A stretch of DNA of 64,000 nucleotides, taken from NCBI RefSeq assembly GCF_040529045.1, contig NZ_CP131914.1:4138501-4202500 (forward strand). The letters run 5' to 3'. The notes beneath the pieces were generated by a model that had not been told where the DNA came from, ran no database searches, and saw only the letters and a program-made list of their open reading frames with translations. The stretch comes from Xanthomonas indica. Lineage in GTDB: Bacteria; Pseudomonadota; Gammaproteobacteria; Xanthomonadales; Xanthomonadaceae. This document shows, in pieces, positions 1 to 64,000 of the stretch (positions within the stretch are counted from its first letter, which is position 1; each line of letters starts with the position of its first letter). The position numbers were made by a program, and so were the translations under genes.

Positions 1-565
1 CGCCAGCTTCTTCGTCAACGCCGCCGACACCCGCACCCGCGGCGCCGAACTGGTCAGCAACTGGCGGCAGGCACTGGGCGATGGCCAACTGCAGTTGACC
101 GGCACCTGGAGCTACGCCAAGACCGAGCTGGAGAACGTGGTGGCCACGCCGGCGCAGCTGCTGGCACTGAATCCGGACTACGTGCTGTTCGGCGTGGAAG
201 AGCGCAACACCCTGACCGAAGCGACCCCACGCACCCGCGCGCAGCTGGCGGCGAACTGGAGCGATGCGCGCTGGTCGCTGCAGACCCGCGTCACCCGCTA
301 CGGCAGCGCCACCCGCGTGTTCGACTTCGGCGGCGGCTTCGCCCCGGAACAGACCTACAGCGCCAAGTGGCAACTCGACGCCGAGGTCGAATACCACCTC
401 ACCCCGCAGTGGAGCGTGGCGGTGGGCGGACAGAACCTCACCGACACCTACGCCGACCGCTCCAAGCCGGACATCGCCTACTTCGGCAACCTGCCCTACG
501 ACGTGCTCTCGCCGATCGGCAGCAACGGCGCTTACTACTACGGCCGGGTGCGGTACACCTTCTGA
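1..565 (+). CDS. TonB-dependent receptor, C-terminal fragment (5' end outside window)
   Basis: The reading frame is open from base 2 with no start codon in the window, so this is the 3' end of a longer gene. The visible ~187 residues show alternating hydrophobic/polar beta-strand patterning, a GGQNLTD stretch typical of the last barrel strands of TonB-dependent receptors, and a terminal YTF. A C-terminal aromatic is the usual outer-membrane barrel assembly signal. The family imports siderophores, sugars or other ligands across the outer membrane using TonB energy; nothing here shows the ligand. A G-rich heptad repeat element begins about 8 bases after the stop. Confidence 0.85.
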   Translation, partial: ASFFVNAADTRTRGAELVSNWRQALGDGQLQLTGTWSYAKTELENVVATPAQLLALNPDYVLFGVEERNTLTEATPRTRAQLAANWSDARWSLQTRVTRYGSATRVFDFGGGFAPEQTYSAKWQLDAEVEYHLTPQWSVAVGGQNLTDTYADRSKPDIAYFGNLPYDVLSPIGSNGAYYYGRVRYTF

Positions 566-572
566 CGAAGGT

Positions 573-678
573 GTGGGGAATGGGGAGACGGGAATCGGGA
601 ATGGGTAAAAGCAACAGCAGCGCGCGCAGGCACCGCTTTTGCTCCTCCCATTCCCGTTTCCCCATTCCCGTTTCCCGG
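573..678. repeat. Inverted GGGAATC-type heptad element, copy 1
   Basis: The left part (573-606) is built of GGGAATG/GGGAATC/GGGAGAC units and runs into AAAAGC. After a short spacer, CCGCTTTT (633-640) leads into the complementary CCCATTC/CCCGTTT units (647-676). The two halves are inverted copies, so the transcript could fold into a hairpin and the G-rich strand could form a quadruplex. It lies between the TonB receptor stop and otsB. Four further copies or half-copies are in this window. Confidence 0.8.
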
Positions 679-728
679 CCCCCGACCAATCCACCTGGCG
701 CTAACGCTGTCTCGTTCATCATGAAAAG

Positions 729-1481
729 ATGGCAGACGCGCTCCCCCTCCGACCGCCGCCGCCGCGCCTGGACGATGCCTGCGCATTGTTCCTGGACGTG
801 GACGGCACTCTCATCGCCTTTGCCGAACGCCCCGACCAGGTGCAGTTGCTGCCTGAGGTCCGTGAGGCGATCGGCCGCCTGCACCAGCGCCTCGGCGGCG
901 CGGTGGCGTTGGTCAGCGGACGTCCGCTGACGCAACTGGACGCCCTGTTCGCGCCGCTGCGGCTGCCTGCCGCCGGCCTGCACGGCCACGAGTTGCGCAG
1001 CGACGCCGACGCGCAGGCGGCGATGCCCGCCGATACCTCGCAGTTTCTGCATGCGCTCCATGCGCGCGCCGCGCACCTGCGCCAGGCGCATCCGGGCGTG
1101 CTGGTCGAAGACAAGGGCGCCAGCATGGCGCTGCACTGGCGCGCGGCGCCGAGCGCGGCCGAGGCGGTGCTTGGGTTCGCCCACGCCCAGATCGCCGACC
1201 TGCCCGGCTACCGCCTGCAGCCCGGCGACCACGTGGTCGAGTTCGTGCCCGAAGGCAGCGACAAGGGCGTGGCGCTGACCACGCTGCTGCAGCAGCCGCC
1301 GTTCCGCGGCCGCCGCCCGGTGTTCGTCGGCGACGATCTCACCGACGAGTTCGGCTTCGCCGCGGCCAACCAGGCCGGCGGCTGGAGCGTGCTGGTCGGC
1401 GCCCGCGCCGACAGCGTCGCCACCTATGCGCTGCCCGATCCACGCGGCGTACACGCCTGGCTGCGCGATAACGCCGGATGA
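729..1481 (+). CDS. otsB: Trehalose-6-phosphate phosphatase OtsB
   Basis: It dephosphorylates trehalose 6-phosphate to trehalose, the second step of the OtsAB pathway, in the cytosol. The 250-residue protein is of normal length and a HAD phosphatase: motif I FLDVDGTL at residues 21-28 (nucleophile Asp23, acid/base Asp25), LVSGR at 61-65 (motif II), Lys179 in EGSDKG, and the family signature GDDLTDE at 201-207 (motif IV). It is first in an otsB - GH15 - otsA gene set with a 76-base gap to the GH15 gene. No strong ribosome site precedes the ATG; an out-of-frame ATG lies 8 bases upstream. Confidence 0.95.
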   Translation: MADALPLRPPPPRLDDACALFLDVDGTLIAFAERPDQVQLLPEVREAIGRLHQRLGGAVALVSGRPLTQLDALFAPLRLPAAGLHGHELRSDADAQAAMPADTSQFLHALHARAAHLRQAHPGVLVEDKGASMALHWRAAPSAAEAVLGFAHAQIADLPGYRLQPGDHVVEFVPEGSDKGVALTTLLQQPPFRGRRPVFVGDDLTDEFGFAAANQAGGWSVLVGARADSVATYALPDPRGVHAWLRDNAG

Positions 1482-1557
1482 GGGCGCCGCCGCGCCCGCC
1501 CGCCTGCGTCCCGTGGCCGCTTCCCCCACTGCTTCCGCACAAGGATCCGTCCGTTCC

Positions 1558-3339
1558 ATGAGTTCCCCCAATCTCGACCTCGGCGTCATCGGCAACGGCA
1601 GCTTCGGCGCCCTGATCGACAAACGGGCCAGCGTGGTGTGGAGCTGCCTGCCGGCCTTCGACGGCGACCCGGCGTTCTGCGCCCTGCTCTCCCCGCGCGC
1701 GCATCCCGGCGGCGATTTCAGCATCGAGCTGGAAGACTTCGTCGACAGCGACCAGCACTACCTGGCCAATACCGCGATCCTGCGCACGGTGCTGCGCGAT
1801 GCCCACGGCGGCGCGGTGGAAGTGATCGACTTCGCGCCGCGCTGGCGCAACCACGGCCGCTTCTACCGCCCGGTCAGCATCATCCGCCAGGTGCGGCCGC
1901 TGGCCGGCAACCCCCGCATCCGCGCACGCGCACGGCCGCTGGCCGACTGGGGTGCGCGCCAGCCGGAGAGCACCTGGGGCAGCAACCACGTGCGCTGGCT
2001 GCTGCCGGACTTCACCCTGCGGCTGACCACCGACGTGCCGGTGCGCTTCATCCGCGACGAGTTGCCGTTCGTGCTCGCCCACCCGGTCAACCTGATGCTG
2101 GGCGTGGACGAATCGCTGACCCGCTCGCTGACCGGCTACATCCAGGAGGCGCAGGAGCGCACCGAGGAATACTGGCGCGAGTGGGTGCGCTACCTGTCGG
2201 TGCCGCTGGACTGGCAGGACGCGGTGATCCGCAGCGCCATCACCCTGAAGCTGTGCCAGTACGAGGACAGCGGCGCGATCATCGCGGCGATGACCACCTC
2301 CATTCCGGAAGCGCCGGACACCCCGCGCAACTGGGACTACCGCTACTGCTGGCTGCGCGACGCCGCCTTCGTGGTGCGTGCGCTGAACCGGCTCGGCGCC
2401 ACCCGCACCATGGAGCAGTTCCTCGGCTACATCTTCAACATCGCCACCACCGACGGCAGCCTGCAGCCGCTGTACGGCATCGGCTTCGAGGCGGCGCTGG
2501 AGGAACACGAGGTCGAGTCGCTGGCCGGCTACCGCGGCATGGGCCCGGTGCGGCGCGGCAACCTGGCCTGGATCCAGAAGCAGCACGACGTGTACGGCAG
2601 CGTGGTGCTGGCCTCCACCCAGCTGTTCTTCGACCTGCGCCTGAAGGACCCCGGCGACACCCACACCTTCCTGCGCCTGGAGCCGCTGGGCGAGCGCGCC
2701 TTCGCGCTGCACGACGTGCCCGACGCCGGCCTGTGGGAGTTCCGCGGCCGTGCCGAGGTGCACACCTACACCAGCGCGATGTGCTGGGCCGCCTGCGACC
2801 GCCTGGCCAAGATCGCCGCGCGCCTGGGCCTGGACGAGCGCGTGGCGCACTGGCGCGAGCGCGCCGACCGCATCCACGCGCGCGTGCTGGCCGAGGCCTG
2901 GAGCGCGGAGCTGGGGCACTTCACCGACACCTTCAACGGCCACCGGCTGGACGCCTCGCTGCTGTTGCTGGCCGACATCGGCTTCATCGCCCCGGACGAT
3001 CCGCGCTTCATCGCCACGGTCGAGGCGATCGGCCGCGACCTCAAGCATGGCGATGCGCTGTACCGCTACGTGGCGCCGGACGACTTCGGCGAACCGGAGA
3101 CGAGTTTCACCATCTGCACGTTCTGGTACATCGACGCGCTGGCCGCGATCGGCCGCAAGGAGGAAGCGCGCGAGCTGTTCGAGCGCATCCTCGCCCGGCG
3201 CAATCACCTGGGCCTGCTGTCGGAGGATCTGGCCTTCGACAACGGCGAAGCCTGGGGCAATTTTCCGCAGACCTATTCGCATGTCGGCCTGATCATCGCC
3301 GCCATGCGTTTGTCGCGCAGTTGGCAGGAGGCATCATGA
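1558..3339 (+). CDS. Glycoside hydrolase family 15 protein (glucoamylase/trehalase-like)
   Basis: A 593-residue cytosolic GH15 enzyme. It has the N-terminal beta-sandwich opening (LDLGVIGNGSFGALID, residues 6-21), the RYCWLRDAAF motif at about 262-271 of the (alpha/alpha)6 barrel, and a late GNFPQTYSH segment near the usual catalytic-base region. GH15 members hydrolyse alpha-glucosidic bonds; some bacterial ones are trehalases rather than glucoamylases. Placement between otsB and otsA makes trehalose or a trehalose-linked glucan the likely substrate, but this is inference. The ATG at 1558 follows AAGGAT; an upstream in-frame extension overlapping otsB looks non-coding. Its TGA overlaps the otsA start by four bases, implying translational coupling. 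Confidence 0.9.
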   Translation: MSSPNLDLGVIGNGSFGALIDKRASVVWSCLPAFDGDPAFCALLSPRAHPGGDFSIELEDFVDSDQHYLANTAILRTVLRDAHGGAVEVIDFAPRWRNHGRFYRPVSIIRQVRPLAGNPRIRARARPLADWGARQPESTWGSNHVRWLLPDFTLRLTTDVPVRFIRDELPFVLAHPVNLMLGVDESLTRSLTGYIQEAQERTEEYWREWVRYLSVPLDWQDAVIRSAITLKLCQYEDSGAIIAAMTTSIPEAPDTPRNWDYRYCWLRDAAFVVRALNRLGATRTMEQFLGYIFNIATTDGSLQPLYGIGFEAALEEHEVESLAGYRGMGPVRRGNLAWIQKQHDVYGSVVLASTQLFFDLRLKDPGDTHTFLRLEPLGERAFALHDVPDAGLWEFRGRAEVHTYTSAMCWAACDRLAKIAARLGLDERVAHWRERADRIHARVLAEAWSAELGHFTDTFNGHRLDASLLLLADIGFIAPDDPRFIATVEAIGRDLKHGDALYRYVAPDDFGEPETSFTICTFWYIDALAAIGRKEEARELFERILARRNHLGLLSEDLAFDNGEAWGNFPQTYSHVGLIIAAMRLSRSWQEAS

Positions 3340-4706
3340 GCAGACTGGTCGTGGTATCCAACCGTGTCGCACTGCCCGGCGAGAACCGCGCCGGCGGCCT
3401 GGCGGTGGGCTTGCTGGCGGCGCTGAAGGAACGCGGCGGTGTCTGGTTCGGCTGGAGCGGCAAGACCGTGCGCGGCGACAGCGGCGCCATGCACGAGCAG
3501 ACCCAGGGCGACATCCGCTTCGTCACCATGGACCTCAATCGCGCGGACCTGGACGCGTACTACAACGGCTTCGCCAATCGCACGCTGTGGCCGCTGCTGC
3601 ACTTCCGCCTGGACCTGGTGGACTACGACCGCGCCACCCGCGAGGGCTACCGCCGGGTCAACGCCATGTTCGCCGACAAGCTCGCGCCGATGCTGCGCGA
3701 GGACGATACGGTGTGGATCCACGACTATCACCTGATCCCGCTGGCCTCGCTGCTGCGCGAGCGCGGCATCGGCTGTCGCATCGGCTTCTTCCTGCACGTA
3801 CCGTTCCCCTCGGCCGACCTGATCCAGGCGCTGCCGGACCACGCGCGGCTGTTCTCCGGCTTCTACGCCTACGACCTGATCGGCTTCCAGACCCGCCGCG
3901 ACGTCGACCGTTTCCAGGCCTACGTGCGCCTGTTCGGCGGCGGCAAGGTGATCAAGGACGGCGTGCTGGAAGCGCCGGGCGGCCGCCGTTTCCGCGCAGC
4001 CATGTTCCCGATCGGCATCGACACCGAACTGATCGCGCAGCAGGCGCGCGCGGCGATGTCCAAGCCGGCGGTGCGCGACCTGCGCAGCAGCCTGCGCGAT
4101 CGCCAGTTGGCGATCGGCGTGGACCGGCTGGACTACTCCAAGGGCCTGCCGGAACGCTTCCTCGGCTTCGAGCGCTACCTGGAGCGGCATGCGGACCAGC
4201 GCGGCAGCCTCACCTACCTGCAGATCGCGCCGGTCTCGCGCGGCGACGTCACCGAGTACAAGCAACTGCGCAACCAGCTCGAGCAGATCGCCGGCCACAT
4301 CAACGGCGGCCATGCCGAGCCGGACTGGACGCCACTGCGCTACGTCAACCGCAACTTCACCCACGCCACCCTGACCGGCTTCTACCGCGCCGCGCAGGTC
4401 GGCCTGGTGACGCCGCTGCGCGACGGCATGAACCTGGTGGCCAAGGAATACGTGGCCGCGCAGGACCCGGAGAATCCCGGCGTGCTGGTGCTGTCGCTGC
4501 TGGCCGGCGCCGCCGACGAACTGAAGGAAGCGCTGCTGGTCAATCCGCACGACCTGGACGGCGTCGCCGACGCCATCGCCACCGGCGCGTCGCTGCCCAA
4601 GGCCAAGCGCATCGAACGCTGGCAGGCGATGATGGATCACCTGCGCAAGCACGACATCAACGCCTGGCGCCAGCGCTATCTGCAGGCGCTGGAAAGCCTG
4701 CGCTAG
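3336..4706 (+). CDS. otsA: Trehalose-6-phosphate synthase OtsA
   Basis: This GT20 glycosyltransferase joins UDP-glucose and glucose 6-phosphate to give trehalose 6-phosphate, the substrate of OtsB. The 456-residue length fits the family. Visible signatures are the N-terminal VVVSNRVA with the glycine-rich GGLAVGL loop, [21 protein letters not shown] (phosphate and nucleotide-sugar contacts) and [12 protein letters not shown] near the end. The ATG lies inside the ATGA overlap with the GH15 gene and is preceded by GGCAGGAGG, which fixes the start. The operon links synthesis, dephosphorylation and probable breakdown of trehalose. Confidence 0.96.
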
Positions 4707-5028
4707 CGGCGGCACGCGCTTCGCACGACGTCGCGCGCCCCGCGCCTGCGCGCGCCGCGATCTGCCTCACCACGTCCCCATGCGGCGTCCGCCACGGCGC
4801 CGCATGACGCAGTGTTCCGCGTGCCGTCACGGCCCGACGACCTGCACCGCCTAAAATAGCCTGCACGCGCCGCGCCGATTCCGCTGCTTTCCCAGAACGC
4901 GGCAGCGCGGTCGCTGACTTGCGATGCGCGCCGCGGTTGCGGCCCTGCCCTCGCCTCTCCCCCCACGATCCGCCTGCACCGCCGCCATTCGCGCCACGCG
5001 CCAGGGATCCTCGTCGGATGTTTCGCTC
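4707..5028. other. Intergenic region between otsA and gcd
   Basis: 322 bases with no convincing gene. A TAAAAT hexamer at 4852-4857 could be a -10 element for gcd, but no matching -35 is seen. In-frame ATG 4924 would extend gcd by 35 residues of low-complexity sequence and is not favoured. Confidence 0.4.
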
Positions 5029-7500
5029 ATGACTGCTGCTTCCTCCCCACCCGGACCTGGCCGCTGGCTGTTCGCCGGCTACGCCATCCTCATCGCCGTG
5101 ATCGGCGTCGCGCTCGCCGTCATGGGCGGGCAACTCGTCGCCGTCGGCGGCTCCTGGTACTACCTGCTCGCCGGCGTGGCGCTGGCCGTGTCCGGCCTGA
5201 TGCTCGCACTGGGCCGCAGCGTCGGCCTGTGGCTGTTCGGCGTCACCCTGGCCGCCACCATCGCCTGGGCCCTGGCCGAGGTCGGCCTGGACGGCTGGGC
5301 ACTGATCCCGCGCCTGGCGATGATCTCGGTGCTGGGCCTGCTGCTGTTGCCGTTCTGGAAGGTGGCGCGCTGGCGCCTGGCGCCGGTCTCCGGCATCGGC
5401 TACCTGCTGGTCGCCGGCGTGCTGCCGGTGCTCGGCGCGGCGCTGGTGTTCGTGCCGCTGCTGTTCCCGCGCACGGTGGAACTGGCCGACCCCGGCCTGG
5501 CTAAGCAGCGCCCGCAGGCCGCCTTCAGCCGCGCCACGGTGGACAGCCCCGACGGCAACGTCGCCGGCAACCACGACGCCGGCAACTGGACCGCCTATGC
5601 CGGGTCCAACCTGTCCAACCACTACAGCCCCGGCGCACAGATCACCCCGGACAACGTCAAGGACCTGAAGATCGCCTGGGAATTCCACACCGGCGACCTC
5701 AAGCCGGCCGGCTCCAAGCTCGGCTACGCGTTCCAGAACACCCCGCTGAAGGTCGGCGACCTGGTCTACATCTGCACGCCCACGCAGAAGGTGATCGCGG
5801 TGGAGGCCACCACCGGCAAGGAGCGCTGGCGCTTCGATCCGCACACCGACCCGAAGGCCATGGCCGGTGTCGCCGCCACCACCTGTCGCGGCGTGTCCTA
5901 CTTCGAGGCCACCACGCCGGTCGCCGAGTGCGCCAAGCGCATCTTCTGGCCGATGGTGGACGGCCGCCTGGGCGCGCTCGACGCGCTCACCGGCAAGCTC
6001 TGCGACAGCTTCGGCAGCCACGGCTATGTCGACCTGAACAAGGACACCGGCAACACCAAGCCCGGCTTCGTCGGCCCGACCTCGCCGCCGGTGGTGATGC
6101 GCGGGGTGGTGATCCAGCCCACCGGGCAGGTTCGCGACGGCCAGGAGCGCGATGCGCCGTCCGGCGTGGTGCGCGCCTTCGATGCGGTCAGCGGGCAGCT
6201 GCGCTGGGCCTGGGACCTGGGCAACCCGGCGATCGATGCGGCCCCGCCGGCCGGGCAGACCTATACCCGCTCGACCCCGAACGTGTGGTCGCTGATGGCC
6301 GCCGACGACCAGTTGGGCCTGGTCTACCTGCCCACCGGCAACGCCTCCGGGGATTTCTTCGGCAGGCAGCGCACGCCGCAGGAAGAGGAGTACACCGCCT
6401 CGCTGGTCGCGCTGGATGCGGCCACCGGCAAGGAGCGCTGGCATTTCCGCACCATCAACCACGACCTGTGGGACTACGACATCGGCCCGCAGCCGAACCT
6501 GGTGGACTTCCCGGTCCCCGGCGGCGGCACCCGCCCGGCGGTGATCCAGGCCACCAAGTCCGGCCAGGTGTTCGTGCTCGACCGCGAGACCGGCGCACCG
6601 ATCATGCCGGTGGAGCAGAAGCCGGTGCCGCAGGGCACCGACCACGGCGACTGGACCGCCAGGACCCAGCCGGTGTCGCCGGGCATGCCCAACACCGTCG
6701 GCGCGCCCAGCCACGAGTACGAGACCCTGGTCGAATCCGATGCCTGGGGCATCACCCCGTTCGACCAGCTGGTGTGCCGCATCCAGTTCAAGCGGCTGCG
6801 CTACGAGGGCATGTTCACCCCGCCGAGCCTGGGCGGTTCGCTGGCCTTCACCGGCAACCACGGCGGCATCAACTGGGGCGGCGTGTCGGTGGACCTGCAG
6901 CGCGGCATCATGGTGATGAACAGCAACCGCCTGCCCTACACCGAGCAGGTGTATCCGCGCCAGGAAATGCAGGCGCTGGGCGTGGTGTCGGTGTTCAACG
7001 GCAAGAGCAGGACGCCCGGCTACATGGCCCAGGAGGGCCTGCCCTACGGCGCGCGCAAGGAGCCGTGGATGTCGCCGCTCAACACCCCGTGCGTGGCGCC
7101 GCCGTGGGGCTATATCTCCGGCGTGGACCTGCGCACCCAGCAGGTGATCTGGCGGCGTCCGCTGGGCACCGGCTACGACCAGGGCCCGATGGGCATTCCG
7201 TCGAAGATGAAGTTCGAACTGGGCACGCCCAACAACAGCGGCTCGCTGGCCACCGCCGGCGGCGTGACCTTTATCGGCGCGGCGCTGGACAACTTCCTGC
7301 GCGGCTACGACACCCAGACCGGCAAGCTGCTGTGGGAAGTGCGCGTGCCGGCCGGGCCGCAGGCCGCACCGCTGAGCTACACCGTCGATGGCAAGCAGTA
7401 CATCGTCGCCGCGATCGGCGGACACGACCGCATGGACACCAAGGCCGGCGACAGCGTGATCGCCTGGACCCTGCCCGACGCGCAGGCGCCGGCCAAGTAA
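5029..7500 (+). CDS. gcd: Membrane-bound PQQ-dependent glucose dehydrogenase
   Basis: It oxidises glucose (and related aldoses) to the lactone in the periplasm and passes electrons to ubiquinone. The 823-residue protein has five hydrophobic segments in its first ~135 residues, the hallmark of Gcd, followed by an eight-bladed quinoprotein propeller with repeated A-x-D-x-x-TGK-x-x-W blade ends. HDLWDYDIGPQP and the nearby QATKSGQVFVLDRETG match regions holding the conserved active-site Asp and PQQ-binding Lys in this family. ATG 5029 starts directly before the first membrane helix; ATG 4924 is an in-frame alternative. No PQQ biosynthesis gene is in the window. A GC-rich hairpin follows the stop. 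Confidence 0.92.
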   Translation: MTAASSPPGPGRWLFAGYAILIAVIGVALAVMGGQLVAVGGSWYYLLAGVALAVSGLMLALGRSVGLWLFGVTLAATIAWALAEVGLDGWALIPRLAMISVLGLLLLPFWKVARWRLAPVSGIGYLLVAGVLPVLGAALVFVPLLFPRTVELADPGLAKQRPQAAFSRATVDSPDGNVAGNHDAGNWTAYAGSNLSNHYSPGAQITPDNVKDLKIAWEFHTGDLKPAGSKLGYAFQNTPLKVGDLVYICTPTQKVIAVEATTGKERWRFDPHTDPKAMAGVAATTCRGVSYFEATTPVAECAKRIFWPMVDGRLGALDALTGKLCDSFGSHGYVDLNKDTGNTKPGFVGPTSPPVVMRGVVIQPTGQVRDGQERDAPSGVVRAFDAVSGQLRWAWDLGNPAIDAAPPAGQTYTRSTPNVWSLMAADDQLGLVYLPTGNASGDFFGRQRTPQEEEYTASLVALDAATGKERWHFRTINHDLWDYDIGPQPNLVDFPVPGGGTRPAVIQATKSGQVFVLDRETGAPIMPVEQKPVPQGTDHGDWTARTQPVSPGMPNTVGAPSHEYETLVESDAWGITPFDQLVCRIQFKRLRYEGMFTPPSLGGSLAFTGNHGGINWGGVSVDLQRGIMVMNSNRLPYTEQVYPRQEMQALGVVSVFNGKSRTPGYMAQEGLPYGARKEPWMSPLNTPCVAPPWGYISGVDLRTQQVIWRRPLGTGYDQGPMGIPSKMKFELGTPNNSGSLATAGGVTFIGAALDNFLRGYDTQTGKLLWEVRVPAGPQAAPLSYTVDGKQYIVAAIGGHDRMDTKAGDSVIAWTLPDAQAPAK

Positions 7501-7517
7501 GCGTCCGCCCCATCCCG

Positions 7518-7542
7518 CCACCGGCCCACAGGGGGCCGGTGG
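7518..7542 (+). terminator. Hairpin after gcd
   Basis: A perfect 10-bp stem (CCACCGGCCC / GGGCCGGTGG) with a 5-base loop begins 18 bases past the gcd stop. No T-run follows, so it may be a weak terminator or an mRNA 3'-end stabiliser. Confidence 0.5.
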
Positions 7543-7809
7543 CGAGGACGGTCAGCCCGGCCACGCTCGAGCCGGCACGCCCGTCTGGCCTGCCGCGGAT
7601 TGCCCGCGCAGCGCCCATCCTGCTGCAGCGCATCACCCACTCGCGCCTTGCCGCCCACGCCGTACAGGCGTGCAGGTCATGTGAAGTTTCCGACGAACGG
7701 CAGCTGCCGGCGATCCAGCACACCGCGCAATGCGCAGATACTGGCTGTACCCCCGCGAGATCGCGTCGCCCCTGCGGCGTTGCCCGTTGTTTCCCAGCCG
7801 GTGCACACC
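7543..7809. other. Intergenic region upstream of the chemoreceptor gene
   Basis: With the hairpin above this makes a 309-base gap. In-frame codons run upstream of the chosen start of the next gene, but their composition does not look coding. No clear promoter or RNA was recognised. Confidence 0.35.
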
Positions 7810-9666
7810 ATGCCCTCGCCATCCGCCGCTCTCCGCCCCACCATTCCCGCGTGGCTGCGCCCGCAGTCGGCGCTGCTCGTCCTGGCCCACGTGTTGGTGC
7901 TGCTGGCGCTGACTGCCTACGCGCTGCAGGTCGGCCGCACGGTCGGGCCGACCGGATCGGCGTTGCCGCGCGTGCTGCCGGCGCTATTGGTTGCGGCCGC
8001 GGTCGCCGCGGCGCTGGCCTGGGCCGGCAGACGCAGCGCGCCACGCGCCCTGGACCGGGCCACGCAGGCGCTGCAGGCGCTGGGCGAAGGCCGCTTCGAG
8101 TACCGCGTGGACCTGGCCGGCGATGCGGCCGAGGTGGCCTTGCTGCGCGCGGTGCAGAACGCACAACACGCGCTGGCCGCACGCCAGGCGCAGACCGAGG
8201 CGGAACTGCGCCATGGCCGCTTCGTGATCCAGGCGCTGGACGATCTCGACACCATGGTGCGCATCGCCGACGACGATGGCCGCGTGCATTTCGCCAACCG
8301 CAAGCTGCTGCAGATGCTGCAGACCATCGAAGCGGACGTGCAGCGCTTCCGCCCGGAATTTCGCGCCGAGCAGTTCGTCGGCGGCAGCATCGGCGACATC
8401 TATCCGGACAGCCAGGCGGCGATCGACCGCATGCGTGCGCTGACCGGCTCCAAGCGCGTGCGCGCGCCGTTCTTCGGCCGCCAGATCGATTTCGTGTACA
8501 GCCCGATCAACGGCGCCGACGGCCGCCGCCTCGGCACTATCGCGCAGTGGGAAGAGGTGACCGCGCAGGTCAGCGCCGAACAGGCGCTGGCCACGGTGAT
8601 CGAGGCCGCCGCGCGCGGCGATTTCAGTCAGCGCATCGAGACGGCGGCGATGGACGGGGTGCTCAAGTCGCTGGCCGAAGGTGTCAACCGCATCGCCGAT
8701 GCGGTGGAGAGCAACCTGGCGCACCTGGCGGCGGCACTGGCGGCGCTGGCCGAAGGCGACCTCACCCATCGCGTCGACGGCCAGGCCCAGGGCGTGTTCG
8801 CGCAGTTGCGCGAGGACACCAACCGCACCGTGGCCAAGCTCACCGAGATCATCGTCGGCATCCAGGACGCGGCCGAGACCATCCGCCGCGCCGCCGCGGA
8901 AATCGCCGCGGGCAACACCGACCTGTCCGATCGCACCGAGCAGCAGGCGGCGAGCCTGGAAGAGACCGCCAGTTCGATGGAGGAGCTGACCTCGGCGGTG
9001 AAGCAGAACGCGGACAACGCGCAGCAGGCCAACGGCCTGGTGCAGAACACCGGCGAGATCGCCCGGTCCGGTGGACAGGTGATGGACGAGGTGGTGGCGA
9101 CGATGCGCGCGATCAGCGCGTCCTCGCAGCGCATCGGCGAGATCATCGGAGTGATCGACGGCATCGCCTTCCAGACCAACATCCTGGCGCTCAACGCCGC
9201 GGTGGAGGCCGCACGCGCCGGCGAACAGGGCCGCGGTTTCGCCGTGGTCGCCACCGAAGTGCGTTCCCTGGCGCAGCGCTCGGCCGATGCGGCCAAGGAG
9301 ATCAAGGACCTGATCGAGGCGTCCACGCGCACCGTCGGCGAAGGTGCGGCACTGGTCAACCGTGCCGGCGCCACCATGCACGAGATCGTCGGTTCGGTGC
9401 AGCGGGTGACCGGCCTGATCGGCGAGATCAGCGCCGCCAGCGGCGAGCAGTCCAGCGGTATCGAACAGGTCAACCGCACCGTGGCGCAGCTGGACGAAGT
9501 GACCCAGCGCAACGCCGCCCTGGTCGAGGAAGCCACCGCCGCCGCGCGCAGCATGGAGGAACAGGCCGGCGGCCTGGCCGCGGCGGTCGGCGTGTTCCGC
9601 CTCGACAGCCGCCGTGCCGGCGCTGCCGACGGCAAGGTGCTGCCGTTCGCGCGCGGCAGCGGCTGA
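7810..9666 (+). CDS. Methyl-accepting chemotaxis protein with PAS domain and no large periplasmic sensor
   Basis: A 618-residue chemoreceptor that would signal to CheA/CheW. Two hydrophobic segments (about 20-40 and 57-75) are separated by only about 17 residues, so there is no real periplasmic ligand domain. A PAS-like region follows ([18 protein letters not shown] onward), then HAMP-like linkers ([13 protein letters not shown]) and a long methyl-accepting coiled coil. The hairpin tip [20 protein letters not shown] is textbook. Sensing is therefore probably cytoplasmic or redox/energy-related, by inference. ATG 7810 is chosen because the hydrophobic N-terminus starts soon after; GTG 7801 is an alternative. 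It is convergent with the DCC gene, with a 19-base gap. Confidence 0.9.
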
Positions 9667-9685
9667 GCCGGTCCGCCCAGCGCGC

Positions 9686-10129
9686 TCACTCCAGGAAACG
9701 CGCGCGCTGTTGCGGCTCCGGCAGGAAACACTGCGCGGTGGTGCCGAACCAGCGATGGCGGTTGCGCGCCAGCAGCCGATAGCCGGCGTCGCGCCAGCGC
9801 CGCGGCAGCAGGCGCAGCGCCGCGACGCTGCGCCACACTCCGCCAAGCCCGGCGATCACCGCGATCGCCGCATCCGAGTCGGTGAGTGCAGCATCTGGCG
9901 TCAGCAGCAGGAACGACAGCGGATCGGCCGGATCCAGCCCGTGGTCGCGCAACAGCGCGCTGCCGCGCGGCGACTGCATCGCCGCAAAGCGGTAGCGGCC
10001 GCGGCGGTCATGGCGCAGCAGGAACCGCACCCAGCGGCTGCACAGCGCACACACCCCGTCGAACACGACGATGGCCGCGTCCTCCGGCGCCGTGGGCGCC
10101 ACCACCGGCGGCGGCTCAGGCCGGCGCAA
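9686..10129 (-). CDS. DCC family (DUF393) thiol-disulfide oxidoreductase-like protein
   Basis: 147 residues with the family signature VVFDGVCALC (Asp24, Cys27, Cys30), a CxxC-type motif in a thioredoxin-like small domain. The family is annotated as putative thiol-disulfide oxidoreductases, but substrates are mostly unknown. It is the last gene of the minus-strand run pgeF - DUF4166 - DCC, and its ATG overlaps the end of the DUF4166 gene by 14 bases, so the two are translationally linked. Two stretches (VRFLLRHD, WRSVAALRLLPRRW) are conserved-looking basic helices. No signal peptide is seen. Confidence 0.85.
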   Translation of the reverse strand: MRRPEPPPVVAPTAPEDAAIVVFDGVCALCSRWVRFLLRHDRRGRYRFAAMQSPRGSALLRDHGLDPADPLSFLLLTPDAALTDSDAAIAVIAGLGGVWRSVAALRLLPRRWRDAGYRLLARNRHRWFGTTAQCFLPEPQQRARFLE

Positions 10130-10658
10130 GCCAGCCCTCGTAGCGGATGAACGGGCCGATCCACGGCAGCGTCACCGCAATCAGAAACGCATAGCGGCCG
10201 TCGCGCTGGTCTTCGCGGCAGTGCACGCCGGCCAGCCAGCGCCGCGGCAGCGGCAGCACGCCGAACGCCCAGGCCCGCGCCGCGCGCCATTCGATGCCCG
10301 CGCCGTCGACCCGCAGGGCGAATTCGAACACCACCGCACCCAGGCGCTCGCGCAGCCGGCCGCGGTGCAGCCACAGCCGCGAGGGCATGGCATGCCGACC
10401 GAAACGGCGCTCCCAGCACTCCCCGCGCGCGTCGGCGCGGAACACCACCTCCACCGGCGTGGCCGGTCCGGTGCGCGGCAGCCGCACCAGCCACGCGCAC
10501 AGCGGCAGCAGCGGATGCCGGCCGCGGGCGACCTCGGCCTGGCCGACGTAGCGCGACCGCGGCCCCGGCGTGTGCAGCGCGCGCAGCACCGGCGGCAACT
10601 GCGCGAACGCCGGCCCCAGCACCTGCGCGAACAGCGGCGCGGTCAGGGCGCGATCCAC
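10116..10658 (-). CDS. DUF4166 domain-containing protein
   Basis: 180 residues recognisable by the DUF4166 pattern: an LPPVLRALH opening, a central VEVVFRADARGECWERRFG segment, RLWLHRGRLRERLG, and the end IGPFIRYEGWLAP. Function is unknown; relatives are often fused or adjacent to NAD-binding or DCC-type proteins. A GTG at 10658 is the most plausible start: it lies inside the last codons of pgeF (16-base overlap), and codons further upstream are antisense-like shadow of pgeF. Adjacency with the DCC gene on both coding and overlap level suggests a functional pair. Confidence 0.7.
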   Translation of the reverse strand: MDRALTAPLFAQVLGPAFAQLPPVLRALHTPGPRSRYVGQAEVARGRHPLLPLCAWLVRLPRTGPATPVEVVFRADARGECWERRFGRHAMPSRLWLHRGRLRERLGAVVFEFALRVDGAGIEWRAARAWAFGVLPLPRRWLAGVHCREDQRDGRYAFLIAVTLPWIGPFIRYEGWLAPA

Positions 10659-11416
10659 GCCAGGGTCGCCATGCGCCCGCTGCGGCGGTCGCGCCGGTAG
10701 GAATAGAAGCGCTGCGCGTCGGCGATGGTGCACAGGCCGCCGCCGTGGACCTGGTCCGGCGCCATGCCGGCCGCGACCAGACGCTGCCGCGCCAGCGCGT
10801 ACAGGTCCACCAACCAGTGCCCGGGACGGGTCGCGACGAAGGCGCTGGCCGCGGCCGGATCGTGGCGCAGGAAGGCCTCGCGGACGTCGACGCCGATCTC
10901 GTAGCGCTGCGGCCCGGCGGCCGGGCCGAGCCAGGCCTGCAGTTGCGCCGGCGCGGTGCGCAGCGCGGCGACGGTGGCCTCCAGCACGCCGCCGGCCAGG
11001 CCCTGCCAGCCAGCATGCGCGGCGCCCACCTCGCTGCCGTCGCGGGCGGCAAACACCACCGGCAGGCAGTCGGCGGTCAGGATCGCCAGCACCACGCCCG
11101 GTTCGGCGGTGACCGCGGCATCGGCGGTCGGCTCGGCGTCGATGCCGGTGCCGTGCGGCGGCCCGTCGAAGCGCAGCACCTGCACCCCGTGCACCTGCCG
11201 CAGCCAGTGCGGCGGCGTCGGCAGCGCCAGCCGCACGGCCAGTTCGTCGCGGTTGCGCTGGACCGTGGCCGGGTCGTCGCCGTCGGCGGCACTGCGGTTG
11301 CCCAGGTTGAAGCGGTCGAACGGCGGCTGTGAGGCGCCGGCGCCAGTCCGCAGGGTGGTCAGCGCGTGGACCCGCGGCGGGACCGGCCAATCGGCCTGCA
11401 GGGCGAAGTCCGGCAT
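10643..11416 (-). CDS. pgeF: Purine nucleoside phosphorylase / multicopper polyphenol oxidoreductase family (YfiH, PgeF)
   Basis: 257 residues of the YfiH/DUF152 'laccase-domain' family. Visible landmarks are the NLGNRSAADGDDP opening, WLRQVHGVQV, LTADCLPVVFA (metal-binding Cys), GAAHAGWQGLAGGVLE (metal-binding His) and FYSYRRDRRSGRMATLAWI at the C-terminus. Family members have been reported as zinc-dependent purine nucleoside phosphorylases/adenosine deaminases and as peptidoglycan-editing factors; which applies here cannot be told. ATG 11416 starts the conserved part; an upstream in-frame extension is basic low-complexity and rejected. It is downstream of rluD (112-base gap), a very common gene order. 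Confidence 0.88.
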   Translation of the reverse strand: MPDFALQADWPVPPRVHALTTLRTGAGASQPPFDRFNLGNRSAADGDDPATVQRNRDELAVRLALPTPPHWLRQVHGVQVLRFDGPPHGTGIDAEPTADAAVTAEPGVVLAILTADCLPVVFAARDGSEVGAAHAGWQGLAGGVLEATVAALRTAPAQLQAWLGPAAGPQRYEIGVDVREAFLRHDPAAASAFVATRPGHWLVDLYALARQRLVAAGMAPDQVHGGGLCTIADAQRFYSYRRDRRSGRMATLAWIAP

Positions 11417-11528
11417 CAGCAGCACCCTCGGCCGACAGCGGCCGCCTTGTCGCTTCGCGGACGTCCCCGGCCGCAACCCGAGACGGTGCCGCGTGCCACG
11501 GCGCAGGAACCCGGCGACGTGGCCATGC

Positions 11529-12536
11529 TCAGCGCCGCGCCCGCTCGGCCGCCGCCTGCGCATCCGCGCGCAGGGAGGCCATCAGCTGCTGCAGGTCGGC
11601 CGGCACTGCGGCGGTGGCGCGAACCGGTTCGCCACTCAGCGGATGCTTGAACTCCAGGGTCTCGGCGTGCAGCGCCTGGCGCTTGAAGCCGCGCAGTTCG
11701 CCGATCAGTTCCTCGCTTGCGCCCTTGGGCAGCTTGAGCGGGCCGCCGTACAGCGGGTCGCCGACGATGGGGTGCTTCAGGTGCGCCATGTGCACGCGGA
11801 TCTGGTGGGTGCGGCCGGTCTCCAGGCGGCATTCCAGGGCCGTATGCGCACGGAAGCGCTCGCGCAGCCGGTAGTGGGTGACCGCGTCGCGGCCGTCCTC
11901 GCGCACCGCCATGCGCAGGCGGTCGCGCGGATGGCGGTCGATCGGCGCGTTGGCGGTACCGCCGGAGACCAGCGCCCCGACCACCACCGCCAGGTACTGC
12001 CGGTGCACGTCGCGCGCGGACAGCTGCGCCACCAGCGAGGTGTGCGCCTGCAGGGTCCGCGCCACCACCATGGCGCCGCTGGTGTCCTTGTCCAGGCGGT
12101 GCACGATGCCGGCGCGCGGCAGCGCCGACAGCCCCGGATCGCGGTACAGCAAGGCGTTGACCAGGGTGCCGCTGGGGTTGCCGGCGCCCGGGTGCACCAC
12201 CAGCCCGGCCGGCTTGTTCAGCACGATGACCTGGTCGTCCTCGTACAGCACCTCCAGCGGGATGTCCTCGGGCAGGGCGTGGGTCTGGGTGTCCAGCACC
12301 GCGTGCAGGCTGGCGATCTCGCCGCCGCGCAGCGGATCGCGCGGCCGCGCCGGGGCGCCGTCGAGCAGGGCGTCGCCGGATTTGATCCATTCGGCCAGGC
12401 GCGAGCGCGAGTATTCGGGGAACAGTTCGGCCAGCACCGCGTCGAAACGGCGGCCGGCGGCATGGTCGGGCACGCGCGCCTGGCGCGGGCCGTCGCTGGC
12501 GGCGTCCTCGGGGAGGTCCGGGGGGGTATTGGGCAT
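11529..12536 (-). CDS. rluD: 23S rRNA pseudouridine synthase RluD
   Basis: 335 residues. An N-terminal S4 RNA-binding region ([18 protein letters not shown], about 43-60) is followed by the pseudouridine synthase domain, with the catalytic-Asp motif [12 protein letters not shown] and the later [16 protein letters not shown] signature. RluD modifies helix 69 of 23S rRNA (1911, 1915, 1917 in E. coli numbering). It heads the minus-strand group and is divergent from bamD with a 116-base gap, an arrangement conserved in many gammaproteobacteria. Confidence 0.93.
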
Positions 12537-12652
12537 GGCAGGGGCACGGCTTGGGTCGGAAAAGGAGGGTCGCGGCGGCCGTAGTCAGTCGCAGGACAGG
12601 CCACTAGGCTATCATCGCCCCTTCGTATTCCTGCCCTGCCGCGCCCGAACCC

Positions 12653-13528
12653 ATGATCCGACGCTCCGTCCCGCTGTCCGCGCACGTCCGTTTCATCGCC
12701 CTGCTGCTGGTCACGCTGGTCGTGGCGACGGGTTGCCACCGTCAGAAGAAGAACCCCGAGGAAGGGATGCCGGTGGAGCAGCTCTACCAGAAGGCGCATG
12801 CGCAGATGGAGAGCGGCAACTGGGCCGGCGCCGAGAGCAGCTTCAAGCGGCTGATCGCGCAGTACCCTTACGGCAACTACACCGAGCAGGCGATGATCGA
12901 AAGCGCCTATGCCCAGTACAAGGCCGGCAAGCACGACGACGCGGTGTCCACCATCGACCGCTTCATTCGCACCTATCCGACCCAGCGCAACATCGCCTAC
13001 ATGTACTACCTGCGCGGGTTGTCCAACTCCAACCGCGACACGGTGTTCCTGCGCCGGGTGTGGTCGCTGGATCCCAGCCGCCGCGACCTGTCCACCCCGC
13101 AGCAGGCCTACGCCGACTTCAACACCGTCGCCGAGCGCTACCCGAACAGCCGCTACGCCGCCGACGCGCGCGAGCGCATGATCGCCCTGCGCAACGTGTT
13201 CGCCCAGCACGAGCTGGACAACGCGCTGTACTACCTGCGTCGCGACGCCTGGGTGTCGGCCGCCTCGCGCGCCACCTACCTGCTCGAGACCTACCCGCAG
13301 AGCGCCTACCAGTACGACGCGGTGGCGGTGCTGGCCGATGCCTACACCCACCTCGGCAATAAGACCCTGGCCGCCGACGCGCGCCGCGTGCTGGAGCTCA
13401 ACGATCCGCAGCATCCGTGGCTGACCGGCAACTGGCCGAAGTACCCGTGGATGATCCGCAAGCTCAATCCGTTCGCCGGCGAGAAGTCCGCCGCCACCGG
13501 ACAGTCCAACTCGCAGATGCAGCGCTGA
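12653..13528 (+). CDS. bamD: Outer membrane protein assembly factor BamD (ComL lipoprotein)
   Basis: 291 residues. A short lipoprotein signal ends in VVATGC (lipobox, Cys at about residue 25), so the mature protein is tethered to the inner face of the outer membrane. The remainder is the five-TPR fold of BamD: YQKAHAQMESGNWAGAESSFKRLI for repeat one, QAMIESAYAQYKAGKHDDAV for repeat two, and FNTVAERYPNSRYAADARERM further on. It works with BamA to insert beta-barrel proteins such as the TonB receptors and autotransporter in this window. It is divergent from rluD. A strong hairpin lies 26 bases after the stop. Confidence 0.94.
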   Translation: MIRRSVPLSAHVRFIALLLVTLVVATGCHRQKKNPEEGMPVEQLYQKAHAQMESGNWAGAESSFKRLIAQYPYGNYTEQAMIESAYAQYKAGKHDDAVSTIDRFIRTYPTQRNIAYMYYLRGLSNSNRDTVFLRRVWSLDPSRRDLSTPQQAYADFNTVAERYPNSRYAADARERMIALRNVFAQHELDNALYYLRRDAWVSAASRATYLLETYPQSAYQYDAVAVLADAYTHLGNKTLAADARRVLELNDPQHPWLTGNWPKYPWMIRKLNPFAGEKSAATGQSNSQMQR

Positions 13529-13554
13529 TCCACCGCGCCGGCGGGATGCACACC

Positions 13555-13578
13555 GACAGGGGCCGCAAGGCCCCTGTC
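13555..13578 (+). terminator. Terminator hairpin after bamD
   Basis: A perfect 10-bp stem GACAGGGGCC / GGCCCCTGTC closed by a GCAA tetraloop. It is followed by a weak GCGTTCT tail rather than a T-run. Confidence 0.65.
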
Positions 13579-13802
13579 GCGTTCTGGGGACCACTATGGC
13601 GCCGCCCTGCCCTGCAATGGCGGGCCGATCCGGCACGGCACTCGGCGGCTGACACCCGCGGCAGTGCGACGGTGCCGGGCCTGCCCCGCGTCGCGGACTG
13701 CGACGCGCGCCCCAATCCGGACGATTGTCGGCCAGACCGCTGCGCAGCCTTGCTAGGCTGCCCCCACACCTCCTCCGTGCCGATCCGCTGGGACCCCTGC
13801 CC

Positions 13803-14747
13803 ATGCCCATCCTGCGCCCGCTGTCGTGGTTGTTCGCCGCCGTCTTCTCCGCCGCCGCTCTGCCGGCCGCCGCAGCACCGGCCATCGTGTACGGCGTCAA
13901 CGGCCACGACGGCCGCCAGGCCTACCCGCTCAGCCAGAGCGAGGCGGTGTTCCGTTTGCTCGACCAGCGCAACCTGCGCAGCTACCGCTTCGACGTCGAC
14001 CCGCGCAACTTCACCGTGCTCGACACGTTGGTGCAGCTCTCGCGCAAGTACAACATCGCGCTGCGGCCGATGGTGTATCCGATGTCGCAGGAGATCGGCT
14101 ACGCGCTGGCGCGGCGCTATGCCAACGAGATCAAGGTCTGGGAGATCGGCAACGAGCAGGACCTGGACCGTGCCGCCGCCCCGGCGCGGATCGCGGCGAT
14201 GACCACGATGTACCGCGGCATGAAGCAGGCCTCCGACGAAGTGGGCGCCGGCCTGCAGTTCACCATCAACATCACCGCCTGCAACAGCGACGATCATTCG
14301 GCCACCGCACGCTGCCCCGGCGACCGCAACGGCTCGCTGTGGTTCCTGGACCAGGCCAAGGCCGCCGGCTTCGACTTCGACCGCATCAGCTTCCACTACT
14401 ACGCCTTCCACGGGGAGCGCGGCTACTGGATGGACCTGTATCTCGGACAACTGCGCGCCGCCGCGCAGAAGTACGGCACCAAGGTGTACGTCAACGAGCT
14501 CAACTGCGCCGAGATCTACACCGGCAACACCGATGGCGGCTACCCCGGCGATGGCGCCTGCTACGACAGCGTGGCGGAACTGCTGCAGACCCTGCGCAGC
14601 GACTACGCCGACGTGGTCGCCGAGATCAATCTCTACGAACTGCTCGACCAGCCGGACCAGCAGGGCGCGGAAGCCCATTTCGGCCTGATGTACGACCTGA
14701 GCCGGCCGAAGCCGACCCTGGGCCTGCTGACCGACGCCGCCCGCTGA
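13803..14747 (+). CDS. Secreted glycoside hydrolase, clan GH-A-like
   Basis: 314 residues. A cleavable-looking signal peptide (residues 1-25, ending LPAAAAPA) is followed by a TIM-barrel-like protein. VWEIGNEQD (Asn117-Glu118) has the Asn-Glu acid/base pair of clan GH-A, and KVYVNELNC puts Glu232 in the place of the strand-7 nucleophile. SFHYYAFHG is the usual aromatic/His strand-6 region. Substrate is unknown; GH39/GH79/PslG-like exopolysaccharide hydrolases are the nearest type I can think of. ATG 13803 is chosen because the signal peptide starts there. It lies 52 bases upstream of an ABC importer gene, but a shared role is not evident. Confidence 0.7.
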   Translation: MPILRPLSWLFAAVFSAAALPAAAAPAIVYGVNGHDGRQAYPLSQSEAVFRLLDQRNLRSYRFDVDPRNFTVLDTLVQLSRKYNIALRPMVYPMSQEIGYALARRYANEIKVWEIGNEQDLDRAAAPARIAAMTTMYRGMKQASDEVGAGLQFTINITACNSDDHSATARCPGDRNGSLWFLDQAKAAGFDFDRISFHYYAFHGERGYWMDLYLGQLRAAAQKYGTKVYVNELNCAEIYTGNTDGGYPGDGACYDSVAELLQTLRSDYADVVAEINLYELLDQPDQQGAEAHFGLMYDLSRPKPTLGLLTDAAR

Positions 14748-14799
14748 GCGTGCCGCGTCTTCGCGCGGCGTGGTCGCCGCCTGCGGCTATGCTGCGGCG

Positions 14800-15537
14800 A
14801 TGTTCGAACTGCATCGGGTCACCCGCCGCTACGGCGACACGCTGGCACTGGACCAGGTCGATCTTTGCATCGCCCCCGGCCGCACCACCGCGTTGATCGG
14901 CCCCAGCGGCGCCGGCAAGTCCAGCGTGCTGCGCCTGCTGCTGGGGCTGGAATGGCCGGATCGCGGCGAGGTGCGCTTCCAGGGCGAGCCGCTGCGCCGC
15001 GCCACCCTGCTGGCGCAGCGCCGGCGCATCGGCTACGTGATCCAGGAAGGCGGCTTGTTCCCGCACCTGAGCGCGCGCGACAACGCCGCCTTGCTGGCGC
15101 GCACGCTGGGCTGGACGCGGCCGCGCATCGCCGCGCGCCTGCACGAGCTGGCGGCCTTGTGCCGGCTGCCGGAAGCGCTGCTGGCGCGGTACCCGGCCGA
15201 GCTGTCCGGCGGCCAGCGCCAGCGCGTGGGCCTGATCCGCGCGCTGTTGCTGGACCCGCCGGTATTGCTGCTGGACGAACCGCTGGGTGCGCTCGACCCG
15301 ATCGTGCGCCGCGAACTGCAGACACAGATGCGCGAGCTGTTCGCGCTGCTGGGCAAGACCGTGGTGCTGGTGACCCACGACGTCGCCGAGGCCGCCTACC
15401 TGGGCGACACCCTGGTGCTGATGCGTGGCGGCCGCGTGCTGCAGGAAGGCAGCGCGCGCCACCTGCTCGAGGCGCCGGCCGATCCGTTCGTCGGTCAGTT
15501 CCTGCAGGCGCAGCGCACCCTGGAGGATGCGCGGTGA
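14800..15537 (+). CDS. ABC transporter ATPase, osmoprotectant (quaternary amine) type
   Basis: 245 residues with Walker A GPSGAGKSS, Q-loop VIQEGGLFPHLS, signature LSGGQRQRVGL, Walker B VLLLDEPLGALD and the switch His in VLVTHD. The pattern is closest to OpuCA/ProV/YehX ATPases but it stops without C-terminal CBS domains. The next gene, overlapping by four bases (GTGA), carries both the binding protein and the permease, so the two genes make a complete importer. The family takes up glycine betaine, choline, carnitine and similar molecules; recently described members import ergothioneine. Genes for ergothioneine synthesis lie just downstream. Confidence 0.85.
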   Translation: MFELHRVTRRYGDTLALDQVDLCIAPGRTTALIGPSGAGKSSVLRLLLGLEWPDRGEVRFQGEPLRRATLLAQRRRIGYVIQEGGLFPHLSARDNAALLARTLGWTRPRIAARLHELAALCRLPEALLARYPAELSGGQRQRVGLIRALLLDPPVLLLDEPLGALDPIVRRELQTQMRELFALLGKTVVLVTHDVAEAAYLGDTLVLMRGGRVLQEGSARHLLEAPADPFVGQFLQAQRTLEDAR

Positions 15538-17036
15538 CGTCGCCAGGCGCGCGCTGGCGCGCGGTCGTGCTGGTCGCCTTGGGCGCTGTGGCCAGCCTGT
15601 CGGGCCTGCCGGCGGCTGCCGCGGAGACCAAGGTCGTGGTCGGCTCGAAGAACTTCACCGAAGCGGTGGTGCTGGGCGAGATCGCCGCCGGTGCCGGACG
15701 CCAGGCCGGGGTCGAGGTCGAACACCGCCGCCAGCTCGGCGGCACCCGCATCCTGTGGCGCGCGCTGGAGCAAGGCTCGATCGACGCCTATGCCGAGTAC
15801 ACCGGTACCCTGGCCGCCGAACTGCTGCAGATGCCGGGCGCCGACGACGCCGCGCTGCGGCAGGCGCTGGCGCAGCGCGGCCTGGCGATGAGCGCGCCGC
15901 TGGGCTTCGACAACACCTATGCGTTCGGCATGCGCCGGCAACGCGCGCAGGCGCTGGGCATCGTGCGCCTGTCCGACCTGGCCGCGCATCCGAGGCTCAA
16001 GTTCGGGCTGAGCAACGAATTCGTCTCGCGCGCCGACGGCTGGCCCGGCGTGCGCGCCGCCTACGGGCTGCCGCAGACGCCCACCGGCCTGGACCACGAC
16101 CTCGCCTACCGCGCACTGGACAGTGGCGCGATCGACCTCACCGACCTGTACAGCACCGACGCCGAGATCCCCGCGCACGACCTGCTGGTGCTGCAGGACG
16201 ACAGGCATTACTTCCCGCGCTATGCCGCGGTGTTCCTGTATCGCGCCGATCTGGCGCAGCGCGCGCCGCGCTTCGTGCAGGCGCTGCGGGGACTGGGCGG
16301 ACGCATCGACGCGGCGACCATGCAGCGGCTCAACGCCGAGGCCAAGCTCGACAAGCGCGCCGAGAGCGCCATCGCCGCGCACTGGCTGGGCATCGCCGCA
16401 CCGGCCCAGGACGGACGCCTGCAACGGCTGTTGCAACGCACCCGCGAACACCTGGCACTGGTCGGGCTGTCGCTGGGCCTGGCCCTGCTGGTGGCGCTGC
16501 CGCTGGGCATCCTGGCAGCGTACCGGCCACGGCTCGGCCAGGGAGTGCTGGCGCTGACCGGCGTGCTGCAGACGCTGCCGTCGCTGGCGGTGTTCGTGTT
16601 CATGATCCCGCTGTTCGGCATCGGCGCCAAGCCGGCGATCGCCGCGCTGTTCCTGTACAGCCTGCTGCCGATCGTGCGCAACACGCACGCCGGCATCACC
16701 GGCATTCCTCGCGAGCTGCGCGAGACCGCCGCCGCGCTCGGCCTGCCGCCAGGCACCCGGCTGGGGCGGATCGAACTGCCGCTGGCGCTGCGCACCATCC
16801 TCGCCGGCATCAAGACCGCGGCGGTGATCAATGTCGGCACCGCGACCCTGGGCGCCCTGATCGGCGCCGGCGGCTACGGCCAGCCGATCCTCACCGGCAT
16901 CCGCCTGGACGACCTCGGCCTGATCCTGGAAGGCGCGGTGCCGGCCGCGCTGCTGGCGTTGCTGGTCCAGGGCCTGTTCGAGCTGCTGGAACGCGCGCTG
17001 ACCCCGCGCGGGTTGCGCCTGGCGGCGCGGCGGTGA
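15534..17036 (+). CDS. Fused substrate-binding protein and permease of an osmoprotectant-type ABC importer
   Basis: 500 residues. A signal or anchor helix (about 10-30) is followed by a periplasmic OpuAC-like binding domain (residues ~32-295; KVVVGSKNFTEAVVLGEI is the hallmark opening, IDAYAEYTGT follows). The C-terminal permease has about five or six hydrophobic segments and the EAA-loop-like RETAAALGLPPGTRLGRIELP. The binding domain precedes the permease; in the fusions I know best (EgtU/ProWX type) the order is the reverse. The GTG start overlaps the ATPase stop. The ligand is unproven: a betaine, or ergothioneine/hercynine given the egt genes at 17.3-20.8 kb. Confidence 0.85.
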   Translation: MTSPGARWRAVVLVALGAVASLSGLPAAAAETKVVVGSKNFTEAVVLGEIAAGAGRQAGVEVEHRRQLGGTRILWRALEQGSIDAYAEYTGTLAAELLQMPGADDAALRQALAQRGLAMSAPLGFDNTYAFGMRRQRAQALGIVRLSDLAAHPRLKFGLSNEFVSRADGWPGVRAAYGLPQTPTGLDHDLAYRALDSGAIDLTDLYSTDAEIPAHDLLVLQDDRHYFPRYAAVFLYRADLAQRAPRFVQALRGLGGRIDAATMQRLNAEAKLDKRAESAIAAHWLGIAAPAQDGRLQRLLQRTREHLALVGLSLGLALLVALPLGILAAYRPRLGQGVLALTGVLQTLPSLAVFVFMIPLFGIGAKPAIAALFLYSLLPIVRNTHAGITGIPRELRETAAALGLPPGTRLGRIELPLALRTILAGIKTAAVINVGTATLGALIGAGGYGQPILTGIRLDDLGLILEGAVPAALLALLVQGLFELLERALTPRGLRLAARR

Positions 17037-17118
17037 ACCGGGCGCCGCGCCACGGCCGTCAGAGGTGCGACCGGCCGTGGCAACCGCCACCCGCGCGAAA
17101 CGCATCACACCGGCAATG

Positions 17119-17187
17119 GGTCGCGGCTGAAGCCGCGCCTACGGCCTGCATGCCGTTTCTCCCGTAGGAGCGGCTTCAGCCGCGACC
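17119..17187. repeat. REP-like palindrome pair
   Basis: Two copies of the repeat with core GCGGCTTCAGCCGC, inverted relative to each other (17119-17144 and 17163-17187), with an 18-base spacer. The unit starts GTAGGAG and ends GCGACC, and the first copy has one change in the arm. It lies between the convergent permease-fusion and PLP-enzyme genes. Confidence 0.85.
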
Positions 17188-17213
17188 AACGAAGCCATGC
17201 ACCCAACAGGATC

Positions 17214-17243
17214 GCCGATCCGGATCGGTAATCGGCTGTTTTT
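17214..17243 (+). terminator. Possible terminator of the ABC importer genes
   Basis: GCCGAT (17214-17219) pairs with ATCGGC (17231-17236), with an internal CCGATC/GATCGG palindrome, followed by TG and five Ts at 17239-17243. It would serve plus-strand transcription coming from the importer. Confidence 0.4.
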
Positions 17244-17285
17244 CCATCGAAACTGAAACCGGACAACGATCGCACGCACGTGCGT

Positions 17286-18494
17286 TCATGCACGCGCCGC
17301 AGCCACCACCTCTTGGGCAAGGCCACGCATCGCCTCCGGCGTCAGCTGCAGATACGGGGCGATGCGCAGCGCACCATGGCGATGGGTACAGATGACCTGC
17401 GCAGGCTGCAGCCATGGCAGCAACACCGGCATCGTCGATGCCGGCGGACGCAGTGCGTACAGGTGCGGCGCGTGCCCGGGCACGGTCCAGTCGCCCGCGC
17501 CCAGCGCATGCAGTTCGGCGTCGAATGCCCCGCCAAGCTCGCCGAGCCGCTGTGCGATGCGCGCCGGCTGCCACCGCTGCACCTGCTGCAGCGCGGCGCT
17601 GGCCATCGCCAGGCGCAGCGGATCGGCGACGCCGCCGGCATCGAAGCGGCGCGCGCCGCTGCGGTAGGGCGGCGGCGCTTCGGCCGGGAACTGCCAGTCG
17701 CCGCCCGGATCGCGCGCCTGCCAGTGCTGCTCGAACGGCACGCCGTGCGCGCGCCAGTGCGGGGAGGCCCACAGCCACGCCAGCCCCATCGGCCCGAGCA
17801 GCCATTTGTGCCCGACCGACACCACGAAATCCGGCCGCCAGGCGTCCAGGCGCACCGGCAGCACGCCCAGGCTCTGGCTCAGGTCCAGCACCAGCATCGC
17901 GCCGGCCGCATGCACGCGCGGCGCGATGCGGTCCAGATCCAGCAGACCGCCATCGCGCCAATACGCATTCGGCAATGTCGCCACACGCACGCGCGGCTGC
18001 GCGTCGAGCGTGGCCAGCACCGCGTCGGTCCAGTCCTCGCCCGGCGCCCGCCGCACCACCGCGAGATGCGCGCCGCTCTCCGCGCAGCGTTGCTGCCACG
18101 CCAACAGGTTGGAGGGGAACTGGCCATCGAGCAGCAGCACCGCATCGCCGGGCGCCAGCGGCACCTGCCGCGCCGAGATGGCCAGTCCGTAGGCCGCCGA
18201 CGGCACCATCGCCACGCCTTCACTGTCGCCCGAGAACACGGTGGCTGCGGCCAGCGCACGCAGGTCTTCGATCTGCGCGCGCCAGGTATCGAAGGACAGC
18301 GTCCACGGCGCGATCGCGTCGGCCAACGCCGCCTGCCCCGCGGCCAGCGCACGGTGCAGGCGCGGCCCCTTGCTGGCAGTGTCGAGGTAGCGCACTCCGG
18401 CCGGCAAGGCGAACGCATCCGCCGCGGCATCGAGGTCGACCAGTTCGCCGGCGCAAGCCGGACCGGCAGCATGGGGCGAGGCGTTCGTAGACAT
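17286..18494 (-). CDS. Class V aminotransferase-fold PLP enzyme (possible ergothioneine C-S lyase, EgtE-like)
   Basis: 402 residues with the fold-type I class V pattern. VRYLDTASKGP is near the N-terminus, LVLDLSQSLGVLPV holds the PLP-ring Asp, and VVSVGHKWLLGP contains the Schiff-base Lys. A late THRHGALRIAPYLQLTPEAM segment resembles kynureninase/selenocysteine-lyase-type C-terminal domains. It is transcribed away from egtB with a 70-base shared upstream region. In ergothioneine pathways the last step, C-S cleavage of hercynylcysteine sulfoxide, is done by a PLP enzyme of this class (EgtE), so that role is the best inference; sequence alone does not prove it. ATG 18494 removes an upstream arginine-rich extension. 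Confidence 0.75.
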   Translation of the reverse strand: MSTNASPHAAGPACAGELVDLDAAADAFALPAGVRYLDTASKGPRLHRALAAGQAALADAIAPWTLSFDTWRAQIEDLRALAAATVFSGDSEGVAMVPSAAYGLAISARQVPLAPGDAVLLLDGQFPSNLLAWQQRCAESGAHLAVVRRAPGEDWTDAVLATLDAQPRVRVATLPNAYWRDGGLLDLDRIAPRVHAAGAMLVLDLSQSLGVLPVRLDAWRPDFVVSVGHKWLLGPMGLAWLWASPHWRAHGVPFEQHWQARDPGGDWQFPAEAPPPYRSGARRFDAGGVADPLRLAMASAALQQVQRWQPARIAQRLGELGGAFDAELHALGAGDWTVPGHAPHLYALRPPASTMPVLLPWLQPAQVICTHRHGALRIAPYLQLTPEAMRGLAQEVVAAARA

Positions 18495-18564
18495 GTGTCT
18501 AGGGTAACGCCGCGGTCCGCGACGCGTGACGGTCCGTTCACGCCGCTGCGCTAAGACTGGGTCG

Positions 18565-19854
18565 ATGCAAGCGATCTCTCCGGCGTCACCGCCCTCGCCC
18601 ATCGCGTCCGTCGCGACGCTGGCGGACCGCCTGCGCCGCGTGCGCGCCCGCAGCCGTCATCTCGCCGCGCCATTGAGCGAAGAAGATGCGATGGTGCAGA
18701 GCATGGACGACGCCAGCCCGGCCAAATGGCATCTGGCGCATACCACCTGGTTCTTCGAGCGTTTCGTGCTCGGCGCCGATCCGGCGTACCGCGCGCACGA
18801 TCCGCAGTGGGACTACCTGTTCAACAGTTACTACCAGAGCATCGGCCCGGCGCATGCGCGGCCGCATCGCGGCCTGCTGTCGCGGCCCTCGCTGACGCAG
18901 GTGCTGGAGTACCGGAACGAGATCGAAACCCGTGTGCTGGCGCAGTTGCAGGCCGGCACGCTGGCGCCGCAGACCCTGCAGATCCTGGAGTTGGGCCTGC
19001 AGCACGAGCAGCAGCACCAGGAGTTGCTGCTCACCGACATCAAGCACGCGTTCTGGCGCAGTCCATTGGGCCCGGCCTATCGCGCCGACCTGGCGACGCA
19101 GCACGCGCCGGCGTCCCCGCTGCGCTGGCTGCAGCGCGATGAGCAGATCAGCGAGATCGGTGCCGCGCCGTGGCCGGCGCATGCCGACTTCGCCTACGAC
19201 AACGAATCGCCGCGGCATCGCGTACTGGTGCCGGCGCATACGCTGGCCAGCCGTCCGGTGAGCAATGCCGAGTACGCCGAGTTCATCGCCGATGGCGGCT
19301 ATCGCACGGTCGGGCTGTGGCTCAGCGACGGCTGGGCCAAGCGTTGCGCCGAGGACTGGCAGCGCCCGCTGTACTGGCATGCCGACGGCGCGCGCGAATT
19401 CACTCTCGGCGGCTGGCGCGAACGCGATCCGCACGCACCGGTATGCCATCTCAGCCTGTTCGAAGCCGATGCGTTCGCGCGCTGGGCCGGCGCACGCCTG
19501 CCGACCGAGGCGGAGTGGGAACAGGCGGCCGCCGGCGTCGCCATCGCCGGCAACTTCGTCGAGCGCGACGCGCTGCATCCGCAGTCGACGGCGCCGGCCA
19601 GTACCGGCCTGCAGCAGTTGTTCGGCGATGTCTGGGAATGGACTGGCAGTGCCTACCTGCCCTACCCCGGCTTCCGCCCGTGGTCGGGCACGCTGGGCGA
19701 ATACAACGGCAAGTTCATGAACGCGCAGTGGGTGTTGCGCGGCGGCAGTTGCGCCACGCCACACGATCACATCCGCGCCAGCTACCGCAATTTCTTCCCC
19801 TCCGATGCGCGGTGGCAGTTCGCCGGCGTGCGCCTGGCCAAGGATCCCGCATGA
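18565..19854 (+). CDS. egtB: Ergothioneine biosynthesis protein EgtB (hercynine oxygenase)
   Basis: A 429-residue non-haem iron sulfoxide synthase that joins hercynine to a thiol using O2. The N-terminal DinB-like domain has the iron ligands His59 (LAHTTWFFE) and His147/His151 (HEQQHQE). The C-terminal FGE-sulfatase domain shows ARLPTEAEWEQA, FGDVWEWTGS and VLRGGSCATP. No egtA or egtC (gamma-glutamylcysteine route) is nearby, so cysteine may be the direct thiol donor, by inference. ATG 18565 gives a short Pro/Ser leader before conserved sequence. The stop overlaps the egtD start (ATGA). SenB/SenC-type selenoneine partners are absent from the window. Confidence 0.9.
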   Translation: MQAISPASPPSPIASVATLADRLRRVRARSRHLAAPLSEEDAMVQSMDDASPAKWHLAHTTWFFERFVLGADPAYRAHDPQWDYLFNSYYQSIGPAHARPHRGLLSRPSLTQVLEYRNEIETRVLAQLQAGTLAPQTLQILELGLQHEQQHQELLLTDIKHAFWRSPLGPAYRADLATQHAPASPLRWLQRDEQISEIGAAPWPAHADFAYDNESPRHRVLVPAHTLASRPVSNAEYAEFIADGGYRTVGLWLSDGWAKRCAEDWQRPLYWHADGAREFTLGGWRERDPHAPVCHLSLFEADAFARWAGARLPTEAEWEQAAAGVAIAGNFVERDALHPQSTAPASTGLQQLFGDVWEWTGSAYLPYPGFRPWSGTLGEYNGKFMNAQWVLRGGSCATPHDHIRASYRNFFPSDARWQFAGVRLAKDPA

Positions 19855-20834
19855 ATGCCGCAACCGCCCGCGCCCTGACCGAAGCCGCCCTCACCGATCT
19901 GCACCCGCAGGCCGACGACATTGCCGCCGACGCGATCGCCGGCCTGTCGTGCAGCCCCAAGCAGTTGCCGTCCAAGTACTTCTACGACGCCGAGGGCTCG
20001 CGCCTGTTCGAGGCGATCACCCGCCAGCCCGAGTACTACCTGACCCGCACCGAGCTGGACCTGCTGGAAGCGCGGATGCCGTCGATCGCGCAGGCGATCG
20101 GCACCGGCGCGCACGTGGTGGAACTGGGCAGCGGCAGCGGCCGCAAGACCCAGCTGGTGCTGGACGGCCTGCGCATGCCGGTGGCCTACACCCCCATCGA
20201 GATTTCCCGCGACATGCTGATGTCCAGCACCGCGCGGCTGGCCGAGCGCTTCCCGCACATCCAGATGCTGCCGGTATGCGCCGACTTCACCGCGCCGGTG
20301 GCGCTGCCGGCGCCGCAGCGCGGCGCGCGCCGCACCCTGGTGTTCTTCCCCGGCTCGACCCTGGGCAACTTCACCCGCGAGGACGGCATCGCCCTGCTGC
20401 GCTCGATGCGCCAGACCATGGGCGCGGACGGCTGCGCGCTGATCGGCATCGACCTGGTCAAGGACACGGCGCTGCTGGAGGCGGCCTACAACGACGCCGC
20501 CGGGGTCACTGCCGCCTTCACCCTGAACCTGCTGCGCCGGCTCAACCGCGAGATCGGCAGCGACTTCGACCTCGCGCAGTTCCGCCATCATGCGGTGTAC
20601 TCGGAAGCGCGCGAGCGCATCGAGACCTTCCTGGTCAGCCAGTGCGCCCAACAGGTGACGGTGGCCGGGCAGCGCTTCGATTTCGCCGACGGCGAAGCGA
20701 TGCAGGTCGAGTACAGCCACAAGTACACCGACCAGAGCTTCGCGGCGATGGCCGCCGAAGCCGGCCTGCGTGTCAGCCATGGCTGGAATGCGCAGGACGA
20801 TGCGTTCGGGTTGCGGTTGCTGCAGGCGGTCTGA
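19851..20834 (+). CDS. egtD: L-histidine N-alpha-methyltransferase EgtD
   Basis: It trimethylates histidine to hercynine using three S-adenosylmethionines, the first step of ergothioneine synthesis. The 327-residue length is normal. Landmarks are LPSKYFYDAEGSRLFEAIT near the N-terminus, the SAM motif VVELGSGSGRKTQLVL, YTPIEISRDML, FFPGSTLGNF and the C-terminal EYSHKYTDQSFAAMA. Its ATG overlaps the egtB stop by four bases, so the two are co-translated; here egtB comes first although EgtD acts first. Immediately after the stop comes a G-rich heptad array and then a large REP hairpin, where transcription may end before the convergent nadE. Confidence 0.93.
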   Translation: MNAATARALTEAALTDLHPQADDIAADAIAGLSCSPKQLPSKYFYDAEGSRLFEAITRQPEYYLTRTELDLLEARMPSIAQAIGTGAHVVELGSGSGRKTQLVLDGLRMPVAYTPIEISRDMLMSSTARLAERFPHIQMLPVCADFTAPVALPAPQRGARRTLVFFPGSTLGNFTREDGIALLRSMRQTMGADGCALIGIDLVKDTALLEAAYNDAAGVTAAFTLNLLRRLNREIGSDFDLAQFRHHAVYSEARERIETFLVSQCAQQVTVAGQRFDFADGEAMQVEYSHKYTDQSFAAMAAEAGLRVSHGWNAQDDAFGLRLLQAV

Positions 20835-20836
20835 AG

Positions 20837-20878
20837 GGCGGGATTGGGGAATCGGGATTGGGGATTGGCAAAAGCGAG
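20837..20878. repeat. GGGAATC-type heptad half-element, copy 2
   Basis: A run of GGGATTG/GGGAATC units starting two bases after the egtD stop, ending in CAAAAGCG. Only the G-rich half is present; the inverted CCGCTTTT half seen in other copies is missing. Confidence 0.75.
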
Positions 20879-20920
20879 CCCGGCACGCGCGGTGGCGGCT
20901 TCCTGTCAACGACATCCCTC

Positions 20921-20986
20921 GTAGGAGCGGCTTCAGCCGCGACGGGCTTTACTGGTAAAGCCCGTCGCGGCTGAAGCCGCTCCTAC
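20921..20986. repeat. Perfect 31-bp REP-like hairpin between egtD and nadE
   Basis: Two exactly complementary 31-base arms (20921-20951 and 20956-20986) around a CTGG loop. The outer part is the GTAGGAGCGGCTTCAGCC repeat seen elsewhere; the inner part is CGACGGGCTTTA and its complement. It lies between convergent genes and could act as a bidirectional terminator or an exonuclease block. Confidence 0.9.
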
Positions 20987-21017
20987 AGATGAGACAGATG
21001 CCAGGTCGACGACCGCG

Positions 21018-22655
21018 TCAGGCCTGGTACCCGTTGCTGATCGGATAGCGCCGCTCGCGTCCGAAGGCGCGGCGCGACACCTTGGGCCCCGGCGCGGCCT
21101 GGTGGCGCTTCCATTCGCTGATGCGCACCAGTCGCACCACCCGGTCGACCACCTCGGCGGCATAGCCGGCGGCGACGATTTCGTCGCGCGATTCTTCCTG
21201 GTCGACGTAGCGGTACAGGATGCCGTCGAGCACGTCGTACGGCGGCAACGAATCCTGGTCGGTCTGGTTGGCGCGCAGTTCCGCCGAGGGCGGCCGCGCG
21301 ATCACCGCCGGCGGGATCACCGGCGTGCCGCCGACCGTATTGCGCCACTTCGCCAGGCCGAACACCTCGGTCTTGTACAGGTCCTTCAGCGGCGCATAGC
21401 CGCCGCACATGTCGCCGTAGATGGTGGCGTAGCCCACCGCGTACTCGCTCTTGTTGCCGGTGGTGAGCAGCAGGCCGCCGAACTTGTTGGCCAGCGCCAT
21501 CAGGATCACGCCGCGGCTGCGCGACTGCAGGTTCTCCTCGGTGACGTCGGGTTCGGTGCCGGCGAACAGCGGGCCGAGCGCGCTCAGCAAGCCCTCGAAC
21601 GCCGGCTCGATCGCCACCGTCTCCAGCTTCACGCCGAGGACGCGGCACTGGTCCGCGGCTAGGTCGTTGGACAGGTCGGCGGTATAGCGCGACGGCAAGC
21701 GCACCGCGGTGACGTTGTCCGCGCCCAGCGCGTCCACCGCCATCGCCAGCACCAGCGCCGAATCGATGCCACCGGACAGGCCAAGCCAGACCTTGGAAAA
21801 GCGATTCTTGGCGCAGTAGTCCTGCAGCCCGCGCACCACCGCGCGCCAGGCCAGCGCATCCATGCTCTCGTCGCCGTCGTCGGTCCAGCGCAGCGGCGCG
21901 AAACGGCGTGCGGCGGTGTCGTATTCCACCACCAGCCACTGGTCGGTGAAGGCGGCCGCCGCCGGATGCACGGTGCCGTCGCCGTCGGCCACCACCGAGG
22001 CGCCGTCGAACACCAGCGCGTCCTGGCCGCCGACCACGTTGAGATAGGCCAGCGCCGCGCCGCTCTCGCGGCTGCGCTCGGCCAGCAGGGCATCGCGCTG
22101 CGCATGCTTGCCGCGCTCGTAGGGCGAGGCGTTGGGCACCAGCACCAGTTCCGCGCCCGCCCGCACGGTCGCCGCCAACGGCTCCGGGAACCACAGGTCC
22201 TCGCAGATCACCAGGCCCACCGGCGTGCCCTTGACCTCGAACACGCAGTTCTCGCCGTCCGGGTCGACGTCGAAATAGCGGCGCTCGTCGAACACCGCGT
22301 AATTGGGCAGTTCGCGCTTGCGATAGGTCCGCTCGATGCGGCCGCCGCGCAGCACGCTGGCAGCGTTGTAGACCACGCTGCCGGCACTCTGCGGCCAGCC
22401 GACCACCGCGACGATGCCGTGCACCTGCGCGGCGACGCGCTGTACCGCGCGCTCGCAATCGGCCAGGAAGCCCGGCCGCAGCAGCAGGTCCTCCGGCGGA
22501 TAGCCGCTGACCGCCAGTTCCGGGAACAGCACCACGTCGGCGCCGTACTCGTCGCGCGCCTCCTCGATCAACGCGATGATCCGGTCGGTGTTCTGGGCCA
22601 CGGCGCCGACCGGGAAATCGAACTGGGCCATGGCGAGACGGAGGGAGGCGGACAT
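21018..22655 (-). CDS. nadE: Glutamine-hydrolysing NAD+ synthase
   Basis: 545 residues in two domains. The N-terminal nitrilase-type glutaminase has the Glu-Lys-Cys triad visible in FPELAVSGYPPEDLL, YRKRELPNY and VICEDLWFPE. The C-terminal ATP-dependent synthetase has the P-loop-like GLSGGIDSALVLAMA. It makes NAD+ from deamido-NAD+ with ammonia channelled from glutamine. ATG 22655 starts exactly at the conserved nitrilase strand (SLRLAMAQFDFPVG); upstream in-frame codons are non-conserved. It is a single gene, convergent with egtD. Confidence 0.95.
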   Translation of the reverse strand: MSASLRLAMAQFDFPVGAVAQNTDRIIALIEEARDEYGADVVLFPELAVSGYPPEDLLLRPGFLADCERAVQRVAAQVHGIVAVVGWPQSAGSVVYNAASVLRGGRIERTYRKRELPNYAVFDERRYFDVDPDGENCVFEVKGTPVGLVICEDLWFPEPLAATVRAGAELVLVPNASPYERGKHAQRDALLAERSRESGAALAYLNVVGGQDALVFDGASVVADGDGTVHPAAAAFTDQWLVVEYDTAARRFAPLRWTDDGDESMDALAWRAVVRGLQDYCAKNRFSKVWLGLSGGIDSALVLAMAVDALGADNVTAVRLPSRYTADLSNDLAADQCRVLGVKLETVAIEPAFEGLLSALGPLFAGTEPDVTEENLQSRSRGVILMALANKFGGLLLTTGNKSEYAVGYATIYGDMCGGYAPLKDLYKTEVFGLAKWRNTVGGTPVIPPAVIARPPSAELRANQTDQDSLPPYDVLDGILYRYVDQEESRDEIVAAGYAAEVVDRVVRLVRISEWKRHQAAPGPKVSRRAFGRERRYPISNGYQA

Positions 22656-22924
22656 AGGCAACCTTGCGGGAACGAAGGGAAGACACGCAGGCGCCACGCG
22701 AGCGCATCGCACCTGCCGCGGCGCCGCTGCTTCGCGTGGCGCCCTGCGCAGTGTAGCGCCGTGCCGGGTTGCGGCCGGTGATGCGCATGCCGCCACGTTG
22801 GAGTGCAGGCATGTCGCCCGGGCAAGCCACATCTTCGATGCGCACATGGCGGCAGCCACGGCGATGCCACAGGCCGCGCGCTCTGCTGCACGCCCCGAGA
22901 AAGCGGCTTAGCCAGGCACCCCGC

Positions 22925-22947
22925 GTCGCGACTGAAGTCGCTCCCAC
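22925..22947. repeat. Variant REP-like palindrome
   Basis: GTCGCGACTGAAGTCGC followed by TCCCAC: the same layout as the GGAGCGGCTTCAGCCGC family, but with the arm changed at compensating positions (GCGACTTCAGTCGC on the other strand). Confidence 0.65.
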
Positions 22948-23045
22948 AGCAACATGCACGACCAACAGAAATCGCTGGCGCATGCACCGCGCGTCGCCGC
23001 CGAAGCCGCGCTCACTCCAGGGACAGCACGTGCTGACGCGCCACT

Positions 23046-23068
23046 GTGGGCGGGACTTCAGTCCCGAC
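23046..23068. repeat. Variant REP-like palindrome
   Basis: GTGGGCGGGACTTCAGTCCC then GAC, another compensated variant, 41 bases beyond the stop of the minus-strand quinoprotein gene. Confidence 0.65.
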
Positions 23069-23109
23069 TGCAGCAATCCCGCAGCGCCGCCCCGCCACCG
23101 CCCTGTGCT

Positions 23110-25206
23110 TCAGCGGGCGCCAGCGCCAGACCGTGCACGCCGCCGCCGGCGCCAACGCCGCAGCAGCATCGCCAGTCCCGCACACAACCCCAGCGCGGCA
23201 GCGCCCAGCACCGCCATGCGCACGCCGACGCCGTGCTGGAACACCACGTCCCTGCCTTCGCCGTCGAGCGTATAGGCGACCACGTAATCGCCCATCGTGC
23301 CCATGCCCTCGCGCCCACCGGCGGCGATCACCACGTACTGCTTGCCGCCCACCGCATAGACCGAGGGCGTGGCCTGGCCACCGGCCGGCAGCTTGGCCTC
23401 CCACAGGGTCTTGCCGGTGGCAGTGTCGAGCGCGCGCAGGCGCGCATCGGCGGCCGCGGCGATGAAGGTCAGGCCGCTGGCCGTGGTCACCGCGCCGCCG
23501 AGCAGCGGCGTGCCCACCTCCAGCGGCAGCCACGGCAGCTTCTCTTCCAGGGTGCCGAGCGGGCGCTCCCAGGCGATCTTGCGCGTGCGCAGGTCCACCG
23601 CCACCAGCCGCCCCCACGGCGGCTTGACGCAGGGAATGCCGCTGGAGGAACTCAGCATGCCGCGGCGCATGTCGTACGGCGTGCCCTCCATGTCGTTGAA
23701 CTGCTGGTCCGGATGGCGCGCGTGTTCGGCCTTGCTGAAACGGTCGCGCGGGATCAGCGCCACCTGCATCGGCAGGTCCGACACCGGCAGGATCGCCAGC
23801 TGCCGCTGCGGATCCACGGCGATCCCGCCCCAGTTCACCCCGCCGGCCCAGCCAGGCAGCGCGATCGTGCCGCGCACGCTGGGTGGAGTGAACAGGCCTT
23901 CCGAGCGCAGCCCGGCGATCAGCGCCGCGCATTCGCGGCGCGCGCCCGGCGTCGCCCCCCAGGCATCGGCGGCGGTCAGCGGCGCATGCCGCGCCAGGCG
24001 CAACGCCGGCTCGGGCATCGGCTGGGTCGGCGAGGCGCGCTCGCCCGGCACGTCGGAGGCCGGCACCGGCACCTCGCTGATCGGGAACAGCGGCGTGCCG
24101 TCGCGACGGTCGAAGGCGAACAGGAAGCCGGTCTTGGTCGCCTGCAGCACCGCCGCGCGCGGTCCCTGCGCGGTCTGCACCGTGGTCAGCACCGGCTGCG
24201 AGGCCAGGTCGTAGTCCCACAGGTCGTGATGCACCAGTTGCTGCGCCCACATCCGGCGCCCGCTGTGCAGGTCCAGCGCCACCAGCGCGTCGGTATCGCG
24301 GTTGTCGCCGAGGCGCTCGCCGCCGTAGTAATCGGGGCTGGCCGAGCCGGTCGGCACGTAGACCAGGCCCAGCGCCGGATCCACCGACAGCGGCGCCCAG
24401 GCATTGCCGCCACCGACCGTGGCCGCCTGCGCCGGCTGCCAGCCGGCGGCGGTGGCCTTGGCCGGGTCGCGCGGCACCGGATCCCAGCGCCACAGCTCAC
24501 GGCCGCTGCGCGCGTCGTAGCCGCGTACCACGCCCTGCTCCAGCGCATGCCCGCGGTTGTCGCCGATCGAGCTGCCGACCACCAGCACGTCGCCGGCCAC
24601 CACCGGTGGCGAGGTCACCGCATAGTTGGACCAGGCATCGCTGGCGTTGTCGTGCACGTCGATGCCGGCATGCAGGTCGATCGTGCCGTCCTTGCCGAAC
24701 CCGGCACAGGGCCGGCCGTCGGCCGCATCCAGCGCGATCAGCCGCGCATCCAGGGTGCCGAACACGATGCGCTCGCGGCACGCGCCTGCCGCAGCCTGGG
24801 TGTCGCGCCAGAAACTCACTCCGCGCGAGGCCGGGTCGCTGTAGTGCTTGTCGCGCCGCACCTTGGCATCGAACGACCACAGCTCGCGGCCGCTGGCCGC
24901 ATCCAGCGCGAAGGCGATGCCGGTCCCGGTGGTGAGGTACATGCGCCCGCCCAGCACCAGCGGATTGGCTTCGAAGCGCCGCCGTTCCGGGTCGGGCAGG
25001 CCCGCGCCGAGTTCGCCGGTGCGGAACGACCAGGCGATGCGCAGCCGGCCGATGTTGTCCGGGGTGATCTGGGTCAGCGGCGAATACTGCCCGCCACCGG
25101 GCGCGCCGGCATAACTGGCCCAGTCGCCCGGCGCCGCCGCGCAGAGACCACCGATGCCCATCGCCATGCCCGCCCCGCATACCGCCGCCCGCCATCGCCT
25201 GATCAC
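23110..25206 (-). CDS. PQQ-dependent dehydrogenase (quinoprotein) with a C-terminal membrane anchor
   Basis: 698 residues of an eight-bladed quinoprotein: WASYAGAPGGGQYSPLTQIT opening, repeated LDAASGRELW-type blade ends, HHDLWDYDLASQP (conserved Asp region) and LQATKTGFLFAFDRRDG (PQQ-contacting Lys). It is related to Gcd but lacks the five N-terminal membrane helices; instead there is a short signal peptide (IRRWRAAVCGAGMAMGIGG). At about residues 660-690 a C-terminal helix (AVLGAAALGLCAGLAML) followed by a run of arginines should anchor it with the tail in the cytosol. The substrate is unknown. The GTG at 25206 has AGGAG eight bases upstream; ATG 25266 is an in-frame alternative without such a site. 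Confidence 0.8.
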   Translation of the reverse strand: MIRRWRAAVCGAGMAMGIGGLCAAAPGDWASYAGAPGGGQYSPLTQITPDNIGRLRIAWSFRTGELGAGLPDPERRRFEANPLVLGGRMYLTTGTGIAFALDAASGRELWSFDAKVRRDKHYSDPASRGVSFWRDTQAAAGACRERIVFGTLDARLIALDAADGRPCAGFGKDGTIDLHAGIDVHDNASDAWSNYAVTSPPVVAGDVLVVGSSIGDNRGHALEQGVVRGYDARSGRELWRWDPVPRDPAKATAAGWQPAQAATVGGGNAWAPLSVDPALGLVYVPTGSASPDYYGGERLGDNRDTDALVALDLHSGRRMWAQQLVHHDLWDYDLASQPVLTTVQTAQGPRAAVLQATKTGFLFAFDRRDGTPLFPISEVPVPASDVPGERASPTQPMPEPALRLARHAPLTAADAWGATPGARRECAALIAGLRSEGLFTPPSVRGTIALPGWAGGVNWGGIAVDPQRQLAILPVSDLPMQVALIPRDRFSKAEHARHPDQQFNDMEGTPYDMRRGMLSSSSGIPCVKPPWGRLVAVDLRTRKIAWERPLGTLEEKLPWLPLEVGTPLLGGAVTTASGLTFIAAAADARLRALDTATGKTLWEAKLPAGGQATPSVYAVGGKQYVVIAAGGREGMGTMGDYVVAYTLDGEGRDVVFQHGVGVRMAVLGAAALGLCAGLAMLLRRWRRRRRARSGAGAR

Positions 25207-25546
25207 GCATCCGCTCCTGTCGCTGCCGAAGAAAGTGGCGCCAGGGTCGGCGCGGCGCCCGGCCATGTCAGCGCCGCAGGGACGGCATCACCCGGCCAGG
25301 GGACCAATGGCGGGGCGGCAGGGACGAATGGCGACCACTGGGATGGCGCAACTGCTTGATTGCGCAGATGTTAGCGGGGCGCCAGTGCGTGGCCGCCCCA
25401 TCCGCCTCATCGCGGCAGGGACGCCGCACCGGTGCCGCGCACCGGATCCTCGAAACGAAAAAGGCCTCGCTCGCGCGAGGCCCTTCCGGACAGCGGCGGC
25501 GACAACGACGCACCCGAAGGCGGGTCGCTGCCGCGGCGCTGGCGGC
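25207..25546. other. Intergenic region between the quinoprotein gene and sucD
   Basis: 340 bases. It holds the sucCD terminator (25458-25482) and the leader of the quinoprotein gene with its AGGAG site. No other gene or RNA was recognised. Confidence 0.5.
25458..25482 (-). terminator. Rho-independent terminator of sucC-sucD
   Basis: Read on the minus strand: GGCCTCGC, loop GCGA, GCGAGGCC, followed by a five-T run (plus-strand A-run 25458-25462). It lies 64 bases after the sucD stop. Confidence 0.85.
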
Positions 25547-26422
25547 TTACTTCACCAGCGAGGCGATCGCCGCACCCAGGTCGCCCGGCGAGCGGACGGT
25601 CTTGACGCCAGCGGCTTCCATCGCCGCGAACTTGCCCTCGGCCGTGCCCTTGCCGCCCGAGGCGATCGCACCGGCGTGGCCCATGCGCTTGCCGGCCGGG
25701 GCCGAGGCACCAGCGATGAAGCCGACCACCGGCTTCTTGACGTGCTTGGCGATGTACTCGGCACCGGCTTCCTCGGCGTCGCCGCCGATTTCGCCGACCA
25801 TGATGATGCCTTCGGTCTGCGGATCCTCGTTGAACAGCTTGAGGCAGTCGACGAAGTTCAGGCCGTTGATCGGGTCGCCACCGATGCCGATGCAGGTGGA
25901 CTGGCCCAGGCCGACTTCGGTGGTCTGCTTGACCGCTTCATAGGTCAGCGTGCCCGAACGCGAGACGATGCCGATCTTGCCCGGCTTGTGGATGTGGCCC
26001 GGCATGATGCCGATCTTGCACTCGCCCGGGGTGATCACGCCGGGGCAGTTCGGCCCGATCAGCACGGTGTCCGGATGCGAGCGGGTCAGCACGTTCTTGA
26101 CGCGCAGCATGTCCAGCACCGGGATGCCTTCGGTGATGCAGACGATGACCTTGATGCCGGCCGCAGCCGCTTCCAGGATCGCGTCGGCCGCGAACGGCGG
26201 CGGCACGTAGATCACCGAGGCGTCGGCGCCGGTGCTCTGCACGGCATCGGCCACGGTGTTGAACACCGGCAGGTCGATATGGGTGGTGCCGCCCTTGCCC
26301 GGCGTGACACCGCCGACGACCTGGGTGCCGTACTCGATCATCTGGGTGGCGTGGAAGGTGCCCTGCTGGCCGGTGAAGCCCTGCACGATCACCTTGGTGT
26401 TCTTGTTGATCAAAACAGACAT
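25547..26422 (-). CDS. sucD: Succinyl-CoA synthetase alpha subunit
   Basis: 291 residues. With SucC it converts succinyl-CoA, Pi and ADP/GDP to succinate, CoA and ATP/GTP in the TCA cycle. Landmarks are the CoA-binding Rossmann start [31 protein letters not shown], and [18 protein letters not shown], whose His is the phosphorylated catalytic residue. ATG 26422 follows AAGGAA and gives the standard N-terminus MSVLINK. It is 22 bases downstream of sucC and surely co-transcribed. Confidence 0.97.
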
Positions 26423-26444
26423 TGGAGTTCCTTGGTGTCGTGGA

Positions 26445-27614
26445 TCAGGCGGCGTTCTTGACAGCTTCAACGACCTTCTTGGCGCCGTCGTTGATGTTGT
26501 CGGCCGGGATGATGGCCATGCCGCTGTCGCGCAGCAGCTGCTTGCCTTCTTCCACGTTGGTGCCTTCCAGGCGCACCACGACCGGAACCTTGACGCCCAC
26601 TTCCTTGACCGCCGCGATGATGCCCTCGGCGATCATGTCGCAGCGGACGATGCCGCCGAAGATGTTGACGAAGATGCCTTCGACCTTGTCCGAGGACAGG
26701 ATCAGCTTGAACGCCTCGATCACGCGCTGCTTGTTGGCACCGCCGCCCACGTCGAGGAAGTTCGCCGGCTCGCCGCCGTTGAGCTTGATCACGTCCATGG
26801 TCGCCATCGCCAGACCGGCGCCATTGACCATGCACCCGATGTTGCCGTCCATGGTGACGTAGTTGATGTCCAGCTCCGAAGCGGTCACTTCGGTCTCGTC
26901 TTCCTGGGACTTGTCGCGCATGGCGACCAGTTCCTTGTGGCGGAAGTTGGCGTTGTCGTCGCTGTTGAACTTGCCGTCCAGCGCGTACAGGTTGCCGTCG
27001 TCCAGGATGGCCAGCGGATTGATCTCCACCAGGGCCAGATCCTTCTCGTTGAAGATGCGGTACAGGTTGACCATGATGCTGGCGAACTGGCCGGCCTGCT
27101 TGGCGGTCAGGCCCATCTTGAAGCCGATGTCGCGGCCGTGGTAACCCTGCACGCCCTCGACGAAGTCGACGTTGAGCGTGTGGATCTTGTCCGGGGTCTC
27201 GGCGGCGACCTGTTCGATCTCCATGCCGCCCTCGGAGGAGGCGATGTAGCTGATGGTGCGGGTGCCGCGGTCGACCAGCACCGACAGGTACAGCTCCTTG
27301 ACGATCTCGCCGGCGGTGGTCACCAGCACCAGGTTGATCGGCAGCTCAACGCCGGCGGTCTGGTAGGTGGCCATCTTGGTGCCGAGCAGCTTCTCGGCAA
27401 CGGCCTTCACGTCGTCGGTGGTCTTGCAGAACTTGACACCGCCGGCCTTGCCGCGGCCACCTGCGTGGATCTGCGCCTTGACCATCCAAGGGCCAGCGCC
27501 CAGCGACTTGGCGGCTTCAACCGCTTCTTCCGGAGTCGCCGCGACCTTGCCGGCCGGGACCGGGATGCCGTACTCGGCAAGCAGTTGTTTTGCCTGATAT
27601 TCGTGGAAATTCAT
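26445..27614 (-). CDS. sucC: Succinyl-CoA synthetase beta subunit
   Basis: 389 residues beginning [16 protein letters not shown], the standard SucC start. It has an ATP-grasp domain ([19 protein letters not shown]) and the C-terminal ligase domain with [13 protein letters not shown] and [10 protein letters not shown]. It binds the nucleotide and succinate and forms the heterotetramer with SucD. The gene is divergent from pilS across a 379-base region that holds a candidate promoter. Confidence 0.97.
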
Positions 27615-27993
27615 GCGTCACCGTGGGAAAAGGAACGGCCGTCCCGCAGCGATCCGGGCCCTGAGTGGCGGCCGGGAGCGGTACGGACGGGACGCCTATT
27701 GTCGCCGACCCAGGGCGGCGGCGCAAAAGCGGCGGCGTCCCGGCCCGACCGAGGCCTCCGGGAGGTCGGAGGTGGCGCCACCCGATGGAGCTGGCACTGG
27801 GCCGCACGCATCCTGCCGCGCTCGCTCGCCCTTCCCCTTGCCCTGCCCGGGCGCCGGACCACCAGCGGCGACAATCGCGGCTTCCCGTCATGGGCGGCGA
27901 CGGCCCAGGCAGGTCGTCGCCACGCCGGCCGCCATCCACGTACACGGCACCGCCCCTATACTCGCGCCGTCCGCTGCCCGCCCGGAGTCCGGC
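27615..27993. other. Divergent region between sucC and pilS
   Basis: 379 bases without a supported gene. In-frame codons upstream of pilS are low-complexity and not membrane-like. It holds a possible sucC promoter (27698-27726) and a TATACT hexamer at 27957-27962 that could be a pilS -10 element, without a clear -35. Confidence 0.4.
27698..27726 (-). promoter_or_regulatory. Candidate sigma-70 promoter for sucCD
   Basis: On the minus strand TTGCGC (27726-27721), a 17-base spacer, then GACAAT (27703-27698). This would give a leader of about 77 bases before sucC. The match to consensus is partial (3/6 and 4/6). Confidence 0.35.
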
Positions 27994-29607
27994 TTGCCCA
28001 CCAGCGCCTCGCTCATCGATCGCATCGAGTCCATTCCGCGCCGCGAGCTGTACTTCTTCGCGCTGTACCGCGTGCTGGTGGCCGGATTGATCGCCGCCCT
28101 GGTGTTCAGCCCGCTCAGCGTGCTGGTGGGCGAGCCGCGCTATCCGCAGCTGGCCAGCACCCTGTCCACCGCCTACCTGGCGGTGGCGCTGGCGCTTCTG
28201 GTGTGGGGACGCAACGAGGCGCACCTGGCGCCGATCGTCGGCTTCAGTGCCGTGGCCGACATCGTCGCCGCGACCCTGGCCGCGCACGCCCTGCCCGCGG
28301 CCAGCGCCGGCATCGCGATGATGCTGCTGTTCAACGTCGCCGCCGCGGCGATGCTGCTGCGCCTGCGCGGCGGCTTGGCCATCGCCCTGATCGCCTCGGC
28401 GGCGACGCTGGCCGAGTACATATGGAGCGTGCTGGACGGTGCCGACAACACCCGCAGCCTGGCCGAACTGGCGATGTTCGCCACCAGCTACCTGGCGGTG
28501 GCCTACATCTGCAACGGCCTCGGCCAGCGCGCCCGCACCAGCCAGAGCCTGGCCGAACGCCGCGGCGCCGAGGTGGCCAACCTCTACGAAATCAACGAAC
28601 TGATCATCCGCCGCATGCGCACCGGGGTGCTGGTGGTGGACGCGCAGAACCGGGTGACCCTGGCCAACGAGGCCGCGTCGGCCCTGCTCGGCGACACCGA
28701 CGGCAACAGCGAGAGCGGCCGCCTCGACCTGCTCAGCGCCGCGCCGGAACTGGCCCGGCGCCTGCAGCGCTGGCGCAACGGCTGGAACCAGGACGAAAGC
28801 CCGCTGCAGCTGTCGCCGGACCAGCCGGAAGTGCAGCCGCGCTTCGCCCGGCTGCTGGCCGAGGGCGACCTGACCCTGGTGTTCCTGGACGACGCCACGG
28901 TGGTGTCGCGACGCGCCGAGTCGCTGACCCTGTCGGCGCTGGGCCGCTTCTCGGCCAGCCTGGCCCACGAGATCCGCAATCCGCTGGCCGCGATCAACTA
29001 CGCCTCGCAGCTGCTGGAGGAATCGCCGGCGATCGGCGATGCCGACCGCCGCCTGCTGCAGATCATCCACCAGCAGTGCCAGCGCACCAACGGCATCGTC
29101 GAGAGCGTGCTCGGCCTGGCCCGGCGCGAGCGCTCCAATCCGGAGAACCTGGACCTGGGCGCGTTCGTGCGCCGCTTCGTCCTGGAGTACCGACAGACCC
29201 TGTCGATCGAGACCGACAGCCTCGAGGCGATCCTCGCCCCGCAGCCGGTGCATGCGCTGGTCGATCCCAAGCACCTGCACCAGATCCTCAGCGCGCTGGT
29301 GCACAACGCGCTCAAGTACGGGCGGGTGATGGAAGAACCGGCGCGGGTGCGCCTGCGTGTCGCGCTGCAGGAGCGCAACGCCATCGTCGACGTGATGGAC
29401 CGCGGCCCCGGCATTCCCGAGGCGGTGGCGGCGCAGTTGTTCCGGCCGTTCTTCACCACCTCAGAGCACGGCACCGGGCTGGGCCTGTATATCGCCCGCG
29501 AACTGTGCCGGGCCAACCAGGCGCGACTGGAGTACGTGCCGGTGCCGGCCGGCGGCGCGTGTTTCCGCGTCGCCCTGCCCGGGCCACACGCCATGCTCAG
29601 CGGCTGA
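27994..29607 (+). CDS. pilS: Type IV pilus two-component sensor kinase PilS
   Basis: 537 residues. Six hydrophobic segments lie within the first ~190 residues (YFFALYRVLVAGLIAALVF onward), then a PAS-like linker (GVLVVDAQNRVTLANEAA), a HisKA domain with FSASLAHEIRNPLAAINYA (His phosphorylation site) and an HATPase domain (VHNALKYG, DRGPGIPEAVAAQLFRPFF, GTGLGLYIA). PilS controls PilR and so pilA expression. The start is taken as TTG 27994 (LPTSASLIDRIESIPRREL) because a GGAG lies seven bases upstream and no ATG or GTG with conserved sequence is available. It is followed 82 bases later by pilR. Confidence 0.88.
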   Translation: MPTSASLIDRIESIPRRELYFFALYRVLVAGLIAALVFSPLSVLVGEPRYPQLASTLSTAYLAVALALLVWGRNEAHLAPIVGFSAVADIVAATLAAHALPAASAGIAMMLLFNVAAAAMLLRLRGGLAIALIASAATLAEYIWSVLDGADNTRSLAELAMFATSYLAVAYICNGLGQRARTSQSLAERRGAEVANLYEINELIIRRMRTGVLVVDAQNRVTLANEAASALLGDTDGNSESGRLDLLSAAPELARRLQRWRNGWNQDESPLQLSPDQPEVQPRFARLLAEGDLTLVFLDDATVVSRRAESLTLSALGRFSASLAHEIRNPLAAINYASQLLEESPAIGDADRRLLQIIHQQCQRTNGIVESVLGLARRERSNPENLDLGAFVRRFVLEYRQTLSIETDSLEAILAPQPVHALVDPKHLHQILSALVHNALKYGRVMEEPARVRLRVALQERNAIVDVMDRGPGIPEAVAAQLFRPFFTTSEHGTGLGLYIARELCRANQARLEYVPVPAGGACFRVALPGPHAMLSG

Positions 29608-29689
29608 TAGGTGAGAATCGCTCCGCCAGCGCGCGGCCGGCGCCGGTAAATTGGCGCATGCCCCGGTTCCTACGCTATCTTCCCTGCAC

Positions 29690-31078
29690 ATGAACGAAAC
29701 CCGAAGTGCCCTGGTCGTCGACGACGAGCGCGACATCCGCGAGTTGCTGGTCCTGACCCTGGGCCGGATGGGGCTGCGCATCAGCACCGCCGCCAACCTC
29801 GCCGAAGCGCGCGAACTGCTGGCGAGCAACCCCTACGACCTGTGCATCACCGACATGCGCCTGCCCGACGGCAACGGCATCGAGCTGGTCAGCGAGATCG
29901 CCAAGCACTACCCGCGCACGCCGGTGGCGATGATCACCGCCTTCGGCAGCATGGACCTGGCGGTGGAAGCGCTGAAGGCCGGCGCCTTCGACTTCGTCAG
30001 CAAGCCGGTGGACATCCAGGTGCTGCGCGGCCTGGTCAAGCATGCACTGGAACTCAACAACGAGAGCCGCGCCGCGCCGCCGCAGCCGGCCCCGGAACAG
30101 GCCAGCCGCCTGCTCGGCGCCTCGGCGGCGATGGACGCGCTGCGCAGCACCATCGCCAAGGTCGCGCGCAACCAGGCGCCGGTCTACATCCTCGGCGAGT
30201 CCGGCGTGGGCAAGGAACTGGTCGCGCGCACCATCCACGAACAGGGCGCCCGCTCTGCCGGCCCGTTCGTGCCGGTGAACTGCGGCGCGATCCCGGCCGA
30301 ACTGATGGAAAGCGAGTTCTTCGGCCACAAGAAGGGCAGCTTCACCGGCGCCCATGCCGACCAGGCCGGCCTGTTCCAGGCCGCGCATGGCGGCACCCTG
30401 TTCCTCGACGAGGTCGCCGAACTGCCGCTGCCGATGCAGGTCAAGCTGCTGCGCGCGATCCAGGAGAAATCGGTGCGCCCGGTCGGCGCCGCCAGCGAAG
30501 TGCCGGTGGACGTGCGCATCCTCTCGGCCACGCACAAGGACCTGGCCGACCTGGTCGCCGAGGGCCGCTTCCGCCACGACCTGTACTACCGCATCAACGT
30601 CATCGAACTGCGCGTGCCGCCGCTGCGCGAGCGCGGCGGCGACCTGCCGCAGCTGGCCGCGGCGATCCTGGCACGGCTGGCCAAGAGCCACGGCCGCCCC
30701 ACCCCGCTGCTGTCGCCCTCGGCGCTGGACGCGCTGAGCAGCTACGCCTTCCCCGGCAACGTGCGCGAACTGGAGAACATCCTCGAGCGCGCCCTGGCGA
30801 TGGCCGAAGACGATCAGATCAGCGCCACCGACCTGCGCCTGCCGCAACCCGGCAACCATGCCCGCAGCGCCGCCGAGGCCGCCCCCGCCCTGCCGCGCGG
30901 CGTGGTCGACATCGACCCCAGTTCCTCCGCACTGCCGTCCTACATCGAGCAACTCGAACGCGCCGCCATCCAGAAGGCGCTGGAAGAGAACCGCTGGAAC
31001 AAGACCCGCACCGCCGCGCAGCTGGGCATCACCTTTCGGGCGCTGCGCTACAAGCTGAAGAAGCTGGGGATGGAGTAG
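29690..31078 (+). CDS. pilR: Sigma-54-dependent response regulator PilR
   Basis: 462 residues. The N-terminal receiver domain has VVDDERDIREL and the phosphorylated Asp in CITDMRLPDGNG. The central AAA+ sigma-54 activator domain has Walker A GESGVGKE, the sigma-54-contacting GAFTGA loop as GSFTGAHADQAG, and FLDEVAELPLPMQ. The C-terminal Fis-type HTH is NRWNKTRTAAQLGITFRALRYK. It activates pilA from a -24/-12 promoter; such a site is present upstream of pilA at about 39.94 kb. ATG 29690 opens the receiver domain. A heptad repeat element begins seven bases after the stop. Confidence 0.94.
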   Translation: MNETRSALVVDDERDIRELLVLTLGRMGLRISTAANLAEARELLASNPYDLCITDMRLPDGNGIELVSEIAKHYPRTPVAMITAFGSMDLAVEALKAGAFDFVSKPVDIQVLRGLVKHALELNNESRAAPPQPAPEQASRLLGASAAMDALRSTIAKVARNQAPVYILGESGVGKELVARTIHEQGARSAGPFVPVNCGAIPAELMESEFFGHKKGSFTGAHADQAGLFQAAHGGTLFLDEVAELPLPMQVKLLRAIQEKSVRPVGAASEVPVDVRILSATHKDLADLVAEGRFRHDLYYRINVIELRVPPLRERGGDLPQLAAAILARLAKSHGRPTPLLSPSALDALSSYAFPGNVRELENILERALAMAEDDQISATDLRLPQPGNHARSAAEAAPALPRGVVDIDPSSSALPSYIEQLERAAIQKALEENRWNKTRTAAQLGITFRALRYKLKKLGME

Positions 31079-31084
31079 GAGGGC

Positions 31085-31308
31085 CGGGAATGGGGAGTCG
31101 GGATTGGGAAATGGGAAAAGCGGGCTTCCCGGATTCTCCCGGCCCTTCGCCTCAGGGAATGATCCGGCCAGGCTGACGATGCGGTGGCTGCAGCCGGCAT
31201 CGTCCGCCCTGCGCTACACGTCGGCGAGCCAGGGAATAGGGCTTGGACTGAGCGACAGGAATGGGAAACCCCGCTTTTCCCATTCCCCACTCCCGATTCC
31301 CCATTCCC
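31085..31308. repeat. Inverted GGGAATC-type heptad element between pilR and pilB, copy 3
   Basis: The left array of GGGAATG/GGGAGTC/GGGATTG units (31085-31115) runs into AAAAGCGGG. About 140 bases later CCCCGCTTTT (from 31269) begins the complementary array of CCCATTC/CCCACTC/CCCGATT units, ending near 31308. It separates the convergent pilR and pilB genes and ends within ten bases of the pilB stop side. Confidence 0.8.
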
Positions 31309-31314
31309 AGCTTC

Positions 31315-33048
31315 TCAGTCCTTCGTCACCCGATTGATCTCCGCCAGACTGGTGATGCCGTTGCGGGCCTTGAGCAGGGCCGACTGGCGCAGGTCCTTGA
31401 CCCCGATCTTCTGCGCGGCGCTGGCGATGTCCATCGCGTTGCCGCCCTGCAGCACGATCGCCGCGATCTCGTCGTTCATCGGCATCACCTGGTAGATGCC
31501 GGTGCGGCCCTTGTAGCCCTCGGTACAGTCGTCGCAGCCGACCGCTTCGTACAACTGGATGCCGGCGGCGACCTCCGCCTCGGTGAAGCCCTCGGCCAGC
31601 AGGGCCTTCTCCGGCAACTGGACCGGGCGCTTGCAGTTGTTGCACAGGCGCCGCGCCAGGCGCTGGGCGATGACCAGGGTCACCGAACTGGTGATGTTGT
31701 AGGGCGCGATGCCCATGTTCATCAGGCGCGCGATGGTCTGCGGCGCGTCGTTGGTGTGCAGGGTGGACAACACCATGTGGCCGGTCTGCGCGGCCTTGAT
31801 CGCGATCTCGGCGGTCTCCAGGTCGCGGATTTCGCCGACCATGATGATGTCCGGGTCCTGGCGCAGGAACGACCGCAGCGCCGCGGCGAAGGTCATGCCG
31901 CGCTTGTTGTTCTGCTGCACCTGGTTGACCCCGGGCAGGCGGATTTCGACCGGATCCTCGGCGGTGGAGATGTTGCGGGTGTCGTCGTTGAGGATGCCCA
32001 GCGCGGTGTACAGCGACACCGTCTTGCCGGAGCCGGTGGGGCCGGTGACCAGGACCATGCCGTACGGTTTGTGGATCGCATCCAGGAACAGCTTCTGCTG
32101 CTCCGGCTCGTAGCCGAGCTTGTCGATGCCCAGCTTGGCCGCGCTGCCGTCGAGGATACGCAGCACGATCTTCTCGCCGAACAGCGTCGGCAGCGTGCTG
32201 ACGCGGAAGTCGATCTGCTTGTTCTTGGACAGGTTGAGCTTGATGCGGCCGTCCTGCGGGACCCGCTTCTCGGCGATGTCCAGCTGCGCCATCACCTTCA
32301 GGCGCGCGGCGATGCGCTGGTTGAGCTTGACCGGCGCCTTGGCCACGCTCTTGAGCAGGCCGTCGATGCGCAGGCGCACCCGGTAATCGTCCTCGTAGGG
32401 CTCGAAGTGAATATCGGACGCGCCGCGGCGGATCGCATCGACCAGCACCTTGTTCACGAACTTGACGACCGGGGTGTCCTCGCCCTTGGCGTCGATGCCG
32501 GTGTCGCCGCTGCTGCCCATGTCCTCGTCGCCGCCGCCGACATCGAGGTTGTCCATCCCCTCGTCGTCGCCCAGCGCGTTGCCGAGCGAGTCGTTGCTGG
32601 CCTGCCACTGCTCCAGGGTCCGGCGGATCTGGTCCTCGTCGACCAGGATCGGCTCCACCGTCAGGTTGGTGTGGAACTTGATGTCGTCCAGCGCCCGGGT
32701 CTGGGTCGGGTTGCTGATGCCGACGAACAGGCGGCCGCCGCGCTTGAACAACGGCAGCACCTGGTACTTCTGCAGCAGTTCCTCGCTGACCAGCTTCATG
32801 GCGTTCTGGCTGGCGTCGAAAACCGAGACATCCATCAACGGCATGCCGAACTCCACCGCATTGGCGGCGGCCAACTGCGCGGCGGTGACCAGCTTCTTCT
32901 CGGAGAACCACTGCGGCAGCGGTACCTTGGCCTCGCCCGCCTGGGCCATCGCGGCCCGCGCCGCGGCTTCGTCCAGCGCACCGTCCTGCACGAGACGGCG
33001 GGCGATACCGGTGATGCCGACAAGGTTGGCCGATACAGCTGCGTTCAT
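31315..33048 (-). CDS. pilB: Type IV pilus extension ATPase PilB
   Basis: A 577-residue hexameric ATPase that powers pilin polymerisation at the inner membrane. The N-terminal T2SSE_N domain is followed by the ATPase core: GPTGSGKTVSLYTALG (Walker A), ISTAEDPVEIRLPGVNQVQ (Asp box), GEIRDLETAEIA (Walker B) and STLHTNDAP (His box). A tetracysteine zinc site is at CNNCKRP and CDDCTEGY. ATG 33048 is chosen because the upstream extension is not conserved. It is divergent from the glycosyltransferase operon (132-base gap) and separated from pilC by that accessory segment and the pilins. Confidence 0.95.
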   Translation of the reverse strand: MNAAVSANLVGITGIARRLVQDGALDEAAARAAMAQAGEAKVPLPQWFSEKKLVTAAQLAAANAVEFGMPLMDVSVFDASQNAMKLVSEELLQKYQVLPLFKRGGRLFVGISNPTQTRALDDIKFHTNLTVEPILVDEDQIRRTLEQWQASNDSLGNALGDDEGMDNLDVGGGDEDMGSSGDTGIDAKGEDTPVVKFVNKVLVDAIRRGASDIHFEPYEDDYRVRLRIDGLLKSVAKAPVKLNQRIAARLKVMAQLDIAEKRVPQDGRIKLNLSKNKQIDFRVSTLPTLFGEKIVLRILDGSAAKLGIDKLGYEPEQQKLFLDAIHKPYGMVLVTGPTGSGKTVSLYTALGILNDDTRNISTAEDPVEIRLPGVNQVQQNNKRGMTFAAALRSFLRQDPDIIMVGEIRDLETAEIAIKAAQTGHMVLSTLHTNDAPQTIARLMNMGIAPYNITSSVTLVIAQRLARRLCNNCKRPVQLPEKALLAEGFTEAEVAAGIQLYEAVGCDDCTEGYKGRTGIYQVMPMNDEIAAIVLQGGNAMDIASAAQKIGVKDLRQSALLKARNGITSLAEINRVTKD

Positions 33049-33180
33049 GTCCGAAGTCTCCGTATATAACGGCAAAGATACTGCATATCCGGCAAGATGC
33101 ATCTACCGCCACCGCTTCGGGTGACATGAATCCCGCGGCGACTAGGACTAACATAGGGCGTGGGGAAACGGGAACGATCA

Positions 33181-34038
33181 GTGGACAGAATCAGCATTAT
33201 CCTGCCGGCGAAGAACGAGGTCGCGGGCTTGGCGCGCACCCTGCCAAAGCTGCGCGACTGCCTGCCAGGGGCAGAGATCATCGTCGTCGATGACGGTTCC
33301 ACCGACGCAACTGCGCAGGTCGCTCGAGATCATGGGGTGCGTGTACTCGGCAGCCCCTATTCAATGGGCAATGGCGCCGCAATCAAACGTGGCGCTCGCG
33401 CAGCAAGCGGCGACATCCTGGTATTCATGGATGCGGACGGACAGCACGACCCTCAGGACATCCCAAAGCTCCTGGCGATGCTCGATGCGGGCTACGACAT
33501 GGTCGTTGGGGCACGTGACCGTAGCGGACAGGCCAGTATTCACCGCGGCTTCGCCAACCGTTTTTACAACTGGCTGGCGAGTCGCATGACAGGCTTCCAC
33601 GTCAAGGATCTCACCTCCGGCTTTCGCGCCGTCCGCGCGGAACGATTTCGAGAGTTCCTGCACCTCCTCCCCAATGGCTTCAGCTATCCCACCACAAGCA
33701 CCATGGCCTTCTTCCGAAGTGCCTATCCCGTTGCGTATGTTCCTATTCCGGTAGCAAAGCGCGTCGGAACCGCAAGCCATATCCGCCCACTGAAAGACGG
33801 CATCCGTTTTCTGCTCATCATTTTCAAGATCGCAACGCTGTACTCGCCGCTGAAATTGTTCGTTCCTGTCTCCATTGCGTTTTTCATCACAGGACTGGCC
33901 TACTACGGCTACACATTCGCGACGATGCACCGCTTCACCAATATGAGCACACTATTGTTCAGTGCCGCCGTGATCGTTTTTCTGATCGGCCTGATCTCAG
34001 AGCAAATTACCAACTTAACCTACCGCCGCGATCATTGA
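33181..34038 (+). CDS. GT2 glycosyltransferase, polyprenyl-phosphate-hexose synthase-like
   Basis: 285 residues. The N-terminal GT-A domain has ISIILPAKNEVAGL, EIIVVDDGSTDAT and the metal-binding FMDADGQHDPQDI. A C-terminal part has two hydrophobic helices (LKLFVPVSIAFFITGLAYYGY and the segment after it), as in GtrB/ArnC/dolichyl-phosphate-mannose-synthase relatives. Such enzymes move a sugar from a nucleotide to polyprenyl phosphate on the inner membrane. GTG 33181 has GGGAA seven bases upstream; GTG 33160 in frame is an alternative. It is the first gene of a four-gene plus-strand set that is noticeably A/T-richer than the flanking pil genes. A TAACAT at 33149-33154 could be its -10. Confidence 0.85.
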   Translation: MDRISIILPAKNEVAGLARTLPKLRDCLPGAEIIVVDDGSTDATAQVARDHGVRVLGSPYSMGNGAAIKRGARAASGDILVFMDADGQHDPQDIPKLLAMLDAGYDMVVGARDRSGQASIHRGFANRFYNWLASRMTGFHVKDLTSGFRAVRAERFREFLHLLPNGFSYPTTSTMAFFRSAYPVAYVPIPVAKRVGTASHIRPLKDGIRFLLIIFKIATLYSPLKLFVPVSIAFFITGLAYYGYTFATMHRFTNMSTLLFSAAVIVFLIGLISEQITNLTYRRDH

Positions 34039-34057
34039 TGCCCACAAAAAAGCAGCC

Positions 34058-34846
34058 ATGAGCTATTCGACCTCGCTTGGCATTTTCGCCCCGGAAGCGG
34101 GATGGACCCCACCCATCCGCTATTTGCTTCGGAGAGCGAGGGTCCTTGAGATCGCAAAGCACCTGCCGCGAGGAAACCTGCTCGAGGTGGGATGCGGGGC
34201 CGGCGCTCTGCTATGCGACTTCGACCGACTTGGGTTTCAGACGACTGGATTGGAGAATTCAGAATCAGCACTTGCGATGGCGAGAACCCTTGCCGAACTC
34301 GACCAAGGGCGACATACGATAGAAGAAGTCGCCAACGAGAACTGGAGCGAAAAATTCGTCGTCGTCTGCGCTTTCGACGTACTTGAACACATTGAGCACG
34401 ATGGTGCGGCCATAGAAGAATGGAAACGCTGGCTCGCACCTGGCGGCACCATGGTCTTGTCTGTACCAGCGCATCCACAGCGCTGGGGCGCCGGCGATGA
34501 ATGGGCAGGTCATTGGCGCAGGTACGATCGCGACGGCCTCATGCGACTGCTCGAAGCGCAGGACCTCGATTGCGTGCATTTCGAGTGCTACGGCTTCCCT
34601 GCTGCAAACCTGACTGAATGGGCTGGGGAGTTTAGGTATCGGAGAATGATCGAGGAGCGCGGCAATCTGTCAAAACTGGCAGCCACCCATGCCAGCGGAA
34701 TCGATCGGCGCGATTATTCACGCCTGGCTACGCTAATTGCGTCAGTGCCCGGCCGCCTCGGCTTGCGCGCAGCAGTGGCGATGCAGTCGCTTGCGCGTAA
34801 TACGGACTGGGGCAGCGGCTATCTGGTCGCCGCCAGGAAGCGATGA
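34058..34846 (+). CDS. SAM-dependent class I methyltransferase
   Basis: 262 residues with SAM motif I LLEVGCGAGALLCDF, an acidic post-I residue in GLENSESAL, motif II-like FDVLEHIEHD and LAPGGTMVLSVPAHP. This is the UbiG/methyltransf_11/23 type; many such enzymes in surface-glycan clusters methylate sugars or lipid-linked intermediates, but the target here is unknown. It lies 19 bases after the GT2 gene and overlaps the next gene by four bases (ATGA), so it belongs to the same operon. No signal or membrane segment is seen. Confidence 0.85.
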   Translation: MSYSTSLGIFAPEAGWTPPIRYLLRRARVLEIAKHLPRGNLLEVGCGAGALLCDFDRLGFQTTGLENSESALAMARTLAELDQGRHTIEEVANENWSEKFVVVCAFDVLEHIEHDGAAIEEWKRWLAPGGTMVLSVPAHPQRWGAGDEWAGHWRRYDRDGLMRLLEAQDLDCVHFECYGFPAANLTEWAGEFRYRRMIEERGNLSKLAATHASGIDRRDYSRLATLIASVPGRLGLRAAVAMQSLARNTDWGSGYLVAARKR

Positions 34847-35793
34847 AATCCCTATGGCGCTGGACATCGAGGCTGCTGGCGGTGGCGCTGGCACTGTATG
34901 TGCTGTGGTTTGCGACAGCAAATCTTGACATTCGGGAAATCGGCCAAGCCCTATCAAACCAGGAAGTCGTCAGTGGCGTCCTTGCCGCCACCATCTGCTA
35001 TTGCCTGATCTACCCACTGACAGGCTTTGCATGGAAGCAGTTACTGGCAAGACAAAGCCAAACATATCCAGCAGTTCTGCTCACCAGAATCATCGGCTTG
35101 ACGCAGCTGGCCAAGTACGTGCCCGGCAATATCGCTCAACACGCCTCGCGCGCCGTATTGGCCATGAGGGCAGGCGTGACCACCAAGGGCTATGTTGCAA
35201 GTGCCGGCCAAGAAGCACTTCTTACCGTGGCAGCGAGCCTGTGCGTGGGCAGTGCTGCGCTGGCGATATCGCCGAGCGGGGTGCAGGCACTGGACTCACA
35301 TGGCCATATCCGGACTCTCTACGCGCTGACATGTGCGGCCTTTCTAGGCGCAGCCCTGCTTTGTCTCGACCTTCCAGCATCATCGCTTGAGCGAAGCAAT
35401 CGGCTGATAATCAGAATGCTTGGAAGGATGGGAGGCCTCCCAGGGCCAACCGCTGCCTTGACCGCTCTGTCAGCCTACGCCGTCAACTTTCTTGCCGTCG
35501 GAATCGGAATATGGCTGTTGTCCCAGACTCTGGGAGCGGATGTTGACCTTGCCATGGCGACCGCAGCCTTCGCGCTTTCCTGGACCCTTGGTTTCCTTGC
35601 TCCCGGCGCGCCAGCAGGACTCGGCGCACGCGAAGGTATCATGCTGTTGATCCTGGAGAGCCAGCACAATCATGAAAAGATTCTTTTGCTTGTACTCCTG
35701 ACCAGGGTTGCCAGCATATTGGGAGACCTCCTTGTCTTCCTGCTATCCCTGGCCACACATTGTTCCGCCCGCAAGGAGAACCGCTTCCAGTGA
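34843..35793 (+). CDS. Multi-TM protein of the lysylphosphatidylglycerol synthase TM / UPF0104 family
   Basis: 316 residues with about seven or eight hydrophobic segments. The family pattern is visible in the LTQLAKYVPGNIAQHASRAVL region, the conserved Tyr/Lys-Val-Pro-Gly-Asn block of this superfamily, and in LGFLAPGAPAGLGAREGIML. Members are found in glycan and lipid clusters and have been proposed as flippases or lipid-modifying proteins; no soluble LPG synthase domain is attached here. The ATG overlaps the methyltransferase stop, and its own stop overlaps the GTG of the next glycosyltransferase gene, so coupling is tight. A role in moving or processing a lipid-linked sugar is inference from neighbours. 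Confidence 0.8.
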   Translation: MKSLWRWTSRLLAVALALYVLWFATANLDIREIGQALSNQEVVSGVLAATICYCLIYPLTGFAWKQLLARQSQTYPAVLLTRIIGLTQLAKYVPGNIAQHASRAVLAMRAGVTTKGYVASAGQEALLTVAASLCVGSAALAISPSGVQALDSHGHIRTLYALTCAAFLGAALLCLDLPASSLERSNRLIIRMLGRMGGLPGPTAALTALSAYAVNFLAVGIGIWLLSQTLGADVDLAMATAAFALSWTLGFLAPGAPAGLGAREGIMLLILESQHNHEKILLLVLLTRVASILGDLLVFLLSLATHCSARKENRFQ

Positions 35794-36995
35794 AATCTTC
35801 CGGCACCTCAAACGAAGGCGCCGCGTCATCTGGCACCGGCAATACTCGGCAGAGACTTGTTGTCGGCGGCGTCGCGCTTCGTGGCAGCGGCTATCCCAAT
35901 GCATGGAACACACTACGCATTCTTAGAAAAGCCGGCATAGACATCGTTGACTTATGCCATTGGCTCCCGGAAGACTTTCATCTGTGGAAACTGACGCGAC
36001 TTCCACCCTGGCGAGCAGCCATCGCCCTAGGTAGACTCGCGATTCTGAACGTGACATCGGCTATCAAGATCTTGCTGGGTACGCGGCGCAATGACCTGGT
36101 CTACATTCCCTATCCGGGAGCATTCCTACTATGGATGCTCTCATGGGTACCGAAGCGCCTGCGGCCGTCATGCCTATGTGATGCCTACATCACCATATGG
36201 GACACGCTTTACCAGGATCGCGGACTGGGCGGAAAAGCAGGAGGTCGGCTGTCGAACCTGGTGCTTCGGTTCGAATCACGCGCCCTGAGATGCGCCAACG
36301 GACTCATTGTTGACACCAACAAGAATGCCGACCATATCGCAGCGACGTTCGGCGTAGACCGCACACGCATCCATGCGCTCCCGCTCGCCATGGACGAGAT
36401 ATCCACGTCCAGCACCGTCGTCAGGCCACAGACAGCACCTCACGCTACCCGGGTCATCTTTTTCGGCACGTTCGTCCCGCTGCAGGGCACGACCAAGATC
36501 GCACAGACGATCGCCTTACTGCGCGACCGTAACGACATAGAATTCGTACTGATCGGGGACGGGCAAGCCGCATCCGAAGCACAACCCTATCTGATCCAAA
36601 ATCCAAACGTCACGTGGATACGCGAATGGCTGTCAACTGAAAAGCTGATGCGACTGATCGAGAATTCAGACATTTGTCTCGGCGTCTTTGGTGGACAGGG
36701 GAAGTCCGCCCGCGTACTCCCCTTTAAAATCTACATCGCGCTAGCCGCCGGCAAGCCCATTATCACGCAACGAGATCATGGCTTACCCGATTCCGCCCCC
36801 CCTATTCCCGCGCTTTTCACATCGGACACACCGGAAGAGATCGTCGCAGGCCTGAAAACGCTGGCCGCCGATGTGACACTGCGCTCTTCATTGGCGGACG
36901 CAGGCCGAATGTACTACCTAAAGCATCTCGGACCATCGCAAATCGCCCTGCGTTGGCAGGACTTGATGCAATCCCAGGCACACACCAACGTATAG
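35790..36995 (+). CDS. GT4-type glycosyltransferase
   Basis: 401 residues with a GT-B layout. The N-terminal half has VVGGVALRGSGYPNAWNTLR and DLVYIPYPGA. The C-terminal half has TRVIFFGTFVPLQGTTKIAQ, FVLIGDGQAA and the E-x7-E-like segment around ARVLPFKIYIALAAGKPIIT. This is typical of retaining GT4 enzymes acting on surface glycans; donor and acceptor are unknown. The GTG at 35790 is preceded by AAGGAG and overlaps the upstream stop (GTGA). It is last in the four-gene set and convergent with the GT-C gene across 49 bases. Confidence 0.82.
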   Translation: MKSSGTSNEGAASSGTGNTRQRLVVGGVALRGSGYPNAWNTLRILRKAGIDIVDLCHWLPEDFHLWKLTRLPPWRAAIALGRLAILNVTSAIKILLGTRRNDLVYIPYPGAFLLWMLSWVPKRLRPSCLCDAYITIWDTLYQDRGLGGKAGGRLSNLVLRFESRALRCANGLIVDTNKNADHIAATFGVDRTRIHALPLAMDEISTSSTVVRPQTAPHATRVIFFGTFVPLQGTTKIAQTIALLRDRNDIEFVLIGDGQAASEAQPYLIQNPNVTWIREWLSTEKLMRLIENSDICLGVFGGQGKSARVLPFKIYIALAAGKPIITQRDHGLPDSAPPIPALFTSDTPEEIVAGLKTLAADVTLRSSLADAGRMYYLKHLGPSQIALRWQDLMQSQAHTNV

Positions 36996-37044
36996 CAAAA
37001 GGCCGATTCTTTAGCCACGTTAACAGCCAGGTTATCGCCCGCCT

Positions 37045-38877
37045 TTACTGTGTGACCAGGGCATTTTCCCTGGCGATACATGGGGCTAGAAGTCTCGCCT
37101 CTTCGACACGTCCTTGCTCGACAAGCGATGCGATGAGATGCTCGTCGTAAGCAAGATCTTTTTTTATCCGAACAGCGGCGCAGTACTCTCTCGATGCAAG
37201 GCGGGGATCGTGCAGGACGCGACCCGCGTAATCGGCATACAACAAGTGAGCATCCAGAAGGCCTGGCTGCCTGCGCACATAAATCTCGCTTATCGTCTTC
37301 AAAAGTTGATCTGATACCGGTGTCCCATCCATGCGCTCACTATGCAATGCATAGAAGGCACTGAATTCCTGCGGCCCCAGTGGCCTTGTCTCGAATTTCT
37401 GCACAATCCTGGCTTGCCACTCTGGATTAACTGGTCTGCCAGCCTTCGCATTGATCAATATCATGGCCTGCTCAGGCAATGGTGAGGACCGAGGCAGGGC
37501 AGATGCTCTCGCCAGTTCCGCCATGGCCAACGTGTAGTTGACGGAATCGACTTCACCGCCAGAGCGCTCCATATAGATACTGGCCAGCTCATATGACGCA
37601 CGCGAGGAATTCTTGTTGTCGATCACCGCAGAGTTCGCAAAAAGCGCCGGATTTCCCCACACCGAGCTCCGCAAGAAGGTGGCAAACGCAAGTCCGACGA
37701 TGCACGCGCCAACAAGCACGACTGCGACAGTCTGCTTGCGGCTGCTGATCAGACAACGCACCAACTCTGCCGCCACCAACAATGGCCCAAGCAGTGCAAG
37801 ATAGTTTCGATGCTCAAACACGAGCTCCAACGCCAAAGGCGCGCTGGTTATGAGATGCGACGCGAAAAAAAAACCTACACCCAAACTCACCAACGGCATC
37901 TTTCGACGCGCCAGAACGCCGACCAAGACCACACCACCCAAGAACACCAACCCGATAAACGTCGTAGGAGGCTGAAAGATGCCGTGCGAAGGAGCAACGT
38001 CGTCGTGATAGAAAGTCAAGTTCCCGGGAGAAGGCCAGACCATCCAATAGATATATTCGGGAAGAACACGAAATTGCGTCATCACCCGTTCCCACATGGT
38101 GAAATCGCGCATCGCGAACTGCCCGGAAATGCGTGGCAACAGGAAACCAAAGAAAACCACAGCACCCACAGCGAAAATCGAACCATAGGCGCCCCTTATG
38201 ATCTTTCTCAGACGGTAATTCTGTGCATCAAACCGCATCAGAGCCAATTCGATGACAAAAGCGTAGACCGGCATCTGAGCGGCATTTTCTTTCGATAAAA
38301 TCCCAAACACAAGAAACACAGAACACAGCATAAACATAACACCGCCGCGCTCCCCTGCCACCTGGCGGGTGCGCGCTGAAACATATGCGATCAGAGATAA
38401 AAGAAGAAAGAGGTTCCCCAGCAACTCCATTCTTTGCACAACATAAAGAACCGCGGAGACCTGCAAGGGGTGCAAGCCCCAGGAAAACGCCACCAAAATA
38501 CTGGCGACCGCTTGATTCCGACTTGACTCGGTCGGCCACGCGAGCGCGACGAGGCGTCGAAGGAGCAATCCCACCAGCACGATATTGATAGCGTGAAGTA
38601 ATAGATTCCCTTCCTTGTAGGCACCGGGATCCATACCGTGCATCCAATAGCCGAGCGCAAGACTCAAGGTAGCGACGGGCCGCCCGATTGGGCCTCCATA
38701 GGCATGCGCAGCCTCCCACAATCCATGGAGCGTCACGGCCTTGAGCATGATGGATTTGTTTTCGACGACCGCCTGGTAATCGTCGAACAAGAACCCTCCC
38801 GACAGCCCTGGCAGAAACACAACACATGCCAAGATGGCGGCCAAGCTCAGCATGGACAAGAAGTACAGGCGCTTCAT
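37045..38877 (-). CDS. TMTC-like GT-C membrane glycosyltransferase with C-terminal repeat region
   Basis: 610 residues. About eleven hydrophobic segments cover residues 1-430, then comes a soluble C-terminal ~180 residues with helical-repeat character. LSGGFLFDDYQAVVEN (Asp32-Asp33) after TM1 is the catalytic DD motif of GT-C enzymes. RPVATLSLALGYWMHG, NLLLHAINIVL, LHPLQVSAVLYVVQRMELLG and LSKENAAQMPVYAFVIEL match the pattern of TMTC-type O-mannosyltransferases, which use polyprenyl-phosphate sugars. It is 31 bases downstream of the second pilin gene on the same strand, so pilin glycosylation is an attractive inference. ATG 38877 is chosen; an upstream extension would overlap the pilin. Confidence 0.72.
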   Translation of the reverse strand: MKRLYFLSMLSLAAILACVVFLPGLSGGFLFDDYQAVVENKSIMLKAVTLHGLWEAAHAYGGPIGRPVATLSLALGYWMHGMDPGAYKEGNLLLHAINIVLVGLLLRRLVALAWPTESSRNQAVASILVAFSWGLHPLQVSAVLYVVQRMELLGNLFLLLSLIAYVSARTRQVAGERGGVMFMLCSVFLVFGILSKENAAQMPVYAFVIELALMRFDAQNYRLRKIIRGAYGSIFAVGAVVFFGFLLPRISGQFAMRDFTMWERVMTQFRVLPEYIYWMVWPSPGNLTFYHDDVAPSHGIFQPPTTFIGLVFLGGVVLVGVLARRKMPLVSLGVGFFFASHLITSAPLALELVFEHRNYLALLGPLLVAAELVRCLISSRKQTVAVVLVGACIVGLAFATFLRSSVWGNPALFANSAVIDNKNSSRASYELASIYMERSGGEVDSVNYTLAMAELARASALPRSSPLPEQAMILINAKAGRPVNPEWQARIVQKFETRPLGPQEFSAFYALHSERMDGTPVSDQLLKTISEIYVRRQPGLLDAHLLYADYAGRVLHDPRLASREYCAAVRIKKDLAYDEHLIASLVEQGRVEEARLLAPCIARENALVTQ

Positions 38878-38908
38878 CGTTTGGCCCGAATCAAAATAGA
38901 GAATCCAC

Positions 38909-39334
38909 TCAGTCAGCCTTGCATTCCACCGGAATATATTTCTGCCGCGCCGAACTACTGCATATCCACCCGCCTTCCGCCGAGCGGTCCCAACGCATTT
39001 CCTTATCCTGAATATCAGACCCGCCATTCATCTTGCACACGATAGCGCGCGTTATCCCGTCTGCAGGTGCACTTACCGTGATCGCGTTGCAGCGCACGCT
39101 GCTCGCCTGAAGACTCACCCCCTGGGCGCTATATTCATCCACTCCAGCGCCCCTCGCGACCAGCGATTCGTACGCAGCTTTCCCAATTGTAATTTCGCGC
39201 AAAGCGGCAACCGCCTGTGCTTTTGCCAAATAGTCCATGTAAATAGGCAACGCGATGGCGGACAGGACTGCAATGATGGCCACAACAACCATCAACTCTA
39301 TCAATGTAAAACCATGCACCGTACGTCGCTGCAT
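38909..39334 (-). CDS. Second type IV pilin (PilA paralogue)
   Basis: 141 residues. A short leader ending Gly, then FTLIELMVVVAIIAVLSAIALP: the prepilin peptidase site and hydrophobic spine with the conserved Glu5. Four cysteines follow. The globular part differs strongly from the neighbouring PilA, and base composition is A/T-richer. The ATG at 39334 is preceded by a G-rich AGAG site; the upstream ATG at 39355 has none. It lies 107 bases after pilA but beyond that gene's terminator, and no good promoter of its own was found. It could be an alternative major pilin or a minor pilin. Confidence 0.85.
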   Translation of the reverse strand: MQRRTVHGFTLIELMVVVAIIAVLSAIALPIYMDYLAKAQAVAALREITIGKAAYESLVARGAGVDEYSAQGVSLQASSVRCNAITVSAPADGITRAIVCKMNGGSDIQDKEMRWDRSAEGGWICSSSARQKYIPVECKAD

Positions 39335-39391
39335 ACTCTCCCCCAGTACGCTCATAGGTGGCCGTCACCAGTCATCACTAGAACCGCAGCG

Positions 39392-39424
39392 AAAAAAAAA
39401 GCCCCGATGTCCGGGGCTTTTTTT
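39392..39424. terminator. Bidirectional rho-independent terminator after pilA
   Basis: GCCCCG / CGGGGC stem (39401-39406 and 39412-39417) with a 5-base loop, flanked by nine As and seven Ts. It is strong in both orientations and would cap the abundant pilA message. Confidence 0.92.
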
Positions 39425-39440
39425 GTACAGCAGACGCGAA

Positions 39441-39833
39441 TCAGCTGCAGCCGGTCGGCTTGTACTTGGCGTCGACCGACGAGCTGCAAGCCCAGGTACC
39501 GGTGCTGGCAGTACGGGTCAGAGTAACGTTCTTGCCAGCGATCTTGGCCGCATTGCCCTTCAGAGTACAGGCAATCGTGGTATCGGTCACAGCGATGCTG
39601 CAACGGGTCGTGCTCGAGGCCAAACCGATCTGAGCCGGCGTGCTGAGGGTGCTGCCCTCGTTCTTCTTCACCTCGAACTGGGTCTTGCCCGGGGTGATTT
39701 CCGCCAGACCGGCGGTGGCCTGCGACTTGGCGACATAGTCCTGATACATCGGCAGCGCGATGGCGGCCAGGATGGCGATGATCGCGACCACGATCATCAG
39801 TTCGATCAGGGTAAAGCCCTGCTGCTTCTTCAT
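39441..39833 (-). CDS. pilA: Major type IV pilin PilA
   Basis: 130 residues starting [20 protein letters not shown]: six-residue leader, Gly-Phe cleavage site and Glu5, then a compact globular domain with four cysteines ending [19 protein letters not shown]. Prepilin is cut and N-methylated by PilD (encoded nearby) and polymerised by PilB/PilC. It is divergent from pilC. A -24/-12 site about 110 bases upstream and the PilS/PilR genes in the window indicate sigma-54 control. A strong terminator follows. Confidence 0.95.
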
Positions 39834-40197
39834 TGTGAACCCCTAGAGATGGAATGAGGTGGTGGTAGGCACTCGCCCGCGGATCCTACTCCCCGAGCGC
39901 CGCGGCGAAGCGCCACGTGCGAGGTGATAGAAGCAGACGGCGTGCCAACTTCTGACGCCGCCCTGCTCCATGCCTCGTGGCGCATCATGCCCTAGCAGGC
40001 AAGGCAAGAGGCAGATAAATCGGAGATTTGCGACAGAATGGGCCATCTGTCGAATTTTGGCAAAAAGTGACGCTGGAGGTCACATCGATGGACAGGGAAC
40101 CTTGCCGACGCGGCCCCTACGGGTGTCAGACGCCCAGGAAACCGATACCATGCTTGGCATGTCCGCCCGGGGATGGCCGGACGGGGGAGACGACCTG
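39834..40197. other. Regulatory region between pilA and pilC
   Basis: 364 bases. It contains the sigma-54 site for pilA (39931-39949) and a near-miss on the plus strand at 40057-40073. No gene is supported; in-frame codons upstream of pilC lack a ribosome site and conserved sequence. Confidence 0.5.
39931..39949 (-). promoter_or_regulatory. Sigma-54 (-24/-12) promoter of pilA
   Basis: Minus strand reads TTGGCACGCCGTCTGCTT: GG at 39946-39945 and GC at 39934-39933 with exactly ten bases between, and TGGCAC matching the -24 consensus fully; -12 is CTGCT against TTGCW. Transcription should start near 39921, giving an untranslated leader of about 88 bases. PilR is the expected activator. Confidence 0.75.
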
Positions 40198-41457
40198 ATG
40201 TCCGCAACTCGCAGCGCAGTCAAGAAAGAGCCGGTCGCGCGCAATACCAGCCAACAGTTGCCCTTCGTCTGGGAGGGCACCGACAAGCGCGGCATCAAGA
40301 TGAAGGGCGAGCAGATCGCCAAGAACGCCAATCTGTTGCGCGCAGAACTGCGCCGCCAGGGCATCACCCCGTCGGTGGTCAAACCCAAACCCAAGCCGCT
40401 GTTCGGCGCGGCGGGCAAAAAGATCACCCCGAAGGACATCGCCTTCTTCAGTCGCCAAATGGCGACGATGATGAAGTCAGGCGTCCCGATCGTGGGTTCG
40501 CTGGAAATCATCGCCAGCGGGCACAAGAACCCGCGCATGAAGAAGATGGTCGACCAGATCCGCACCGACATCGAGGGCGGCTCCTCGCTCTACGAGGCGG
40601 TCAGCAAGCATCCGGTGCAGTTCGACGAGCTGTACCGCAATCTGGTCAAGGCCGGCGAAGGCGCCGGCGTGCTCGAGACGGTGCTGGAGACGGTTGCGAC
40701 TTATAAGGAGAACATCGAGGCACTGAAGGGCAAGATCAAGAAGGCCTTGTTCTACCCGGCCATGGTAATGGCGGTTGCCCTGATCGTTACCTCGATCCTG
40801 CTGGTCTGGGTCGTCCCGCAATTTGAAGACGTGTTCAAGGGCTTCGGCGCGGAACTGCCAGCCTTCACCCAGATGATCGTCGCGGCATCGCGCTTCATGG
40901 TGTCGTATTGGTGGATGCTGTTGCTCCTGCTGATCGGCACCATCGGCGGCTTCATCTTCGCCTACAAACGTTCGCCTGCGATGCAGCATGGGATGGACCG
41001 ATTGGTGCTCAAGGTGCCGATTATCGGCCAGATCATGCACAACAGCTCGGTGGCGCGTTTCTCGCGCACTCTTGCAGTCACCTTCCGCGCCGGCGTGCCG
41101 CTGGTGGAGGCACTGGACATCGTCGCTGGCGCCACCGGCAACAGCGTCTACGAAACTGCCGTGCTGCGCATGCGCGACGACGTGGCGGTCGGCTACCCAG
41201 TCAACGTGGCGATGAAGCAGACAAATCTGTTCCCGCACATGGTCATCCAGATGACCGCGATCGGCGAAGAAGCCGGTGCGCTGGATGCGATGCTGTTCAA
41301 GGTGGCCGAGTACTTCGAGCAGGAAGTGAACAATGCGGTCGATGCCTTGAGCAGCCTGATCGAGCCCTTGATCATGGTGTTCATCGGCACCATCGTCGGC
41401 GGCATGGTCATCGGCATGTACCTGCCGATCTTCAAGCTGGCCTCCGTCGTTGGATAA
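40198..41457 (+). CDS. pilC: Type IV pilus inner-membrane platform protein PilC
   Basis: 419 residues with two T2SSF domains (KDIAFFSRQMATMMKSGVPIVGSLEII and FSRTLAVTFRAGVPLVEALDIV) and three or four membrane helices (ALFYPAMVMAVALIVTSILLVW, WWMLLLLLIGTIGGFIFAY, PLIMVFIGTIVGGMVIGMYLPIF). It is the platform through which PilB drives pilus assembly. ATG 40198 has GGGGGAG eight bases upstream and gives the normal length. It is six bases upstream of pilD. Confidence 0.95.
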   Translation: MSATRSAVKKEPVARNTSQQLPFVWEGTDKRGIKMKGEQIAKNANLLRAELRRQGITPSVVKPKPKPLFGAAGKKITPKDIAFFSRQMATMMKSGVPIVGSLEIIASGHKNPRMKKMVDQIRTDIEGGSSLYEAVSKHPVQFDELYRNLVKAGEGAGVLETVLETVATYKENIEALKGKIKKALFYPAMVMAVALIVTSILLVWVVPQFEDVFKGFGAELPAFTQMIVAASRFMVSYWWMLLLLLIGTIGGFIFAYKRSPAMQHGMDRLVLKVPIIGQIMHNSSVARFSRTLAVTFRAGVPLVEALDIVAGATGNSVYETAVLRMRDDVAVGYPVNVAMKQTNLFPHMVIQMTAIGEEAGALDAMLFKVAEYFEQEVNNAVDALSSLIEPLIMVFIGTIVGGMVIGMYLPIFKLASVVG

Positions 41458-41463
41458 GCATTA

Positions 41464-42327
41464 ATGGCATTTCTCGATCAACACCCCGGCCTCGGCTTCC
41501 CGGCCGCGGCCGGACTTGGCCTGCTGGTGGGCAGCTTCCTCAACGTGGTGATCCTGCGCATGCCCAAGCGCATGGAGTGGCAGTGGAAGCGCGATTCGCG
41601 CGAGATCCTGGAGCTGCCGGACATCTACGATCCGCCGCCGCCCGGCATCGTGGTGGAGCCGTCGCACTGCCCGCACTGCAAGCACAAGCTGGCCTGGTTC
41701 GAGAACATCCCGCTGTTCAGCTGGCTGGCGCTGCGCGGCAAATGCCGCTACTGCCATGCGCCGATTTCGCCGCAATACCCGCTGGTGGAACTGCTCACCA
41801 GCCTGCTGGTGGTCGCCAGCGTGTGGCGCTTCGGCTTCGGCTGGCAGGGTTTCGGCGCGATCGTGTTCAGCTGTTTCCTGGTGGCGCTGTCCGGCATCGA
41901 CCTGCGTACCCGTCTGCTGCCGGACCAGTTGACGCTGCCACTGATGTGGCTCGGCCTGATCGGCAGCATGGACAACCTGTACATGCCGGCCAAACCCGCT
42001 CTGCTCGGCGCGGCGGTCGGCTATTTCTCGCTGTGGTCGGTGTGGTGGCTGTTCAAGCAGATCACCGGCAAGGAAGGCATGGGCCATGGCGATTTCAAGC
42101 TGCTGGCCGCGATCGGCGCGTGGTGCGGCCTGAAGGGCATCCTGCCCACCATCCTGATCTCGTCGCTGGTCGGTGCGATCCTGGGTTCGCTGTGGCTGGC
42201 GGCCAAGGGCCGCGACCGCGCCACGCCGATCCCGTTCGGCCCCTACCTGGCGATCGCCGGCTGGATCACCTTCTTCTGGGGCACGGAGATCGTGGAGACC
42301 TACATGCGCTGGTCGGGACTGCGCTGA
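41464..42327 (+). CDS. pilD: Prepilin peptidase / N-methyltransferase PilD
   Basis: 287 residues with the cytoplasmic zinc-type cysteine pairs CPHCKHK and CRYCHA and about eight membrane helices. The two catalytic aspartates are in SGIDLRTRLLPD and in MGHGDFKLLAAIG (the GxGD-type site). It cleaves and methylates both pilins of this region and probably type II secretion pseudopilins elsewhere. It sits between pilC (6-base gap) and coaE (13-base gap). Confidence 0.96.
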   Translation: MAFLDQHPGLGFPAAAGLGLLVGSFLNVVILRMPKRMEWQWKRDSREILELPDIYDPPPPGIVVEPSHCPHCKHKLAWFENIPLFSWLALRGKCRYCHAPISPQYPLVELLTSLLVVASVWRFGFGWQGFGAIVFSCFLVALSGIDLRTRLLPDQLTLPLMWLGLIGSMDNLYMPAKPALLGAAVGYFSLWSVWWLFKQITGKEGMGHGDFKLLAAIGAWCGLKGILPTILISSLVGAILGSLWLAAKGRDRATPIPFGPYLAIAGWITFFWGTEIVETYMRWSGLR

Positions 42328-42340
42328 CGGAGCCTGCGGC

Positions 42341-42964
42341 TTGACTGATTTCGTCGTCGGCCTGACCGGAGGCGTGGCCTCCGGCAAGAGCGAACTGAGC
42401 CGCCGCTTCGAGGCCAAGGGTGTCGTCGTCGCCGATGCCGACCTCGCCGCTCGCGCAGTCGTCGCGCCGGGCCATCCGGCGCTGGCGCAGATCGTGGCGC
42501 GCTTCGGGCCGCAGATCCTGCAGGACGATGGGCGGCTCGACCGCGCCACCTTGCGCCAGCGCATCTTCGAGGACGCGACGGCGCGCCGCGACCTGGAAGC
42601 GATCACCCATCCCGCCATCCGCAAGTTACTGCAGGAACAGTGCCGCGAGGCCGCAGGACCGTATGCGATCGCGGCCATTCCCCTGCTGACCGAGGTCGGC
42701 GCACGCGCCGCCTATCCCTGGCTCGACCGGATCCTGGTGATCGACGCCCCCGAGGCGCTGCAGCATGCGCGCCTGATGCAGCGCGACGGCATCACCGCCG
42801 ACCTGGCGCAACGCATGCTGGCGGCGCAAGCGACCCGCGCCGCGCGCCTGGCCATTGCCGACGACGTGGTGGTCAACGACGGCGCCGCCGCCGAACTGCA
42901 GGAAGCGGTGGATCGGCTGGATCGGCAGTACCGCGACCTGGCCACAGCAAAGTCTTCGCTGTAG
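42341..42964 (+). CDS. coaE: Dephospho-CoA kinase
   Basis: 207 residues. P-loop GLTGGVASGKSELS, DADLAARAVV and HPAIRKLLQEQ are standard CoaE motifs, with the lid-region Arg/Gln-rich segment RMLAAQATRAARLAIAD. It phosphorylates dephospho-CoA, the last step of CoA synthesis. The start is TTG 42341 with CGGAG ten bases upstream; no ATG or GTG is placed before the P-loop. The pilC-pilD-coaE order is widespread in gammaproteobacteria. Confidence 0.93.
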   Translation: MTDFVVGLTGGVASGKSELSRRFEAKGVVVADADLAARAVVAPGHPALAQIVARFGPQILQDDGRLDRATLRQRIFEDATARRDLEAITHPAIRKLLQEQCREAAGPYAIAAIPLLTEVGARAAYPWLDRILVIDAPEALQHARLMQRDGITADLAQRMLAAQATRAARLAIADDVVVNDGAAAELQEAVDRLDRQYRDLATAKSSL

Positions 42965-43022
42965 AAAAGCGTTTATTCCGCCATCAAGGATCAGAAGCGA
43001 CCCGCACTGACTGGAATAGCCT

Positions 43023-43046
43023 GGTCGCGGCTGAAGCCGCTCCTAC
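43023..43046. repeat. Single REP-like palindrome
   Basis: One full copy of the GGAGCGGCTTCAGCCGC repeat (here as its complement, ending CTCCTAC) between the convergent coaE and sensor-kinase genes. Confidence 0.85.
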
Positions 43047-43075
43047 CGCGGGGAGAGGACGGCCTGCCGCCAGCC

Positions 43076-44410
43076 TCAAGCCGGCTTGAACCACAGCGTC
43101 GCCACCACGCCCTTGGTCGCGCCCGGACGCACGTTGACCTGCCAGCCGTAGAGGTCGCAGAGCCGACTGACGATCGACAGACCGATGCCGCCGCCCTGGG
43201 AATGACCGGCATGGGTGCCGCGGTAGCCGCGCTGGAACAGCTTGGCCGCGTCCTCCTCGCTCAGGCCCGGGCCGGAGTCGATCACCTGCACCGCATCGCT
43301 CAGCACCCGCACCACTACCTGCCCTTCCTGGGTGTACTTGACCGCATTGCCGATCAGATTGCCCAGCGCCACCGACAACGCCGCTTCCGGTGCATCGATG
43401 GTCAGGTTGCGCTCGCCTTCCAGCAGCAGTTGCAGCGGCTTGCCGCCCAACTGCGCGCGATGCGATTCGATCAACTGCTCGGCGACCTTGGCGACGTTGC
43501 TGTGGCCCTGCCCGCGCTCGTTGCGCGACAGCAGCAGCAGCGACCCGATCAGGTCGCTGCACTGCTGTTCGGCACGCTGGATGCGCTGCAGGCGCTGCAG
43601 CACCTTCTCGTCGAGATTGGGCCGGGTCAGCAGCAGCTCGGTGGCGCCGCGAATCACTGCCAACGGCGTGCGCAGCTCATGGCTGACGTCGGCGTTGAAC
43701 TCGCGGTCGCGCTGCACCACTTCGGTGAGGCGCGCCGAGTAGTCGTCCAGCGCCTCGGCCAGCTGGCCGACCTCGTCGTCGGGGAAGTGCGGCGCCAACG
43801 GCTTGGGATCGCTGCTGCCGCGATAGGCGCGCAGACGCGCGGCCAGGTCAGACACCGGCCGCATCACCCGCGACGCCGACCACCAGCCGATCACCAGCGA
43901 CAACGCACTGAACACCAGCACCGACAGGATCAGGGTGCGCTTGAGCTGGACCTCGCCCTGCATGGTCTGGGTCAGGTCGTAGGCCATGAAGAACCACGCG
44001 TCCGGGGTTTTGCGGACGCCGACCTTGTAGGCGAACGCTTTGCCGTCGGCGTCGGTACCCGACATCATGTGGATGCCGTCGCTCAGACGCTCCCATTCCG
44101 GGAAATCGCGACGCAGGCCATCCAGCTTGTCGGGGCGGTAGACGAAGCCCTTCATCTGCTGGACCGGGATCGCCAGGTTGCGCCCACCGCTGGCCACGTA
44201 GCTGCGCCAGGACGCTTCCAGGTTGCGGTTCATCACGTCCTCGACCAGCTGGTTCTCCACGCGCGCGCGCGCCCAGTTGGTGGCGAACGCGAACAGCGCG
44301 GTCAAGCCGAAGCCCAACAGCACGAACGAGAGGATGATGCGGCTGCGGAGACGGCGGCGGTAGCGCCCGCGCCGCCGCACGACCCGCGGCAACACCGGCG
44401 CTTCAGGCAT
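43076..44410 (-). CDS. Two-component sensor histidine kinase (ColS-like)
   Basis: 444 residues. TM1 is at about 25-43, a periplasmic domain of ~115 residues follows, TM2 is LILSVLVFSALSLVIGWW, then HAMP, HisKA with FNADVSHELRTPLAVIRG (phosphorylated His) and an HATPase domain (LIGNAVKYTQEG, DSGPGLSEEDAAKLFQRGY, GIGLSIVSRLC). It pairs with the OmpR-type regulator encoded just upstream, overlapping it by eight bases. The position beside pilC-pilD-coaE resembles, from memory, the ColR/ColS locus of Xanthomonas; I do not see the ExxE metal motif known from Pseudomonas ColS in the periplasmic part, so the name is tentative. Confidence 0.85.
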   Translation of the reverse strand: MPEAPVLPRVVRRRGRYRRRLRSRIILSFVLLGFGLTALFAFATNWARARVENQLVEDVMNRNLEASWRSYVASGGRNLAIPVQQMKGFVYRPDKLDGLRRDFPEWERLSDGIHMMSGTDADGKAFAYKVGVRKTPDAWFFMAYDLTQTMQGEVQLKRTLILSVLVFSALSLVIGWWSASRVMRPVSDLAARLRAYRGSSDPKPLAPHFPDDEVGQLAEALDDYSARLTEVVQRDREFNADVSHELRTPLAVIRGATELLLTRPNLDEKVLQRLQRIQRAEQQCSDLIGSLLLLSRNERGQGHSNVAKVAEQLIESHRAQLGGKPLQLLLEGERNLTIDAPEAALSVALGNLIGNAVKYTQEGQVVVRVLSDAVQVIDSGPGLSEEDAAKLFQRGYRGTHAGHSQGGGIGLSIVSRLCDLYGWQVNVRPGATKGVVATLWFKPA

Positions 44411-45086
44411 CGGGCGCGGCGATGCGGTAGCCGATGCCGTGGCGGGTCTGGATCATCGGCACGTCGAACGGCTTGTCCACCACCGCGCGCAGGCCGTGGA
44501 TATGCACGCGCAGCGAATCGGAGTCGGGCAATTCCTCGCCCCACACGCGGGTCTCCAGCTCCTGCCGGGTCACCACCGCCGGAGCGGCCTCCATCAGCGC
44601 CTGCAGGATCTTCAGCGCGGTGGGATTGAGCTGCAGCAGCTTGCCCTGGCGGCGCACCTCCAGCGTATCCAGGTTGTATTCCAGGTCGCCGGTCTCCAGC
44701 ACCCGGGTGTGCACGCCCTTGCCGCGACGCGACAGCGCGTTGAGCCGCACTTCCACTTCCTGCAGCGCGAACGGCTTGATCAGATAGTCGTCGGCGCCGG
44801 AATCGAATCCGGCAAGCTTGTTGTCCAGCGAGTCGCGCGCCGTCAGCATCAGCACCGGGGTCTGCTTGCGCGCCTCGTTGCGCAGCTTGCGGCAGACTTC
44901 GATGCCGTCCATGCCCGGCAGGTTGAGGTCGAGCACGATCGCATCGAACTCGTGCACCACCGCCAGGTGCAGGCCAGTGACGCCATCGGCGGCGAAATCG
45001 ACGGTGTGGCCGCGATCCTCGAGGTAGTCGCCCAGATTGGCAGCGATGTCGCTGTTGTCTTCGATCACTAGAATTCGCACCAACAT
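44403..45086 (-). CDS. OmpR-family response regulator (ColR-like)
   Basis: 227 residues. The receiver has RILVIEDNSDIAANLGDYL, DAIVLDLNLPGMDG (phospho-Asp) and GADDYLIKPFALQEVEVRL. The winged-helix DNA-binding domain ends VHIHGLRAVVDKPFDVPMIQTRHGIGYRI. It works with the adjacent kinase. Eight bases upstream on the same strand is a small exported protein gene, so the likely transcript is exported protein - regulator - kinase. ColR is my best guess by context and overall look, not proven. Confidence 0.87.
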   Translation of the reverse strand: MLVRILVIEDNSDIAANLGDYLEDRGHTVDFAADGVTGLHLAVVHEFDAIVLDLNLPGMDGIEVCRKLRNEARKQTPVLMLTARDSLDNKLAGFDSGADDYLIKPFALQEVEVRLNALSRRGKGVHTRVLETGDLEYNLDTLEVRRQGKLLQLNPTALKILQALMEAAPAVVTRQELETRVWGEELPDSDSLRVHIHGLRAVVDKPFDVPMIQTRHGIGYRIAAPDA

Positions 45087-45094
45087 TTACCCCG

Positions 45095-45553
45095 TCAGTC
45101 GTACTTGCCAGTTGGATTGCGCCGCATCAGTTCCTGCGCATCCTCGTTGTCGCGGCGGCGTTCCGCCACGGTCCTGCATTGCGTGGTCGTGCGCAGCGAG
45201 CCTGTCACGGCCTCGCGCCTGCACACCATCCGGCTGTCCGCTGCCGCTTTGGTCAGCAACGTATTCACCGTTTCCTGATCGTTGAACAATGCGACCTTCT
45301 GCTCTTCCTTCAAGGTCTCCACGTCCTGGTGGGCGTCGAGTATCGCAGCCATTCGCGCCAATGCAGCTTCGACCTTGCCGCGATCGTCAGCATTGATTTC
45401 GGAATAGGTCTTACCATCGTTCAATTGCTGCCGAATTGTACTGAGTTGCTGCGCGAACGCTTTCTTCACGTTCATGGGCGCCTCACCTTTGGGCGCCGCC
45501 ATCGCCGTGCATGCCAGGAGCATGCCCAGCACCAATGCCATCGACCGTTTCAT
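45095..45553 (-). CDS. Small exported protein of unknown function, first gene of the regulator operon
   Basis: 152 residues. A clear signal peptide (MKRSMALVLGMLLACTAMAA, cleavage near residue 20) is followed by a charged, helix-rich mature protein (QLSTIRQQLNDGKTYSEINA, QDVETLKEEQKVALFNDQE) and a pair of cysteines in MVCRREAVTG and TTTQCRTVAERR that could form a disulfide. The Arg/Asp/Glu-rich tail is RRRDNEDAQELMRR. ATG 45553 is preceded by a G-rich GGGGAAGG site; the longer frame upstream lacks a signal peptide. No known family was recognised. Its position suggests a periplasmic product under control of, or linked to, the two-component system. Confidence 0.8.
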   Translation of the reverse strand: MKRSMALVLGMLLACTAMAAPKGEAPMNVKKAFAQQLSTIRQQLNDGKTYSEINADDRGKVEAALARMAAILDAHQDVETLKEEQKVALFNDQETVNTLLTKAAADSRMVCRREAVTGSLRTTTQCRTVAERRRDNEDAQELMRRNPTGKYD

Positions 45554-45650
45554 CCCCTTCCCCCGCAGTTGAACGCGCCTGGCAATGTAGCCCCCGCGCA
45601 AACACCGCCGCAAGCAGTAGACGGGCTGGGTCAGGTAGGTGCTCGCCAAC

Positions 45651-45680
45651 AAAAAGACCCAGGCAGCGGGGCTGCCTGGG
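45651..45680 (-). terminator. Rho-independent terminator of rimK
   Basis: A perfect 10-bp stem CCCAGGCAGC / GCTGCCTGGG with a GGG/CCC loop (45658-45680). On the minus strand it is followed by TCTTTTTG (plus-strand A-run 45651-45655). Confidence 0.85.
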
Positions 45681-45800
45681 CCGAAAAAGTTCTATCCCGA
45701 TTACCGTTCCTGCTGAGGAGGGCAGAGCTGCGGTTCGACGAAGCTTACGCAGGGCGGAATTAAACCGGTGTTAAGCCAGAACCCTTAGCCACAGATTCCG

Positions 45801-46694
45801 CTAACCCGCTGATTTCTTTCGCTTCAGGCAAGCTTCGAGGTGTTCGATGACCTTGCCGGCGATGTCCAGTCCGCAGACCGTCTCGATGCCTTCCAGGCCC
45901 GGGGTGGAGTTGACCTCCAGCACCAGCGGGCCACGCCGTGAGCGGATCAGGTCGACGCCGGCCACGCCCAGGCCCAGCGCCTTGGCCGAGCGGACCGCCA
46001 CCTCCTGTTCGCCGCGGCTGGCCGTGGTGCGCTCGGCGGTGCCGCCCAGGTGCAGGTTGGAGCGGAAGTCGCCCTCCGGCGCGGTGCGGCGCATCGCCGC
46101 CACCACCTGGTTGCCGACCACGAAGCAACGCAGGTCGGCGCCCTCGGCCTCACCGATGAATTCCTGCACCAGGAAGTTGGCATATAGCCCGCGCAGTGCC
46201 TCCACCACGCCGCGCGAGGCGCTGGCCTTCTCGGTCAGGATCACCCCGGTGCCCTGGGTCCCTTCGTTCAACTTCACCACATGCGGTGGCGGGCCGAGCA
46301 TGGACAGCAGGTCGCCGGTGTCGTCCGGGTTGTCGCCGAACACGGTCATCGGCATGTCGATGCCCTTGGCCGCCAGCAGCTGGTGTGCACGCAACTTGTC
46401 ACGGGCGCGCAGGATGGCGTCGGAGGGGTTGGGCGTACAGACGCCCATCATCTCCAGTTGCCGCAGCACCGCGGTGCCGTAGCGGGTGACCGAGTTGCCG
46501 ATGCGCGGGATCACCGCGTCGTAGCCGGTGATCGGCTTGCCCTTGTAATGCATGGTGAAGGCGCCGGCGGCGATGCGCATGTAGCAGCGCAACGGGTCCA
46601 GCACCCGCACCGTGTGCCCGCGTTCGCGGCCGGCCTCGACCAGGCGCCGGGTCGAGTACAGCTTGGTGTTGCGGGACAGGATGGCGAGCTTCAT
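45801..46694 (-). CDS. rimK: RimK-type ATP-grasp alpha-L-glutamate ligase
   Basis: 297 residues starting [22 protein letters not shown], the standard RimK opening. ATP-grasp landmarks are [53 protein letters not shown] and the metal-binding [15 protein letters not shown]. In E. coli it adds glutamates to the C-terminus of ribosomal protein S6. It is a single gene with its own terminator; ATG 46694 is selected over an upstream proline-rich extension. Confidence 0.93.
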
Positions 46695-46978
46695 CGAGGG
46701 CGGCGGCGGTGGCAGGCCCGGCATCATACGTCGCGTCACCGGCACTGCGATGCCGCGCGTCGTCGCAGCCGCCGCCGGCGCGGCAAGGCCGAGTATGCGA
46801 GGTGATCGCCATCACCCACGGTCCGCGCGCTGTCCCACAGCCGACATCGGACCGCCCCGAAACGTTCACAAAACCGTTGCATCGTGGCGGGCGGGCCGCG
46901 TCTAGGCCCGGTATACCGGCTGCCCGCGCCCCGCGCGGCAGGTCCGGCACGTCTCCCCCTCATGATTGGTGACTTTCG

Positions 46979-49288
46979 ATGACCCCCACTTCCAGATCCT
47001 TGCGCCCGCACGCGCTGGTGCTTGCCGTTGCGTCCGCCCTGCCGGCCTTCGCCGCGCTGGCCGAGACCGCGCCGGCCGCCGCCACCGCAACCGCCGATGC
47101 GGCGGCCAGCGCGAGCGGCAACGATGCCACGATGCTCGACGCGATCACCGTCGTGTCCAGCGGCACCACCCGCCAGGTGCAGCGCATCACCCGTGAGGAC
47201 ATCGGAATCGCCGCTCCCGGCACCAGCGCGCTGAAGGTGCTGGACAAGCTGCCGGGCGTGCAGTTCCAGTCGGCCGACCCGTTCGGCGCCTACGAATGGT
47301 CCACCGCGATCAGCCTGCACGGCTTCGACCAGAGCCGGCTCGGCTTCACCCTGGACGGCGTGCCGCTGGGCAACATGAGCTACAGCGTCAGCGACGGCCT
47401 GCAGGTGACCCGCGCGATCATTTCCGAGAACGTGGCCTCGGTGGAACTGGCGCAGGGCGCCGGCGGCCTGGGCACGCCGTCGAGCAGCAACCTCGGCGGC
47501 ACCGTGCGTTACTACTCCGCCGATCCGGATGCCGACGCCGGCATCCGTTTCAGCCAGACCCTCGGTTCCGACAGCACCCGCCGCACCTACCTGCGCGGCG
47601 ACACCGGCGACATCCACGGCTTCTCGCTGTACACCTCGCTGGTGCATGGCGAAATGGACAAGTGGAAGGGCTACGGCAACAACGAGTACAACCAGGCCAA
47701 CGCCAAGGCGCTATACCAGTGGGGCGACGGCAACCGGGTCAGCCTGTACCTGGACAGCTCGCACCGCAAGGAATACGACATCATGGACCTGTCGCTGACC
47801 TCGCAGCGGGTCCTCGGCTGGGATTGGGACTACCTGATGCCGGACTGGAACAGCGCGGTGCAGATCGCCAACGCGCTCAACGGCAAGGGCAGCTACCCGG
47901 CCAGCCTCAACGGCCTGCCCGCCGACTACGGCAAGGCCGATGCGTCCTATTACTCCGGCGCCGGCCTGCGCCGCGACAACCTGGCCGCGCTCAGCGGCAC
48001 GTTCAACCTCGGCGGCAGCGCCACGCTGAACCTGACCGGCTACTACCACGACAACAACGGCGAAGGCCAGTGGACCACGCCGTACGCGGCGTCCTCGGCC
48101 AGCGTGCCGCTGTCGATGCGCACCACCGACTACCGCCTGAACCGCCATGGCGTCACCGGCTCGCTGAACTTCACCGTGGCCGGCAACGAGATCGAGATCG
48201 GCGGCTGGTACCAGAACGCCAAGACCGTGCAGGAGCGCAACTACTTCCTGCTCGACGGCCCGTTCACCGATCTGTACTACTTCAACAAGAACGGCACCCT
48301 GTTCGCGCGTGGTTTCGCCCAGCACTACGACACCGACACCACCATGGTCTACGCGCAGGACACGCTGCGCCTGATGGACGAGCGCCTGACCCTGAACTTC
48401 GGCGCCAAGAAGCTGATCGTCGACACCACCGCGCAGTCGCAGGTGCCGTCCGCGTCCAACGCCGCCGGCGAGATCAAGGCCGACTCCGACCTGCTGCCGC
48501 AGGTGGGCGCCAACTTCAAGATCGACGAGCACCAGGAGGTCTACGCCTCCTACAACAAGAACATGGCCGGCTTCGGCTTCACCCCGTTCCAGGAATCGCA
48601 GGCCGCGTTCAACGCGATCAAGGGCTCGCTGGAGCCGGAGACCGCGCAGACCTACGAACTGGGCTACCGCGTGCGCGGCGGCGGCGTGGAAGCGTCGCTG
48701 GCGCTGTACCACACCACCTTCGACGACCGCCTGCTGGTGACCTCGCCGTGCAGCGCGATCCAGACCTGCTCGGCCACGCTCAACAACGTCGGCTCGGTGC
48801 GCAGCCAGGGCGCCGACCTGGCGGTAATCTGGCGCCCGATCGAACAACTGCGCTGGCTGAACTCGCTGTCCTACGACGACTCCACCTACCAGGACGACTA
48901 CCTCAACGGCGGCGTGGTGGCGACCTCCGGCAAGCGCGTGGTCGGCATCCCCGAGTGGATGTTCTCCAGCAGCCTGGCCTACGAGAACGCCGGCTGGCAC
49001 GCCTCGCTGGACGGCAAGTACACCGGCCGCCGCTACATCAGCTACCTCAACGACTCGTCGGTGCCCAGCTACTGGCGCTTCGACCTGAGCGCCGGCTACG
49101 ACTTCGGCCAGGTCGGCATGTTCCAGAACCTGGGGCTGAGCGCGAACGTCACCAACCTGTTCGACAAGCGCTACTTCGCCACCGTCGGCACCAACGGCTA
49201 CGTCGTCTCCGACCCCAACGGCTACAACCAGACGCTGATGGCCGGCGCGCCGCGCCAGTTCTTCGTCACCTTCAGCGGCAAGTTCTGA
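46979..49288 (+). CDS. TonB-dependent receptor
   Basis: 769 residues. Signal peptide (about 1-28, ending AFAALAE), a short TonB-box-like ATMLDAITVVSSG, a plug domain (ALKVLDKLPGVQFQSADPFG, FTLDGVPLGNMSYSV, VELAQGAGGLGTPSSSNLGGTVRYYS) and a 22-strand-type barrel ending NVTNLFDKRYFATVG... and a terminal Phe. The ligand is unknown; no regulator or cytoplasmic importer lies beside it. A strong terminator follows. Confidence 0.93.
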   Translation: MTPTSRSLRPHALVLAVASALPAFAALAETAPAAATATADAAASASGNDATMLDAITVVSSGTTRQVQRITREDIGIAAPGTSALKVLDKLPGVQFQSADPFGAYEWSTAISLHGFDQSRLGFTLDGVPLGNMSYSVSDGLQVTRAIISENVASVELAQGAGGLGTPSSSNLGGTVRYYSADPDADAGIRFSQTLGSDSTRRTYLRGDTGDIHGFSLYTSLVHGEMDKWKGYGNNEYNQANAKALYQWGDGNRVSLYLDSSHRKEYDIMDLSLTSQRVLGWDWDYLMPDWNSAVQIANALNGKGSYPASLNGLPADYGKADASYYSGAGLRRDNLAALSGTFNLGGSATLNLTGYYHDNNGEGQWTTPYAASSASVPLSMRTTDYRLNRHGVTGSLNFTVAGNEIEIGGWYQNAKTVQERNYFLLDGPFTDLYYFNKNGTLFARGFAQHYDTDTTMVYAQDTLRLMDERLTLNFGAKKLIVDTTAQSQVPSASNAAGEIKADSDLLPQVGANFKIDEHQEVYASYNKNMAGFGFTPFQESQAAFNAIKGSLEPETAQTYELGYRVRGGGVEASLALYHTTFDDRLLVTSPCSAIQTCSATLNNVGSVRSQGADLAVIWRPIEQLRWLNSLSYDDSTYQDDYLNGGVVATSGKRVVGIPEWMFSSSLAYENAGWHASLDGKYTGRRYISYLNDSSVPSYWRFDLSAGYDFGQVGMFQNLGLSANVTNLFDKRYFATVGTNGYVVSDPNGYNQTLMAGAPRQFFVTFSGKF

Positions 49289-49320
49289 GCCGAGGCGACA
49301 CCGCCAGGGAAGGCACCCTG

Positions 49321-49357
49321 CGCCGCCGCTGCACTTGCAGCGGCGGCGTTTGTTTTT
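49321..49357 (+). terminator. Terminator of the TonB receptor gene
   Basis: A perfect 12-bp stem CGCCGCCGCTGC / GCAGCGGCGGCG with ACTT loop (49321-49348), followed by TTTGTTTTT. Confidence 0.92.
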
Positions 49358-49438
49358 GGGGTCATTGAAACGTGCGGAGTGCTGTAGATGAGCCGGCGCG
49401 GAACAGAACTGGTGTATCCCGTGACACGCGCGCGAAGC

Positions 49439-49502
49439 GGTCGCGGCTGAAGCCGCTCCTACGATAGCCGGATGACCCGTAGGAGCGGCTTCAGCCGCGA
49501 CC
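49439..49502. repeat. REP-like palindrome pair
   Basis: Two identical 25-base copies (49439-49463 and 49478-49502) in inverted orientation with a 14-base spacer; each has the GGAGCGGCTTCAGCCGC core. It lies between the convergent TonB receptor and phospholipase genes. Confidence 0.9.
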
Positions 49503-49549
49503 GGGCACCGCCACCAGCAACCACGTCCCGCGCTGAAAGGCGGCGACCG

Positions 49550-51658
49550 CTACGCGCCGACCGTGCGGCCGATCGCCGGATCGCTCATGCTGGGGCGGCC
49601 GGTTTCGATGTGTCCGGCCAGACGCCGACGCCATTGCGGCAGGGTCGCGCTGTCGATGGTCAGGTCGTACCAGTGGTGCTGCGCCTGCAGCGGCAGGCGA
49701 AGGACGATGCGATCGCCTGCGGCCAGCGTAAGCGTCTGCTCGGTGCCATCGCCGCGGTACCCGTCGTGCACGCGCAGCGTGCACGGCTGCGTGCCGGCAT
49801 TGCCGAGCATCAGCAGCAGGCACTGCGCGGCCGCATCGTAGTCGGCCTCCGCCTGCAGCCCGGCATCGCCGATCCCGTCGCCATGGAACTCGCGCAGGAA
49901 CCCGTTGGGCCCGTGCACGCGCACCGCGTAGCCGGCATCGGCGGCATCGCCGCGCCACGCGCGCGCATCCTGCAGCTCGCTGTCGGCGGCGAGCGTGTAG
50001 AACCAGGGCCCGGCCATGCCACCGTCGGCGTAGGCATTGAGCGCCACGCCAGCGTCGCCGCGATTGCGCATGCGCAACACCCGCGCATCCGCCTGCACCT
50101 GCAGCCGCACGTCGAAATCGTAGGGCAACGCCCGCGCCGGGCGCTGGCCAGGCTCCTGCACCGGCAGCGCCTGTTGCGCAGGACGCTGCGGCGGCGGCAG
50201 CGTCGCGGTGGCGTCGATGCGGGCGATGTAGTCGCGGGTGTCCGGCAACGCCACCGGCGCCGGATCGTGGCCGACGAAGTCCAGCGTGGAGGTCAGATCG
50301 CCGGCAACGGCGCGGCGCCAGGGATTGATGTTCGGCTCCATCACGCCGAAACGGCGCTCCAGGAAGCGCAACACCGAGGTGTGGTCGAACACCTGCGAGT
50401 TCACCCAGCCGCCGCGGCTCCACGGCGACACCACCAGCATCGGCACCCGCGGCCCCAGGCCGACCGGCACGCCGTGATAGTCCTCGCCATGCAGGTCCAC
50501 GTTGCTGGCGCCCAGCTCCGGCCGGATCGCCGGCAGCGCCGGCGGCACGTGGTCGAAGAAGCCGTCGTTCTCATCGTAGTTGATCAGGAACACCGTCTTC
50601 GACCAGACCTCCGGCGAGGCCGCCAGCACCTCCAGCAAGCGCGCGCTCAAGGATTCGCCATAGGCCGGCGTCGCCTCGGGATGCTCGCTGAGCAGATACG
50701 GCGCCACGATCCACGACACCTGCGGCAGCGTGCCGGCGCGCACGTCGCGCGCGAACGCCGCCACCAGATGTTCGCCGCGCGAGGCCTTGGCGTTGTCGGC
50801 GGTGGAGCCCGGCACGATGGCGCGGCCGCGGCGGTACAGCGGCGAGGCGCGGTCCAGCTTGCGAAAGTTGGCGAAGTACGGATGGCTGTTGTCGCCGTAG
50901 TTGTCGAATTCCTGATAGACCTGCCAGCTGACGCCGGCCGCCTGCAGACGCTCGGAGTAAGTGCTCCAGGTGTAGCCGGGGAAGCGCGGATTGTCGCGCG
51001 CCATGTCCGCGGTCCAGTTGCCGTCGTCGCGGTTGTTCACCGCCTGCTCGCCGTCGTTGCCGACGCTCAGCCCGCTGGTGCCGGTGAACATGTACATGCG
51101 ATTGGGGTTGGTCGGCCCGAACAGCGAGGCGTGGTAGCCGTCGCAGAGGGTGAAGGCGTCGGCCAGCGCGTAGTAGAACGGCAGATCCTCGCGCTGGAAG
51201 TGGCCCATGCTCATGGCGCTCTTCTGCGCGATCCAGGCGTCGTGGTGTTTCCAGGTCTCGTGCGAGCCCTTCCAGTCGTGGTTGAGATCCTTCATCCACT
51301 GCGCGCTGCTGGTCTGGCTGTTGAGCCGGAACGGCAGCACATAGCGATCGCTTCCCTTGCGCTCGGGCTGGTACCAGACCGGCTTGCCGCTGGGCAGCCG
51401 CAACGGCCGCGGATCGCCGTAGCCGCGCACTCCGCGCAGGCAGCCGAAGTAATGATCGAAGGACCGGTTCTCCTGCATCAGGATCACCACGTGCTGCACG
51501 TCCTGCACCGTACCGGTGACCCGCGCCGGCGGCACCGCCAGCGCACTGCGGATGACGCCGGGCAACAGCGGCATGGCCGCGCCGGCCCCCAGGGCCAGGG
51601 ACGCGCGGGCGAGGAAACGACGACGGCTGTGTTCGACCACGGGAAGCAGGACCGGCAA
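49550..51658 (-). CDS. Phosphocholine-type phospholipase C, Tat-exported
   Basis: 702 residues. The twin-arginine signal is SRRRFLARASLALGAG (residues 11-26). The phosphoesterase domain opens VQHVVILMQENRSFDHYFG and continues with GYHASLFGPTNPNRMYMFTG, VFLINYDENDGFFDHV and RVPMLVVSPWSRGG, as in the PlcH/PlcN family. Two C-terminal ~90-residue beta modules of the DUF756 type follow (ALPYDFDVRLQVQADARVL; PCTLRVHDGYRGDGTEQTLTL). It would cleave phosphatidylcholine-type lipids after export; in plant-associated bacteria such enzymes can aid phosphate gain or membrane damage (inference). It is a single gene, convergent with the TonB receptor. Confidence 0.92.
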   Translation of the reverse strand: MPVLLPVVEHSRRRFLARASLALGAGAAMPLLPGVIRSALAVPPARVTGTVQDVQHVVILMQENRSFDHYFGCLRGVRGYGDPRPLRLPSGKPVWYQPERKGSDRYVLPFRLNSQTSSAQWMKDLNHDWKGSHETWKHHDAWIAQKSAMSMGHFQREDLPFYYALADAFTLCDGYHASLFGPTNPNRMYMFTGTSGLSVGNDGEQAVNNRDDGNWTADMARDNPRFPGYTWSTYSERLQAAGVSWQVYQEFDNYGDNSHPYFANFRKLDRASPLYRRGRAIVPGSTADNAKASRGEHLVAAFARDVRAGTLPQVSWIVAPYLLSEHPEATPAYGESLSARLLEVLAASPEVWSKTVFLINYDENDGFFDHVPPALPAIRPELGASNVDLHGEDYHGVPVGLGPRVPMLVVSPWSRGGWVNSQVFDHTSVLRFLERRFGVMEPNINPWRRAVAGDLTSTLDFVGHDPAPVALPDTRDYIARIDATATLPPPQRPAQQALPVQEPGQRPARALPYDFDVRLQVQADARVLRMRNRGDAGVALNAYADGGMAGPWFYTLAADSELQDARAWRGDAADAGYAVRVHGPNGFLREFHGDGIGDAGLQAEADYDAAAQCLLLMLGNAGTQPCTLRVHDGYRGDGTEQTLTLAAGDRIVLRLPLQAQHHWYDLTIDSATLPQWRRRLAGHIETGRPSMSDPAIGRTVGA

Positions 51659-51840
51659 CGAGCAAACGCTCAGGCGTCGGCCAGCCTAGCGCTGGTCGAT
51701 GAAGCGGGTTTGACAGTTGGCCAGCGGCTGTCGAACAGCCGGCGGTCGCGACGCGCCAGCGACCAGACACCGCGCATCGAGGACATGGCACCGCCTCGCC
51801 GCTCAGCATTGGTTCGACAAGACAATGCGAGAAAGGCGAC

Positions 51841-52461
51841 ATGACCACCCTGATCCTCGCCCGCCATGGGCATGTCGACTGGATTGCACCCGAGCGCTTC
51901 CGCGGGCGCGCGGAACTGCCGCTATCGAAGCTTGGTGAGCTGCAGGCCGCAGCGCTCGCGACGCGCGTCGCGCAAAGCTGGGCACCGGACGCGATCTACA
52001 CCAGCCCGCTGTCGCGGTGCGTACGGACCGGTGCTGCGATCGCGCAGACGACCGGCGTGCCGGCCAAGATACTGGAGGACTTGTCCGACATCGACTACGG
52101 CCAGTGGCAGGGGCTGACGCACGACGAAGTAACCGCGCGCTGGCCCGAGAGCGCGCGCACCTGGTTTGCGATGCCCGACCTCGCACTCATTCCAGGAGGC
52201 GAAACGCTGGCGGACGTGCTGGTTCGCGCCATGAAGGTGCTGCACAACATCCTGCATCATCATAGTGGCCAGACCGTCGTCCTGGTCGGCCACGACAGCA
52301 TCAACCGGGTGCTCCTCCTGCAATGCCTCGGGCTTCCGTTGGCGCGCTACTGGCGTATCAAGCAGGAGCCGTGCTGCGTGAATGAAATCGCGATCGAGGA
52401 AGGCAACTTCACCCTGCATCGCCTCAACGAAACCCATCACACGCTGGGGCTTCGCGTCTAG
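51841..52461 (+). CDS. Histidine phosphatase family protein (phosphoglycerate-mutase-like)
   Basis: 206 residues. LILARHGHVDW is the RHG phospho-His motif at residues 4-14. The layout TSPLSRCVRTGAAIAQ, LSDIDYGQWQGLT (the LxExxxGxWxG-type motif) and VLVGHDSINRVLL (second catalytic His) fits the GpmB/CobC branch. Substrate is unknown; alpha-ribazole phosphatase is one possibility, but no cobalamin genes are nearby. It is convergent with azoR, with a 65-base gap. Confidence 0.88.
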   Translation: MTTLILARHGHVDWIAPERFRGRAELPLSKLGELQAAALATRVAQSWAPDAIYTSPLSRCVRTGAAIAQTTGVPAKILEDLSDIDYGQWQGLTHDEVTARWPESARTWFAMPDLALIPGGETLADVLVRAMKVLHNILHHHSGQTVVLVGHDSINRVLLLQCLGLPLARYWRIKQEPCCVNEIAIEEGNFTLHRLNETHHTLGLRV

Positions 52462-52526
52462 TGCAATCCAACGCCCTTGCTTTCGGCGTTGGAAGGCACT
52501 GCCGTGCAGGCAATCGCGGTCGCGAT

Positions 52527-53150
52527 TCACGACGATCCCATTTGTCCTAGCTGCTTCGCCAGCGCCGCAGCCTCCGCGATGGCCTTCTCTCGAATGGCCG
52601 TCACGTCGCCGAGCGCCGTGCCTTCCGCACGCACCGCTCGCACGTCAGAAAGACCAATCAGGGACAGGATGGTTTTCAAGTAGGGCAACAGGTAATCGTA
52701 ATTTGCGCCATCGCCGTGCGAATAGATGCCTCCGCTGGCGACCAGCGCGATCACCTGTTTCCCGGCTGGCAGAAGGCCTTGTGGCCCCTCTGGCGTGTAA
52801 CGGAATGTCTTGCCGGCACACACCACATAGTCGAGCCATGCCTTGACCGAGGCGGGCAACGAAAAGTTGTACATCGACAAGCCCATGACGATGACGTCGG
52901 CCTGTTCCACCTCGCGGATCAGTGCATCGCAGAGCGCCGCGGCCGCGTCGTCCGCCTGTTCCGGCCGGCCGAGATACAGAGGAAGCATCTCCGGCTGCAT
53001 CGCCGGCAGTGGCTCCTTGACCAGGTCGCGCTGCACCACCACGGTCGCTGGATGAGCAAGCAGGTGCGCTTGCACGTAGGCATGCACCATTGCACGGGAA
53101 ATCGAGCCAGACACATTGATGCTGCTGTTGAGAACGAGAAGCCGCGTCAT
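52527..53150 (-). CDS. azoR: FMN-dependent NADH-azoreductase / quinone reductase (AzoR family)
   Basis: A 207-residue flavodoxin-fold protein: LLVLNSSINVSGSISRAM (FMN phosphate loop), VIVMGLSMYNFSLPASVKAWLD (the PMYNF-like FMN-contact motif of AzoR) and ASGGIYSHGDGANYDY. Such enzymes reduce quinones and azo compounds with NAD(P)H and protect against electrophiles. It is divergent from a LysR regulator across 71 bases, the usual layout for regulator-target pairs. Confidence 0.88.
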   Translation of the reverse strand: MTRLLVLNSSINVSGSISRAMVHAYVQAHLLAHPATVVVQRDLVKEPLPAMQPEMLPLYLGRPEQADDAAAALCDALIREVEQADVIVMGLSMYNFSLPASVKAWLDYVVCAGKTFRYTPEGPQGLLPAGKQVIALVASGGIYSHGDGANYDYLLPYLKTILSLIGLSDVRAVRAEGTALGDVTAIREKAIAEAAALAKQLGQMGSS

Positions 53151-53221
53151 CGAGAAACTCCGTCAGGAAAGATGCGCTACGCTAACGAAGCTCGAAAACT
53201 TAAAAAACTGCTGCCAACCTG

Positions 53222-54184
53222 ATGATGACCATCAAGATTCCAGATGGAGATGCGTTCTCGCTCGATCAACTGCGCATTTTCATCGCGGCAGCCGACCACG
53301 GAAGTTTTTCTGCTGCGGCACGCGCACTGGGCAAGGCGCAATCGTTGGTGAGCCACAGCATTCAACGCATGGAAGAGCAACTTGGCGTGACGCTTTTTGA
53401 CCGAAGCGCCTACCGCCCTGCGATCACGAGCGCCGGCAGTGCCCTCCTGACGCGGGCGCGTCGCATCTGCGACGAGGTGAATGTGTTCCAAGCGCTGTCG
53501 AGAGACCTGGCGTCTGGCGCCGAGGCGGAAGTCAGGCTGGCCGTGGACACGTTGTTCCCGATGTGTGACCTCTACCGCGCCTTACGCGCGTTCAGCACTG
53601 CCTGGCCAGCCGTTTCGCCCAGCGTGCTCATGCACAACGCAGGCGAGGCGGCGGAAAAGGTGCTGGACCGACAGGCCAGCATCGGCTTGTTGGACGGGAC
53701 GTCCGAGGTTCACCCGGAGCTGGAAGCGGTGACCGTGGCCACCGTGCCGATCATTACCGTGGCCTCGGCACATCATCCTTTGGCCGCGATCGCGAAGACC
53801 GTCGCAGCGGAAGACCTGAAGGACCATGTGCAAATCGCCCTGCTCGATCCAGCGGCGAGGTCCAGAACGGACATGTCCTTCCATTCGCCCAATGTCTGGC
53901 ACATCGACGACCTGGGCGCCGCCTACGGCATGTTGCTCGCCGGACTGGGATGGGGAGGCATGCCACAGCACATGGTGATCAACGACCTGGCGGCGGAACG
54001 GCTCGTCGAATTGGCCTCCGCGACCTGGAAATCCGACCAGACGCTTCGAATCACGGTGGCGAAACGCAAAGGCGCCGTGCTTCGGCCCGCAGCGGACTGG
54101 TTGTGGCGCCGGCTTGCAGGGATTGACTCCGGTCATCCAGGCCCACGAGCCCCTCTGTCCCAAGGCATGGAGCGCGCTCGATAG
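53222..54184 (+). CDS. LysR-family transcriptional regulator
   Basis: 320 residues. The N-terminal winged HTH is FSLDQLRIFIAAADHGSFSA followed by ALGKAQSLVSHSIQRMEEQLGVTLFDRS; the C-terminal part is the LysR effector-binding domain. It likely controls the divergent azoR gene and itself, with electrophiles or quinones as possible inducers (inference). ATG 53222 or ATG 53225 could start it; the difference is one residue. Confidence 0.9.
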   Translation: MMTIKIPDGDAFSLDQLRIFIAAADHGSFSAAARALGKAQSLVSHSIQRMEEQLGVTLFDRSAYRPAITSAGSALLTRARRICDEVNVFQALSRDLASGAEAEVRLAVDTLFPMCDLYRALRAFSTAWPAVSPSVLMHNAGEAAEKVLDRQASIGLLDGTSEVHPELEAVTVATVPIITVASAHHPLAAIAKTVAAEDLKDHVQIALLDPAARSRTDMSFHSPNVWHIDDLGAAYGMLLAGLGWGGMPQHMVINDLAAERLVELASATWKSDQTLRITVAKRKGAVLRPAADWLWRRLAGIDSGHPGPRAPLSQGMERAR

Positions 54185-54413
54185 CGTCGCCGGCATGCGG
54201 GCCGACGCCAGATGCGCCGGATCGCCCGGGACTGGAGAGGGTGAGCAAGGACGACACGAGCCCAGTCGCCACAGCAGGTTGGCGTTATCGGGACACGGAC
54301 ACGGCGACCACAGCGGCGCGACAGCAGGAAAGGTCGCGGGACATCAACAGCGTGATTGTGGAGCGGTCCGGCGATTGCGGAGCGCGCACAGTGTCCCGGA
54401 AGCTTGCAGGACG

Positions 54414-54487
54414 TGGAGCGGGCGATGGGAATCGAACCCACGTCAGTAGCTTGGGAAGCTACAGCTCTACCATTGAGCTACGCCCGC
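54414..54487 (-). tRNA. tRNA-Gly (anticodon CCC)
   Basis: The minus strand folds as a full cloverleaf: acceptor GCGGGCG / CGCCCGC, D arm TAGCTCAATGGTAGAGCT, anticodon stem GTAGC / GCTAC with loop TTCCCAA (anticodon CCC), T arm GTGGGTTCGATTCCCAT and an encoded TCCA end. Confidence 0.95.
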
Positions 54488-54602
54488 GTTGCCGGTGCAG
54501 TCTATGCGTTGGGACGGGGGTTGCGCAAGAAATCGGCGCGATGCGGGCTGCAGCGCGCCATGGTGCCGAAGCAGCCGGCGATCATGAGCCGGCAAATGCG
54601 AA

Positions 54603-54655
54603 AGGGGCTTCAGTCCCGACGGCTCGCACTCTGAGCCGTCGGGGCTGAAGCCCCT
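54603..54655. repeat. Variant REP-like hairpin
   Basis: 23-base arms (54603-54625 and 54633-54655) with one G-T-type mismatch and a 7-base loop. The core is GGGGCTTCAGTCCC / GGGGCTGAAGCCCC, a compensated variant of the GGAGCGGCTTCAGCCGC family. It lies between tRNA-Gly and the end of the autotransporter gene. Confidence 0.8.
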
Positions 54656-54748
54656 CCCACAACAGGCATTGCTGCCCCTATACGGTACATCGCTCGCCCT
54701 ACCCTGCCCGGCTCGCAGCCGGGCAAGGCGGGTGACGTCGGGCAGTGC

Positions 54749-56572
54749 TTAGAAGCTGCCGCCGAAGTTCACGAACAGCGAGGTGTCGTGCGCGCGCGAC
54801 TGGCCGGTGGTGGTGGCGATGCCGACGTTGCTCTCAAAGCCCCACAGCTTGGTCCGCGCGCCCAGCACCACCGACGCGTAGTTGCGGTCGAAGTCGATGC
54901 CCGGCACCGCGTACTCGCCCAGGTCGGACATGGTCTGCAGCCACGCGGTGGCTTCCTGGTTCTTCTTGAACTCGTGGTCGTAGGTGGCCTGCAGGTACGG
55001 CTTCACCGTGCCGGCGTCGATGCTGGCCTTCCAGCCGATGCGGCCGACCATCGACTCGACGTCGCGGTCGCTGTAGCCCAGCGCGCTGGAGTTGGGGTTG
55101 CTCTCGGTGTAGCCGTCGAGCTTGACCTTCTGCCAGATCGCCGCGGCCACCGGGCCGTGCTTGAAGCTGCCTTCGCCGAACTCGTAGCCGCCCTGCAGCG
55201 CCGCGGTCAGGTTGCTGCCGTCCGGCGAGCCCTTGTGCTCGATGGTGGCCGGGCCGAGGTTGACCTTGCGGGTGACGTCGTAGCTCAGCCAGGTGTAGCT
55301 GACCTGGGCGTTGACCCAGGCATGCTCGCCGTACCAGCCGGCGAAGCCGCCCAGGGTGCTGTCGTCCTGGGTGTAGTCGCCACCGCGGTTGCCGAAGTCG
55401 GCATCGGTGCGACCGAAGCCGCCGAAGCCGCCGAACACCCACTCGCCGCGCGACCAGTCCACGCCGAACAGGCCGGCCGGCGCCATGCCGTCGTACAGGT
55501 CGCCGTGCTGGTAGCGCTGCATGTCGCCACGCAGGTTGCCCCACCAGCGCACGCCGTCCGCCTCCGGGCGGCCATCGACGTGCCAGGCGACCTGGTCGGC
55601 GCGCGAGCGGCCGACCATCTGCGCCGAGTGGGTCAGGATCTGCTGGGTGCGCGGGCCTTCCAGGATCGACAGCGCGTATTGCGCCAGCAGTTCGTGGGTG
55701 CGGCCGGTCGGATGCACGCCGTCGGCGAACACGTAGGTGTCGGCCGCGTCGGCGCTGACGTAGCTGGTCGGGTTGCAGGTCAGCGACTGCGCGGTGATCT
55801 GCGGCTGGCAGGCGGTGCCGGTGACGTTGCTGAAGCCGTAGGTGCCCGGGTTGGCCACCACTTCCTGCAGCAGGTGGAAGGTGTCGACCGGGATCACCCG
55901 CAGCCCGGCGCTCTTGAGGCCGGAGAACAGCGCGGTGTTGTAGGCGGTGGCCAGCGCGGTGCCCTGCGCCATCGCCGCGGCGCCGCCGGCGCGGAAGCGC
56001 GGGGTGATGCCGACGTCGGGCAGGTTGTTGACCATGACGTAGCGCGCGCCGGCGTTCTGCAGGCTGGCGACGATGCCCACTTCAGCGGTCACGGCATTGC
56101 CGATGGTGGCCTGCACCGGCGCACCGCCGGCGATCGCGAACAGGTCGTTGGCGCCGCCCCACACCGAGTACAGCGCATTCGGGTCGGCCTTGCCGCCGTT
56201 GGCGGCCAGGTAGTTGCTGGCCTGGGTCGCCAGCGACGGCGCCACGCCCAGGGCGCTGGCGTTGGCCACGCCGACGCGGGCATTGCCGGCGGCATAGTCG
56301 TCGCCGATCTGGCCGTTGCCGTTGGCGGCGGCGTTGGTGCCGTAGTACTGGGCCACGTACTGCGCCCAGACGAAGTCCGGGTTGGTGGTGAACTGGCCGG
56401 TCACCGCCTGCACCGAGGCCGGCAGCAGCGGACGGTAATAGCCGGCGTCGGTCAGGCTGTCGCCGAAGAACACGGTGCGGCTGTAGGTGGTGGACTGCGC
56501 GAACGCAGGCGCGGCGGCGAGCACGATCGCGGCGGCGAGCAGCGAGCGGAGCGGACGGACGGACGAAGTCAT
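54749..56572 (-). CDS. GDSL-lipase autotransporter (EstA-like esterase)
   Basis: 607 residues. Signal peptide (about 1-25, ending APAFAQS). The passenger is an SGNH/GDSL esterase: VFFGDSLTDAG (Ser39), VWGGANDLF (block III Asn) and FADGVHPTGRTHE (Asp-x-x-His). The autotransporter barrel covers roughly residues 330-607 (GLFGVDWSRGEWVFGGFGGF onward) and ends SLFVNFGGSF with a terminal Phe. The enzyme would be displayed on the cell surface and cleave short- to medium-chain esters. ATG 56572 has GGGAGGG upstream and starts the signal peptide; a longer frame reaching into thiS is spurious. It is divergent from thiS. Confidence 0.93.
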   Translation of the reverse strand: MTSSVRPLRSLLAAAIVLAAAPAFAQSTTYSRTVFFGDSLTDAGYYRPLLPASVQAVTGQFTTNPDFVWAQYVAQYYGTNAAANGNGQIGDDYAAGNARVGVANASALGVAPSLATQASNYLAANGGKADPNALYSVWGGANDLFAIAGGAPVQATIGNAVTAEVGIVASLQNAGARYVMVNNLPDVGITPRFRAGGAAAMAQGTALATAYNTALFSGLKSAGLRVIPVDTFHLLQEVVANPGTYGFSNVTGTACQPQITAQSLTCNPTSYVSADAADTYVFADGVHPTGRTHELLAQYALSILEGPRTQQILTHSAQMVGRSRADQVAWHVDGRPEADGVRWWGNLRGDMQRYQHGDLYDGMAPAGLFGVDWSRGEWVFGGFGGFGRTDADFGNRGGDYTQDDSTLGGFAGWYGEHAWVNAQVSYTWLSYDVTRKVNLGPATIEHKGSPDGSNLTAALQGGYEFGEGSFKHGPVAAAIWQKVKLDGYTESNPNSSALGYSDRDVESMVGRIGWKASIDAGTVKPYLQATYDHEFKKNQEATAWLQTMSDLGEYAVPGIDFDRNYASVVLGARTKLWGFESNVGIATTTGQSRAHDTSLFVNFGGSF

Positions 56573-56743
56573 GGAAGCCCTCCCGGGCAGAAATGGAACA
56601 CGAAGTGGAACGAAACCGAGGTGCGGCCGCACCATACGTCGCCGCATGGCCGGCATCATTTCACCTCTGCCGGACACGCTCACGTTGCACTGCCGCAAGA
56701 ACACGACTCGCACGCCAGCGGGCGCGCATTGCACAATGATGGC

Positions 56744-56944
56744 ATGAACATCGAATTGAACGGCAGACAATGCACGCTGGCGCCGGCCACCACGGTGGCC
56801 GCGCTGCTGCAGGCCGAGGGGCTGGGGCAGCGGCGGGTGGCGGTCGAGGTCAACGGCGAGATCGTGCCGCGAGGCGCGCACGCCGAACACGAACTGCATG
56901 CCGGCGACCGGGTCGAGATCGTGCACGCGCTGGGCGGCGGCTGA
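56744..56944 (+). CDS. thiS: Sulfur carrier protein ThiS
   Basis: 66 residues with the ubiquitin-like start [21 protein letters not shown] in the middle and a C-terminal LGGG, whose terminal Gly is thiocarboxylated to carry sulfur for thiazole formation. ATG 56744 gives the standard length. thiG follows 64 bases later. No TPP riboswitch was recognised upstream. Confidence 0.93.
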
Positions 56945-57008
56945 ATCGCGCCGCCGCGCGCCACGGCGCGGACTCGGCAGGGCCGGTGCGATGGGCGATA
57001 ATCCGCCG

Positions 57009-57803
57009 ATGAACGCTCCCGCCCCCCACGATGCGCTGGTGATCGCCGGCAAACCCTACCGTTCGCGCCTGCTCACCGGCACCGGCAAGTTCGCCGATCT
57101 CGAACAGACCCGCCTGGCCACCGAGGCCGCCGCCGCGCAGATTGTCACCGTGGCGATCCGCCGCAGCAACATCGGCCAGAACCCGGGCGAGCCCAACCTG
57201 CTCGACGTGCTGCCGCCCGAGCAGTACACCATCCTGCCCAACACCGCCGGCTGCTATACCGCCGAGGATGCGGTGCGCACCTGCCGGCTGGCGCGCGAAC
57301 TGCTCGACGGCCACAACCTGACCAAGCTGGAAGTGCTGGGCGACCAGCGCACCCTGTTCCCGGACGTGGTGCAGACGCTCAAGGCGGCCGAAATGCTGGT
57401 GGCCGACGGCTTCGAGGTGATGGTCTATACCAGCGACGACCCGATCCTGGCCAAGCGCCTGGAAGAGATCGGCTGCGTGGCGGTGATGCCGCTGGCCGCG
57501 CCGATCGGCTCCGGCCTGGGCATCCAGAACCGCTACAACCTGCTGGAGATCATCGACAACGCCAAGGTGCCGATCATCGTCGACGCCGGCGTCGGCACCG
57601 CCTCGGACGCGGCGATCGCGATGGAGCTGGGCTGCGACGGCGTGCTGATGAACACCGCCATCGCCGGCGCGCGCAATCCGGTGCTGATGGCCAGCGCCAT
57701 GCGCAAGGCGGTGGAAGCCGGCCGCGAGGCGTTCCTGGCCGGGCGCATCCCGCGCAAGCGCTACGCCAGCGCCTCCTCGCCGGTCGACGGACTGATCGGG
57801 TGA
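57009..57803 (+). CDS. thiG: Thiazole synthase ThiG
   Basis: 264 residues. [19 protein letters not shown] opens the (beta/alpha)8 barrel; [30 protein letters not shown] (region of the Schiff-base Lys) and [20 protein letters not shown] are all characteristic. It forms the thiazole phosphate of thiamine from deoxyxylulose phosphate, dehydroglycine and ThiS-thiocarboxylate. It lies 64 bases after thiS and 10 bases before trmB. Confidence 0.95.
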
Positions 57804-57813
57804 GGCCGCAGGC

Positions 57814-58599
57814 ATGACCGACCCGTTCTCCAGCGCCGGCGCCAAGACCCCGCCGAAACCCTTCACCGTCGAGGAAGGGCACCGCCAGGTACGCAGCTTC
57901 GTGCTGCGCCAGGGCCGCTTCACCCCGGCCCAGCAGCGCGCGTTCGATGCGTTGTGGCCGCGTTTCGGCCTGGCTTACAGCGGCCAGCCGCGCGACCTGG
58001 ACGCCACCTTCGGCCGCAGCGCGCCCAAGGTGCTGGAGATCGGCTTCGGCAACGGCGCCGCCTTGCGCCATGCCGCGCAGCACGACCCCAGCCGCGACTA
58101 CATCGGCATCGAGGTGCACGCGCCGGGCGTCGGCCGCCTGCTCAACGCCCTGGCCGAGGACGGTGCCGACCACGTGCGCCTGTACCACCACGATGCCGTG
58201 GAGGTGCTGCAGCACGAGATCGCCGACGGCAGCCTGGACGAGGTGCGCATCTACTTCCCCGACCCCTGGCACAAGAAGCGCCACAACAAGCGGCGCCTGC
58301 TGCAGCCGGCCTTCGCCGCGCTGCTGGTGCGCAAGCTGCGCGACGGCGGCCGCCTGCACTGCGCCACCGACTGGGCCGACTACGCCGAGCAGATGTGGGA
58401 CGTGCTCGACGCCACCCCCGGCCTGGTCAACCGCGCCGGCCCGCGCGGCCACGTGCCGCGTCCGGACTGGCGCCCGCAGACCCACTTCGAGACCCGCGGC
58501 CAGAATCTGGGGCATGGGGTGTGGGATTTGCTGTATGACCGGGAATCGGGAACGGGGAATGGGGAATCGGAAGCGCCCTCGTCTGCCGCTCCCCGATAG
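57814..58599 (+). CDS. trmB: tRNA (guanine-N7)-methyltransferase TrmB
   Basis: 261 residues. The SAM motif [16 protein letters not shown] and the family signature [16 protein letters not shown] are clear. It makes m7G46 in tRNA variable loops. The last ~20 residues ([12 protein letters not shown]...) are encoded by a GGGAATC-type heptad array, so the native C-terminus has probably been replaced or extended by the repeat; the conserved part ends at about [11 protein letters not shown]. It is co-oriented with thiG. Confidence 0.93.
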
Positions 58600-58658
58600 C
58601 GTCGACCTGCGACGACCGGCCGCTTCTGCCATTCTCCATTCCCGATTCCCCATTCCCG
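58541..58658. repeat. Inverted GGGAATC-type heptad element overlapping the 3' end of trmB, copy 4
   Basis: The left array 58541-58570 (GGGAATC, GGGAACG, GGGAATG) lies inside the trmB reading frame. The right complementary array 58629-58657 (CCATTCC, CGATTCC) ends eight bases before the next start codon. Between them AAGCG and CCGCTTCT are a decayed version of the AAAAGCGG / CCGCTTTT core. Confidence 0.8.
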
Positions 58659-58665
58659 GCCTCGC

Positions 58666-60534
58666 ATGGACACCGCGCTGACGCTGACCACCGATATGAA
58701 GCTCGTGCTCGGGCTGGTGGGCTTCACCATGGCAATGTTCGTGTTCGAGCGGATCCGCGCCGACGTGGTGGCGCTGGTGGTGCTGGTGGTGCTCGGGGTG
58801 ACCGGCCTGATCGCGCCGGAGGAGCTGTTCAGCGGCTTCTCCGGTAATGCGGTGATGAGCATCATCGCCACCACCATCCTCGGTGCCGGACTGGAACGCA
58901 CCGGTGCGCTGAACCGGCTGGCGTCGTGGCTGCTGCGGCGCGCGCGCGGGGTCGAGGAGCGGCTGATGCTGCTGACCACCGCCATCGCCGGGCTCAATTC
59001 CTCGTTCATGCAGAACCCCTCGGTGATGGCGCTGTACCTGCCGGTGGCCTCGCGCCTGGCCGGGCGCACCGGGCTGACCCTGCAGCGGCTGCTGCTGCCG
59101 ATCGCCGCGGCCATCGTGATGGGCGGCGCACTGACCATGGTCGGCAACTCGCCGCTGATCCTGCTCAACGATCTGCTGCAGTCGGCCAACAACAACCTGC
59201 CTTCGGGCATGGCCACCATCGAGCCGCTGCGCATGTTCGCGCCGCTGCCGATCGGCGTGGCGCTGCTGCTGGCCTCGCTGATCTACTTCCGCGTGCGCGG
59301 CGACAAGGCGCTGGCCGAAGAAGAGCGACTGATCAACGACGGCGTCACCCCGGCGCGCACCGAGAGCTACTTCGCCCGCACCTACGGCATCGAGGGCGAT
59401 GTGTTCGAGCTGATCGTCAGCGCCGACAGCCCGCTGGTCGGCATGACCCTCGGCGAGGCCGAGACCGTGCACAACGCCCCCCTGCTGCTGGCCCTGAAGA
59501 CCGGCAACGACACCCGCCTGGCACCGCCGGCGGACATGCGCATCTGGGTCGGCAGCGTGCTCGGGGTGATGGGCGCGCGCCAGCAGGTCGCCGATTTCGC
59601 GCAGAACCAGTTCCTGCGCCTGTCCTCGCGCCTGCGCAACCTGGGCGACCTGTTCAACCCCAGCCGCGCCGGCATCTCCGAGGCGGTGATCCCGCCGACC
59701 TCGCGGTTCATCGGCAAGAGCGCGGCCGAGCTGCGGCTGCGCAAGCAGGCCGGCATCAGCCTGCTGGCGATCAACCGCGACAAGCAGGTGATCCGCGAGG
59801 ACGTGCGCAAGGTGCCGCTGCGCGCCGGCGACATGCTGGTGTTCCACAGCATCTGGCAGGACCTGGCGCAGGCCTCGGAAAGCCGCGATTTCGTGGTGGT
59901 CACCGACTACCCCAAGGGCGAGCACCGCCCGCACAAGTTCAAGATCGCGATGACGATCTTCGCCCTGACCATCCTGATCGCGCTGACCTCCAAGCTGCCG
60001 GTGGCGCTGACCCTGATGACCGGCGTGGCCGGCATGCTGCTGACCGGCGTGCTGCGCATGGACGAGGCCTATGCCTCGATCAACTGGAAGACCGTGTTCC
60101 TGATGGCCGGGCTGATCCCGCTGGGCTGGGCGATGGACAGCAGCGGCGCGGCGGCCTGGGTCGCCGGCCACACCATCGCGCGCTTGCCCGAGGGCATCCC
60201 GGTGTGGGCGCTGGAGATCGCCCTGGGCCTGCTGACCACCGCGTTCTCGCTGGTGATCAGCCACGTCGGCGCGACCATCGTGATGGTGCCGATCGCGGTC
60301 AACCTGGCGCTGGCGGCCGGCGGCAATCCCACCGCGTTCGCGCTGATCGTGGCGCTGTCGGCGTCCAACAACCTGATGACCGCGTCCAATCCGGTGATCT
60401 CGATGATCACCGGCCCGGCCAACTACCAGCCGCGCGAACTGTGGCGCGTCGGCGGTCCACTGTCGCTGATCTACACCCTGGTGGTGGTGCTGATGGTCAA
60501 CCTGATGTCGATGGGCTGGTGGCACGCGCTGTAG
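58666..60534 (+). CDS. SLC13/DASS-type anion symporter with two central RCK_C (TrkA-C) domains
   Basis: 622 residues. N-terminal membrane part (residues ~8-220; LVLGLVGFTMAMFVFE, IIATTILGAGLERTGALNR). Two soluble RCK_C domains at about 225-300 (FELIVSADSPLVGMTLGEAE) and 320-410 (RFIGKSAAELRLRKQAGISL). C-terminal membrane part (FALTILIALTSKLPVALTLMTG, NNLMTASNPVISMITGP). These transporters carry sulfate, dicarboxylates or other anions with sodium; the substrate is not deducible. No ribosome site precedes ATG 58666 because a repeat array abuts it; ATG 58696 is a possible alternative. Confidence 0.88.
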   Translation: MDTALTLTTDMKLVLGLVGFTMAMFVFERIRADVVALVVLVVLGVTGLIAPEELFSGFSGNAVMSIIATTILGAGLERTGALNRLASWLLRRARGVEERLMLLTTAIAGLNSSFMQNPSVMALYLPVASRLAGRTGLTLQRLLLPIAAAIVMGGALTMVGNSPLILLNDLLQSANNNLPSGMATIEPLRMFAPLPIGVALLLASLIYFRVRGDKALAEEERLINDGVTPARTESYFARTYGIEGDVFELIVSADSPLVGMTLGEAETVHNAPLLLALKTGNDTRLAPPADMRIWVGSVLGVMGARQQVADFAQNQFLRLSSRLRNLGDLFNPSRAGISEAVIPPTSRFIGKSAAELRLRKQAGISLLAINRDKQVIREDVRKVPLRAGDMLVFHSIWQDLAQASESRDFVVVTDYPKGEHRPHKFKIAMTIFALTILIALTSKLPVALTLMTGVAGMLLTGVLRMDEAYASINWKTVFLMAGLIPLGWAMDSSGAAAWVAGHTIARLPEGIPVWALEIALGLLTTAFSLVISHVGATIVMVPIAVNLALAAGGNPTAFALIVALSASNNLMTASNPVISMITGPANYQPRELWRVGGPLSLIYTLVVVLMVNLMSMGWWHAL

Positions 60535-60685
60535 CGCGCGCCTGCCAGGCCCAATGCGAAGAGCCGTGGTTGCGCCTGCCAGTGGCTGCGTCACCGCTCG
60601 GGCGAACGCAGGTCGACGTCCCCGTTCTTCCTCGCCCCGGGCGCGCGCAATCGCGGCGCGACATTCGCAGGATGGATGACACGCC

Positions 60686-61024
60686 CTAGACCAGCACCAC
60701 CTGCCCTGCCTGCACGTCCACCGGCACCGCGTGCAGGCTCTGGCCGCGGCACGGGCCGGACACGCACAGGCCGTCCTGCAGGTCGAACGCGGCGCCGTGC
60801 GCGGCGCACACCACATGGCCCTCGTGGCTCTTCAGGAACTGCCCCGGCGCCCAGTCCAGGCGGCGCCCGGCATGCGGGCACACGTTCAACCACGCGCGCA
60901 CACTGTCGCCTTCGCGGTACAGCAGCAGCGATTCGGACTCGCCGCCGAGCAGCGCCTCGGCCTCGGCCAGTTCGCCGGGGACGAGGTCGTGCAGCGACGC
61001 CAGCACGTTGGAAGGGTCGGTCAT
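60686..61024 (-). CDS. Rieske [2Fe-2S] ferredoxin-like protein
   Basis: 112 residues with NVCPHAGRRLD (Cys49, His51) and VVCAAHGAAFD (Cys73, His76): the C-x-H and C-x2-H cluster ligands, without disulfide cysteines, as in NirD/BphF-like soluble Rieske proteins. No oxygenase or reductase gene is adjacent, so its electron partner is unknown. It is convergent with the SLC13-type gene and divergent from the small membrane protein. Confidence 0.87.
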   Translation of the reverse strand: MTDPSNVLASLHDLVPGELAEAEALLGGESESLLLYREGDSVRAWLNVCPHAGRRLDWAPGQFLKSHEGHVVCAAHGAAFDLQDGLCVSGPCRGQSLHAVPVDVQAGQVVLV

Positions 61025-61227
61025 GGGCTACAGGCGCGCACAGCGATGGGGCCGCAATTCTGGCACGGACGCGCGGGCCCCGCGCCGGCGCGCGGCTTCA
61101 CTCCGCGAGGACATGCAAGCGGTTGAACGCAAAGTGTTAATTTTTCGCTTAACGAAGTTTTCACTCCGTCACATAAAACAGCGCCGATACTGCGCCCCTT
61201 CGGTTCAAACTGAAACAGAGTTCTGCC

Positions 61228-61500
61228 ATGCGTGCTCGCCTCTTCAATTTCGACCAATTCCGGCATGTCTTCGCGCCGCGCAAGCCGCGCCATCCGCTGG
61301 TCAAGCTGGCGGTCGGCCTGCTGGGCCTGGCGATCCTGGCCGGGCTGGTGTTCGTCAGCGTGTTCGTGGGTGCGGCAATGATCCTGGGCGGCATCGCCAT
61401 GAAGCTGCTGAGCCAGCGCGGCAAGCGCCCGGCCACCGCGCGCCGGCATGTCGTCGATGGCGAGTACCGGGTGGTGCGCAAGCCGGCGTTGCCGTTGTAA
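61228..61500 (+). CDS. Small membrane protein of unknown function
   Basis: 90 residues: a basic N-terminus (FRHVFAPRKPRHPLVK), one long hydrophobic stretch (LAVGLLGLAILAGLVFVSVF, then VGAAMILGGIAM, perhaps a hairpin of two helices) and a basic C-terminal tail. It is not recognised as a known family. A G-rich heptad array begins four bases after the stop. Codon usage is like its neighbours, so it is likely real. Confidence 0.65.
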   Translation: MRARLFNFDQFRHVFAPRKPRHPLVKLAVGLLGLAILAGLVFVSVFVGAAMILGGIAMKLLSQRGKRPATARRHVVDGEYRVVRKPALPL

Positions 61501-61503
61501 GGC

Positions 61504-61545
61504 TGGGAATGGGGAATCGGGATTGGGGAATCGCAAAAGCGGATT
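61504..61545. repeat. GGGAATC-type heptad half-element, copy 5
   Basis: GGGAATG, GGGAATC, GGGATTG, GGGAATC in a row ending in CAAAAGCGGATTCC. No inverted second half is present. Confidence 0.78.
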
Positions 61546-61613
61546 CCGTATGCCTGTTGGAGTTGGGTTGAACCCATCGCGGTAGACTGCTGCATCCCCT
61601 TCTCGTTGGATGC

Positions 61614-62327
61614 ATGCCCATGAAAGACCTGTTCGCCGCTGCCGAGGCTCCGCGCGTTCCCGTGCGCGGCCAGGGCCTGTTTCCGGTGCATCGCATCTAC
61701 TGTGTGGGCCGCAACTTCGCCGACCATGCGCGCGAGATGGGCGCCAGCGCGCCGGCCTCCAAGGCCGAGCGCGGCCAGCCGACCTTCTTCATGAAACCGG
61801 CCGATGCGCTGGTGATCGGCGACGAGGCCATCCCCTACCCCTCCGCGACCCAGGACCTGCACCACGAGGTGGAACTGGTGGTGGCGCTGGGCCAGGACGC
61901 GCCGGCCGGCGTGCTGCCGGTGGAAGGCGCCGACGCGCTGATCCTGGCCTACGGCGTGGGCCTGGACCTGACCCGTCGCGACCTGCAGGCCGCCGCCAAG
62001 GCCAAGGGCCTGCCATGGGATATCGCCAAGGGCTTCGATGCGTCCGCGCCGATCAGTGAGTTGATCCCAGCGGGCGAAGTCGGTGCGCTGGAGGCGCTGA
62101 ACCTGTCGCTGGAAGTCAACGGCGAGGTGCGTCAGCAATCGCTGCTGGATCAGATGATCTGGAACGTGCCGGAGATCCTGCACGAGCTGTCCAAGCTGTT
62201 CGCGCTGCGCGCCGGCGACCTGGTGTTCATGGGCACGCCGGCCGGCGTGGCCGCGCTGCGCCCGGGCGACCGCTTCAGCGCGCGCCTGGAGAACGTGGCC
62301 GAACGGCACGGCCGCATCGTCGGCTGA
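61614..62327 (+). CDS. Fumarylacetoacetate hydrolase family protein (acylpyruvase-like)
   Basis: 237 residues. VHRIYCVGRNFADHAREMG, PTFFMKPADALV, LHHEVELVVALG (metal-binding Glu pair) and GLDLTRRDLQ are the standard FAHD1/YcgM-like pattern, and DLVFMGTPAGVAAL is the C-terminal signature. Members hydrolyse acylpyruvates such as fumarylpyruvate or decarboxylate oxaloacetate. It starts at ATG 61614, or at ATG 61620 two codons later. Confidence 0.9.
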   Translation: MPMKDLFAAAEAPRVPVRGQGLFPVHRIYCVGRNFADHAREMGASAPASKAERGQPTFFMKPADALVIGDEAIPYPSATQDLHHEVELVVALGQDAPAGVLPVEGADALILAYGVGLDLTRRDLQAAAKAKGLPWDIAKGFDASAPISELIPAGEVGALEALNLSLEVNGEVRQQSLLDQMIWNVPEILHELSKLFALRAGDLVFMGTPAGVAALRPGDRFSARLENVAERHGRIVG

Positions 62328-62436
62328 AGCCATGCGCTGGTCGCGCGCCGTGCGCATGCCGTGATCCGACGACCACAGTCACTGCGCTAGGCTAGCGCCG
62401 CGGCGACAGGCCCGCACTGACAAGAGAGGAGTTCCG

Positions 62437-62856
62437 ATGAGCATGATCCGCGAATTCAAGGAATTCGCCATGCGCGGCAACGTGCTGGACCTGGCGGTCG
62501 GCGTGGTGCTCGGCGCCGCGTTCGGCAAGATCGTCACCGCGCTGGTGGAGAAGATCATCATGCCGCCGATCGGACTGCTCGTGGGCGGCGTGGATTTCTC
62601 GCGTTGGGCCTGGACGCTGAAGGCGGCCACGGTGGACGCGGCGGGCAAGCCGGTGCCGGCCGTGGTGATCGGCATCGGCGATTTCCTCAACACCATCATC
62701 CAGTTCGTGATCGTGGCCTTCGCCATCTTCATGCTGGTCAAGGCGATCAACCGCATCGCGCGCAAGGAACCGCCGGCGCCGAAGGCCCCGAGCGAAGAAG
62801 TGCTGCTGCTGCGCGAGATCCGCGATTCGCTCAAGCACGAGCCGCGCCCCGAGTAA
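62437..62856 (+). CDS. mscL: Large-conductance mechanosensitive channel MscL
   Basis: 139 residues. [31 protein letters not shown] is the N-terminal amphipathic helix and pore-lining TM1 (described here by position 2-32); TM2 is [20 protein letters not shown], and a cytoplasmic helix [13 protein letters not shown] ends the protein. It opens under membrane tension during osmotic down-shock. The start has GAGGAG eight bases upstream. Confidence 0.96.
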
Positions 62857-62867
62857 GCGCGACGGCA

Positions 62868-62895
62868 GGCGCGGCCTTCGCATGGAGGCCGCGCC
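62868..62895 (+). terminator. Hairpin after mscL
   Basis: A perfect 10-bp stem GGCGCGGCCT / AGGCCGCGCC with an 8-base loop, 12 bases past the mscL stop. There is no T-run. Confidence 0.5.
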
Positions 62896-62949
62896 GTGCA
62901 CGACGGCGAGGCACTGCTAAGCTCGCCGTTCCTGTCCGCGGAGTCTTCC

Positions 62950-64000
62950 ATGCGCCGTCTCGCCGTCGTCATCGCTGCCGTCCTGAGCCTCTCCTCCCCT
63001 GCCGTCGCCGCCGAGGCCACGCGCATTCCGGAGGCGGCGCTGCGCGATGCGGCGACGTTGCGCGAGCGTGCGCTGGCCGACGACACCGGCTGGAAGGTGG
63101 TCGAATCGCTGACCACCGAAATCGGCCCGCGCCTGGCCGGCAGCGAGGCCGATGCACGCGCGGTGGCCTGGGCCACGGCGAAATTCAAGGCACTGGGTTT
63201 CGACAAGGTGTGGACCGAGCCGGTGACCTTCCCGAAGTGGGAGCGACGCAGCGAACACGCGCAGGTGCTCGGCGCGCATGCGCAACCGCTGACCGTCACC
63301 GCGTTGGGCGGCAGCCCCGGCGGCACGGTCGAGGCCGAGGTGGTGCGCTTTGCCGACCTGGCCGCGTTGCAGGCGGCGCCCGCGGACGCGCTGCGCGGCA
63401 AGATCGCCTTCGTCGATTACCAGATGCTGCGCACGCGCGACGGCAAGGACTACGGCAATGGCGGCGCGGTGCGCAGCAAGGGGCCGTCGGAAGCGATCCG
63501 CAAGGGGGCCATCGGCTTCGTGATGCGCTCGGCCGGCACCGATTCGCACCGCGTGCCGCATACCGGCATCACCCGCTATGACGAGGGACTGACGCCGGTG
63601 CCGGCGGCGGCGCTGTCGGTGCCCGATGCCAACCAACTCACGCGCCTGCTCGCGCGCGGCCCGGTGCGCCTGCGCCTGGCGCTGGACTGCGGCTGGGACG
63701 GCACCGCCACCTCCTACAACGTGATCGGGCAGATCACCGGGCGCTCGCTGCCCAACGAGGTCGTGCTGATCGGCGGGCACCTGGATTCGTGGGACCTGGG
63801 CACCGGCGCGGTCGACGACGGTGCCGGCGTGGCCATCAGCATGGCCGCCGGGCATCTGATCGGCCAGCTCAAGCAGGCGCCCAAGCGCAGCATCCGCGTG
63901 GTCGCCTTCGCCAACGAGGAGCAGGGATTGTACGGCGGCAAGGCCTACGCGCAGGCGCATGCCAAGGACGTGGCGCGGCACCAGATCGCCGCCGAGAGCG
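62950..64000 (+). CDS. Secreted M28 family metallopeptidase, 3' end outside window
   Basis: 350 codons are visible, open to the right edge. Signal peptide MRRLAVVIAAVLSLSSPAVA, then a region with GPRLAGSEADARAVAWA typical of M28 aminopeptidases, an inserted PA-like domain (about 125-240) and the first zinc motifs: GGHLDSWDLGTGAVDDGAG (zinc His and bridging Asp) and FANEEQGLYG (catalytic Glu pair). It should be an exported aminopeptidase or carboxypeptidase Q-like enzyme; remaining zinc ligands lie beyond the window. Confidence 0.9.
   Translation, partial: MRRLAVVIAAVLSLSSPAVAAEATRIPEAALRDAATLRERALADDTGWKVVESLTTEIGPRLAGSEADARAVAWATAKFKALGFDKVWTEPVTFPKWERRSEHAQVLGAHAQPLTVTALGGSPGGTVEAEVVRFADLAALQAAPADALRGKIAFVDYQMLRTRDGKDYGNGGAVRSKGPSEAIRKGAIGFVMRSAGTDSHRVPHTGITRYDEGLTPVPAAALSVPDANQLTRLLARGPVRLRLALDCGWDGTATSYNVIGQITGRSLPNEVVLIGGHLDSWDLGTGAVDDGAGVAISMAAGHLIGQLKQAPKRSIRVVAFANEEQGLYGGKAYAQAHAKDVARHQIAAES

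What the first reader, a model, noticed from the sequence alone, without database searches (positions are those of the whole stretch)
33181..39334. Accessory cassette between pilB and pilA that looks like a lipid-linked sugar route to pilin (or surface) glycosylation
Seen: an A/T-richer segment splits the pil genes. It encodes a GT2 with two C-terminal helices (polyprenyl-phosphate-hexose synthase type), a SAM methyltransferase, a multi-TM UPF0104/LPG-synthase-like protein and a GT4 enzyme with coupled ATGA/GTGA overlaps. Facing them are a TMTC-like GT-C enzyme and a second pilin. Known: GT-C enzymes of PMT/TMTC type use polyprenyl-phosphate sugars made by DPM-like GT2 enzymes. Inference: together these form a donor-synthesis, processing and transfer system whose acceptor is a pilin. 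Such a TMTC-type route for pilins is not one I know as described; the known pilin systems are PilO/TfpO, PglL and TfpW.
Basis: partly seen in the sequence, partly recalled or inferred. Interest (0 to 1): 0.72.

Follow-up and report, generated by a model that had tools for sequence, protein, structure and literature searches.

The report
Swappable sugar-coating cassette for pili
Between the genes for the pilus motor and the pilus fibre, this plant-associated bacterium and many relatives carry an exchangeable set of genes that very probably builds a short sugar chain on a membrane lipid and attaches it to the pilus protein, which could change how viruses and hosts see the pilus.

Summary
Between pilB and pilC lie two pilins, a GT-C enzyme, a GT4, a PF03706 membrane protein, a methyltransferase and a DPMS/AglJ/ArnC-type GT2. 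In the genus, GT-C and GT2 occur together in 9 of 20 genomes and are both absent from 11 of 20. Of 80 named GT-C relatives, 70 have a pilin ORF within 300 bp. Among 45 distinct cassettes, 30 hold PF03706, 12 a Wzx flippase, none both, 3 neither; of 71 mostly truncated loci none holds both. PF03706 cassettes carry one GT4 (28 of 30; 2 have none), Wzx cassettes two or three (12 of 12). Best reading: a modular pilin-glycosylation system in which GT2 charges polyprenyl phosphate, exchangeable enzymes extend the glycan, PF03706 or Wzx flips it, and a TMTC-like GT-C moves it to pilin. Acceptor, carrier and flippase activity are inferred, not shown. TfpW, the closest known pilin GT-C enzyme, could not be compared because no sequence was obtained.

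The parts
31315..33102 (-). pilB, pilus assembly ATPase; fixed left border of the cassette
   Evidence: TIGR02538 E 1.9e-264; 91-98% identical in the 19 other genus loci
33181..34038 (+). GT2, predicted polyprenyl-phosphate hexose synthase, two C-terminal TM helices
   Evidence: PF00535 1.2e-32; NCBIfam best AglJ 3.9e-35, below cut-off; PDB DPMS 5mlz 1.8e-17, ArnC 9bhc 3.2e-17, GtrB 5ekp 1.1e-9; orthologue in exactly the GT-C-bearing genus genomes
34058..34846 (+). SAM methyltransferase, predicted glycan methylation
   Evidence: PF13489 2.1e-17
34843..35793 (+). PF03706 membrane protein, predicted flippase of the lipid-linked glycan
   Evidence: PF03706 5e-17; MprF model NF033480 9.7e-9 over model residues 5-297, below cut-off; replaced by Wzx in other cassettes
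35790..36995 (+). GT4 glycosyltransferase, predicted to add the second sugar; GTGA overlap with the gene before
   Evidence: PF13692 2.2e-8; junction read
37045..38877 (-). GT-C glycosyltransferase with C-terminal helical-repeat (TPR-like) region, predicted pilin glycan transferase (TMTC-like)
   Evidence: model pLDDT 93.4, pTM 0.91; best folds PglB/STT3/AftB, weak; D32 D33 R66 K196 E197 E355 H356 R357 N358 invariant in 46 of 46; family in 97 of 198 sampled family genomes
38909..39334 (-). second type IV pilin, possible acceptor; alternative start at 39355
   Evidence: PF00114 3.1e-15
39394..39424 (-). terminator-like hairpin with T-run after pilA, likely attenuating pilin 2 and GT-C expression
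   Evidence: -19.1 kcal/mol, z -4.96; not listed by the pattern scan
39441..39833 (-). pilA, major type IV pilin, predicted acceptor
   Evidence: PF00114 7e-23
39970..41457 (+). pilC ORF (true start probably further in); fixed right border
   Evidence: PF00482 1.4e-65; present in 20 of 20 genus genomes

Best explanation
A modular pilin-glycosylation locus. The GT2 (DPMS/ArnC/AglJ type) charges polyprenyl monophosphate with the first sugar. Exchangeable cytoplasmic enzymes extend and decorate it; here one GT4 and one methyltransferase, giving a methylated disaccharide. The PF03706 protein flips the lipid-linked glycan to the periplasm. The TMTC-like GT-C enzyme then transfers it to a hydroxyl residue of PilA and/or the second pilin; a role of its TPR-like tail in choosing the acceptor is speculation. 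GT2, GT-C and the pilins form the constant frame. The middle genes are swapped between strains and set the glycan, with PF03706 paired with one GT4 and Wzx paired with two or three. Shown: gene content, linkage, co-occurrence, exclusivity and GT counts. Inferred: lipid carrier, flippase role, glycan length, en-bloc transfer and pilin as acceptor.
For: In the genus, GT-C is in 9 of 20 genomes, and a GT2 orthologue of 87-100% identity is in exactly those 9, beside pilB; the other 11 have only GT2s of 27-36% identity. The chance of such a match is 6e-6 if kinship is ignored. A same-species genome (G058) has pilB 98% and pilR 99% identical but other pilins and no cassette. A pilin ORF (motif scan) lies within 300 bp of the GT-C in 70 of 80 named loci; 8 of 80 show no pilin ORF, 6 of those with less than 1.6 kb of contig before the GT-C gene. 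GT-C and GT2 are adjacent in Pseudomonas toyotomiensis, P. chengduensis and Roseateles. Flippase classes: 30 PF03706, 12 Wzx, 0 both, 3 neither of 45 (Fisher 1.6e-8, kinship ignored); mostly truncated loci 10, 21, 0 both, 40 neither of 71 (p 0.028). GT4 count is 1 in 28 and 0 in 2 of 30 PF03706 cassettes, against 2-3 in 12 of 12 Wzx cassettes. On the GT2 tree the flippase type changes at least 9 times and the GT class also 9 times. GT-C model and motifs.
Against: No biochemical evidence exists for any step. No Foldseek match reaches E 0.001; the GT-C hits have E 0.007-0.12 and TM-scores of 0.33-0.40, and an unrelated pyrophosphatase ranks among them at E 0.036, though with probability 0.35. 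The window GT-C itself has no Pfam TPR hit; only some family members do, weakly. Kinship inflates the p-values: only 2 independent flippase-differing pairs lie on well-supported branches. Three of 45 cassettes show neither flippase. Ser/Thr content of pilins shows no clear difference by eye between GT-C-bearing and GT-C-lacking genomes (which printed no pilin of L031). Monotopic phosphoglycosyl transferases were not scanned for exhaustively, so an undecaprenyl-diphosphate carrier is not excluded. GT4s and flippases were counted with profiles built here, not with Pfam on every gene.
Confidence: 0.62

Rival explanations
1. Three-component monosaccharide system: GT2 makes polyprenyl-P-hexose, PF03706 or Wzx flips it, and the GT-C enzyme adds a single sugar to pilin; GT4s and methyltransferases act on another glycan.
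For: Minimal loci have GT-C and GT2 adjacent with no gene called between them (e.g. L112, L114, L142). Three-component systems with polyprenyl-P donors and GT-C enzymes are established for LPS side chains (PMC11127046, abstract and outline).
Against: GT4 number tracks flippase type without overlap in 42 cassettes, as expected if the GT4 product is what gets flipped. The two Pseudomonas minimal loci also carry a Wzx and methyltransferase matches beyond GT2.
Confidence: 0.2
2. The GT-C enzyme is simply a TfpW-family pilin glycosyltransferase, so the locus is a TfpW system in another genus.
For: TfpW is a glycosyltransferase encoded with pilA that glycosylates pilin (passages of PMC11841053 and PMC12369383); the title of its 2008 paper, seen in a reference list, calls it a GT-C arabinosyltransferase. 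That it works with a lipid-linked sugar is recalled.
Against: The TfpW glycan genes lie in a separate island (PMC12369383), whereas here GT2 and glycan genes are linked. Only 6 of 398 sampled Pseudomonas genomes match the GT-C profile at E <= 1e-15, 3 of them strongly. No TfpW sequence was obtained, so direct comparison failed.
Confidence: 0.25
3. The cassette modifies LPS, exopolysaccharide or another surface glycan and is parked in the pil cluster by chance.
For: GT4, Wzx, methyltransferases and aminotransferases are also typical of O-antigen loci (established knowledge).
Against: A pilin ORF within 300 bp in 70 of 80 named loci, among them Xanthomonas, Lysobacter, Arenimonas, Dyella, Stenotrophomonas, Pseudomonas and Roseateles, and replacement together with the pilins between fixed pilC and pilB.
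Confidence: 0.08

Closest known systems
TfpW pilin arabinosyltransferase of Pseudomonas paraeruginosa (group IV pilins)
   Same: GT-C enzyme encoded with the pilin gene; glycosylates pilin; allelic pilin cassettes exchanged between strains (passages)
   Different: D-Araf genes are in a separate island; no linked GT2 or flippase reported in the passages read; sequence relation untested here
TfpO/PilO, PglL and TfpM O-oligosaccharyltransferases
   Same: TfpO and TfpM are encoded next to pilA and specific for pilin (TfpM recalled)
   Different: Wzy_C-type proteins (recalled); the window GT-C has no Wzy_C or PglL hit
TMTC1-4 O-mannosyltransferases (GT105; CAZy number recalled)
   Same: GT-C membrane part with DD in the first loop, RP, RxD/E, KE and E..R..Y motifs in the same order, then TPR (motifs from passages)
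   Different: No DUF1736 hit; M5 and M6 motifs not recognised; bacterial, pilin-linked
Haloarchaeal polyprenyl-monophosphate glycosylation (AglJ, AglD; AglR, AglB and AglS recalled)
   Same: Closest NCBIfam model of GT2 is AglJ; AglD carries a PF03706 domain predicted as flippase (passages); GT-C transferase
   Different: Bacterial; predicted acceptor is a type IV pilin; TMTC-like rather than STT3-type transferase
Three-component periplasmic glycosylation systems (GT136 systems; GtrA/GtrB/Gtr recalled)
   Same: Polyprenyl-P sugar synthase, flippase and GT-C transferase
   Different: Linked GT4s and methyltransferases imply an oligosaccharide; pilin acceptor; PF03706 as flippase

Membership tests
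Type IV pilin locus (PilA) | Class III signal peptide and PF00114 pilin domain | tested here: met
   Both pilins hit PF00114 and PF07963
Polyprenyl-phosphate hexose synthase (DPMS/GtrB/ArnC type) | GT2 domain with DAD motif and C-terminal TM helices, homologous to solved DPMS/ArnC | tested here: met
   PF00535; MDADGQHDP and two hydrophobic segments in the translation; two segments by script in homologues; PDB hits 5mlz, 9bhc, 5ekp. The DAD signature is recalled.
Polyprenyl-phosphate hexose synthase (DPMS/GtrB/ArnC type) | Product is polyprenyl-P-sugar | not testable with these tools
   Needs an enzyme assay
TMTC (GT105) | DUF1736 Pfam domain | tested here: not met
   Not among the families hit by any of 46 members at E <= 0.1; PMT_2 was hit by 2, PMT by 1 and GtrII-type Glucos_trans_II by 1
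TMTC (GT105) | Motifs DD, ..RP, RxD/E, KE(T/Q), ERxxY in order | tested here: inconclusive
   D32-D33, R66-P67, R149-x-E151, K196-E197, E355-H-R357-N-Y359; the last motif is spaced differently; motifs DW and PxxP not recognised; motif list from passages of PMC7801869
TMTC (GT105) | C-terminal TPR domain | tested here: met
   PDB matches of profile A2 below E 0.001 are all TPR proteins, at its C-terminal part; helical tail in the model; TPR_19 weakly in 11 of 46 members, not in the window protein itself
TfpW family | Sequence or structural homology to TfpW | not tested
   No TfpW sequence obtained
TfpO/PglL/TfpM | Wzy_C or PglL_A domain | tested here: not met
   No hit in Pfam or NCBIfam
PF03706 / MprF flippase domain | Pfam domain PF03706 | tested here: met
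   Window 5e-17; 13 of 16 cassette members at E <= 0.01
PF03706 / MprF flippase domain | Lipid translocation | not testable with these tools
   Supported only by mutual exclusion with Wzx
Three-component system | Polyprenyl-P sugar synthase, flippase and GT-C transferase encoded together | tested here: met
   All three predicted kinds of protein in the interval
Three-component system | Single sugar transferred | not testable with these tools
   Linked GT4 argues against it; needs mass spectrometry

The most novel reading that the evidence does not exclude
A bacterial counterpart of the haloarchaeal route: oligosaccharides are built on polyprenyl monophosphate (not diphosphate), flipped by either a PF03706 protein (short, two-sugar glycans) or a Wzx protein (three- to four-sugar glycans), and moved en bloc to type IV pilin by a TMTC-like GT-C oligosaccharyltransferase. 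PF03706 would be a new kind of lipid-linked-oligosaccharide flippase matched to glycan length, and the glycan module would be swapped as one unit within a fixed GT2/GT-C/pilin frame.
Probability: 0.42. Interest if true: 0.82.

Novelty: new variant of a known kind. Interest (0 to 1): 0.7.

Why it matters
I saw no description of pilin glycosylation in Xanthomonadaceae in the listings of my searches of an open-access library (and the 10 of 988 papers listed); I opened only a few of the listed papers, and subscription papers are mostly not held. Yet the GT-C enzyme is in 97 of 198 sampled genomes of the family. Pilus glycosylation protects Pseudomonas against pilus-binding phages (passages), so variable cassettes could set phage host range and recognition of the pilus by hosts. 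The strict either/or of PF03706 and Wzx, matched to GT4 number, makes the role of PF03706 (UPF0104) proteins directly testable. Archaeal genomics had predicted them to be flippases (PMC5898192, passages). A monophosphate-lipid O-oligosaccharide pathway would also be useful to glycoengineering.

Tried and rejected
TfpW comparison: I looked for P. paraeruginosa or P. syringae TfpW with the GT-C profile in 398 Pseudomonas genomes, with a DprE1-like marker (PF04030), and by reading the pilA side of pilB in 5 plus 40 genomes. Beside pilA I found membrane proteins in some of them: one Wzy_C/PglL-type by Pfam (L185), others not scanned, none matching the GT-C profile. No TfpW was recognised. Whether the sample held P. 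paraeruginosa or P. syringae is unknown. The 2008 TfpW paper is not held.

Pilin Ser/Thr content as a sign of glycosylation: no clear difference by eye between carriers and non-carriers.

DUF1736/TMTC by Pfam: not found. The terminator pattern scan did not list the pilA hairpin that the fold shows.

A structure of the PF03706 protein was wanted, but the queue was full. The VIA library was not on the machine.

A significance claim from the tree was dropped: only 2 independent pairs lie on well-supported branches, and the 9 flippase changes are close to the 10.8 of shuffled labels, which shows scatter of the trait, not proof of linkage.

The first gene-caller count gave 0 GT4 in 4 of 30 PF03706 cassettes and up to 4 in Wzx ones; profile counting over all ORFs gave 0 in 2 of 30 and 2-3. 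I use the latter; the two classes do not overlap in either.

Rows dropped before counts: of 62 loci with GT-C and GT2, 6 duplicates were removed, leaving 56; 11 with less than 1500 bp between the genes were set aside, leaving 45. Of 72 further loci 1 duplicate was removed.
Full report
Observation. ORFs and Pfam give pilB on -, then GT2, methyltransferase, PF03706 membrane protein and GT4 on +, then on - the GT-C protein, a second pilin and pilA, then pilC on +, followed by a pilD-like ORF (the pilD name is mine, not scanned). The methyltransferase/PF03706 and PF03706/GT4 genes overlap as ATGA and GTGA. GC falls to 0.53-0.59 in the cassette. The GT2 probably starts at 33181, as homologues of 285 aa suggest. 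A strong hairpin with a T-run follows pilA. Such terminators after the major pilin gene, thought to limit accessory gene expression, are described in other species including X. campestris pv. vesicatoria (PMC11841053, passages).

The GT-C protein. It has no Pfam or NCBIfam hit. An alignment of 46 relatives gave a confident AlphaFold model (mean pLDDT 93.4, pTM 0.91), with a membrane part of long helices and, from about residue 410, a helical-repeat tail. The family profile matches TPR-type proteins at the tail, and TPR models weakly hit some members, not the window protein. Foldseek's best matches are PglB, yeast and human STT3 and the mycobacterial arabinosyltransferase AftB, with probability near 1.0 but E 0.007-0.12 and TM-scores of 0.33-0.40; none of 631 matches reaches E 0.001, so this supports the GT-C fold only in outline. 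Conserved residues follow the TMTC motif order given in PMC7801869 (passages): DD, RP, RxE, KE and E-H-R-N-Y. D32, D33, R66, R149, K196, E197, E355, H356, R357 and N358 are invariant in 46 of 46. DUF1736 itself was not found, so I call it TMTC-like, not TMTC.

Distribution. In the sampled family, 97 of 198 genomes have the GT-C protein. In the genus it is 9 of 20, window included. The pilC gene is in 20 of 20. I read the pilC-pilB interval of the other 19. All 9 carriers have a GT2 of 86-100% identity beside pilB, and none of the 11 others does; their other GT2s are 27-36% identical. The chance of such a match is 6e-6 if kinship is ignored. pilB is 91-98% identical across the 19 loci, while GT-C identity in the 8 other carriers is 37-86% (39-87%). 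The window's PF03706 gene type is in only 3 of 20 genomes. A genome of the same species (G058) lacks the cassette and has other pilins between nearly identical flanks. This looks like the exchange of pilin cassettes described for P. paraeruginosa (PMC12369383, passages).

Relatives elsewhere. A scan of bacterial genomes kept 80 named loci of 579. A pilin ORF, by motif scan, is present in 72 of 80 and within 300 bp of the GT-C in 70; of the 8 without, 6 have less than 1.6 kb of contig before the GT-C gene. 57 of 80 have at least two pilin ORFs and 45 of 80 at least two GT-C ORFs. In Pseudomonas toyotomiensis, P. chengduensis and Roseateles, GT-C and GT2 (65-67% identical to the window's) are direct neighbours behind the pilins. 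In the class sample, 164 of 369 genomes match the profile at E <= 0.001, some of these weakly.

The middle genes. I took 62 loci with both GT-C and GT2, 56 after removing duplicates, of which 45 have at least 1500 bp between the two. Among 20 representatives scanned, Pfam gave GT4, GT2, several methyltransferases, an FkbM methyltransferase, a DegT aminotransferase, Epimerase_2, asparagine synthase, a pyridine-nucleotide oxidoreductase, an APH-type kinase, a weak ATP-grasp hit, PF03706 and Wzx; 2 of the 20 had no hit. Membrane ORFs (200 aa or more, at least 4 hydrophobic segments by a simple script) in the 45 cassettes all fell to the two flippase profiles, except one in L072 that I did not identify; so no multi-pass phosphoglycosyl transferase was seen, while single-pass ones were not searched for exhaustively. 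Iterated profiles assigned a flippase type: 30 PF03706, 12 Wzx, 0 both, 3 neither (L072, L177, L178), Fisher p 1.6e-8 without regard to kinship. Pfam agrees for 13 of 16 PF03706-type members tested. PF01943 was hit by 12 of 16 rows scanned in A4, one of which is a GT2 fragment entered by mistake. In 71 further loci, most of whose cassettes were cut off, 10 had PF03706, 21 Wzx, 0 both and 40 neither (p 0.028). Counting GT4 genes with profiles over all ORFs, PF03706 cassettes have exactly one in 28 of 30 and none in 2; Wzx cassettes have two (4) or three (8) (Mann-Whitney p 2e-9, kinship ignored). On the GT2 tree the flippase type changes at least 9 times and the GT class also 9 times, but only 2 independent pairs lie on well-supported branches. 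The rule is therefore a strong pattern over many swaps, not yet a formal phylogenetic result.

Mechanism. GT2 is homologous to DPMS, ArnC and GtrB, which make polyprenyl-phosphate sugars, and its best NCBIfam model is the archaeal AglJ, below cut-off. GT4s and methyltransferases use cytoplasmic nucleotide sugars and SAM (established knowledge), so they should act before flipping. PF03706 is related to the flippase half of MprF and was predicted to be a flippase in archaeal glycosylation (PMC5898192, passages). Its replacement by Wzx here, without exception in the cassettes counted, is independent evidence. The GT-C enzyme, with pilins at its side, is the transferase. Predicted products: a methylated disaccharide in the window, and three or four sugars in Wzx cassettes. 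The acceptor, carrier and flipping are inferred.

Relation to known systems. TfpW is a pilin glycosyltransferase encoded with pilA, with its sugar genes in a separate island (PMC11841053 and PMC12369383, passages). Whether this family is homologous to TfpW in the strict sense could not be tested. TfpO, PglL and TfpM are Wzy_C-type (recalled) and different. The three-component systems (PMC11127046, abstract and outline) share the logic for single sugars. A comparative study of X. translucens noted strong PilA divergence; the 12 of 14 passages shown did not discuss a glycosylation cassette (PMC5217246). My searches of the open library listed no paper that describes this locus by title or abstract (in one search only 10 of 988 papers were listed); of those listed I opened passages or outlines of PMC11841053, PMC5217246, PMC7801869 and PMC11127046, and subscription papers are mostly not held.

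Verdict. The finding is real and its interpretation broadly right. I correct the role of the PF03706 protein to probable flippase, extend the locus to a widespread modular family, and add a testable rule linking flippase type to glycan length.

Noticed in passing
L172:4947-6596 (-), L173:6045-7691 (+), L174:6416-8062 (+): Three Pseudomonas genomes carry, near pilB, a multi-TM protein of about 548 aa, with a TPR tail in the two scanned (L172, L173), weakly matching the GT-C profile (E 3e-16 to 4e-19), with another membrane protein beside it (a Wzy_C ligase in L173): possibly another pilin-modification pair.
   Followed up: partly
L116, L119-L122, L127, L137-L141 and others: Dyella, Rhodanobacter and relatives, and some Lysobacter and Pseudoxanthomonas, carry two GT-C paralogues in tandem near the pilins (45 of 80 named loci have two or more GT-C ORFs); they may modify two pilins or two sites.
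   Followed up: no
L109: A contig labelled Rhizobium MAG carries a Xanthomonadaceae-like pilin, GT-C, GT2 and pilB cluster; probably a mis-binned contig.
   Followed up: no
window 38909-39833 and L031-L049: All 9 GT-C-bearing genus genomes show two tandem pilins; of the 11 without GT-C, 9 show one and 2 (L031, L047) show two.
   Followed up: partly
L072, L177, L178: Three cassettes with GT-C and GT2 contain neither PF03706 nor Wzx between the two genes; gene content is unresolved and may hold another flippase.
   Followed up: partly
window 54414-54487: The only tRNA gene found in the window, tRNA-Gly (CCC), lies about 13 kb from pilC.
   Followed up: no
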